Assembly (NCBI GenBank): GCA_027310755.1
Contig: DAIDAE010000009.1
Span: forward strand, 1-35,077
Source: Candidatus Micrarchaeaceae archaeon
GTDB taxonomy: Archaea > Micrarchaeota > Micrarchaeia > Micrarchaeales > Micrarchaeaceae
Length of the DNA stretch: 35,077 bases
Direction of reading: 5' to 3'
Shown here: positions 1-35,077 of the stretch, one piece after another
How positions within the stretch are numbered: position 1 is the first letter of the stretch
How the letters are laid out: every line of letters starts with the position of its first letter
The notes under the pieces: generated by a model
What the model saw: only the letters and a program-made list of their open reading frames with translations
Databases searched by the model: none
Told to the model about the DNA's origin: nothing
Program-made: the position numbers and the translations under genes

Positions 1-32
1 GGGTTTTAAGATTCTCGTTCCTAGGGTTTAGT

Positions 33-233
33 ATGGTTAAGCCAAAGGCGAAAAAAGAAAGGTATGCAATAGGGAACATTGGATTAATTGTAGCAATAAT
101 ATTAGCCCTATTAATTACCATACCAAACTTAAGAAATGGTTTAGCGTACGCTGCCGGTGTATTTATTGGCACTTTTATTGTATTTTCGCTTATAATTTAT
201 TGTTTAGGTTGGATTTGGTGGAAAATAAAGTAA
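33..233 (+). CDS. Small two-helix membrane protein, unknown function
   Basis: This 66-residue protein opens with a lysine-rich stretch (about residues 3-10) and then has two hydrophobic segments, roughly 14-30 and 38-60, ending in Trp-Trp-Lys-Ile-Lys. That pattern fits a small integral membrane protein with two helices. I do not recognise a family. The ATG lies close to the window edge, so its promoter cannot be judged, and there is no convincing ribosome site. Its stop codon abuts the stop codon of the convergent polX gene with no gap. Composition and two clean helices argue for a real gene, but small size limits confidence. Confidence 0.55.
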   Translation: MVKPKAKKERYAIGNIGLIVAIILALLITIPNLRNGLAYAAGVFIGTFIVFSLIIYCLGWIWWKIK

Positions 234-1970
234 TTATCCATCCAACCACTTCTCCAACTTTCCCAAGTTCATCGTATTAATTACTCTCTCCTTCTCCACC
301 CATCCTCTCCTCGCAGTCCCAACGCCATATCTCATGAGTGAGTATTCCAGCGTCCTATGACTATCCGTATCAATAGCAAACATGACCTTGTACTTCGACA
401 CCAGCATGATATTTGTATCACTCAAGTCCAGCCTCTGATTCGAGTTTATCTCCAATGCAACGTTATTCCTCTCCGCAGCCTCAGCAACCTTCTCTAAGTC
501 TATCTTGAAAGGCTCCCTGACTCCAACTATCCTTCCGGTTGGGTGTGCAAGCACATTCACTAGTCCTGAATCCAATGCCTTGATCACTCTCTCTGTCATC
601 TGCTTCTCATCCATCTTGGTGTTCTGGTGCACAGAACCAACAACGCAGTCCATCTGCTCCAAGGTCTTCTTGGTCAAATCCAGACTTCCATCTTTCAATA
701 TGTCGCACTCCGCTCCCTTCAGCACCCTGAACTTCTTCCCCTCATTCTCAAGCTTCTCATTCAACTTATCCACTTTCTTCAATATCCCCTCAAAGGCCTT
801 GTCATCTTTGCCTCTTGCAACTGGCTCAGACTTAGTATGATCTGTATTGTTTATGTACTCCCAGCCAAGCTTCATCGCGGCCTCTGCCATCTCCTCCAAT
901 GTGTTGGCTCCATCACTCTCCTTTGTATGCGTATGAAGATCTCCCTTGATGTCATCCAATTCAACAAGCCTTGGTATCTTGTGCTGCTGCGCAAGCTTTA
1001 CTTCTCCTCTTGCCTCCCTCATCTCAGGAGGCATCCACTGTATTCCAAGTTTTTCGTAAATGTGCTCTTCTTCTATCCCACCTACATTCTTCCCTTTCTT
1101 GTCCAATAATCCGTATTCGTTGAGCTTATATCCCTTGTCTATGGCTATCTGCCTCACTTCTATGTTATGATCACGGCTTCCTGTGAAATACTGCACAGCG
1201 GCGCCGAAGCTCTCGGGCTTCAATACCCTTATGTCGCAATTGAGCCCCATCTTCAGCCTTACCGCGCTCCTTGTTGGCCCTTTTGCTATGACTTTCTCCA
1301 CTTCAGGAAGCTTTGTGAAGAAGTCCATTACCTCCTCCTGCTTCTTTGATATCACAAGTATGTCAATATCGCCTATAGTCTCACGCATCCTCCGGGCAGA
1401 GCCAGCCACAAGCGCCTTTTCCACAAGACCCGACTTCCTCAGCTTGGCTATCAGGTCTTCGGCAGCAGGCAGGCCTACGCTGATTATGACCCTATCACTG
1501 CCCGATGCCAGGAATGCTAACCCTTGTTGCAATACCTCCTCGCTCTTCTCTCCAAAACCTTCCAATTTGGCTATCCTGTGCTGCTCTATAGCCTTCTTGA
1601 GGTCATCCACGTTCCTCACCCCAAGCTTCTTGTATAATATAACAGCCCTTTTGGCCCCCAATCCTTGTATTGAGGTAAGCGCCCCTATGTCTATTGGGTA
1701 CTTCTTCTTGAGCGAATCGTACTTCTTCGTCTTTCCTGTCTTGAGATATTCCTCTATGAATGCCGCTATGCTCTTGCCAACACCGGGAAGCTCCATCAAT
1801 GCAGCAAGACCCCCCTTCCTGTAGACCTCTTCTATCGGTTCCTGTAAAGTGGCTATGGTTAATGCTGCCTTCTTGTAGGCCCTGGTCTCGAACCTGGCAG
1901 TGGGAAAATCCTCTACGCTTATGAGTTCTGATATCTCATCGAGCATCTCCGCAATGCGCTTGTTTTCCAC
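234..1970 (-). CDS. polX: DNA polymerase X family protein with PHP domain (PolX)
   Basis: This 578-residue protein has the family's usual length and architecture. Helix-hairpin-helix segments (LPGVGKS near 61 and IQGLGAK near 101) precede a nucleotidyltransferase domain with GSARRMRE and the acidic pair GDIDI (D201, D203) plus a third acid near D246. A C-terminal PHP phosphoesterase domain starts near 344 with DLHTHTKESDG and continues with TDH, GAECDI, GSVHQN, AHPTGR and DTDSH, so the metal ligands look intact. Known PolX enzymes fill short gaps in base-excision repair, and the PHP domain gives nuclease or phosphatase activity. A TATA-like element about 25 bases upstream of the ATG suggests a leaderless transcript. 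Confidence 0.95.
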   Translation of the reverse strand: MENKRIAEMLDEISELISVEDFPTARFETRAYKKAALTIATLQEPIEEVYRKGGLAALMELPGVGKSIAAFIEEYLKTGKTKKYDSLKKKYPIDIGALTSIQGLGAKRAVILYKKLGVRNVDDLKKAIEQHRIAKLEGFGEKSEEVLQQGLAFLASGSDRVIISVGLPAAEDLIAKLRKSGLVEKALVAGSARRMRETIGDIDILVISKKQEEVMDFFTKLPEVEKVIAKGPTRSAVRLKMGLNCDIRVLKPESFGAAVQYFTGSRDHNIEVRQIAIDKGYKLNEYGLLDKKGKNVGGIEEEHIYEKLGIQWMPPEMREARGEVKLAQQHKIPRLVELDDIKGDLHTHTKESDGANTLEEMAEAAMKLGWEYINNTDHTKSEPVARGKDDKAFEGILKKVDKLNEKLENEGKKFRVLKGAECDILKDGSLDLTKKTLEQMDCVVGSVHQNTKMDEKQMTERVIKALDSGLVNVLAHPTGRIVGVREPFKIDLEKVAEAAERNNVALEINSNQRLDLSDTNIMLVSKYKVMFAIDTDSHRTLEYSLMRYGVGTARRGWVEKERVINTMNLGKLEKWLDG

Positions 1971-1989
1971 AGTAGAGTTTGGAAATAAG

Positions 1990-2000
1990 GTATTTTATAC
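1990..2000 (-). promoter_or_regulatory. TATA box of polX
   Basis: Read on the minus strand this is GTATAAAATA, a good archaeal TATA box. Its centre is about 25 bases from the polX ATG, so transcription probably begins at or next to the start codon, giving a leaderless mRNA. No ribosome site lies between the two, which agrees. Confidence 0.6.
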
Positions 2001-2029
2001 TTTGGAGCGGTGATAGGGCTTTGTGCTCG

Positions 2030-2056
2030 GCCAAAAACCCAACCGGCTTTGCCGGC
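2030..2056 (-). terminator. Hairpin plus T-run after the Lrp-type gene
   Basis: On the minus strand a 6-bp stem (GCCGGC and GCCGGT around a 3-base loop, 2042-2056) is followed by TTGGGTTTTTGG. It lies about 30 bases past the stop codon of the Lrp-type regulator and before the polX promoter, the right place to separate the two transcripts. Confidence 0.5.
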
Positions 2057-2085
2057 TCTGTTCGTGCATGTTCTCAATGGGCTTA

Positions 2086-3084
2086 TTATTCCCATTTCAC
2101 AACGTTATAATTCTCCATTATGTCAAGGTTTCTAAATGGAAGGCAGCCCTTGAGAGGCCTGATTATTCTGGCGTGCCTTTCCTCGTAGCCCTCGTTCCTG
2201 TATATATTTTTACGCTTATCTACCGTGTTTTCCAGCGCTTCTTTTTCAGTATCGAACAGCGCGATGGTAAAATTCCCAAAGCTGCCGCTCAACGGTATAG
2301 ACATCTGGAAGGTATTCAATACTGGAAGCTGCTCATCTATGCTCAATGTTATTTTCCTTTCCAAATTCGCCTTTTCCTCAAACTTCTCCGTGTAAGAGGT
2401 CCAATTCTCAAAAAATCCTATAGTGTATGGCTTGGGCGGTTTTTGCACGGCGATCGTGAATCTCTTTATGATGCCGCTTTTAACCAATGTGAACAGCTTG
2501 TATCGGATTGTGCTCTCGCCAGATTTCATGCGTTTTGCGAGTTCACTGTAGCTGAGACGCGAGTTTTCGTTCAGCAACTGCAAAAGCAATTTATCATCGC
2601 TATCGAGCTTTATTTTGGATTCCTCGATGGTTATGTTGTCAAAGGTAAGGTATCCAAAGCTGAAATATGGCAGGTCTGAGGATTTTACTAGCACATTATA
2701 GCTGGAGAGCTTCTGTGTCAGCACAAATTCCCAAAGAACGTATTTGACCGGATCGCTCGCCGCCGCGAAAACTATCAAATCGAATTGCCCCTGCGTCAAA
2801 TAAGCCGATATTACCTCCTTTTGGTCTTTTAAAACAGACTCCAGCCATTTGATATCGGGCTTGTCCTTAAATTTTATCATGAGGATGTGATTTTGAAAGA
2901 GCCCCAGTTTGATCGGATCTATTTCCAGGGTGAATTTGATGTCGAGTTTCTCCTTTAGCTTGTTCATTGTCTTGCTAATTGTCACGTGCGAGCATTTTGC
3001 CTTCTTTGCTATAGTCGAAAGGCTAACCCTGGCGTTATTGCTGAGCTCCCTGAGTATTATCTTCTCCCTTACGCTGAAGTACAC
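2086..3084 (-). CDS. Tandem Lrp/AsnC-like transcriptional regulator
   Basis: The 332-residue protein carries two winged-helix DNA-binding segments. The first (about 7-45) contains LSTIAKKAKCSHVTISKTMNKL and the second (about 163-205) contains YSELAKRMKSGESTIRYKL. Each is followed by a beta-rich stretch of the sort seen in Lrp-type effector domains (about 60-145 and 215-310). Ordinary Lrp/AsnC proteins are near 150 residues with one such unit, so this looks like an internal duplication. The start is GTG, and a TATA-like AAAAGTA about 25 bases upstream suggests a leaderless message. It is divergent from a DMT-family transporter, which it may control. Confidence 0.8.
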   Translation of the reverse strand: MYFSVREKIILRELSNNARVSLSTIAKKAKCSHVTISKTMNKLKEKLDIKFTLEIDPIKLGLFQNHILMIKFKDKPDIKWLESVLKDQKEVISAYLTQGQFDLIVFAAASDPVKYVLWEFVLTQKLSSYNVLVKSSDLPYFSFGYLTFDNITIEESKIKLDSDDKLLLQLLNENSRLSYSELAKRMKSGESTIRYKLFTLVKSGIIKRFTIAVQKPPKPYTIGFFENWTSYTEKFEEKANLERKITLSIDEQLPVLNTFQMSIPLSGSFGNFTIALFDTEKEALENTVDKRKNIYRNEGYEERHARIIRPLKGCLPFRNLDIMENYNVVKWE

Positions 3085-3160
3085 AAATATGCATGGAAAG
3101 CAATACTTTTAAGCTTATATTTCCGCAAAAAAAGACAAATAAATTTGAATAAATAAGAAT

Positions 3161-3172
3161 GGCTTAATAGCC
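3161..3172. promoter_or_regulatory. Inverted repeat between regulator and transporter, possible operator
   Basis: GGCT and AGCC arms around a 4-base spacer sit in the roughly 110-bp gap between the divergent Lrp-type regulator and the transporter, about 25 bases before the transporter ATG. TATA-like sequences (TTAATA, ATAAAAA) overlap or adjoin it. Position and symmetry fit an operator for the neighbouring regulator, but the repeat is short. Confidence 0.3.
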
Positions 3173-3196
3173 ACCATAAAAAGCACCTTTGGTATA

Positions 3197-4447
3197 ATGA
3201 AGATGATGTACAAGGGTTTCGCAGCCCTGGCAATCGTTGTAATATATTCGTCACTCGTAACTATAGCGTTGCAAGTCGGCGGTGCCAGTATCGGCGTTGT
3301 GCCTCTTTTGCTGTATTCTTCGATTTTAGGGACCGCAACGATGCTAGTGCTTTCATACCTTCAGGATAGGGGGAAGGGCTTCCTGATGCTGCTCGGGGAC
3401 AAAAAGGGCCTCCTTATACTATCCATAACGGGCGTATTCGCGTTTGCCATATCAACCCTTTTATTTACCTGGGGGACCCTTGGAACCACGCCCAGCGTCA
3501 GTGCAATCGTCTATAGAACATACCCGTTAATCATTGCGCTGCTCACGCCAATTGTTCTTAGGCAGAAAGTGAGCCGAAGGCAGCTTTTATCCCTTATTGT
3601 AGGATTTGCCAGCGTCGGGGTAATCATATCCAACGGTAGCCTTACCACGATAAACTTTTCGGAATTGCCCTATATCGGGCTGGTCTTGATGGCGGCGCTC
3701 GTTGTCGCGCTTACGACCCTTGTGATAAAGAGATACAATGCAAGCACCACGGGTTTTGTCTTGCTGGCGAATCTGGCATCAACCGCATTCGCTTTGATGG
3801 TAATGTTAGTTTTTCATATCGCCGTTCCGGTCAACCTTTCGGTACCTTCAATGTTGGCGATATTGATAGTGGGAGGATTCGATCTTGGGATAGGCAGCTT
3901 GTTTTTCTATTATTCGTACAAGGTTTTTAGCACATCGTTGGTCGGACTGGCGACCCTTGCAATCCCGTTCCTGACCATGGGCCTGTCCTTTGCATTGTTG
4001 GGAATGCAGATGCAGCCCTATTACTTTATCGCCGCTGGGCTGCTTACGGTAGGCCTGTTCATACAGGGAAGGGAAATGCTGAAGGCACCCGAGTGGCTGA
4101 AGAAGGAGGATCCGGTAGGGAATTATTTACAGATATTTGACGTAACCAGCGCATTCCTCAACACAAAGGCCGATGCGATACACGACACGGTGAGAGGGAA
4201 CGGCAGGGTGCTGGCCGTAAAGATGAAAAACGGAGAATACGAAACAATAAGGTCCATTATACATAACGACGCCTCCCTGCTTGAAAAGAAGTTTTTTGTA
4301 TATACAAACTCGGCAAGAGAATTGGTAAGCGAGGAGGAAAACAATTTTATATCGGAAATATTGGGCGTCCAAGAGGATGAGATAGCTTTAATGTGTGCCG
4401 GCGATCCAGACCTGGGTGAGAAGTTCCTGAGCAAACTGTCCTGGTGA
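3197..4447 (+). CDS. DMT superfamily (EamA-like) transporter with C-terminal soluble domain
   Basis: About 300 N-terminal residues form ten hydrophobic segments with short charged loops, the usual layout of two five-helix EamA units. Proteins of this superfamily export or import small metabolites such as amino acids; the substrate cannot be told here. Unusually, about 110 further residues follow the last helix (from about 305), mixed charged and hydrophobic, containing TSAFLNTKADAIHDTV and ending EKFLSKLSW. Typical EamA proteins stop near 300 residues, so this is a fused cytoplasmic domain of unknown role. The start could be any of three nearby ATGs (3197, 3203, 3206). It is divergent from an Lrp-type regulator, hinting at amino-acid-linked control. 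Confidence 0.82.
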   Translation: MKMMYKGFAALAIVVIYSSLVTIALQVGGASIGVVPLLLYSSILGTATMLVLSYLQDRGKGFLMLLGDKKGLLILSITGVFAFAISTLLFTWGTLGTTPSVSAIVYRTYPLIIALLTPIVLRQKVSRRQLLSLIVGFASVGVIISNGSLTTINFSELPYIGLVLMAALVVALTTLVIKRYNASTTGFVLLANLASTAFALMVMLVFHIAVPVNLSVPSMLAILIVGGFDLGIGSLFFYYSYKVFSTSLVGLATLAIPFLTMGLSFALLGMQMQPYYFIAAGLLTVGLFIQGREMLKAPEWLKKEDPVGNYLQIFDVTSAFLNTKADAIHDTVRGNGRVLAVKMKNGEYETIRSIIHNDASLLEKKFFVYTNSARELVSEEENNFISEILGVQEDEIALMCAGDPDLGEKFLSKLSW

Positions 4448-4499
4448 CAGGTTGGAAAATTCACTATCGGTGGGGGCACCCTTGAGCGGCGGATTATAC

Positions 4500-4520
4500 A
4501 GGTTGCAGTAACCTATTTTA
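4500..4520 (+). terminator. Possible terminator after the DMT transporter
   Basis: AGGTT and AACCT arms around a 5-base loop are followed by ATTTTA, 50 bases past the transporter stop and before the next gene's ribosome site. The stem is only 5 bp, so this is weak. Confidence 0.3.
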
Positions 4521-4554
4521 CCCTTTCGAGAGATACATATGTGGTGGGGGACGC

Positions 4555-5139
4555 ATGGACGGCGCGGACAAGGCCCTGGAGCGTGAACATCGGCTTAATC
4601 AGCTCTATCTTGGGATAATATCCAGGTACAAGGAGTACATAGAGGAGATGGAGCACATATCGATAGCCGAACTACCATCTCTGGTAACGCCAAGGAAGGA
4701 ACTGATCGTGAAGAAAGCCGAAGAAATAAAGAATACATTCGGGAACTACGGCTTTGACAGCCACTTCTATGAGGCAAGCATAAACGCCTTCGCGTTCGTG
4801 CGCGATCACATACTCGAGACCACTATGCCGGTCCAGTTCTGGCTTGCTGCAGAAGATACCCTCAAGTTCGGGATAGGTGATGTCATAGACAGGAACATAC
4901 TGCTCTGCAGCCTGCTCAGCGCGCTCGGCAACCCCTCGGCGAAGGTGCTCGTATCGATAAAGGAGGATATCAGGAGGGTGCTAACTTACTATGAATTGAA
5001 CAAGCACGCGTACATACTTGACTTTAACTCCGGATTCCACAGGTTCGAAAGCAAGGAGCTCCTGATCAAGTCATTGAGCCTGGACGGCGAAAGCACCGCC
5101 TATGAGTTCAACGAAAGCCTGTATAATGAAATTGCCTGA
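4555..5139 (+). CDS. Transglutaminase-like fold protein lacking the catalytic cysteine
   Basis: The 194-residue protein has no signal peptide or membrane segment. Residues about 92-133 (from MPVQFWLAAEDTLKFG to AKVLVS) follow the order of transglutaminase-like domains, in which a W-x-x-A-x-x-T-L segment leads into G-x-G-D-C-x-D and then a hydrophobic LL-x-SLL-x-ALG helix. Here the position of the nucleophile is valine (GDVIDRN, V110). A later HAYILDFNSG (H151, D157) could hold the His-Asp pair. If the assignment is right, it is an inactive binding version. A purine-rich GGTGGGGGA about 5 bases before the ATG supports this start. The family call is inference from pattern, so other folds remain possible. 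Confidence 0.6.
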   Translation: MDGADKALEREHRLNQLYLGIISRYKEYIEEMEHISIAELPSLVTPRKELIVKKAEEIKNTFGNYGFDSHFYEASINAFAFVRDHILETTMPVQFWLAAEDTLKFGIGDVIDRNILLCSLLSALGNPSAKVLVSIKEDIRRVLTYYELNKHAYILDFNSGFHRFESKELLIKSLSLDGESTAYEFNESLYNEIA

Positions 5140-5153
5140 CCGGCAAAATGATT

Positions 5154-5408
5154 TTAATCTTTGAACCCAAACTCATTCCTGAGATCGTAAAGAACCCTGA
5201 TCATGTCGCGCATATCTGGAGAGATTGTAAGGCTGCGGTAGTATTTGCCGTCTGCGCTTTGTTCCCAAGCTGCCCTCACGATACCGGAGTCGAAAAGGGA
5301 ATCTAAAGCGATTGAAAATACAAGCTGATCCAGGCCCTGCTCTCCGCATGCTTCGCTCAGGGAGTCAAAATTAGTCTTCAAGCCCATACTTTCCCTTTTA
5401 AATAACAT
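5154..5408 (-). CDS. Intact 84-residue C-terminal part of the frameshifted gene
   Basis: This is the only part of the broken gene with an ATG in its own frame. The sequence (LSEACGEQGLDQLVFSIALD, then SADGKYYRSLTISPDMRDM) is soluble, with helices followed by a small beta-containing end, and could resemble a winged-helix-like unit. There is no ribosome site before the first ATG. A purine stretch precedes a second ATG eight codons in, at 5384. The frame continues open for 70 codons upstream with convincing protein-like sequence, so translation from here alone is doubtful. I do not recognise the family. Confidence 0.4.
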   Translation of the reverse strand: MLFKRESMGLKTNFDSLSEACGEQGLDQLVFSIALDSLFDSGIVRAAWEQSADGKYYRSLTISPDMRDMIRVLYDLRNEFGFKD

Positions 5409-5709
5409 AATTTGGACTATGATTTCGCCATGGATACGGGAGGCTATTTCATCTGTTTCCTTTTTTCTGATATCCGCATACTGTTCAGCTACTTCCTCCC
5501 TAACGAGTTTTCGAAGCTCGCTCCTGCTGATTGTTATTGTATCGTTATCCTTTGCTGGCGCACCGGTTTCTACGATGGTATCACCTGGACCTTCTGAACG
5601 TCCTCCTTGCCTCCCTCTTCAAGCGCCTTGCCTTCTGCACGTGCCTGTATATCTTTCCAACCCTCCTTTTCGAATTTCTTACCGTCTTCTGCACCATTTG
5701 ATTACCCAT
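5154..5709 (-). pseudogene. Frameshifted gene downstream of hsp20 (about 186 codons if repaired)
   Basis: Protein-like sequence runs through three frames in one direction here. An ATG at 5709, 20 bases after the hsp20 stop, opens MGNQ. Sequence then continues best in a second frame (AEDGKKFEKEGWKDIQARAE to EDVQKVQ, ending at a TAG at 5570-5572). It resumes in a third frame (GDTIVETGAPAKDND, then SRSELRKLVREEVAEQYADI) that is open from 5618 to the stop at 5154 but has no ATG, GTG or TTG before 5408. One extra A in the AAA near 5697 and one extra G in the GG near 5580 would restore a single 186-residue reading frame. The result would be a soluble, charged, helical protein of no family I know. 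It is either a recent pseudogene or two homopolymer sequencing errors. Confidence 0.5.
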
Positions 5710-5728
5710 GAATTAGTCTTACTGATAA

Positions 5729-6220
5729 TTAGGAGAGATAAGCCTTATTAAATATTACTTCAAGGACGCCGTTGTTTAGCTGTGCGCTAGCCGTGTCGGG
5801 ATCGACCACCCTTGGAAGCACTATTGTCCTCCTGTACCTCTTTCCGTCCGCGCTCGCCTCTATTATCAGTTCGCTTTCGCTCGCCCTTATTGTCAGGTTT
5901 TCCCTCAATGTACCGGGCAGCTCCGCCAACACGGTGATCTTGTTGTCCCTGTCTATTACATCAATCAGGTGATCCCGGCCTGGTCCATGCTCCTTTGCGC
6001 CTGCATGGCTCAAGTTCCCAAACGTCTCAAATTTTGGCGAGCCATCCGGCCCGATAATGATATTGAAACCGTAAACCATGGGCCCTGCCAACACCTTTAT
6101 CGGGGCCTGCGCTGAAAAATCCTTTGACGCTTCCTGCAGGAATCTTGCGATGTGGTTGTTGATCCCCGTCTCTTTTGGTTTCGTATCGTTCTTGCGCACG
6201 CCGGTGCTCTTTTTACTCAT
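5729..6220 (-). CDS. hsp20: Small heat shock protein, Hsp20/alpha-crystallin family
   Basis: The 163-residue protein has an alpha-crystallin domain from about residue 85 (LIDVIDRDNKITVLAELPG, then ENLTIRASESELIIEA) to the end, where NNGVLEVIF is the typical closing strand of the domain. The N-terminal part is basic and then rich in Gly and Pro. Such proteins bind unfolding proteins as oligomers in the cytoplasm. The usual C-terminal I-x-I/V anchor that links subunits is absent, since the protein ends six residues after VIF. A TATA-like element lies near 6269-6281, and AGGG sits a few bases before the ATG. The frameshifted gene follows 20 bases downstream, probably in the same transcript. Confidence 0.9.
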   Translation of the reverse strand: MSKKSTGVRKNDTKPKETGINNHIARFLQEASKDFSAQAPIKVLAGPMVYGFNIIIGPDGSPKFETFGNLSHAGAKEHGPGRDHLIDVIDRDNKITVLAELPGTLRENLTIRASESELIIEASADGKRYRRTIVLPRVVDPDTASAQLNNGVLEVIFNKAYLS

Positions 6221-6268
6221 CGTTCAACCCTGAAGTCAATCTGGCCGTCCTAATCTATCTCTTCCAAA

Positions 6269-6281
6269 CAAATATAAACTT
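6269..6281 (-). promoter_or_regulatory. TATA box of hsp20
   Basis: On the minus strand AAGTTTATATTTG lies between the fen1 stop and hsp20. Its centre is about 55 bases from the hsp20 ATG, leaving a leader of about 30 bases that ends in a weak AGGGTTG ribosome site. Confidence 0.45.
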
Positions 6282-6316
6282 AGTGTAGAAGTTTCGGTTT
6301 TATTTTCCACAAAATT

Positions 6317-7366
6317 TCACACCCAATCGCCCATGCTCTTTTGCTTTGAGGACTTGGAAGATTCAAAAAGCTTCCCTGCGAACTTTGCCACCCTGTCCTC
6401 GCTGAATTCGTGCTCCCCGCACATGAATTTGATGAGCTTGCCCTGGTCGGGGCTTGTCCTTATGAGCTCACGCATCTCATCTCCCGTGAACTGTCTCACT
6501 TCGGGGTTGAGGAACAGATTCTCCACCTCCCTCGGATCCAATTCGAACTGCTCTCCTGCCCTTTCCCTTACAAATTTTTCGACATCGTCCAGGCTCTTTG
6601 CGCCTTTCGCTATCTTCAGAGCTGTCTTCGGGCCTATCCCTTTTATCCCTTTGTTGAAATCCGTGCCCAGCAATATGCCTATCCATATCATTTGCTTCTG
6701 GTTAAGCCCGAGCGTCCTTGACGTCTCCTCGAAGCTCATCAGCTCCGGCTCGACATTGATGTATATGTTTTTTCTTGGCAGTTTCCTCTTGCCGCTTAGT
6801 GTAAGGTTCCTTGCAACCAGCGGGGCGCCGAACAGCATTGTATCGTAATCCTGGCTTGCCACCGCGTATGCCAGTCCGTTTTTGCACATTATTGATGCCT
6901 GCGCCTCTCCCTCGCTGGGCGCCACAATATATGGGATGCCCATGTAGCCGAGCAGCGTCTTCGAGCTTGCCACTATCTCCTTTGTCATTCTCGTGCTTGC
7001 CTGCGCATGGCTCCTTGCCTCATCCATCTCTCCTTTGGCCACCGCCTCCTTCCATGCGGCGTGCGCCTCCTCCCTGCGCTTCATCCTCGCCTGTATGGTC
7101 TTCTGCTTCAGCATTGACGGTACCCCGTCAAATACATAGATCGGCTTTATCCCGTAGCCCATAAGCTCTATGTTCCTGTAGAATAATCCTGAAAGGTGGC
7201 TCGTCACGTTGCCATGCGAGTCGGCCAACGGCATCCCGTCGGGCCCCCTTATTATTGAAAGGAACTGGTAGAGCACGTTGTACGCATCCACGGCTATGAC
7301 CTTGTTTGTGAGCTCCTCTAGCGTTATCTTCCGCTTTGAAACAAGTGAGCTAAGATCGACTGCCAT
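6317..7366 (-). CDS. fen: Flap endonuclease 1
   Basis: At 349 residues this matches archaeal FEN1 in length and order. The N-terminal nuclease segment has VIAVDAYNVLYQ and YVFDGVPS. The internal nuclease segment has APSEGEAQA and SQDYDTMLFG, which supply the acidic metal-binding residues. A helix-hairpin-helix (IKGIGPKTALKIAKG) follows. The last eight residues, QKSMGDWV, fit the PCNA-binding box Q-x-x-h-x-x-a-a, although valine ends it in place of the usual Phe. The enzyme removes 5' flaps during Okazaki-fragment processing and long-patch repair. It starts 11 bases after the mbf1 stop, so the two are probably co-transcribed. Confidence 0.97.
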   Translation of the reverse strand: MAVDLSSLVSKRKITLEELTNKVIAVDAYNVLYQFLSIIRGPDGMPLADSHGNVTSHLSGLFYRNIELMGYGIKPIYVFDGVPSMLKQKTIQARMKRREEAHAAWKEAVAKGEMDEARSHAQASTRMTKEIVASSKTLLGYMGIPYIVAPSEGEAQASIMCKNGLAYAVASQDYDTMLFGAPLVARNLTLSGKRKLPRKNIYINVEPELMSFEETSRTLGLNQKQMIWIGILLGTDFNKGIKGIGPKTALKIAKGAKSLDDVEKFVRERAGEQFELDPREVENLFLNPEVRQFTGDEMRELIRTSPDQGKLIKFMCGEHEFSEDRVAKFAGKLFESSKSSKQKSMGDWV

Positions 7367-7377
7367 GACAACACTGG

Positions 7378-7830
7378 CTATTCGACGAAGTCTCCGAGGG
7401 TTGCGCCCTGCGACTTTCCTGCATTGAACTTCTTTTCGGGCTCCTTAGGGTCTTCGGTAATCTTTATCTTCAGTGCTTTCTCCAGCCTCTTCGTCAGCTC
7501 TATGGTGGGCATCGTCTTTCCCTCCTCAATCCTGAGAAGAAGATGCTCCTTCTCGTTAAGCATCTCCGCAAGCACCTTCAACGGGATCTTCATGCCCTCT
7601 CTTGCATTCCTAATCGCGCTTGCATAGTTATCGACCAGCAGCTTATCCTCCTCCCGCACCTTCTTGGGCCTATAGTGGGCGGTGCTCAGCCTCTGCGGCT
7701 GTGGCTCCAGTTCGGTCCTTACCACTTTTTTGCCCTTTGCACATGAGGCGCATGTCCTCAGCTCTACATTCTCGACATTTAGCACGTAGATGTCCTTTGT
7801 GGGCCTGCCACACAGTTCACATTCCTCCAC
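7378..7830 (-). CDS. mbf1: Multiprotein bridging factor 1 (zinc ribbon plus HTH)
   Basis: The protein starts with an N-terminal zinc ribbon (CELCGRPTKD, then TCASCAKG) and ends in a Cro/C1-type HTH (about residues 75-135: YASAIRNAREGMKIPLKVLA, then MPTIELTKRLEKALKI). This is the archaeal MBF1 layout; the family is linked to transcription and to translating ribosomes. The frame could begin at a GTG at 7860. I chose the GTG at 7830 because AGGGGTGA stands four bases before it, a TATA-like element at 7863-7874 would place the transcript start near 7842, and the family usually starts right before the first cysteine pair. It leads an mbf1-fen pair. Confidence 0.88.
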   Translation of the reverse strand: MEECELCGRPTKDIYVLNVENVELRTCASCAKGKKVVRTELEPQPQRLSTAHYRPKKVREEDKLLVDNYASAIRNAREGMKIPLKVLAEMLNEKEHLLLRIEEGKTMPTIELTKRLEKALKIKITEDPKEPEKKFNAGKSQGATLGDFVE

Positions 7831-7862
7831 ACACTCACCCCTACTTAATTTGGGATTCACTA

Positions 7863-7874
7863 CTTAATACTTTT
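7863..7874 (-). promoter_or_regulatory. TATA-like promoter of mbf1-fen
   Basis: On the minus strand AAAAGTATTAAG sits about 38 bases before the GTG at 7830. A start about 26 bases downstream would leave a short leader that includes AGGGGTGA, which supports the shorter MBF1. Confidence 0.45.
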
Positions 7875-7957
7875 GCACTACCGGATTTACGATACACGGA
7901 AACATGACTAGGATACCTATACTCAACATCAAATCCGAATCATTTGTTTCTGATAAG

Positions 7958-7968
7958 TGTTTTATAGG
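7958..7968 (+). promoter_or_regulatory. TATA box of the M50 protease gene
   Basis: GTGTTTTATAG has its centre 23-25 bases before the ATG at 7986, with no ribosome site between, suggesting a leaderless transcript. Confidence 0.5.
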
Positions 7969-7985
7969 TTCTCATCCGAAACCAT

Positions 7986-9515
7986 ATGTTTTGCATGAGT
8001 GAGAGCAGGCAGGCGACTGGCGGCGTGAAGAATTTCCAGCTAATCGAGGGCAAAAGCACAAGAACGGCCGTGACTTTGCTGCTGATGCTGGTGGGATACT
8101 TTCTGATTTACCTGTTAGCCACTGGCTTCTGGAAAATTTCCGGGGTGGATGAATTTGGAATTGCAATGGTCACAATAACCGTGATCGGGATCCTGGTAAG
8201 GGGGATAAACGCGTATAGCGGCTGGGGTCCGTTCTTCCTTCTCTCAACAAAAAAAGGGATAACTTTCATAGACCACTTGTCAAAAAAATACCAGGCATTC
8301 TGGAATGAGATGCCGCTTTGGGGGATGGTAATTGGATTCGGGATCCTGACATATCCGTTCCTGAAGAAAAAGATAGGCATGAAAACATTTATTTTCGGTA
8401 TGGTATCGTTGGCGCTTGTGCTTCTTTACATCCTGCCTTCTTTGGGCTACGGCCTGCAGTTTGTCAACCTTCCGCAGATTCAGCAGGCGGCGCAGTCATC
8501 TGCCGCTGCACCTCCGAACGTATACCAGCAGTTCCTCGTATACGGAGTGATAATAGTTGCTGGCTTTTCCGGCTTTGTCATTGTGGAGCTCGCGTGGAAT
8601 GCATACCTTGTCCTGTTAGGCGTTGCGCAATACCTTTCCGCACAGATATTCGTTGGGGTTGCCAATACCGTTGTCCTGACGTCTCAGGTTCCCGGCGTTG
8701 CGCCCATAATACCTGGATTCCAGATACCGCTCGTTGCCGGAATAATAGCGTTTGCGCTCTCGCTAATAATACATGAGATGTCGCACGGGGTGCTTTCAAG
8801 AATATACAAGGTCAAGCTTAAGTCCGTGGGCCTGCTAATGGTTGGGATAATACCGATGGGCGGTTTTGTAGAGCCGGATGAAAAAGGGATAAATAAGCTC
8901 AGCGATATGAACCAGACAAGGATGTACGCGGCAGGGGTGGCATCGAACTTTGTGCTCATGGTGATATTCTTCATCCTGCTGCTGCCGCTTGTCTACTACG
9001 TGCTGCCGAGCATTTCAAAGGTCATTGTCACGGCCACTATACCGAACACGCCAGCGTATAACGTGATAAGCCCGGGAACCCAGATTTATTACTGGAACAA
9101 CCTAAAGGTTAATACGCTAGCCAGCCTCGCCAATGTCAGTGAAAAGCCAGGCCAGCCAGTAACGCTGAACACTAGCAACGGAACATACACCCTCACCGCC
9201 GTGTCCATAGACAATTCTGCCAGGGGATATGTGGGTGTTGAGCTTGGGCAGGGCATACAGAATACCCAGGCGGCCGGGGCTTGGTACTTTATCTATTCGG
9301 TGATTGCCCTGTCGCTGGTGATAAACTTCCTTATAGGGATTGCAAACATGCTGCCCATACCCGCATTTGACGGATGGAGGATATATGGAGCCAACATCAA
9401 GAACAAGAGACTCATGGGGACGATAGCCGCGCTGATAATGATAATACTGATCCTGAACGCGGTGCCGTGGCTCTTCGATCTTCTGTTCTGCCACACGGCA
9501 ACGCTTACCTGCTGA
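7986..9515 (+). CDS. Site-2 protease family (M50) intramembrane zinc metalloprotease
   Basis: The 509-residue protein has several membrane segments. Within one is the zinc motif HEMSH (H263, E264, H267), and near residues 453-463 is NMLPIPAFDGW, the second motif that supplies the aspartate ligand. A soluble stretch of about 100 residues between them (PNTPAYNVISPGTQIYYWNN, then YVGVELGQG) fits a PDZ-like substrate-selecting domain. Family members cut membrane-spanning substrates to release regulators or clear signal peptides. The N-terminal part (four segments before about 210) is longer than in minimal S2P enzymes. A second ATG at 7995 is possible, but the TATA spacing favours 7986. No obvious substrate is encoded next to it. 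Confidence 0.9.
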   Translation: MFCMSESRQATGGVKNFQLIEGKSTRTAVTLLLMLVGYFLIYLLATGFWKISGVDEFGIAMVTITVIGILVRGINAYSGWGPFFLLSTKKGITFIDHLSKKYQAFWNEMPLWGMVIGFGILTYPFLKKKIGMKTFIFGMVSLALVLLYILPSLGYGLQFVNLPQIQQAAQSSAAAPPNVYQQFLVYGVIIVAGFSGFVIVELAWNAYLVLLGVAQYLSAQIFVGVANTVVLTSQVPGVAPIIPGFQIPLVAGIIAFALSLIIHEMSHGVLSRIYKVKLKSVGLLMVGIIPMGGFVEPDEKGINKLSDMNQTRMYAAGVASNFVLMVIFFILLLPLVYYVLPSISKVIVTATIPNTPAYNVISPGTQIYYWNNLKVNTLASLANVSEKPGQPVTLNTSNGTYTLTAVSIDNSARGYVGVELGQGIQNTQAAGAWYFIYSVIALSLVINFLIGIANMLPIPAFDGWRIYGANIKNKRLMGTIAALIMIILILNAVPWLFDLLFCHTATLTC

Positions 9516-10271
9516 TCAGGACACCTTCCTGAGCTTACCTATGGTACCAAAGTCTATCGTCGAGCCGTAGCCTATCGCTATCGCCCTCATCCTGTCTATG
9601 TCCACCTTCCTGAGAACCGGGGAGAGCAACGCGGACTTCATCTGGAAATTCATGTCTGTGCCTGCAGCATAGTAGTTCATTGCGGGAATGACCAGCAGTG
9701 GGGCGCGCTTGTAGGTTCCAACGAGAAATGCGGCGAGCTTTTCCTTCTTGCCTGCGCCGTTGTAGACGCCTATCGCCGGATGCTCGTGTCCCATTATGAG
9801 CATCTTGACTCGTTTTATGTCCTCCGGAAATTCCTCCCCGTGGAAAAAGAGATAGTCTCCGATCCTGGCCTCCTGCCTGTAGATCCTCAGCTTGAATGGC
9901 TCTTTGTATTTTTCGACGAAATTATCATGGTTGCCCTTTATCAACACAAGATCCGCACCTTTGTCCCTTACAAAACTTACAAAGTCGTAGAGCTCGTTGA
10001 ACTCTTCCTCATCCACCCTAGAGAATTCATTCTTTATGTCACCGTCCACTATTATCGTCTTTGCTTTCGTCCTTGTCAGGGCAATGCTAAGGGTGTCTAT
10101 TATTTTCCTGAGATTGACTTTTGGAAGGAGTGTGCCCTTCTTGGCCATCACTCCCTCGTAACCAAGATGCAGGTCTGCCACCACGAGCGCATTGAGAGAC
10201 TTTATATAGATGACCGGAAACCCGTCAATGAGATCTATGTCCTCATTCAGCTTCATTGCCATCGCTCTCAT
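9516..10271 (-). CDS. Archaeal SbcD-related metallophosphoesterase
   Basis: The 251-residue protein carries the calcineurin-like metal motifs in order: ADLHLGYE near 32, VDGDIKNEF near 75, KGNHDNF near 116, FFHGEEFP near 149 and MGHEHPA near 164. This fits the archaeal SbcD-related phosphoesterase family, whose genes are often beside lhr helicases. The biochemical target is not settled. A nuclease or phosphodiesterase acting with the helicase in DNA or RNA processing is a reasonable guess. Its ATG overlaps the lhr stop by four bases, which implies coupled translation. Three ATGs lie within the first six codons, so the exact start is uncertain by five residues. Confidence 0.88.
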   Translation of the reverse strand: MRAMAMKLNEDIDLIDGFPVIYIKSLNALVVADLHLGYEGVMAKKGTLLPKVNLRKIIDTLSIALTRTKAKTIIVDGDIKNEFSRVDEEEFNELYDFVSFVRDKGADLVLIKGNHDNFVEKYKEPFKLRIYRQEARIGDYLFFHGEEFPEDIKRVKMLIMGHEHPAIGVYNGAGKKEKLAAFLVGTYKRAPLLVIPAMNYYAAGTDMNFQMKSALLSPVLRKVDIDRMRAIAIGYGSTIDFGTIGKLRKVS

Positions 10272-12940
10272 TTTACGGCTATCTTTTTCATAACGAGCTT
10301 GTGCAGCTCTCTCAGGTACTCGTGCCTATCCTTCATCATTATAACGTCCGAATGCCCGAATGTTATTAGGTTGTGGGCGAACGGGCTCGGAAGGGATGTT
10401 TCTATGAACTTGGTCTTTATCTCCCCTTTTCTTATCTTTGAAAGCACCTCCTCTGCCCTTGGCAGGTCCATGACATCGTTGAGTATCTCCCTGTATGTCT
10501 CCTTTAATATCGGGAAATTGGGATCCATATCCTCAACCGCCTTAAGAAGTATCTGGGAATTCACTTGCTGTCTTCCGACCCCGATCTTGAATCCCTTGTA
10601 GTTTCTCAGTATCATGAAGCTTCTTGCCGCGGCGTGCCTGAACCTGCGCTTCATCATCTCTGTTTTCCTGACGTTCCTCTTCATGAGCGGGACAAGGCTT
10701 CCCCTAGATAGGCTGGAGATAATATCGTGGATCATTTTTTCATCAATTTCGGGCTTTTCATCGAAAACGAACATAAAACCGTTATCGTTCACCATTACAC
10801 CTATGTCCAAATCAAGGCGCTCGCCCATCTCAATGCCTATCGCCCTGGACAGGGCATCGTTCGTCCTCCGTCCATAGAGCGAATGGAATATCACATAGAA
10901 CTTGTAATCCGATATGTCGCCGGTGAACTCCACGAGGAGCAGTTCTTTGTTTGGCACGTATTTAGTGAAAAGGAGTTGCTCCATGAAGTATCCGTACAGC
11001 GCTTCCTTAGAATTCTGATCTGCTGGAAGCTTGTCCAGGATTTCGAGCGCCTCTTTTGGTATTGGTTCGCCCTTGTCAAACCTTTTCACCTTGTTTTTTG
11101 ATATGTAAGCCTCAAGAACTTTTGAAAATTCTAGCCTGAAGGCGCCTATCTCGTTGGCGAGCTCGTAGCTGAGCGGCAGTTGCTCTGAGTACCATGGCGG
11201 TATTGTAGGTGAAGTCGCATCCGCGGTGCTGACATAGCACTTCATTCCCCTTGAATATTCGAACTTGTACAGTTTTCCGCCTAGAGTGAATATATCGTCG
11301 TCCTTCAGCTTCATGAGGAACTCCTCTTCTATGCTGCCGACGCTCTTCTTTGTGCTCGCAACTATGACTTCACAGGCAACCTGGTCAGGTATTGTACCGA
11401 GGTTGAGCATGTAGATTAGCCTTGTGTTGTATCCGCGCTTGGTGAACGCTTGTTCCTTCTCATCGTACCATATTTTACCATACACCCTTCTGCTTTCAAG
11501 CCCTACATAGTTACCTGCCAAATAGTTTATGAGAGCCATGAAATCGCTCTTTGGCAGTTCGCTGTAGGAATAAACTCTTTTCACAAGATTGTATGCTTCG
11601 TCTATGCTCCACTTCTTTGTTAGTGACATGCCCACTATGTGTTGCGCTAGAACGTCTAGCGGGCCTCTTGGAACAGTAAATGAATCTAGATGCCTCTTAA
11701 GCGCTGCATCAAGCATTATTGTGCATTCTACAAGATCATCCCTGTTCAGAACAACTACGTCTCCCTTTGCGACCGCCTTGAATGAGTGGCCGGCCCTGCC
11801 TATTCTCTGCACGGCCCTTGTAACGCTTTTCGGCGATCCAAGCTGGACCACAGTATCTATCGAGCCTATGTCAACCCCTAGCTCCAGGCTCGTAGATGAC
11901 ACGGCGCATTTCAGCGATCCTTTCTTAAGGAGATCCTCAACTTCCAATCTCGACTCCCTTGACAGGGATCCGTGGTGGGCGGCTATGTCATCCCCGTAGC
12001 CGAATATTTTCTTGAGGTTGAATATAACTCGCTCCGTGCCGGATCTTGTGTTTGTGAAAATAAGTGTGGTTTTGCCCTTTTTTATGATGCTGTCTAGGAG
12101 AGCGTATGTGGCTTCCTCAACCTTTCTGTCATCGGTATATATCATATCGCTTACCGGGCTTATTGTTTTTACATCGAGCTTCTTGCTCCATGACGCATCT
12201 ACTATTATGCAGTCATTTGGCTTGCCTTCGTTATACCCGGCTATGAATTTTGCGGCTTCATCGAGCGGATATAGCGTTGCGCCCATCCCTATCCTCGCGA
12301 ATTTGTTAACGGTTATGTCTGCCAGCCTTTCGATGGACAGTGAAAGGTGTACGCCTCTTTTGTTGTTTGCGAGCTCGTGAACCTCGTCGACAATAACATA
12401 TTCTATTGATTTAAGGTTTTCAACGAACTTCGACGAATTGAGCAGTATTGCAAGGCTTTCCGGGGTTGTCACAAGTATGTTTGGAGGCGTCTTGAGCATC
12501 TTTACCCTTTCGCTTTGAAGCGTATCTCCTGTCCTGACCCCGATCGTGACCTTCCTTATGTTCTCCTTCATTATCTTGGCCCCTTTGGCTTTGATTATCT
12601 GGTCGAATACCTCGTCCAACGGCCTTGTCAGGTTCCTGTGTATGTCATTGTTGAGCGATTTTAATGGAGAGATGTAGAGGCAGTATACCTTGTCCTCGAG
12701 TTTTCCTTCTAGGGAATAATCAAAAAGCTTGCTTATTATTGTTGTAAACCCGGACATGGTCTTTCCGGACCCCGTCGGTGCGGTGATCAGGAGGTTCTTC
12801 CTCTCGCTTATGAGCTTGAAGGCGAATTTCTGCGGCGGCGTAAGCTCGGTGAAGTTCTTTGTGAACCACGCCCTGACGTATGGATTGAGCACCGCTAGGC
12901 TCTCATCGTCGCTGAACGGTTCCTTGACATATTCTATCAT
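10268..12940 (-). CDS. lhr: Lhr-type superfamily 2 helicase
   Basis: At 890 residues this has the Lhr core layout. A Q-motif-like LTPPQKFAF near 33 is followed by APTGSGKT (54-61), IVDEVHELA as motif II, GMGATLYP as motif III, TLIFTNTRS and VQRIGRAGHS as motif VI. A long C-terminal region with winged-helix and Lhr-specific parts follows. Lhr proteins are 3'-5' DNA/RNA translocases tied to repair and replication-stress responses. AGGAG lies seven bases before the ATG. TATA-like stretches are at 12965-12978 and near 12996-13008; the second leaves room for the ribosome site. The downstream phosphoesterase overlaps it by four bases. Confidence 0.95.
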   Translation of the reverse strand: MIEYVKEPFSDDESLAVLNPYVRAWFTKNFTELTPPQKFAFKLISERKNLLITAPTGSGKTMSGFTTIISKLFDYSLEGKLEDKVYCLYISPLKSLNNDIHRNLTRPLDEVFDQIIKAKGAKIMKENIRKVTIGVRTGDTLQSERVKMLKTPPNILVTTPESLAILLNSSKFVENLKSIEYVIVDEVHELANNKRGVHLSLSIERLADITVNKFARIGMGATLYPLDEAAKFIAGYNEGKPNDCIIVDASWSKKLDVKTISPVSDMIYTDDRKVEEATYALLDSIIKKGKTTLIFTNTRSGTERVIFNLKKIFGYGDDIAAHHGSLSRESRLEVEDLLKKGSLKCAVSSTSLELGVDIGSIDTVVQLGSPKSVTRAVQRIGRAGHSFKAVAKGDVVVLNRDDLVECTIMLDAALKRHLDSFTVPRGPLDVLAQHIVGMSLTKKWSIDEAYNLVKRVYSYSELPKSDFMALINYLAGNYVGLESRRVYGKIWYDEKEQAFTKRGYNTRLIYMLNLGTIPDQVACEVIVASTKKSVGSIEEEFLMKLKDDDIFTLGGKLYKFEYSRGMKCYVSTADATSPTIPPWYSEQLPLSYELANEIGAFRLEFSKVLEAYISKNKVKRFDKGEPIPKEALEILDKLPADQNSKEALYGYFMEQLLFTKYVPNKELLLVEFTGDISDYKFYVIFHSLYGRRTNDALSRAIGIEMGERLDLDIGVMVNDNGFMFVFDEKPEIDEKMIHDIISSLSRGSLVPLMKRNVRKTEMMKRRFRHAAARSFMILRNYKGFKIGVGRQQVNSQILLKAVEDMDPNFPILKETYREILNDVMDLPRAEEVLSKIRKGEIKTKFIETSLPSPFAHNLITFGHSDVIMMKDRHEYLRELHKLVMKKIAVK

Positions 12941-12964
12941 GCGGTCGCTCCTGATTAGGGATTG

Positions 12965-13008
12965 AAAATATTTAATACTGACTGAGAGAATGTGCGTATA
13001 TAGTATAC
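12965..13008 (-). promoter_or_regulatory. Promoter region of lhr operon
   Basis: Two AT-rich elements on the minus strand, GTATTAAATATTTT (12965-12978) and GTATACTATATAC (12996-13008), lie 30-70 bases before the lhr ATG. The distal one would give a leader that includes the AGGAG ribosome site, and the proximal one would not. Confidence 0.4.
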
Positions 13009-13038
13009 TGAAAAGGTTTCCTTCTGAATAGGGGCTGG

Positions 13039-13233
13039 CTAATAACGCAGCAGGCTGTTTGAGGATGGAGGAGTGCCAAGAATAGTCTCAACCGCAAAAC
13101 AGGCAAAAGCAGGAATGAACAAAAATGCGGCGTAAGCAAAAACCGGCAATGTGCGGTGCAAAACCTCTGCGCCGTAGACCATTACGCTGCCGTCTATACT
13201 CGTTATCCCGATGCTTAACGGATGATCTCTCAA
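13039..13233 (-). CDS. Possible small membrane protein in the ferredoxin-lhr gap
   Basis: The 341-base gap between ferredoxin and lhr holds one candidate gene, 64 codons with a TTG start. It encodes RDHPLSIGITSIDGSVMVYG followed by one strongly hydrophobic stretch (VFAYAAFLFIPAFACFAVE) and a polar tail. The frame is open further up to the TGA stop of the ferredoxin, 16 codons before the TTG, and those codons also read as ordinary protein (SNHGKETKQAVNLL). No ribosome site precedes the TTG. It could be a small gene, a decayed tail or chance. Confidence 0.3.
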   Translation of the reverse strand: MRDHPLSIGITSIDGSVMVYGAEVLHRTLPVFAYAAFLFIPAFACFAVETILGTPPSSNSLLRY

Positions 13234-13281
13234 TAAATTAACGGCCTGTTTGGTTTCTTTGCCGTGGTTGCTTGGATAAAA

Positions 13282-13641
13282 TCACTTGTATATGGATTGG
13301 TATGCCTGGCCCTGGTCATCCGTTATGGTTATGCATTCCCCTTCGCATTCGATTAGGCACGCCTGGCATAAGATGCATGCGCTGCCGTTTATGGCTACAG
13401 ACTTCTTCTTGTAGTGATCGTGGCACTTCTGGACGTCGTTGTTCCACTTGTCGTAATACTTGGGATCATTTACTCCGGTCCATTGCTTGTCGGCCGGCGC
13501 GGTATCCGCGTTTATATATGGCGGATTTGCCTTGCCATCAGGATCCTTGTCTATGTCGCGCATCTCGAACACGGCCACGGGACATACGTCAAAGCAGTGC
13601 GAGCATCCTGTGCAATGTGCTTTATTAACATATACATCCAT
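13282..13641 (-). CDS. Dicluster ferredoxin with an internal insertion
   Basis: The 119-residue protein has two [4Fe-4S] cysteine sets: C10, C13, C16, C20-Pro (CTGCSHCFDVCP) and C89, C92, C95, C99 (CILCQACLIEC). In the second set Glu replaces the usual Pro, and another cysteine follows at 103. About 68 residues separate the two sets, much more than in short bacterial-type ferredoxins (roughly 55-60 residues in total). The insert contains an isolated C73-H74-x-H76. Such proteins carry low-potential electrons in the cytoplasm, possibly here to radical SAM or other redox enzymes. A TATA-like CTTTTATAAATG lies near 13671-13682, giving a leader of about 10 bases. Confidence 0.9.
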   Translation of the reverse strand: MDVYVNKAHCTGCSHCFDVCPVAVFEMRDIDKDPDGKANPPYINADTAPADKQWTGVNDPKYYDKWNNDVQKCHDHYKKKSVAINGSACILCQACLIECEGECITITDDQGQAYQSIYK

Positions 13642-13772
13642 GAACTTCGCCTTGCGTTATCGTTGCATCCTCATTTATAAAAGATTTTCTGTTTTCACCG
13701 CGTAGCGACTAACAATAATCGCACTACCTGTGTAAGGCATGCTTTGCATCAAGCCACCGATCAGGTTGGCGA

Positions 13773-14078
13773 TTAGCCGAATAGGCTTGCCAATCCTCCC
13801 GCTGCTTCTGCTTCGCTCTTTTGCTCCTCTTTTGGTTCGGCCTTCTTGTGCTCCGCTCCCGCGTGTGCAGGTGCTGCAGACGGTGCTGCCGCTGCTGGAG
13901 CTGCGCTCGCATTCTTTATGACCTCCTTTATGTTCACATCCTTCAGTGAGGTCACTATTGCCTTTGCGCGAGCCTCGTCAGGGCTCATTCCAGCTGCCTT
14001 GACTACTTCCATCAAGCCCTTCTCCGTCACTTCCTTCCCTGCTGCATCGAGAAGCAATGCCGCGTATACGTATTCCAT
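13773..14078 (-). CDS. rpl12: Large subunit ribosomal protein P1/L12
   Basis: The 101-residue protein begins [19 protein letters not shown], the helical dimerisation domain of archaeal P1, followed by an Ala-rich hinge and a highly charged tail. It ends GGLASLFG, the conserved stalk tip that recruits translation factors. It is the third gene of the L1-L10-L12 operon, 21 bases after the L10 stop. AGGTGA about five bases before the ATG is a good ribosome site, suited to a protein needed in several copies per ribosome. Confidence 0.97.
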
Positions 14079-14099
14079 TATTTCACCTAAGTATAAATC

Positions 14100-14978
14100 T
14101 CATTTTGCCTCTGTTGGCGCAGCCGCCGGTTGTTCTGGCGGCTTTATCAGGATATTCAATGCTGTAGCCTGGAGCACTGCCTCGGCCATCAGCTTGTCTA
14201 TGATTCCGGATTCGTAAAGCTTAGCAGTGTACCCTACAGCCACGGCGGCCCTGAATGCATCTGTTATCATCGGTACAACCGTGTACCTGTTCACTATCTT
14301 TGCCTTAAGCGATAATGCGAACGCCTGCGAGAATCCGAGAGAAACCTCGCCTGCCACCTGCTTTGAGTCTATTCCCAGTATGTCCTTCGTGAACATCAGC
14401 CCTCCGGAAAGCATCGCGCTCGGCTCTATAGAAGCCACGAACGGCTGGATGTCCAACGTCTTGAGCGCCTTTGAAACGGCGAGGGATATTACCTCCCCCT
14501 TCTTCACCAGGGTCTTGTCCTTCGCTATCACCACCTTGCCCTTCTGTATCTGGACATCAATCCCCGCCTGCTTGAGCTCCGTGACTGCCTGCCCGGGCTG
14601 TATGCTTGTCTCGCCTCCCTGGATGTTGATGTCCTCCGGCGCCCTCTGTTTTGGCTTTGCGGAAAGCTTCAACGAATTTGACTTGAAGCCTCTGTATATC
14701 GCAAATGGATCATCGTTGCTCAGGAGTATGGCCGACATTCCTGTAAGCTCTTTTACCAAAGGCTTTGTCTTTGGGTCAGCGTCGAGTATCCTTGTGAGCA
14801 GGCTTTTCTTTGCTATTATGAACTTTACCTGGGGGCGCATCTTGTTCCTTGATGCCTGGACAAGCCTGTCAGGTATGCCGTTGACCGGAAGCACGCCTAT
14901 AACGGAGTATTTCTTGAGCTCCTTCTGCTGTTCGCCGACGAACTTCATTTTTTGATCTTTTGAAAGCTTTATCATCAT
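14100..14978 (-). CDS. rpl10: Large subunit ribosomal protein L10 (P0)
   Basis: The 292-residue protein has the archaeal P0 layout. An rRNA-binding domain (SVIGVLPVNGIPDRLVQASR) comes first, then the inserted domain (about 110-190, with GGETSIQPGQAVTELKQAGI), then C-terminal helices that dock P1 dimers (VAVGYTAKLYESGIIDKLMA and onwards). The charged C-terminal tail with a conserved tip seen in many archaeal P0 proteins is missing; the protein ends PAAAPTEAK. The first ATG overlaps the L1 stop by four bases, with a second ATG right after it, so L1 and L10 are translationally coupled. Confidence 0.95.
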   Translation of the reverse strand: MMIKLSKDQKMKFVGEQQKELKKYSVIGVLPVNGIPDRLVQASRNKMRPQVKFIIAKKSLLTRILDADPKTKPLVKELTGMSAILLSNDDPFAIYRGFKSNSLKLSAKPKQRAPEDINIQGGETSIQPGQAVTELKQAGIDVQIQKGKVVIAKDKTLVKKGEVISLAVSKALKTLDIQPFVASIEPSAMLSGGLMFTKDILGIDSKQVAGEVSLGFSQAFALSLKAKIVNRYTVVPMITDAFRAAVAVGYTAKLYESGIIDKLMAEAVLQATALNILIKPPEQPAAAPTEAK

Positions 14979-15604
14979 ACCAACCTCAATGGCTTGCTCA
15001 TTGTAAGCTTTACATAAATCGACTTGATGTGCTGTCTACCAAGCTTTTTTGTGAACGCCGAGATCACCTCATCGACGTTGGCCGCGATCTGCAGTGCGTC
15101 CATCTTCTCCGTGCCGACTATGCAATGCACGGTTGGAAGATACTTGCCCTTGCTCCTCACGAACACTGACTTGCTGATGTTCCCAATGAGCGTGTTTATG
15201 TCCCCGATTGCTGGCTTTGGCATCTTGTTTCTTGGTCCGAGGAACTGGCCTAGTCCCTTGGCGATCTGGGGCATGAGCGCTGGCTGTGCCAGGAGCTCGT
15301 TGTTAAGAAGCTCGTTCATCCTTATTTTATCGTTCGCTATTGCGGGGATCTCGGATCCCTGTATGACCTTGGCTCCTGCGGCCTGCGCTTTTGCTATCAT
15401 GTTCTTGTCATCGCCAAAGAATATAACCTGGCTCTCCCTTCCCTTTCCATTAGGAAGCTTGATCTCCATGTTCAGCCTCTGGTCCGCCTTGCTGAAATCC
15501 AGGCCGGTAAAATTAACCGTGAGGTCGACGCTCTGCGTAAACTTGCGTTGCCCTTTGTTCTCGTTGATAAAAGCGCTGAGCTTATCGAATTGTTCCTTCT
15601 CCAT
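14975..15604 (-). CDS. rpl1: Large subunit ribosomal protein L1
   Basis: The 209-residue protein shows the L1 pattern: KFTQSVDLTVNFTGLDFSKA, then LPNGKGRESQVIFFG, the central LGQFLGPRNKMPKP and the closing IKSIYVKLTMSKPLRL. It forms the L1 stalk of the 50S subunit. In some archaea L1 also represses its own operon by binding its mRNA. The leader here is about 40 bases, and GGAGGGATC, a strong ribosome site, is preceded and partly overlapped by a 12-base palindrome. It is the first gene of the operon. Confidence 0.97.
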   Translation of the reverse strand: MEKEQFDKLSAFINENKGQRKFTQSVDLTVNFTGLDFSKADQRLNMEIKLPNGKGRESQVIFFGDDKNMIAKAQAAGAKVIQGSEIPAIANDKIRMNELLNNELLAQPALMPQIAKGLGQFLGPRNKMPKPAIGDINTLIGNISKSVFVRSKGKYLPTVHCIVGTEKMDALQIAANVDEVISAFTKKLGRQHIKSIYVKLTMSKPLRLV

Positions 15605-15614
15605 GTGATCCCTC

Positions 15615-15626
15615 CTGCCTAGGCAG
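15615..15626. promoter_or_regulatory. Palindrome overlapping the L1 ribosome site
   Basis: CTGCCTAGGCAG is a perfect 12-base palindrome 10 bases upstream of the L1 ATG. Its last bases run into the AGGAGGGATC ribosome site. As RNA it could fold into a 4-bp stem with a CUAG loop, and as DNA it could bind a dimeric protein. A role in controlling the ribosomal operon is inference. Confidence 0.35.
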
Positions 15627-15664
15627 TAAAACGGGAAAATCAGTGAATATTATTCTATCCTGAA

Positions 15665-15677
15665 CGTTTATAAAGAT
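15665..15677 (-). promoter_or_regulatory. TATA box of the L1-L10-L12 operon
   Basis: On the minus strand ATCTTTATAAACG is a strong TATA-like element. A start about 26 bases downstream would give a leader of about 40 bases before the L1 ATG. Confidence 0.55.
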
Positions 15678-15705
15678 TTTGCAATGTATGGATGGGACTG
15701 CGCCC

Positions 15706-16716
15706 TCAACCCATTTCTCCTCTGTCTCCAGTCCAGAGGGCGTTTTGAGATTCTTTTGGATCCCCCTTGAAGGCCTCGAGCTGATCCTCCTGCTTGGAAA
15801 TCGTGTTTTCCATACCCTCAATCCACATTATCAGCAGCTGCCGCCTCTCCTTTCCGACCTGCGGGTCCAGCACCTCCTCCTTAAGCCTGGCGACCGCCTC
15901 CTTTTGGTTTGCGATCATTTCCTCCGGTGTGGTTGGATTGCCAAGCGCTATTATAACGGTCTCATCGTGACTCCCGCCCTTTGGGCGATGGTACTCCCTT
16001 GCCTCATCTGCGGATTGCCGCAACCATACTTGAAAGTCCTTGGTGAACTCCGGGTCTCTGCTTGCTCCGGTGCTTACGCTCTCCCATACCCTCACGAACG
16101 CATCCTCGACTTCCGTCAGCATCCTTGCGGCGGGGCCCAGTGCTTCAAGATCGCGCCTCACCGCCGTCATCGTTTTCATTTCGTCCTTGGCGTTTATCAC
16201 AGTGTATTTTACAAGCGCCATGGCCAGCGAGGCGCCACCGGCATTGCGCAGGCGCCTGAAAGCCTCGTTCTCGGTTTCGCCCTTTTCCCTGAGGGCGGCT
16301 TCGAGCATGTTCACCACGGCCAGCTCACCGGATTTTCTCGTGCGAGGGTCTTTGGATGCTCTCTCCAACATTTCTATCTTCAAGTCTGTGGCCGCGAGCT
16401 CAGCTCTTGCCCTAGAGACGTATTCCGCTCCAGAAAACATGAGCCCCCTGGCTTTCGGATGGATGCCCGGCATTTCCTCAAACCTCCTTACCAACGAAGG
16501 TATCACTTCCTTGTCCCATTTTTCCGCTTCCTTCCGGAAAACGGACCTCAGGCCCTCGGGCAACCTTTCTTCCATCGAGCGATCCAGAAGCACCTTATGG
16601 TCGGTTGTTGCCTCCTTTAGCATTTCGCCTGTCATCCACAGTTCTTTCACGCTTTCTAGGACTTCCCGGTCCTCAACGGTTCTGATTGTGCCCACCACAA
16701 TATCCCAATTAGACAT
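15706..16716 (-). CDS. Unknown soluble helical protein (336 residues)
   Basis: I do not recognise this protein. It has no signal peptide, membrane segment or cysteine motif. It is highly charged and almost entirely helical in appearance, with Ala/Glu/Arg-rich stretches (ELAATDLKIEMLERASKDPR, RRDLEALGPAARMLTEVEDA) and only short strand-like segments, such as ETVIIALGNPTTPEEM near 265. The last 60 residues could form coiled coils. The ATG is clear, and TATA-like stretches lie at 16727-16738 and 16749-16758. It stands alone between the ribosomal operon and priL, so context gives no function. It may be lineage-specific. Confidence 0.75.
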   Translation of the reverse strand: MSNWDIVVGTIRTVEDREVLESVKELWMTGEMLKEATTDHKVLLDRSMEERLPEGLRSVFRKEAEKWDKEVIPSLVRRFEEMPGIHPKARGLMFSGAEYVSRARAELAATDLKIEMLERASKDPRTRKSGELAVVNMLEAALREKGETENEAFRRLRNAGGASLAMALVKYTVINAKDEMKTMTAVRRDLEALGPAARMLTEVEDAFVRVWESVSTGASRDPEFTKDFQVWLRQSADEAREYHRPKGGSHDETVIIALGNPTTPEEMIANQKEAVARLKEEVLDPQVGKERRQLLIMWIEGMENTISKQEDQLEAFKGDPKESQNALWTGDRGEMG

Positions 16717-16801
16717 GTATTAGTGCAAATATTAAAACCTGCCCTGCAGGATAAAATCTGCCCGCTTGGCACGATTCCAGCGTCGAAAAAGGAGCATAAA
16801 T

Positions 16802-16847
16802 GTGTTAAGGGGTGTCCGGTGGGGAAGTGTAAACATCGCCTTAACAC
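16802..16847 (+). other. Long-looped inverted repeat in the gap before priL
   Basis: GTGTTAAGG and its exact complement CCTTAACAC enclose 28 bases in the 226-base gap between the orphan helical gene and priL. Nothing in the loop reads as protein. A TATA-like GGATAAAATC lies upstream near 16749, and a 14-base palindrome followed by TTTTTC lies downstream (16867-16885). A small non-coding RNA or a regulatory hairpin is possible. The strand is assigned only from this layout. Confidence 0.3.
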
Positions 16848-16866
16848 GTTGAAATGTATAACATAT

Positions 16867-16880
16867 GGTATTTAAATACC
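16867..16880 (+). promoter_or_regulatory. Palindromic TATA box of priL
   Basis: GGTATTTAAATACC is a perfect 14-base palindrome with a TTTAAATA core, about 65 bases before the priL ATG. As a TATA box it would give a leader of about 40 bases. Because it is symmetric it could also direct divergent transcription. The T-run right after it (CCTTTTTC) makes a terminator for an upstream RNA an alternative reading. Confidence 0.45.
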
Positions 16881-16942
16881 TTTTTCTTTGTTAAAATTTG
16901 CGCTTGCAAAGGTTTTTGTTTTGTTTTGACAGAAGAATTATC

Positions 16943-17905
16943 ATGTATACGAAGGAACAGCTTGATTTTGCTTACAAATATCCTTTTTCTGAAGAGGGAA
17001 AAATCATAATAAGGGAACTCGAACCAAAGGGGATAGACCAGAAGCACCTTATCATAGGCAGGGCGCGCGTGGAGGAGGCGCTCGAGAAGGGAAAAATAGA
17101 CTACGTCGCAATGGAATACGGAAAGGCAGACTTCGTGATTGGTTATGTGTATGCTAGAATGCTGGTGAGTGCGCTGAAATCGCCAGGGAGCACAACGAGA
17201 TACGCGGCCGCAGAGGCGGCGAGAGCCGCAGACGCGCTCATGAAAGACAATGATGTGAATCTGCTGCGGCTGGCGCGGGAGGTTGGAATTGAGGTTGCGA
17301 AGGAGAATACCGACTCGTTCTCATTGAACTTTGCGCAGTTCCTTGCAAATGCACCAATAGAACAGGACTACACCCTTGCAAATCATAAACTCAATCGCGG
17401 GGTGGTAACACTTGACCGGTACCAGACAATAAAGACACTGGGAATTGCAATAACCAAAAGTATCATGAGGGGACTGCCCATAAAAGCGTCGGAAATGCCA
17501 AAGACCGTGTTGGAGTACTCCAGGGAAATAAGGATCCCAGTAGCTAAGGTGGAATTGAGGGAGGGCCCTGATAGCATCTACTGGATAGACAAACTGCTCG
17601 CCACCCCGATATTTGATGCAAGGCACAGGACGGTCAACCTTATACTGGCGCCGTACCTCGTTACAATAAAGGGCATGCCGGTTGAGAAGGCCGCAGAGAA
17701 GATATCCAACTATATCGCGCTGTGCAAAACGGTCAACCCTGATACAAAGATAACTGACAGGTATATAAGATACCAGTGTGAATACGCAAAGTCCCACGGA
17801 TTGAAGCCGCTTTCACTCGCGAGGGCGAGGACGGAACTCGGAGGCAGCATAGATTTTGACATAGTATTTGGAGGGAGTGCAGAACAGAAAGGGGATGGAA
17901 AATGA
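16943..17905 (+). CDS. priL: DNA primase large subunit (PriL-like), without the four cluster cysteines
   Basis: The 320-residue protein fits archaeal PriL in its first 200 residues: KYPFSEEGK near 12, VIGYVYARMLVSALKSPGST, TRYAAAEAARAADALMKDND and HKLNRGVVTLDRYQ. The C-terminal part (IYWIDKLLATPIFDARHRTV, LILAPYLVTIKG, then HGLKPLSLARAR) resembles the shorter PriX-like version of the domain. Standard PriL binds a [4Fe-4S] cluster through four cysteines; here only two exist (in IALCK and YQCEY). PriL supports the PriS catalytic subunit in primer synthesis, and PriS is not in the window. I chose the ATG at 16943 over an upstream TTG because the family begins near the YPF segment. Confidence 0.75.
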   Translation: MYTKEQLDFAYKYPFSEEGKIIIRELEPKGIDQKHLIIGRARVEEALEKGKIDYVAMEYGKADFVIGYVYARMLVSALKSPGSTTRYAAAEAARAADALMKDNDVNLLRLAREVGIEVAKENTDSFSLNFAQFLANAPIEQDYTLANHKLNRGVVTLDRYQTIKTLGIAITKSIMRGLPIKASEMPKTVLEYSREIRIPVAKVELREGPDSIYWIDKLLATPIFDARHRTVNLILAPYLVTIKGMPVEKAAEKISNYIALCKTVNPDTKITDRYIRYQCEYAKSHGLKPLSLARARTELGGSIDFDIVFGGSAEQKGDGK

Positions 17906-18045
17906 GCGATATTAAGAGGCTGTGCGACTCTTGCGGCAAAATTGCCGAGCATACGTGCAAACTCTGTGGAAGAGGGGCCTGCAGCAGACATTATGATGAA
18001 AAGCTTGGCATCTGCGCTTCGTGCAGGCGTGGAAGAAGGACTTAA
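17902..18045 (+). CDS. 47-residue zinc-finger protein overlapping priL
   Basis: The ATG overlaps the priL stop by four bases (ATGA), so the two are translationally coupled. The 47 residues contain C8, C11, C19, C22, C27, H30, C38 and C41 in CDSCGK, TCKLCGRG, ACSRHY and GICASC. That is enough for two zinc ions in a cross-brace, as in HIT-type or B-box-like fingers, and the tail is basic (RRGRRT). Such small fingers usually mediate protein or nucleic-acid contacts. Coupling to priL suggests a replication accessory role, which is inference. Confidence 0.75.
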   Translation: MSDIKRLCDSCGKIAEHTCKLCGRGACSRHYDEKLGICASCRRGRRT

Positions 18046-18082
18046 ACAGAAAAGCTTAAATTCCTGAGCGGCAGAGCATTAC

Positions 18083-18198
18083 TGTCAAACGGTAATAGGA
18101 GCAGTGAAACGCCCGATCCCATTCCGAACTCGGAAGCTAAGCCTGCTCACGATATGTGTGTACTGGCTTCGGCCGGGAAAGCATATTGCTGTTTGGCA
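18083..18198 (+). rRNA. rrf: 5S ribosomal RNA
   Basis: The internal CGATCCCATTCCGAACTCGG followed by AAGCTAAGC is the 5S signature. The two ends pair as a terminal helix: TGTCAAAC at the start with GTTTGGCA at the end, including G-U pairs. The length of about 116 bases fits 5S, and the ends are set by this helix to within a few bases. No 16S, 23S or tRNA gene accompanies it, so the rRNA genes are dispersed. A T-run (18203-18207) follows within ten bases. Confidence 0.95.
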
Positions 18199-18199
18199 C

Positions 18200-18229
18200 T
18201 TATTTTTACCCAGTGTAGCGCACGCTGGG
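18200..18229 (+). terminator. T-run and hairpin after 5S rRNA
   Basis: TATTTTTA right after the 5S end is a typical archaeal termination signal. It is followed by an 8-bp stem (CCCAGTGT and ACGCTGGG, one G-U pair) with a 5-base loop at 18209-18229. The hairpin may back up termination or protect an end. Confidence 0.5.
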
Positions 18230-18272
18230 CAAGGCATAAATATCATAAAACCCGGGATTTTACCGGATAAAA

Positions 18273-18656
18273 ATGGCAAATAGCACAGCCGCTGCGAAAA
18301 GAGATCCATGGAACAAAACCTCGCCAGAAACAATACAGAAACTGGTTGAAGCCTATAGGGCAGGGGAGACACCTACCGTGCGCACTGCCGCAAAATTCGC
18401 AGGGGTAAGCGCACCTACCGCGCACAAGTACCTTAGACGGGAAAATGCTATTGTGCGCTCCAGAAACCAGATAAGCAGGGCCCAGTTTGAGCTCATTTTG
18501 ATGGCTGATAGGGAGCTTCGCATATCGAAAGTCGATGGCGCAGTGTACGCACATGTAAGCTATCCTACATATGTCCGCGTGTTAAGGGAACTGGAAACAA
18601 GCGCCAAGCACGTGGCAGAAGCAAGAAGACTGATGCGAACAAAACCAAGAGACTAG
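18273..18656 (+). CDS. Small helix-turn-helix protein
   Basis: The 127-residue basic protein has an HTH of the resolvase or transposase-regulator kind near residues 20-57 (PETIQKLVEAYRAGETPTVR, then TAAKFAGVSAPTAHKYLRR). A second helical part (SRAQFELILMADRELRISKV, then VLRELETSAKHVAEARRL) may dimerise. It probably binds DNA, but no target or family is evident. TATA-like ATAAATATCATAAAA lies about 35 bases upstream. Its stop overlaps by four bases the end of the convergent CheD-like gene. No catalytic domain or inverted repeats accompany it, so a mobile-element origin is not supported. Confidence 0.75.
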   Translation: MANSTAAAKRDPWNKTSPETIQKLVEAYRAGETPTVRTAAKFAGVSAPTAHKYLRRENAIVRSRNQISRAQFELILMADRELRISKVDGAVYAHVSYPTYVRVLRELETSAKHVAEARRLMRTKPRD

Positions 18657-19312
18657 GCAATTCCCAGGTCTATTCTCCTAAAATTGGGATCCTCTGAGAG
18701 CACCCTTCTTAGCTCATTTTTGGTCCTTGGGAGAAAGCCCTTGTCCACATAGGCGTTTATTATGTAATAGCTGCCGTCCGGTTTCACGACAGTGTCCCTT
18801 ATCCTGTAGGCCATGCCATCCAGCCCTACCCCAACCGCGTGGTCATCGCCAAGATGAAAAATTCTGACGTTATCGGCATGCAGCAGGGCAAATTTTTCGA
18901 CCTGCCTTAATGTTGATGGATCGTAATGCTCACTGAATGCAACGACGGCTTCCGGATAGCCGAACTTGCGCTGTTCTATCACCTGCTCTAGAGACCCCAT
19001 GCGCTCCGCGTCTACGTGTGCCAATACGCTTTCCCTGCCCGGTTCTGCAAAGATGAGCGATACACAGGTACCGAGACCCCCAGTTTCCAACCTCTCAACG
19101 CCGGTTCGCATGCTTTCCTCTAGCGACAAAACTGCAAAACAGGCCTGCCCAACCACAACTACATTTTTCGGTTGCTCGACATCGCGGAGCTTTATTCCTA
19201 GATGGGATGATGGCTTCCCTTCCCTGATCAGGCCCTGGATAGTTCTCCAATGTTGCTCCAATACCCTATCGGGGACTATGTTTGCATAGGACCCGTTGTT
19301 GCGTGTCGGCAT
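18653..19312 (-). CDS. CheD/NTAN1-like cysteine amidohydrolase
   Basis: The key segment ETGGLGTCVSLIF followed by SVLAHVDAERMG matches the CheD catalytic layout, in which a Thr six residues before the Cys and a His about 17 after it form a triad. Here these are T77, C83 and H99. CheD deamidates receptor glutamines, and the related NTAN1 deamidates N-terminal Asn. No chemotaxis gene is in the window, so the substrate is open. The C-terminal half (VRIFHLGDDHAVGVGLDGM, then DGSYYIINAYVDKG) is unassigned. A TATA box at 19339-19346 places the transcript start near 19317, so I chose the ATG at 19312 over that at 19330. Confidence 0.7.
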   Translation of the reverse strand: MPTRNNGSYANIVPDRVLEQHWRTIQGLIREGKPSSHLGIKLRDVEQPKNVVVVGQACFAVLSLEESMRTGVERLETGGLGTCVSLIFAEPGRESVLAHVDAERMGSLEQVIEQRKFGYPEAVVAFSEHYDPSTLRQVEKFALLHADNVRIFHLGDDHAVGVGLDGMAYRIRDTVVKPDGSYYIINAYVDKGFLPRTKNELRRVLSEDPNFRRIDLGIA

Positions 19313-19338
19313 GGTATCGTAACCTTGCATTTTTACTG

Positions 19339-19347
19339 ATATTTAAG
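19339..19347 (-). promoter_or_regulatory. TATA box of the CheD-like gene
   Basis: On the minus strand CTTAAATAT is 27-34 bases before the ATG at 19312. It is too near the ATG at 19330 for that codon to lie in the message. Confidence 0.45.
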
Positions 19348-19428
19348 TCTAGTGTTTTCTCAAATTTGGAGAACGTGATTTTGCAATTTTGCAAGAGACA
19401 TGCACGGTTGCACGGGAGAGGGCCGCGA

Positions 19429-19734
19429 TCAGCCATTCCCGAGTGCTTTTATGGTACCCGAGCTCTTCAACGTGTAGAATGCGGTTGGGATGTCGCCTAG
19501 CCGCTTCATCAGCGCGAACGCGAGTACAAGCTGGCCGGTGCCCTCCAGGCTGCTCCTGATTACAAACCTATTATCCCCGACCAGCTTAACAAGCCTGGGG
19601 TTTACCTTGTGATAGCTCGACTCGCCTATGCATCTTATTATCTCCTTGTACAGCGATGTTCCGAATTCGTTCGGATCCGCATTTATCCTTGAGGTTGTTT
19701 CAACCAGTACGTACCTTTTCTTGTCGCGCATCAT
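19429..19734 (-). CDS. rnp2: Ribonuclease P protein component 2 (Pop5)
   Basis: The 101-residue protein begins RDKKRYVLVETTSRI and continues with SLYKEIIRCIGESSYHKVNP, GDNRFVIRSSLEGTGQLVLA and TAFYTLKSSGTIKAL, the order seen in archaeal Pop5. Pop5 pairs with Rpp30 and binds the catalytic domain of RNase P RNA to remove tRNA 5' leaders. Its ATG overlaps the rnp3 stop by four bases, and the two partners are usually neighbours. The roughly 100-base gap after it contains TTGCAA repeats that could form a weak terminator hairpin (19390-19403). Confidence 0.92.
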   Translation of the reverse strand: MMRDKKRYVLVETTSRINADPNEFGTSLYKEIIRCIGESSYHKVNPRLVKLVGDNRFVIRSSLEGTGQLVLAFALMKRLGDIPTAFYTLKSSGTIKALGNG

Positions 19735-20252
19735 GTTTTCACTATGGATTTGGTCACTTTGCTGAGGCTGTATCTCGCATAAGCGTCATCGGCGCCCACA
19801 AGCTTGGCAAGCTCTATGAGCTGGATGTAGGAATTCAGGTACATGGGTGTTTTAGCCATGCTGGTGAAAGCTACTTCTATCCCTTTTTTCCTCGCGAATG
19901 CGAAGAGTTTCGCCATTTTGTAGATGTTGTGCGATCTCTGCAAGCCGTACGATGCAGTTATGGCACTCATCGGCATTATTATGGTGCAATTTCTCTCCTT
20001 TATCTCGGCCATGAGCTTCTTATCGACATGGGAATCCGTTATCGCGACAGCGGCCGCCCCGTGCTTGACTAGATTCAGCAGCTGGTTTGGATCCCTTCCA
20101 AATGCTATGCCGCCCTCAATGTTCCTGTTTTGGCTCTCGTTGCCCACCGCCCGCACGTCCCTGTTCAAGACGAATATTTTCTTCAGGCCCAGGCGCTCCG
20201 CTAGCTTTTCATCGAAACTGCAGGACTCTGATGCGATGTCATAGAAATCCAA
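19731..20252 (-). CDS. rnp3: Ribonuclease P protein component 3 (Rpp30)
   Basis: The 173-residue protein has Rpp30 features: MDFYDIAS at the start, AERLGLKKIFVLNRD, then GGIAFGRDPNQLLNLVKHG, and MPMSAITASYGLQRSHNIYK near 110, typical of the TIM-barrel-like fold. It is shorter than many archaeal Rpp30 proteins (about 200-230 residues). The start is TTG, supported by GGTGA with a five-base spacer directly upstream. It forms a coupled pair with rnp2. A promoter probably lies in the AT-rich stretch 20260-20290. Confidence 0.9.
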   Translation of the reverse strand: MDFYDIASESCSFDEKLAERLGLKKIFVLNRDVRAVGNESQNRNIEGGIAFGRDPNQLLNLVKHGAAAVAITDSHVDKKLMAEIKERNCTIIMPMSAITASYGLQRSHNIYKMAKLFAFARKKGIEVAFTSMAKTPMYLNSYIQLIELAKLVGADDAYARYSLSKVTKSIVKT

Positions 20253-20315
20253 TTTTTCACCGTGAATAAATTTTATCGCGCATCATATTTAGATTTACGG
20301 ATGCCGCGGCCACTC

Positions 20316-21608
20316 CTACACTAGTGGGTCTGGAGGCCTTTCCTTCCTTTCATTGCCAAAAATCTCCTTTTCCAGCACATCGCACATCTTCTTCGGGGGG
20401 TAGAGAAGCTTTATCAGCTTTGTGTGTCCCCTTATCCCCTTTCCGGACTCGAACGACGCAATGAGTCCCTGCATCTCAAGCTCCGACAGGTATTTCCTGT
20501 ACCATCTCTCGCTTTTCGCCTCCTTCCTCATGCCCTCCGTGAGGGACTTGTAGCGGTGGTACACCTCGCCGCTGAATAGGTATGTATCAACACCGTCAGT
20601 GAGCTTCTTGTATGAGCCTCCGCTTTGGGTAAGCATTGATATCGCATAGAGCACGAGTTTCTGGTGCTCGGGCAGCGTGGATATAACTTCATATACTATT
20701 TCATTCTCGGCCATCTTTGCTGCTTCCTGGGCCTCCTTCATGGAGACTTCGGTCCTTTCGTGCTCCTCGGCCATTTCTCCCGCTCTTGTCAGTATCTTTA
20801 ATGAAAACCTTGCGTCGCCGCCCTCTTTTGCAGCAAGGGCAGCGACAAAATGCAGCACATCATCATTGACTATGCTCTTCCTGAAACCGACCGCTACCCT
20901 GTCCTTGAGAATTGCATAGAGCTCGGTCGCGTAGTATGGGGCAAAAACTAGCTCTGTCTCATACAGCGTTGACAGGCTCCTCGGATCAAGCTCATCCTTG
21001 AACGAGACCTTGTTGGATATTCCTATCAGAGTGACGCCACCAGCCCTTATGTCGCTGTTTATCCTCGTGAGCGTGTACACCAGATCGTCAAGATCCTTGA
21101 CAAGGTCTATTTCGTCCAGGACAACAACGAGTATTTTGCTATCCTCTTCTATCCAGCTTGTCAGTTTCTCGTAGAGATCAACTGCCCCGTACCCGCGCTT
21201 CGCGTAGGTGGGAAGGTGATCGCCTATTATCTTGTTTAGCACCCTGAATCTTGAATTGTATATCCTGCAGTTTATGTAGCAGATTTTTGCCCTGGTGTTG
21301 GGAAGGTTTTTTACCTCCTCTATCACGTATTTTGTGCAGGATGTCTTCCCGGTACCCGTCTTTCCATATATGAACAGGTTCCTGCCGCGTTCCCCTTTGA
21401 GCGACGGGGCGAGCGCCTTCTCTATGTTGTTTATCTCGCCTTCCCTGTATAGCAATTTCGGGGGGGTAAAATGGGGAGAAAGCACTTCCCGCTTGGCAAA
21501 AATCTTGGATTCTGCAAGCATATCACTTAATGGCATAATTAACCCCCGGTCGTTATTGAGACTTTCGATATCATCTTTAAAATTCTTTTCTTTTTTTATC
21601 ACAGACAA
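20316..21608 (-). CDS. cdc6: Orc1/Cdc6 replication initiator
   Basis: The 430-residue protein has Walker A GKTGTGKT (82-89), Walker B VVLDEIDLV (DEID at 165-168), a sensor-1-like LIGISNKVSF, an AAA+ lid and a C-terminal winged helix (about 320-425, with YHRYKSLTEGMRKEA). It binds the origin and loads MCM. The frame starts at TTG (21608) or at GTG two codons later. A TATA box at 21631-21640 puts the transcript start near 21610, which favours this long form over the ATG at 21536. Archaeal cdc6 genes often lie next to an origin, and the gap upstream is a candidate. Confidence 0.94.
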   Translation of the reverse strand: MSVIKKEKNFKDDIESLNNDRGLIMPLSDMLAESKIFAKREVLSPHFTPPKLLYREGEINNIEKALAPSLKGERGRNLFIYGKTGTGKTSCTKYVIEEVKNLPNTRAKICYINCRIYNSRFRVLNKIIGDHLPTYAKRGYGAVDLYEKLTSWIEEDSKILVVVLDEIDLVKDLDDLVYTLTRINSDIRAGGVTLIGISNKVSFKDELDPRSLSTLYETELVFAPYYATELYAILKDRVAVGFRKSIVNDDVLHFVAALAAKEGGDARFSLKILTRAGEMAEEHERTEVSMKEAQEAAKMAENEIVYEVISTLPEHQKLVLYAISMLTQSGGSYKKLTDGVDTYLFSGEVYHRYKSLTEGMRKEAKSERWYRKYLSELEMQGLIASFESGKGIRGHTKLIKLLYPPKKMCDVLEKEIFGNERKERPPDPLV

Positions 21609-21630
21609 AAAGACATGGTTGCTTATCGGT

Positions 21631-21640
21631 GTTTAAATAT
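21631..21640 (-). promoter_or_regulatory. TATA box of cdc6
   Basis: ATATTTAAAC on the minus strand is centred about 27 bases before the TTG start, consistent with a nearly leaderless message. Confidence 0.45.
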
Positions 21641-21740
21641 CTGAAGGATAAATCCGCAGTTAATAACAACCTGAGGATTAATATGGCATACGTTACCACA
21701 GCAGAAAATATTTGATTATAATTCCAACGGGATAAGCGCC

Positions 21741-21848
21741 ATGGAGCATGCGCAGGAGACCGCCGCAAATTGCCGCGACACGATTGCATGGGTGCTTATG
21801 CGCAACGCCGTGGCCAGATATGCGAGGGGTGGCTCGCGCCTCTCTTAA
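21741..21848 (+). CDS. Possible 35-residue protein in the cdc6 upstream gap
   Basis: An ATG frame encodes MEHAQETAANCRDTIAWVLM followed by RNAVARYARGGSRLS and ends just before the promoter of the secreted-protein gene. This stretch is richer in G and C than the rest of the 280-base gap and uses common codons. A weak CGGGAT lies upstream and no family is recognisable. The frame may be chance. Confidence 0.2.
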   Translation: MEHAQETAANCRDTIAWVLMRNAVARYARGGSRLS

Positions 21849-21856
21849 ACAATAGC

Positions 21857-21868
21857 TATTTATTAATA
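21857..21868 (+). promoter_or_regulatory. TATA box of the secreted protein-pheS-pheT operon
   Basis: ATTTATTAATAA is centred about 29 bases before the ATG at 21892, so the message would have only a few leader bases. Confidence 0.5.
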
Positions 21869-21891
21869 AGTTGGGAAATATCCTCGATGGT

Positions 21892-22650
21892 ATGAAGTAT
21901 GCACTTATAGCGATTTCGCTGCTGTTTTTGCTGACCGTACAGGTGTCCCACGCGTCATACATAATAACAAGGATAAACGACACCGTATCGCTTAACCAAA
22001 ATACAAGCGCGTCCGTTGTTGAAATATACAAAATCAGCCTAAGCAACACATCAGTCAGCCAATATGCCCAGGACAGGCTCGCGCTGAACTTCACCCTCAG
22101 CCAGTGGCAGAACATAATAGGATCGCAATTGACGGTCCACATAATAAACCCGAGGGGCAGCGTTTACCACTTTGCCTTCGATCCGGGGCCAGTGCAGGTA
22201 TCAAATAATGGTAAGATTGCGTATATGGTAGTGAGCTATATTGCATCCAACGTTACCAGTGTGAACCAAACCGGGCCCAGGGCCTTCACATACTCCTTCA
22301 ACCCGTCGGCGCTAAATTACCAAAACGCCGAAAGCGGCGAGATACTCGGACTCAACACCACGCTCACCATAATCGTGCCTACCGGATCAAGAATAACGTC
22401 TGTCTCGCCTCCGCCGGACTATCCCCGTCTAGGGTTCACAAAAAATTATACAGGAGTTACGCAATTGACATGGAGCTCGGATGAACTGCTCGCGGGCTTC
22501 ACATTAAAGTATACAACTGAGGAAAGCCTGCAGGGCGAGGTCATTGCCTTCTTTACGCAAGCGTACTACTTCCTCGGGATTGGCGTGTACATCATAATAA
22601 TAGCGGTCATAGCGGCGTTCATCGTTTACACTTATTACAGGGCCAGATAG
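21892..22650 (+). CDS. Secreted, C-terminally membrane-anchored protein
   Basis: The 252-residue protein starts with a signal peptide (MKYALIAISLLFLLTVQV, with SHA-S as a likely cleavage site). A beta-rich outer domain of about 190 residues follows, with many N-x-S/T sites (for example NTSASVV, LNFTLS, SNVTSVNQT), and one helix near the end (YFLGIGVYIIIIAVIAAFIV) before YTYYRAR. It probably sits in the envelope facing outward. I do not recognise the family. A TTG 21 bases upstream would extend it, but the signal peptide and TATA spacing favour this ATG. It lies 8 bases before pheS, probably in one transcript. Confidence 0.78.
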   Translation: MKYALIAISLLFLLTVQVSHASYIITRINDTVSLNQNTSASVVEIYKISLSNTSVSQYAQDRLALNFTLSQWQNIIGSQLTVHIINPRGSVYHFAFDPGPVQVSNNGKIAYMVVSYIASNVTSVNQTGPRAFTYSFNPSALNYQNAESGEILGLNTTLTIIVPTGSRITSVSPPPDYPRLGFTKNYTGVTQLTWSSDELLAGFTLKYTTEESLQGEVIAFFTQAYYFLGIGVYIIIIAVIAAFIVYTYYRAR

Positions 22651-22658
22651 GTAGTCAG

Positions 22659-24134
22659 ATGCACGAGTATGAATTAAGGCTGTTAAAATTCCTAGTCGAG
22701 AATGGGGAGGCGGAGTTTGAAGATCTCCACGAACGGCTTGGCCTTGGACAAGACCAGCTGCTGTGGACCATTGAAAATCTCTCGAAGCAGAACGCGGTAT
22801 CCGTGAAAAGAAGGGCGGTGAAGGATATCGTGCTATCGGACGAAGGAAAAGAGGATGTAAACGGCTTCCCAGAGGAAAAACTGGCGAAGGAGGTAGCCGC
22901 ACACGGCAAACTAGTGATATCTGATGTAAAGGACCAGGTGGCGCTGAGCTGGGCAAAGAGGAACGGGTGGATCAGCATAAAAGACGGCATGGTGTCGCTC
23001 ACCGATTCCGGAAAAAAGTTTGTGGATAGGGCAGACTATGATGCCCGTTCCGTGCTGGCCAGGCTCAGCAAGGCAAATGCCGACGATGCGGGGGCGCTCG
23101 TCTCAAAAAACAGGGAGGTTGTGGATAACCTGGCAAAAAGGGGACTTATAGAGATAAGGGAGCGGAACGCGGTGGAATCCATATTGATAACAAAGACCGG
23201 AGAGGAAATGCTCACAAGAACATCTGAGGAAGGAGTGGGCGCGCTCACAAAAAAGTTGATAACCTCGGGGGAGTGGAGACATGTAAAGTTTAGGCCATAT
23301 GACATAAACGCGCCGGTGGATGCGGCATATCCGGGAAGAATGCATCCTTTGAGGGAGTTCATAAATGTGGTGAGGTCAAAGTGGCTGGAAATGGGCTTCG
23401 TTGAGGTCTCCGGGCCCATAATAGAATCGGCGTTCTGGAACTTTGATGCGCTTTTCTCGCCGCAGGATCATCCTACAAGGGAAATGCAGGATACGTTCTT
23501 CCTTTCGAATCCGAAACAGCTCACGGTGGAGGACATAGAGGTCATGAACAGAGTGAAAAAGATGCATACTTCAAGCTGGAAGGAGGCGTGGAGCGAGGCT
23601 GTGGCGAAGAGCGCAGTGCTTAGGACGCATACGACAAGCGTTTCGGCGAGGTATATGCACAAGCTTGCTAGCACCATAGACGCAAACTACCCTCTGAAAC
23701 TATTTTCGATCGGTTCGGTCTTCAGGAACGAAAGTATTGACTACAAGCACCTTGCAGAGCTGCACCAATACGATGGAATAATAGTTGGAGACAACCTGAC
23801 CCTGGCAAACCTGATAGATACCCTGAAGAAGTTTTATTCGAAACTCGGCCTTGACAACGTAAAACTGCGCCCTTCATACTTCCCCTTTACCGAACCTAGC
23901 CTTGAGGCATATTATTATGATGAAGAGCATGGGGACTCGATAGAGCTCACCGGCGGTGGCATCATAAGGAGAGAGATAACCAAGGCGATGGGGATAAACA
24001 AGACAGTGCTAGCCTGGGGCGGGGGTATAGACAGGATGCTGCTGAACAACAGGATTTTCGGAATGGATTCGTTGCTCGCAACATACAAAAACGACATTGG
24101 CTGGCTAAGGACAAGAGGGAACCTCAAGGTGTAG
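22659..24134 (+). CDS. pheS: Phenylalanyl-tRNA synthetase alpha subunit
   Basis: The 491-residue protein has the archaeal/eukaryotic alpha layout. N-terminal winged-helix repeats (residues about 1-160) precede a class II catalytic domain with motif 1 near PLREFINVVRSKWLEMGF, motif 2 SIGSVFRNESIDYKHLAE and motif 3 AWGGGIDRML. The substrate-pocket segment FPFTEPSLEAYY is present. Family sequences usually have H-x-x-E-F-H-Q after motif 2, and here it is HLAELHQYDG, a small change. It charges tRNA-Phe as a heterotetramer with PheT. AGGT about eight bases before the ATG and pheT 8 bases downstream support an operon. Confidence 0.96.
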   Translation: MHEYELRLLKFLVENGEAEFEDLHERLGLGQDQLLWTIENLSKQNAVSVKRRAVKDIVLSDEGKEDVNGFPEEKLAKEVAAHGKLVISDVKDQVALSWAKRNGWISIKDGMVSLTDSGKKFVDRADYDARSVLARLSKANADDAGALVSKNREVVDNLAKRGLIEIRERNAVESILITKTGEEMLTRTSEEGVGALTKKLITSGEWRHVKFRPYDINAPVDAAYPGRMHPLREFINVVRSKWLEMGFVEVSGPIIESAFWNFDALFSPQDHPTREMQDTFFLSNPKQLTVEDIEVMNRVKKMHTSSWKEAWSEAVAKSAVLRTHTTSVSARYMHKLASTIDANYPLKLFSIGSVFRNESIDYKHLAELHQYDGIIVGDNLTLANLIDTLKKFYSKLGLDNVKLRPSYFPFTEPSLEAYYYDEEHGDSIELTGGGIIRREITKAMGINKTVLAWGGGIDRMLLNNRIFGMDSLLATYKNDIGWLRTRGNLKV

Positions 24135-24142
24135 GTGTAAAA

Positions 24143-25807
24143 ATGGCAATAGTCACGTTTGATATTAATGACTTCAAAAAGTTGGATATACCGATTGAAG
24201 ATATTGAAAAGGCGCTTGTTGCAATTGGCATAGAGATAGAGGAGAGGGGAGCTAGCGAAATCAAACTGAGCATCACCCCGAACAGACCTGATCTGCTCGA
24301 TTTCATCGGGTTAAAGCGCGCTGTCGAAAGCTTCAGGGAAAAAAGGCTGCCGAAGGGAGACCTCTATAAAATTGATGGTGGGCCGGCGCTGGAGATAAAG
24401 GTTACCAAGGAGGTGAAAATGGTACGCCCATACATAGCGGGACTGGTGGTAAAGAATGCCGATCTCTCGGGCAACATGCTTAAGTATCTCATAAACTTCA
24501 CGGAAAAATTTGCCGACACGTACGGCAGAAAAAGAAAAAAACTGGCGATTGGCCTCCACAACCTGCACGCAATAAAGGGAAATATAATCTATACGGCTTC
24601 CAATGATGAAAAATTCATTCCGCTGAACTCCCAAAAGGAGATGAGCTTCAGTGAGATAATAGAGGGGCATGAGAAGGGCAGGGAATACGGAGAAACAGTA
24701 AAAGAGAGAGGGAGGGGGAAGGAGATATACCCGTACATAAAGGACGATGAAAAAATACTGGCAATGATCCCAATAATTAACTGTGATGCCACGAAAGTCA
24801 CGGAAAAAACAAGGGACCTCTTTATAGACATAGCTGGGACCTCATTAAAAACAATAAGGGAGGCGGCTGCCTTGCTTGCATGCTCATTCATATATGCCGG
24901 TGCAGAAGTGCGCCCGGTCACCGTGTCGTATCCTGGCGGCAACGAGACCACACCGGAACTCAACTATGATGAAATCAAGATAAACATGAAAAAGGTTGAC
25001 AGGGCGCTTGGAATAGACACAGGAAGGCACAATGTGATAACGCTGGCAAACAGGATGGGCTATGTCGCAGCAAAGTTGGGCGGTGCGGTGGTCTTCTATG
25101 TTCCACCCTTCAGGCTTGACGTGCTGAACGAGCAGGACATTGCCGAGGATATTGCTATTGCGTACGGCTATGACAGAATAGTACCGGTTCCCGTGATAGG
25201 GACCGCGGAGGGCCTGGCCTCCGAGGAATACGAGCTCGAAAATAGGCTAGCTCAGCTGATGACCGGGCTCGGATACACAGAGGCAGTGAACAGCGTGCTT
25301 ACTAATGAGAGGATACATTTCGAGAATGTGAACATTGACCCGAAAACAATCAATTATGTGAAGATAGCGGAGGCAAAGACATCTAACATAACCATGCTCA
25401 GGTTTGGCCTTGTGCCTGGCCTGCTCCAAAACCTTGCAGATTCAAAAAGGGAGAGAATGCCGCAGAAGCTCTTCGAAATAGGACGGGTTTTCTCGATGAA
25501 CAAGGACAAAATCGTGGAGGGAATCCAGATATCGGTCGTGAGCGAGCACTCCAGGGCAAACTTTGCCGAAATGAGGGCGGTTTACGACCAGATCCTTAAG
25601 TTCCTCGGCAAGGAAAAATGCGCGTTTGAAGTATTTGAAATGCCTGGCTTCATGATAAACGGCAGGCATGTCATAGTGAAGGATGGCGACAGCATGCTTG
25701 GCGGCTTCGGCGAAGTCCATCCTGACGTTCTAAACAATTTCGGGCTGGAGGAGCCGGTTGTGGCTGGCGGATTGGAAATAGTTAGGCAGGTAAAATACGA
25801 CGCCTGA
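24143..25807 (+). CDS. pheT: Phenylalanyl-tRNA synthetase beta subunit
   Basis: The 554-residue protein matches archaeal PheT in length. It begins MAIVTFDINDFKKL, carries the editing B3/B4 region (KLSITPNRPDLLDFIGLKRA, later RPYIAGLVVKNADL and KLAIGLHNL), the B5 domain (PPFRLDVLNEQDIAEDIAIA with GYDRI) and a catalytic-like core (LTNERIHFENV, then GLVPGLLQNLADSKRE, FEIGRVF, GFGEVHPDVLNNFGL). TAGGTG lies eight bases before the ATG. It is the last gene of the operon; a TATA box for the next gene follows 55 bases on. Confidence 0.96.
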   Translation: MAIVTFDINDFKKLDIPIEDIEKALVAIGIEIEERGASEIKLSITPNRPDLLDFIGLKRAVESFREKRLPKGDLYKIDGGPALEIKVTKEVKMVRPYIAGLVVKNADLSGNMLKYLINFTEKFADTYGRKRKKLAIGLHNLHAIKGNIIYTASNDEKFIPLNSQKEMSFSEIIEGHEKGREYGETVKERGRGKEIYPYIKDDEKILAMIPIINCDATKVTEKTRDLFIDIAGTSLKTIREAAALLACSFIYAGAEVRPVTVSYPGGNETTPELNYDEIKINMKKVDRALGIDTGRHNVITLANRMGYVAAKLGGAVVFYVPPFRLDVLNEQDIAEDIAIAYGYDRIVPVPVIGTAEGLASEEYELENRLAQLMTGLGYTEAVNSVLTNERIHFENVNIDPKTINYVKIAEAKTSNITMLRFGLVPGLLQNLADSKRERMPQKLFEIGRVFSMNKDKIVEGIQISVVSEHSRANFAEMRAVYDQILKFLGKEKCAFEVFEMPGFMINGRHVIVKDGDSMLGGFGEVHPDVLNNFGLEEPVVAGGLEIVRQVKYDA

Positions 25808-25861
25808 AAACAGGTATTCCAGAACATTAAACTTTTCCCCATATTTTAGACGAAAAGGATG

Positions 25862-25871
25862 GTTTAAATAT
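25862..25871 (+). promoter_or_regulatory. TATA box of the 417-residue orphan gene
   Basis: GTTTAAATAT lies about 46 bases before the ATG at 25912, giving a leader of about 20 bases. Confidence 0.5.
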
Positions 25872-25911
25872 CAGAAAATGCTGCAATTATAACCAGCATC
25901 TGCGTTTGAGA

Positions 25912-27165
25912 ATGGTTTTCATGCTGGGAGTCACAAAAAATTTTGGAGAAAGCGATGAGGCAAGAAGGATAAACAATGTTATGACCAGGGACGTACCGGT
26001 CAGCGCAATCGGAATAGATATCAGAGAGGTAGGAGACTACTTCAGGGGCCATGCAGGAAGGAATGTGGACGGCGTGATGGGTAAACTTGCCAGGAAGCTC
26101 GGGGACCCTAACTACAGAATGATTTACACCGGCATACTTACCGGTGTCATATCTGAGGCCAAGAGCTTTGATGAGCTCAAGGGTGTGCTGGAGCGCAGTT
26201 ATTTCATGTATTCGGATGCGGTCAAGTATACGGGGGATGGCGATTTTGGATTGGCTTTTGGAAGCCCTGGCAGCAAATATTCAGAGGAACTGAATGGATT
26301 GAGGAGGGCCGTGGGAAAAAAGATGCAGGAACTGGGATTCGACCCGCAGAGCGGGAAGTGGAGGTCGGATCCAAGCCTTGACAGCATAATGTACTATTTC
26401 TTCAATGCCGACAGGATAAACCGCAAACTTGGCGGAGTGGTAAGGGAACTGACGGAGTTCAAACCTACGGCTGCGCCAAGGGCCGACTATTACGCTGAAT
26501 ACCTGAAGATGAAGGCCGTGGAGCCTCTGCTGCGCCAAGGGCCTGCAATAAATCATACGATAGATGACATCGCCGCCGGATTAAAAAAGACGATTAATGG
26601 AATATCGGGGCTGGACGGCTTCGAGGGGCTCATATCTGGCGCAGGCACCAGGGAGGGTACGCTGGCAGCACATTTTGGCTGGATCAGCACCGATTCTGAA
26701 AACCTCAAGATATACAACGCGGCGCTTGAAAGGGCAAAAAGGGAAATGCCCAGAATGGACCTAAGATTGAGGGACGACATGAGCTTCGAGGAACTGGACA
26801 AGTTGAACACCTTGGTGTGGGAGGGGTTTCTGGCGGCGCATGCTCCGACATCGCTCGATGCATTCAAGCAGGCTTCCGACAAGCAGGGGTTCAAAATATC
26901 TTTCATAAGACCGCACATCCAGAGGGATATGGTGCTCATAGGGTCATGGCAGGGCCACTCGACAGTGTCGGAGGACTACATGAATAGGATGAGGAGGTTT
27001 GCATTTGAGGACAAGCCGATAGACGCGGCCAGCATTAATGCTTACTATCTAATAAAATTTGGGCTGCATAAGGGAGGTGTACGGCAGGGGCAGCAATCCG
27101 CAAATGCGGCGAATGCAGCTACAACAGCAACGGTGCCTCCAGTTAACTCTCCAATGGTCGCCTGA
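25912..27165 (+). CDS. Unknown soluble protein with Ala/Thr/Pro tail (417 residues)
   Basis: I do not recognise this protein. It has no signal peptide, membrane segment, cysteine or catalytic motif. The body looks mostly helical with many Arg, Lys and Asp residues (DPNYRMIYTGILTGVISEAK, KSFDELKGVLERSYFMYS). The last 25 residues are low in complexity (GQQSANAANAATTATVPPVN), like a flexible linker or tail. The first ATG after the TATA box was chosen; a TTG two codons earlier is in frame, and another ATG is at 25921. It lies between pheT and another orphan gene in the same direction. It may be specific to this lineage. Confidence 0.75.
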   Translation: MVFMLGVTKNFGESDEARRINNVMTRDVPVSAIGIDIREVGDYFRGHAGRNVDGVMGKLARKLGDPNYRMIYTGILTGVISEAKSFDELKGVLERSYFMYSDAVKYTGDGDFGLAFGSPGSKYSEELNGLRRAVGKKMQELGFDPQSGKWRSDPSLDSIMYYFFNADRINRKLGGVVRELTEFKPTAAPRADYYAEYLKMKAVEPLLRQGPAINHTIDDIAAGLKKTINGISGLDGFEGLISGAGTREGTLAAHFGWISTDSENLKIYNAALERAKREMPRMDLRLRDDMSFEELDKLNTLVWEGFLAAHAPTSLDAFKQASDKQGFKISFIRPHIQRDMVLIGSWQGHSTVSEDYMNRMRRFAFEDKPIDAASINAYYLIKFGLHKGGVRQGQQSANAANAATTATVPPVNSPMVA

Positions 27166-27224
27166 AATTCGCACTGAAAACATAAATATGCTTTTTTCTC
27201 AGCACTATTAGCAGGTGTTGGAGT

Positions 27225-27701
27225 TTGGCCACAGCCATGACAAAGAACAGGGTCATTGTAACCGAGGGCATAGCTCTAGAGACCTATAAGGCTGGCGATG
27301 TATTCGAGGCAGTGATATCTGGGCAGCAGAGCAGGGTGCACATAAGCAATGGTGCATGGCTGGTAAGCATAGAAGAGAAGCTGTGGAGCGAGCATGGAAC
27401 CAACCTGTATACACTTCTGAAAAAGATGGAGCTGCTGGACGACCATAATTTTGCATTCATGAAACTGTGGCCACGAATCAATTACGACCAGTGGCTAGAC
27501 GAGGCCACCAATTCGCAGAAAATACTGTACTACATTCCCAGGGAGATAGCTGACAAACTTGAGAATGCAGGAAAGGTGCTCGACCTTATGTTTGAAGGTA
27601 GGGTCCATGGCAAACCCTTGTCGGAGGTATTGAGGAGCTACCAGCGGCGCGCAAAAACCAGGGAACTCAACAGAAGGGAGACTACCAATTACATAGGATG
27701 A
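27225..27701 (+). CDS. Unknown soluble protein (158 residues)
   Basis: The protein begins with a short beta-rich part (RVIVTEGIALETYKAGDVFE, VISGQQSRVHISNGAWLVSI) and continues in helices, ending in a basic segment (SYQRRAKTRELNRRE). No family is recognised. AGGTG with a seven-base spacer favours the TTG at 27225, and an ATG four codons later is the alternative. A TATA-like ATAAATATG at 27182-27190 gives it its own promoter. It ends seven bases from the stop of the convergent gene. Confidence 0.72.
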   Translation: MATAMTKNRVIVTEGIALETYKAGDVFEAVISGQQSRVHISNGAWLVSIEEKLWSEHGTNLYTLLKKMELLDDHNFAFMKLWPRINYDQWLDEATNSQKILYYIPREIADKLENAGKVLDLMFEGRVHGKPLSEVLRSYQRRAKTRELNRRETTNYIG

Positions 27702-27707
27702 GAAGTC

Positions 27708-28349
27708 TCATGGATGCAGCTTGAATCCAGATCCCTTCTTCTTCGGCTTGTCCCTTCCAAGTATCTTGTCTATGGCAGTGGGGTGCTCCATCCTGTGCCT
27801 CGCCTTTTCCTCCTCCGCTTTGTGCTTCTTCCATTCCTCCCTTGTCCATCCATACGGAGGCGCTTCTCTTATGCTTGGCGGAAAGTAGGCGTAGTTGTAC
27901 AATTCTTTCTGATAGTCGTAAGGCACCTCTTCCATGTTTTCCTTCGCCTCGCTCACATGAACCCCCTCTCCGGCAAGGAACTCGATGAGCTTTGCCCTGC
28001 TTATCTTTTCCTTTATATTATCGGCTTCTGGCGGGTTGTAAATGATCCTTATGAATTTCTTGTGGTAATCCACCTTCGCCTTTATCACAGCATCGAAAAG
28101 AAGGAGCCGGTACTGGAGCCTTGCGACGTGCGGTATGTCTATGAGCTCATTCTGGTCCAGGTTGCTGAACGTAACCTTTCTTATTATTGTGTAGGGCATC
28201 CTGAACCTCTTTCCGCCCTCCTCTATGAAATGGCTTACCCCCCTGGCGCGTTCGCTTCCCGGGTCAGCCTGGCCCGAGTCCTCCGTTTCGCTCTTTGCCT
28301 CCTCTAGTTCCTTCGTCTTTTCTATCTGCTGGTTGTCTCTTCTGTCCAT
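27708..28349 (-). CDS. Unknown protein downstream of the radical SAM enzyme
   Basis: The protein begins with a charged disordered stretch (about residues 1-35), then a compact middle part (FRMPYTIIRKVTFSNLDQNE, LIDIPHVARLQYRLLLFDAV, KFIRIIYNPPEADNIKEKIS) resembling a small ferredoxin-like or HMA-like alpha-beta unit without the metal-binding cysteines. It ends in an aromatic, Pro-rich and basic part (YAYFPPSIREAPPYGWTREE). No family is recognised. A GTG at 28358 is in frame upstream, but I chose the ATG at 28349, preceded by GTGGGG. It begins 35 bases after the radical SAM gene, so the two may be co-transcribed and act together. Confidence 0.7.
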   Translation of the reverse strand: MDRRDNQQIEKTKELEEAKSETEDSGQADPGSERARGVSHFIEEGGKRFRMPYTIIRKVTFSNLDQNELIDIPHVARLQYRLLLFDAVIKAKVDYHKKFIRIIYNPPEADNIKEKISRAKLIEFLAGEGVHVSEAKENMEEVPYDYQKELYNYAYFPPSIREAPPYGWTREEWKKHKAEEEKARHRMEHPTAIDKILGRDKPKKKGSGFKLHP

Positions 28350-28384
28350 CTGCCCCACTTCGTTAGATTAGAAAGAAAAATAAA

Positions 28385-30508
28385 TCAGATGACGACCTTT
28401 GGAACCGTTGCCGGGATCGTCTGGGCCTGATCCTGCTCCCTGGGATACTTCGGCTTGAACACAGGGAAATTGTCCACTGGTATTCCGCCATTGATCGGCA
28501 TTGCAAAGTAGTCCTTCATATTAGCGTACGTCTTCAGGAACAGCGGTGTCTGTTCCAGCTTCTTCACGTCCCTGATGTACTTGTCCGCACGATAGTTCCA
28601 ATTCGGGTTCATCTTCTGCCACTCCTTGGCTGGGATCGAGTACTGCTTCTGGATCTTGTCCCTGTATACTTCCGGGAACACGTTGAACGTGCAGAACGGA
28701 AGCACCTGCCCGTCCGGCATGGCGTAGTGGATATCACACTTCTCCACCCTGTGTATATCATACGTATGCTCGTCCTGGAAGTGCATCATTCCCAGGAACA
28801 ACGTCTTGCTGTGCAGCGCGCCCATGGCATTGAAGTCATTCTTCAGGAATATGTTCATCAGCATCTTGGAGAAGTTGAGCGACTTCGGCTGCTTCTGCTT
28901 ATCGATTATTTTTGGGAGCGCCAACAGGGTCTTCATTGCGATAGCCCTTCTTGCTATCCTTCCTTTCCCGCTCATCTCGTTCACCGCGTTCTGCAGCATC
29001 TCTACCATTCCCGCAGCATCGACAAACTCGGTAATCGGAATCAGATGGTTGTCCTCATCCAGGAACAGGTATGTGGCGGCCCCGCATGCAAAGTGTATTG
29101 AGAGGTCGTACTTGTACTGGCCGGTAAGCGCCTCTATGAACTTGTTTATCCCACCGACATATGGCACGGAGAACCAGTGTTCCTTCCTTATCACACCGTG
29201 CGTCTGCTGCTCTATCTCCTTTATCGCCCCGGGGATTGTTATCCTCTGCTTCTCCCTGAGCCTTGTCGGCATCCTCCCTACCAGCGACACGGGCTGGAAG
29301 TTTACCGCTCTCACAACATCGAGATTGTTGAGAGCAAAGTTTATCATCGCGCCCATTTCGTGATTGTTGATCCCCCTTATCACTGTCGGGACCATCACGA
29401 TCCCTATCTTTGCCTGCCTGCAAGCGTCAAGGGCGGATGGCACCTCCCAGTAATTCTTTGGGTTTGTCCTTGGGCTGACTCCGTCGCAGCTCATATAAAG
29501 CGTTCCTGCACCAGCCGCCTTTACCTGCTTTGCAAGCTCCGGGTCTTGTCCAAGTATGATACCTGTCGTGTTGAGCTGTATCTGGTCGAAGCCCGCCTTC
29601 TTGGCCTTTCTTATCACTTCGACCACCTCGGGATGCATCATGGGCTCGCCCCCCGTTATCTGGAGCGCGTTTGCCGGTATCGGCTTTGCAGCCTTAAGGT
29701 TCCTGAATATCTTGTCGAGCTCGTCCACCGTCGGCTCGTATATTGGCTCCCCCTCCTTTGCATAGAAGAAGCAGTACCAGCAGCTTAGGTGGCACCTGTT
29801 CGTAATAACAACATTTGCAAGCCCGGTATGGGTTTTATGCCTCTCGCATATGCCGCAATCAAATGGGCAGTTTTGCCCCTGCCCGAGATAATTGGGATTG
29901 TCAAGGCCCCTTCCAAAGTAGTTGTACCTCTTCATCTTGGTATACATCTCATAGTCCTCCCAGTATTTCTCCGTGGCCCACTTGTGCTCCGGGCAGAACT
30001 TCCTAATCATCACATAGTCCCCATCCTTATATATCGTCCCGGGAATGATCAGCTTGCATTCCGGACAGACCGTCATGGTCTTCTCTATCACTGGCATCTT
30101 TTCCACTTCCTCTATTGTCCTGTGATAGCAGGCGAACAACGGATCTGTGGAATTCGTGGGATCGTCCATCCTCACTTCCGGCCTTTTGCTGTTCACCTCC
30201 TCGAATTCGGTCTTCTCCACCTTCTGGACCGTTATAGTCTTATGGCGCTGCTTCTGCTCTGAATGCGAATGTGAAACGGCTGATTTGCCTATATCGGCCT
30301 CTGCTGCTCCGCATCCGCAGCTTCCGCCACCGCATGCGCATCCGGAATCGCCCTCTTTCTTTGCCTCAGCATCTGCGCCTGCGCCACAACCGCAGCTTCC
30401 ATTCCCGCAGCCGCAGCTTTCCCCTGACTCGGCCATGCTGCCCGTGTCCAAACTATTAATGGATTGATCTAGATTTTCTTCCCCTATATGAACCATTGGT
30501 CCTGGCAT
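28385..30508 (-). CDS. tes: Radical SAM enzyme, tetraether lipid synthase-like, with Cys-Gly repeat tail
   Basis: The 707-residue protein has a radical SAM motif, C239-x3-C243-x2-C246 in TNRCHLSCWYCFF, then ITGGEPMMHPE. Before it come CPEC and CPEH (C148, C151, C172, H175, rubredoxin-like) and CPFDCGICERHKTH (C214, C218, C221). This arrangement fits the MJ0619/Tes family; Tes joins phytanyl chains to form macrocyclic and tetraether lipids. An additional N-terminal part holds two near-identical units (SCGCGNGSCGCG at 31-42, GCACGGGSCGCG at 56-67) that could bind metal. The start is set by GGAGGTG six bases before the ATG, with a TATA box upstream. Other radical SAM chemistry is possible. Confidence 0.82.
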   Translation of the reverse strand: MPGPMVHIGEENLDQSINSLDTGSMAESGESCGCGNGSCGCGAGADAEAKKEGDSGCACGGGSCGCGAAEADIGKSAVSHSHSEQKQRHKTITVQKVEKTEFEEVNSKRPEVRMDDPTNSTDPLFACYHRTIEEVEKMPVIEKTMTVCPECKLIIPGTIYKDGDYVMIRKFCPEHKWATEKYWEDYEMYTKMKRYNYFGRGLDNPNYLGQGQNCPFDCGICERHKTHTGLANVVITNRCHLSCWYCFFYAKEGEPIYEPTVDELDKIFRNLKAAKPIPANALQITGGEPMMHPEVVEVIRKAKKAGFDQIQLNTTGIILGQDPELAKQVKAAGAGTLYMSCDGVSPRTNPKNYWEVPSALDACRQAKIGIVMVPTVIRGINNHEMGAMINFALNNLDVVRAVNFQPVSLVGRMPTRLREKQRITIPGAIKEIEQQTHGVIRKEHWFSVPYVGGINKFIEALTGQYKYDLSIHFACGAATYLFLDEDNHLIPITEFVDAAGMVEMLQNAVNEMSGKGRIARRAIAMKTLLALPKIIDKQKQPKSLNFSKMLMNIFLKNDFNAMGALHSKTLFLGMMHFQDEHTYDIHRVEKCDIHYAMPDGQVLPFCTFNVFPEVYRDKIQKQYSIPAKEWQKMNPNWNYRADKYIRDVKKLEQTPLFLKTYANMKDYFAMPINGGIPVDNFPVFKPKYPREQDQAQTIPATVPKVVI

Positions 30509-30514
30509 AGACTA

Positions 30515-30566
30515 CACCTCCTCTCGGTTTCTACAAACAAAAATGAGCTTTAGATACTATTTAAAG
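30515..30566 (-). promoter_or_regulatory. Promoter and ribosome site of the radical SAM gene
   Basis: On the minus strand GCTTTAAATAGTATC (30552-30566) is a TATA box, and GGAGGTG (30515-30521) lies six bases before the ATG. The expected leader is about 25 bases. Confidence 0.6.
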
Positions 30567-30579
30567 CTTTACTGAAGTA

Positions 30580-30665
30580 CCATGGTAGCTTTTGTAAACT
30601 TTCGTATTTCTCCTCGAAAATATGCTGAATTTTTCAGGGACATGGGCATTTCCCATCCCCGGCAT
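30580..30665 (-). other. Structured gap between nop5 and the radical SAM gene
   Basis: This part of the 221-base gap has no convincing gene. It contains the palindrome TACCATGGTA (30587-30596), CTGAA/TTCAG arms (30625-30637) and ATGGG/CCCAT arms inside longer GGG/CCC flanks (about 30639-30661). The last hairpin could terminate nop5 transcription. Confidence 0.3.
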
Positions 30666-30729
30666 AGATTAATGGAACTGTCTCCACGTCGATGGACGTT
30701 GTATAATTCGACACCATAAACTAAATGAA

Positions 30730-31626
30730 CTACTTATTCATTCTGCGCCTGTCCGGCCTTCCCGCGCCCTTCTTCCATCTGCCGGGCCCGCCCGGACCCT
30801 TTTGCCACTTGCCGCCCTGGCCTCCTCCCCTTTCTGGCCTTGGTCTCCATTTCTGGTGCTGCTGGTCTGGCTTTTTCTCCTTTACTGGCGCGGCCTTTAT
30901 CATTTTTATCGTCTTGTTGAGGCTCTCCTTCAGCCCCTCTGCTATGAATTTCTTTGTGTAATAGTCGGCCTTGAGCGCTATCGTGAGCTTTGTGGCATAT
31001 GCCCTGGCTATCCTGCCCCTCGTCTCCCTGGATGCTGAATTCACTTCTGGAAGTTTGAATATGACGCCATACTTTGGAGGCTTGCTGCCGAACTTCAGGT
31101 GCTTGAATAGGGACTTTTCTGCCCCGAGCAGCTGGACGGTGCTTGCCGGCATCGTGGCCAGCCTTTCCATGGAGCCCGCCTTGCTTAAAAGCTCTGCCGC
31201 GATCTTCTCATCGGTAAGATAGGTGACATTTGGGAGTATCCTTGTGGATGCCGCCTTGAGGTAAACCTCGAGGGCCTTCATTGACTCATCCATGTTCCTG
31301 CTCATCTCCGCGAAGCGGCCAAAGGATTTCTTCTCGTCCTCGTTCATCACCCTGCCCATCGCTGACTTTGTGTTTGTTTCCTGGGCGACCGAAAGCGCAA
31401 ATTCGGTCAGCGTCCTGGAGCTTGTGAAGCGCCTGTCAGGGAAATATATGCCAGCCCATTCCGTAAGCCTCTCGTATGCGAGGTTGTACGACTTGTTGGT
31501 CTCAAGATAAGCGTTTATGGCCTGAATAAGCGCATACTCCTCGCTGGAGTAGGCTTCCTTGATGCCTTCCCTTGCGCTCTTGAGCATCTTTTGCCTTAAT
31601 TCTTCGAATCTTTCCTCTTTAGTCAT
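30730..31626 (-). CDS. nop5: Nop5 (Nop56/58 homologue) lacking the N-terminal domain
   Basis: The 298-residue protein has the Nop coiled-coil part (YALIQAINAYLETNKSYNLA, LTEWAGIYFPDRRF) and then a clear Nop domain (LPNVTYLTDEKIAAELLSKA, MPASTVQLLGAEKSLFKHLK, PPKYGVIFKLPEVNS, then SRETRGRIARAYATKL). The tail is rich in Lys, Arg, Gly and Pro (RPERGGGQGGKWQKG), likely for RNA binding. Archaeal Nop5 usually has about 120 residues before the coiled coil that bind fibrillarin, and only about 30 precede it here. Nop5 scaffolds box C/D RNPs that 2'-O-methylate RNA. The ATG at 31626 was chosen over an in-frame TTG three codons upstream. Confidence 0.88.
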   Translation of the reverse strand: MTKEERFEELRQKMLKSAREGIKEAYSSEEYALIQAINAYLETNKSYNLAYERLTEWAGIYFPDRRFTSSRTLTEFALSVAQETNTKSAMGRVMNEDEKKSFGRFAEMSRNMDESMKALEVYLKAASTRILPNVTYLTDEKIAAELLSKAGSMERLATMPASTVQLLGAEKSLFKHLKFGSKPPKYGVIFKLPEVNSASRETRGRIARAYATKLTIALKADYYTKKFIAEGLKESLNKTIKMIKAAPVKEKKPDQQHQKWRPRPERGGGQGGKWQKGPGGPGRWKKGAGRPDRRRMNK

Positions 31627-31654
31627 AAAAAGCAATAACTATTCTTTTAACCGA

Positions 31655-31666
31655 TTTATATAATTA
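31655..31666. promoter_or_regulatory. Shared TATA element between nop5 and glyS
   Basis: TTTATATAATTA lies in the 77-base gap between divergent nop5 and glyS. It reads as a TATA box on both strands: about 35 bases before the nop5 ATG and about 43 before the glyS ATG. One element may serve both genes, or overlapping ones may. Confidence 0.45.
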
Positions 31667-31703
31667 TGTTTCGATGAAATAATACTGTTTTTAAGGTATT
31701 CTA

Positions 31704-33203
31704 ATGAACATCGATGACTTGATGGCGCTTGCAAAGAGGCGCGGACTTTTCTGGCCCGGAGCCGAGATCTATGGCGGGGCATCGGGAGTCTATGACTACG
31801 GTGACGTGGGGGCGCTGCTAAAAAGGAACTGGGAATCCCTGTGGTTGTCCTTCTTCGTGGATACAAATCCGGATTATCATCTTATCGAGGGGGCGAATAT
31901 CATGCCGGAGGCACCGCTGGTTTCATCGGGGCACGCATCCAGGTTCAACGATGTGATAGTTGGGTGCTCAAAGTGCAAGAGTTTTTACAGGGCGGACGTC
32001 CTCCTGGGCGATGCCGGGGTAAAGATATCGGAAGGCGCGAGCGCCGAGCAGATGGGCAGGGCGCTGGAGGAGAACAAAGTGAAGTGCCAAAGCTGCAGAT
32101 CGACAGCGTGGCTGCCTGCTAAGGCCTTCAACATGATGATAGACGTGAGCCTAGGCCCAGAAAAAGGGGATAAAGGATATCTGAGGCCTGAAACTGCGCA
32201 GTCGGCTTATCTCAACTTCTTCAGGGAGTTCAATATACTGAGGAAAACGCTTCCGCTCGGGCTTGCCATAATAGGCAGGGCGTACAGGAACGAGATATCG
32301 CCAAGGCAGGGGCTTTACAGAATGAGGGAACTGGTACAGGCCGAGTTGCAGATATTCTTCGATCCAGAAAACTGGAGGGTCGACTTCGGGGCGGTTTCCG
32401 GGAGAAAAGTAAATGTGCATCTCTATGGCAAGGGCGCCGATGAGAAAATGACGCTGCAGGAGCTTGTGACGAAGCATGGGATACCAGAATTCTACGCCTA
32501 CCATATCGGGCTCATAGACGTTTTTTACAGGGACGTGCTTGGAGTTCCGGAAGAAAGAATAAGGTTCCTGGAAAAGGGCGGCGACGAAAAGGCATTCTAC
32601 AACAAGGTGCACATGGACATAGAGGTTAATGTTGAAAGCTGGGGGGGCTTTAAGGAAGTTGGCGGGCTCCATTACAGGGGAGATTATGACTTGACCCAGC
32701 ATACAAAAGGTTCGCAGCAGGACCATTCCGTGACAATCGCTGAGAGAAAATTCATGCCGAATGTGCTCGAACTCAGCTTCGGGGTGGACAGGAATGTATG
32801 GATGCTTATCGACGTCTTCTACAAGAAGGACGGGGACAGGTCCGTTCTTAAGATAAGGCCTTTCCTTGCCCCTTACAAGGCGGCGATATTCTCCCTTCAG
32901 AAGGAACCCGAGATAGACAAGATGGTGGAGACGGTCTACAAGGAACTTAGGCCGCACTTCAAGGTGTTCCTGGACCAGTCGGGATCGATAGGCAGAAGGT
33001 ATGCGAGGATGGACGAGATAGGCACACCATTTTGCATAACGGTGGACTATGACTCTGTCAGCAAGGGCTCCGACAAGTTCGGGACGGTTACGGTGCGTTC
33101 CAGGGACGACAAGGCCCAGGTGCGGCTAAAAATCGGAGAACTAAAGGATTATATATCAAAAGCAACATCGTTCAACGCTTACGGAGCTTTTGGATTCAAT
33201 TGA
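31704..33203 (+). CDS. glyS: Glycyl-tRNA synthetase (class II, archaeal type)
   Basis: The 499-residue protein begins with DLMALAKRRGLFWPGAEIYG, then a zinc-like pair (CSKC at 88-91, CQSC at 128-131). The class II core includes YLRPETAQSAYLNF, motif 2 AYRNEISPRQGLYRMREL, HYRGDYDLTQHT and motif 3 ELSFGVDRNVWML. The anticodon-binding domain runs from about 395 (LAPYKAAIFSL) to the end. It charges tRNA-Gly in the cytoplasm. The eukaryotic-archaeal alpha-2 form is expected. It leads glyS-ogg-translin; ogg starts 10 bases after its stop. Confidence 0.96.
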   Translation: MNIDDLMALAKRRGLFWPGAEIYGGASGVYDYGDVGALLKRNWESLWLSFFVDTNPDYHLIEGANIMPEAPLVSSGHASRFNDVIVGCSKCKSFYRADVLLGDAGVKISEGASAEQMGRALEENKVKCQSCRSTAWLPAKAFNMMIDVSLGPEKGDKGYLRPETAQSAYLNFFREFNILRKTLPLGLAIIGRAYRNEISPRQGLYRMRELVQAELQIFFDPENWRVDFGAVSGRKVNVHLYGKGADEKMTLQELVTKHGIPEFYAYHIGLIDVFYRDVLGVPEERIRFLEKGGDEKAFYNKVHMDIEVNVESWGGFKEVGGLHYRGDYDLTQHTKGSQQDHSVTIAERKFMPNVLELSFGVDRNVWMLIDVFYKKDGDRSVLKIRPFLAPYKAAIFSLQKEPEIDKMVETVYKELRPHFKVFLDQSGSIGRRYARMDEIGTPFCITVDYDSVSKGSDKFGTVTVRSRDDKAQVRLKIGELKDYISKATSFNAYGAFGFN

Positions 33204-33213
33204 TTGTGGGAAA

Positions 33214-34083
33214 ATGGAGGTGCTCGATGTCGGACTATTCAACCTGAGACATACTTTCGAGAGCGGGCAGCCCATCACTTTCCATGGAGAATACGACCAG
33301 GCGCTGGATCGGTTGCATTACGTATCAAATGGCGGACTGATAGAAATCGTCTCTGGCGGGGGACGCCGCTTGGAGGTCAGCGGCAAGAACGCAAGGAAAG
33401 AGGTGGAGGTGCGTTTCAGGTTATCCGACAACATGAGGCACATCTATAAAAAGATAAGCACTGACAGCTTCATTTCTGCGTCGATAAAGAATTATAAGGG
33501 AATGAGACTCACGGTGAACGACCCTTGGGAAACTACCGTCTGTTTTATAACCTCGCAGTTCAATAACGTGAAAAGGATACGGCTGATAATAAAAAATATG
33601 GTGAACAAGTTTGGAAGCCCGGTCTATGACAGGAACGGAAGGATTGCGGGGAAAACGTTCCCGGAGCCGGATGCAATCAGGAGGGCGACGTTCAGTGAAT
33701 TGATGGCATGCGGCACTGGTTTCAGGGCAAAATACATAAAGAGCGCCGCGGACTACTGCACAAACAACCTTGACCTCTACAAACTTAATCCGGGGAACTA
33801 CGACAATCTTAAGGAGGAGATAGTGAAGATAGACGGCGTGGGAGACAAGGTCGCAGATTGCATAATACTGATGGGCTACGGCAACCTTGAGGCTTTCCCG
33901 ATAGACGTCTGGATAAAAAGGACCATGGAGAACCTTTATTTTGGAGGGAAGGTCCAAAAGATGGAAGAGATCCACAAATTGGCGGAGGAAAATTGGGGCA
34001 AGTACAGAGGTTATGCGAATCAATACCTTTTCCATAGTGCAAGAACTAACAAAATAGTGACCTACGATGCAATTAGACAGTGA
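33214..34083 (+). CDS. ogg: 8-oxoguanine DNA glycosylase (OGG family, HhH-GPD)
   Basis: The 289-residue protein has an N-terminal domain of OGG1 type and the core segment WETTVCFITSQFNNVKRI, equivalent to the FICS-x-NNNI segment. The HhH-GPD motif is KIDGVGDKVADCIILMGYG with catalytic K212, and FPIDVWIKR gives the aspartate, D231. The Lys-Asp pair indicates a bifunctional glycosylase/lyase that removes 8-oxoguanine and cuts the strand. I chose the ATG at 33214; an in-frame TTG at 33190 would overlap glyS. The translin gene starts inside its last 17 bases. Confidence 0.92.
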   Translation: MEVLDVGLFNLRHTFESGQPITFHGEYDQALDRLHYVSNGGLIEIVSGGGRRLEVSGKNARKEVEVRFRLSDNMRHIYKKISTDSFISASIKNYKGMRLTVNDPWETTVCFITSQFNNVKRIRLIIKNMVNKFGSPVYDRNGRIAGKTFPEPDAIRRATFSELMACGTGFRAKYIKSAADYCTNNLDLYKLNPGNYDNLKEEIVKIDGVGDKVADCIILMGYGNLEAFPIDVWIKRTMENLYFGGKVQKMEEIHKLAEENWGKYRGYANQYLFHSARTNKIVTYDAIRQ

Positions 34084-34639
34084 CGTTGAAAAAATATCCG
34101 ACTACCTTGCGGAGAAACAGGATAGTTTTGACAAGGTAATGCAGAGCAGCAGGGAAATTATCCGCGATGCCGGACAGATAATAACCTTGATGCACAACGA
34201 TGAGAAAAAAAGTGCGGTGGAGAGGCTGGCAGAGTTGGAAAAGAAGGTTAGAGTGCTGCAAAAGATCGATGCGCAGTTCAAGTACCAGACGCTGCAGGCG
34301 TACCAGGAGTTCGCCGAGGCCTTCATATTCCTAGGGATAAAGACCGAGAAGAAAATCCCGACGATGTCGTCGGTCGGCGTTGAACATGATGCCTACCTTA
34401 TGGGCTTGATGGACGTTGTAGGCGAACTGAAAAGGGAAATATTGGAATCGCTCAGGGCAGACAGGATAAAGGAAGCGGAATGGTACTTTGACACCATGAA
34501 AGGAATCTATGACAGCACGAGGAGACTAAGATTCGCTGAGGCGGTACTGAGCGGTTTCAGAAAAAAGCAGGATGTTGCAAGGATACAGATAGAAACCGCC
34601 GGGAGCGAGATCCTCTACGCAAAGCACAGGCAGACCTAA
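34067..34639 (+). CDS. Translin-family nucleic-acid-binding protein
   Basis: The 190-residue all-helical protein fits archaeal translin-like proteins in length and order: DKVMQSSREIIRDAGQIITL near 23, a long amphipathic helix, YQTLQAYQEFAEAFIFLGI near 73, YLMGLMDVVGELKREILESL near 109, and EWYFDTMKGIYDSTRRLRFA. Translin relatives form ring-shaped oligomers that bind RNA or single-stranded DNA. The acidic residues needed for TRAX-type nuclease activity cannot be judged by eye. It overlaps ogg by 17 bases in another frame, so coupling with the repair gene is likely. Confidence 0.82.
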   Translation: MQLDSDVEKISDYLAEKQDSFDKVMQSSREIIRDAGQIITLMHNDEKKSAVERLAELEKKVRVLQKIDAQFKYQTLQAYQEFAEAFIFLGIKTEKKIPTMSSVGVEHDAYLMGLMDVVGELKREILESLRADRIKEAEWYFDTMKGIYDSTRRLRFAEAVLSGFRKKQDVARIQIETAGSEILYAKHRQT

Positions 34640-34644
34640 TATAA

Positions 34645-34920
34645 TCATGCCCTAACCTTTAATATTCTCCCGAAGTCATTGCCTATGTTTTTTATTAGGT
34701 ATTTGTCAGGATTTTGAGGCTCACGACCAGGAAAGAACCTCACCCTTGCAACATATCCTTTCTTGTGGTTTTCCACGAATATATCCTCGAATAGCCTCAA
34801 ATTGACAAGCCTCTCGGCCAGGTCCCCGGGGCCTACAGTCGGCTTAGGATCAATAAAGAGTATTTTATGGTATCCATCTTCCCTCTCACTCCCGCTAATC
34901 TTTATGTTGATCTTTCTCAC
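34645..34920 (-). CDS. Unknown small conserved-looking protein (91 residues)
   Basis: The protein starts RKINIKISGSEREDGYHKIL and has alternating strand-like segments (HKILFIDPKPT, GYVARVRFFPG) around a helix (PGDLAERLVNLRLFEDIF), ending YLIKNIGNDFGRILKVRA. That is a compact alpha-beta fold, but I do not recognise the family. The start is GTG with GGTGGG six bases upstream. It begins 22 bases after the stop of the partial gene at the window end, in the same direction, so both may be in one operon. Confidence 0.65.
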   Translation of the reverse strand: MRKINIKISGSEREDGYHKILFIDPKPTVGPGDLAERLVNLRLFEDIFVENHKKGYVARVRFFPGREPQNPDKYLIKNIGNDFGRILKVRA

Positions 34921-34942
34921 AAACCCACCAAAAATATAATAA

Positions 34943-35077
34943 TCAGGATATAAATGGTTCTATTCTGATGCTAACCGATCCGGAAACCTTCATGACATCA
35001 GATATATGCCTTGCTACGTCCCTTTCCCTGCAAATGGCCTTTCCCATCATGCCGTTGCTGCTTGTATACACAATGAC
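34943..35077 (-). CDS. C-terminal end of a gene cut by the window edge
   Basis: An open frame enters from the window end and stops with TGA at 34943-34945. Its 44 visible residues include YTSSNGMMGKAICRERDV and DVMKVSGSVSIRIEPFIS, ordinary soluble protein with common codons. The start lies outside the window. The visible part is too short for a family call. Same strand and close spacing with the 91-residue gene suggest co-transcription. Confidence 0.55.
   Translation of the reverse strand, partial: VIVYTSSNGMMGKAICRERDVARHISDVMKVSGSVSIRIEPFIS

Follow-up and report, generated by a model that had tools for sequence, protein, structure and literature searches.

Does the large subunit of an archaeal primase need its iron-sulfur cluster? 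The redox role of the primase Fe-S cluster in the start and hand-off of the primer is disputed, and the question is raised anew by a gene found in a 35,077-nt stretch of DNA from a Candidatus Micrarchaeaceae archaeon (the whole stretch analysed is called the window below). The protein product of this gene has exactly two cysteines, C261 and C279, and a preliminary description had presented it as a PriL N-terminal domain with a PriX-like end, unable to hold the usual cluster. The features on which the analysis rests are the following.

16943..17905, + strand: gene of the PriL-PriX fusion subunit, 320 aa (translation, NCBIfam, Pfam, PDB 5ofn_B)
17051..17545, + strand: PriL N-terminal (PriS-docking) domain, residues 37-201 (NF002588; Foldseek match to the 1zt2 PriL core)
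17546..17578, + strand: interdomain linker, residues 202-212 (low confidence in AlphaFold2, pLDDT<50 at 203-207)
17579..17845, + strand: PriX domain, residues 213-301 (NF033412, PF18689; Foldseek match to 4wyh)
17582..17584, + strand: W214, aligned with the first Fe-S ligand Cys (Trp in all 60 of the clade, Cys in 15/15 sister PriL)
17615..17629, + strand: D225-A-R227-H-R229, matching the NTP triad D70/R72/R74 of S. solfataricus PriX (phmmer alignment to 5ofn_B)
17723..17725, + strand: C261, kept in 60/60, off the ligand positions (joint alignment)
17777..17779, + strand: C279, kept in 57/60, off the ligand positions (joint alignment)
17902..18045, + strand: gene of a 47-aa zinc-finger protein, its ATG overlapping the PriL-X stop by 4 nt (ATGA); weak PF14445/C5HCH-like match

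A PriL N-terminal domain joined to PriX

The open reading frame begins with an ATG at 16943, a start common to close relatives (MYT..LDFAYKYPFS), and its stop ends at 17905. Profile comparison bears out the composite make-up given in the preliminary description, with PriL and PriX models matching in one frame. The NCBIfam PriL models match residues ~37-205 with E-values from 9.4e-20 to 1e-5, the scores for this N-terminal half alone lying below those models' full-length cut-offs. The PriX domain is matched by NCBIfam model NF033412 at residues 213-301 (E=3.9e-27, 94.5 bits, cut-off 50) and by Pfam PF18689 at residues 213-296 (E=3.3e-10, 40.6 bits, cut-off 25), PriX being the single domain that Pfam detects in the protein. 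Given these two PriX E-values and the order-wide pattern presented below, the fusion is not a product of chance.

In the sequence search against PDB the top match, and the sole match extending over both domains, was 5ofn_B (E=2e-10). This entry is an engineered protein in which S. solfataricus PriL 1-211 is joined to PriX 42-154, with the Fe-S domain omitted (Holzer et al. 2017, PMC5700102); the engineered Chimera is reported to be fully active in primer synthesis and to support reconstituted DNA replication (PMC5700102). The natural protein has the same plan, an N-terminal PriL domain followed by PriX, with no Fe-S domain, the same triad and PriS as a separate protein, and the joint falls at almost the same place (about 1-200/213-301 here). 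Unlike the engineered Chimera, it is encoded by a natural chromosomal gene of a whole order in another phylum, is about 20% identical to it and carries a clade-specific cysteine pair.

The AlphaFold2 model, built from a 47-row alignment, has a mean pLDDT of 91.8 and a pTM of 0.65, with the linker poorly determined at 203-207. Foldseek matched the C-terminal half of the model to PriX 4wyh (TMt 0.81, rmsd 1.9) and the N-terminal half to PriL 1zt2 (TMt 0.72); the predicted structure is thus that of a primase subunit, and the identity proposed for the gene stands. The triad residues D225, R227 and R229 are invariant in 60/60 distinct full-length relatives, and W214, P222, A236-P237-Y238, C261, Y277 and Q278 are also invariant in the 47-sequence alignment. 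Helix 227-242 of the model starts at R227, as expected of the N-turn of a phosphate-binding helix. In Sulfolobus PriX, phosphates are bound by the 72-RKR-74 motif, at the central helix's N-turn, and replacement of triad residues by Ala abolished or severely impaired initiation while leaving extension unaffected (PMC5700102).

The loss of the cluster can be followed column by column in a joint alignment of 60 proteins of the fusion clade with 15 Fe-S PriL from sister families of the same class. The four ligand columns hold Cys in 15, 14, 14 and 14 of the 15 sister proteins versus 0/60 in the fusion clade, where the first ligand is replaced by the invariant Trp (W214), the second mostly by Leu, and the third and fourth columns are deleted. 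Neither cysteine of our protein stands at a ligand position, which bears out the earlier description of a protein unable to hold the usual cluster.

It is very probable that the gene encodes the regulatory large subunit of the archaeal chromosomal primase, with a covalently joined PriX in place of PriL's Fe-S C-terminal domain and no cluster involved. Cluster-free initiation is the direct reading of a protein that combines a PriL N-terminal domain with a PriX domain, lacks the cluster and has the whole NTP triad; together with the Chimera precedent (PMC5700102), these features support the earlier suggestion that primers would be initiated without Fe-S. We infer the biochemical activity of the fusion and its docking on PriS, and the mechanism is carried over from the Sulfolobus experiments. 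By that analogy the separately encoded PriS would elongate the primer and the PriL N-terminal half would dock on PriS, while the PriX half, moving on its linker, would bring the initiating NTP into the PriS site, holding on afterwards to the 5'-triphosphate end of the primer, with no Fe-S cluster in any step. Sulfolobus PriX is tethered by its N-terminal tail to the Fe-S domain of PriL (review PMC6393858); covalent fusion of PriL to PriX would make both the tail and that domain unnecessary.

Primase genes of the host, the order and the phylum

The host assembly is an 870-kb, 90%-complete MAG, and in it a search with PF04104 found no second PriL at E<=10; the four-Cys PriL that would speak against a cluster-free reading is absent from this assembly. 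Other members of the order, single-contig genomes included, likewise have no second PriL. PriX occurs in the host once, in the fusion. PriS also occurs once, on a separate contig, with the motifs LIFDLD, SGNRGYH and RLPNTIHG intact. Most of the sister-family loci examined have priS after priL, unlike the fusion gene, which has no priS beside it. The host is not short of Fe-S proteins, since two lie in the window itself, one 4Fe-4S ferredoxin-like and the other of the radical SAM type. The radical SAM protein (28385-30508, - strand) has an HMPTM-type zinc ribbon and unusual N-terminal Cys-Gly repeats (CGCGNGSCGCG...CACGGGSCGCG).

The survey covered 295 Micrarchaeota genomes, 136 of them outside the order of the window. 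PriX was found in 139 of the 295, all from two families of this order, and in 51/51 of the order's good genomes; the 20 order members with no PriX match are all <90% complete. None of the 136 sampled genomes outside the order has PriX, and 101 of them carry full-length Fe-S PriL (PF04104), of which no copy was found in the surveyed genomes of the order. PF04104 does give 14 weak partial matches inside the order; these lie upstream of the PriX part in the same frames and are confined to model positions 2-86, so none is an Fe-S domain. PriS is present in 113/118 genomes of the order and in 51/51 good ones. About 35 genomes outside the order match neither PriX nor PF04104; some of them may have a very divergent PriL (as in L079, G108; E 2.2e-7) or none.

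Among named genomes a scan found 80 fusion loci, two of them titled Marsarchaeota (probably mislabelled) and 78 titled Candidatus Micrarchaeota, Micrarchaeaceae or Micrarchaeum. One of the 80 belongs to Ca. Micrarchaeum sp. A_DKE, on a complete chromosome and at 43% identity. No PriX was found on plasmids.

PriX has been described as specific to Sulfolobales or to some crenarchaea (PMC9258230, PMC12770985). The fused domain is like Sulfolobales PriX (4wyh, 5of3) in fold, triad, absence of a cluster and profile matches above the cut-offs; it differs in being fused, in organisms with no Fe-S PriL, whereas Sulfolobales PriX is a third subunit with a flexible tail beside a full Fe-S PriL. With the canonical PriL of archaea and eukaryotes (PF04104) the protein shares the PriS-docking N-terminal domain and, probably, the role of initiation subunit; unlike canonical PriL, that of sister Micrarchaeota included, it has lost the four-Cys [4Fe-4S] C-terminal domain. 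DPANN surveys show Micrarchaeota with ordinary PriS and PriL (PMC7414124, PMC8407392), and the phylum was placed among lineages with separate priS and priL (PMC7414124). A rearranged primase in small-genome archaea is also seen in the PriS-PriL fusions of DPANN cluster 2 and Undinarchaeota (PMC7414124), but there PriS and PriL are joined to each other, while here PriL is joined to PriX. A literature search of partial reach produced no description of a natural PriL-PriX fusion; NCBI classes its PriX model as a 'domain', a hint that annotators may already have met fused forms.

The adjacent finger gene and other readings of the locus

The fusion gene is overlapped at its stop by the gene of the cysteine-rich 47-aa protein. 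A related finger gene lies at -5 to 38 nt from the fusion in 72/80 named loci, and the finger is directly downstream of the fusion in 65 of the 75 survey genomes of the order; in six of these fusion-bearing genomes, single-contig G011 included, it was not detected, and in four it is located elsewhere. The cysteine pattern (CxxC-CxxCG-C..H/D-C..C) and the cross-brace model look zinc-like rather than Fe-S, a weak indication; the fold search gave no significant match (best E 0.38), the likeness to a cross-brace being an impression only. Homologous fingers in sister-family loci (L188-L203) adjoin other genes, not primase, standing in five loci after what we take to be the aIF2-gamma gene and in four beside what is presumably endonuclease III, both recognised by eye. 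Directly 3' of the finger gene, on the same strand, is a 5S rRNA gene (18085-18197; Rfam RF00001, 76 bits), the only rRNA gene in the window. The cluster of primase, finger and 5S genes is flanked by genes of a 336-aa protein (15706-16716, - strand) and a 127-aa protein (18273-18656, + strand), neither of which has a Pfam match at E<=0.001.

The finger had been put forward as a donor of the cluster or a compensator for its absence, and the comparison does not support this idea. That the neighbour supplies or replaces the cluster, making a composite Fe-S primase, is suggested by the close and frequent adjacency and by the 4-nt overlap seen here; we find it scarcely credible, with zinc-type ligand spacing, fusion-bearing genomes in which the finger is undetected or displaced, and sister-family homologues that keep other company. 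Nor is compensation needed, since the Sulfolobus Chimera primes fully without a cluster. A new site made by the C261/C279 pair (as a structural disulfide, a thiol switch or one half of a metal site between subunits) that takes over a role of the cluster is quite improbable: the two residues are conserved, in 60/60 and 57/60, among relatives of about 40% identity, but they lie away from the ligand positions, Ile or Val stands in for C279 in three members of the clade, and the helices that hold them in the model (247-264 and 272-285) may simply use them for core packing. DPANN phyla are all reported to have DnaG (PMC8407392) and archaeal primase is also active in double-strand break repair (PMC12019639), so that DnaG might do the priming and PriS with PriL-X might serve repair rather than replication; this reading is highly improbable in view of the presence of both PriS and PriL-X in every one of the 51 good genomes, despite strong genome reduction, with catalytic motifs and initiation triad intact. 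A broader proposal, that the rebuilt primase of the order consists of PriS, PriL-X and the finger as a new, usually co-translated accessory subunit (for template/primer binding or for hand-off), with the cysteine pair stabilising the cluster-free domain, is offered tentatively and is unlikely as it stands.

Origin of the C-terminal domain and significance

The fused C-terminal domain could have come from a PriX or from the clade's own PriL. In hhalign comparisons it matches Sulfolobus PriX with E=1.1e-13 (probability 98%) and the C-terminal domain of sister-family PriL with E=1.1e-4 (probability 28%, end-to-end alignment), whereas no match is seen between the sister PriL domain and Sulfolobus PriX (E=0.55). 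A domain that matches both, when those two do not match each other, supports a common descent of PriX and the Fe-S domain of PriL. For the N-terminal half the relationship to sister-family PriL is clear, the best whole-frame match there (L034) scoring 102 bits and Sulfolobus PriL 16.9 bits. In a tree of the N-terminal halves, with only a fragment of Sulfolobus PriL as the outgroup, fusion and canonical forms fit a single split with the fewest possible changes, though with weak support and long branches; the tree is poorly resolved, and a single origin is no more than consistent with the data.

A single replacement, in the ancestor of the order, is the most likely history; on the simplest account that ancestor retained its own PriL N-terminal half and gained the PriX half once. 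The main alternative to a gain of PriX is that the native domain was converted, the PriL C-terminal domain already present in the clade having lost its cluster and come to look like PriX. PriX has indeed been described as a diverged homologue of the PriL C-terminal domain (PMC12019639), and the end-to-end alignment with the sister domain (YQCEYAKSHGLKPLSL vs YQVEHAAKRGYKTPSC) agrees with conversion. We nevertheless hold it to be rather unlikely, as the domain is far nearer to Sulfolobus PriX than to the sister domain and its D-x-R-x-R triad is of the PriX type and absent from the canonical PriL set.

With gain of PriX as the preferred account, nature has the same fusion that was once engineered to show Fe-S-free primer start, and the fused domain provides an intermediate sequence linking PriX with the C-terminal domain of PriL. 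The 2017 test was made with an engineered fusion from one species, whose native primase retains the Fe-S PriL. Here a whole archaeal order appears to replicate its chromosome with the Chimera design and with no Fe-S PriL, yet it encodes 4Fe-4S proteins. The question of the cluster can be tested on a natural cluster-free enzyme, for instance that of Ca. Micrarchaeum sp. A_DKE, whose genome is complete. The order-wide fusion makes the primase cluster dispensable in evolution.
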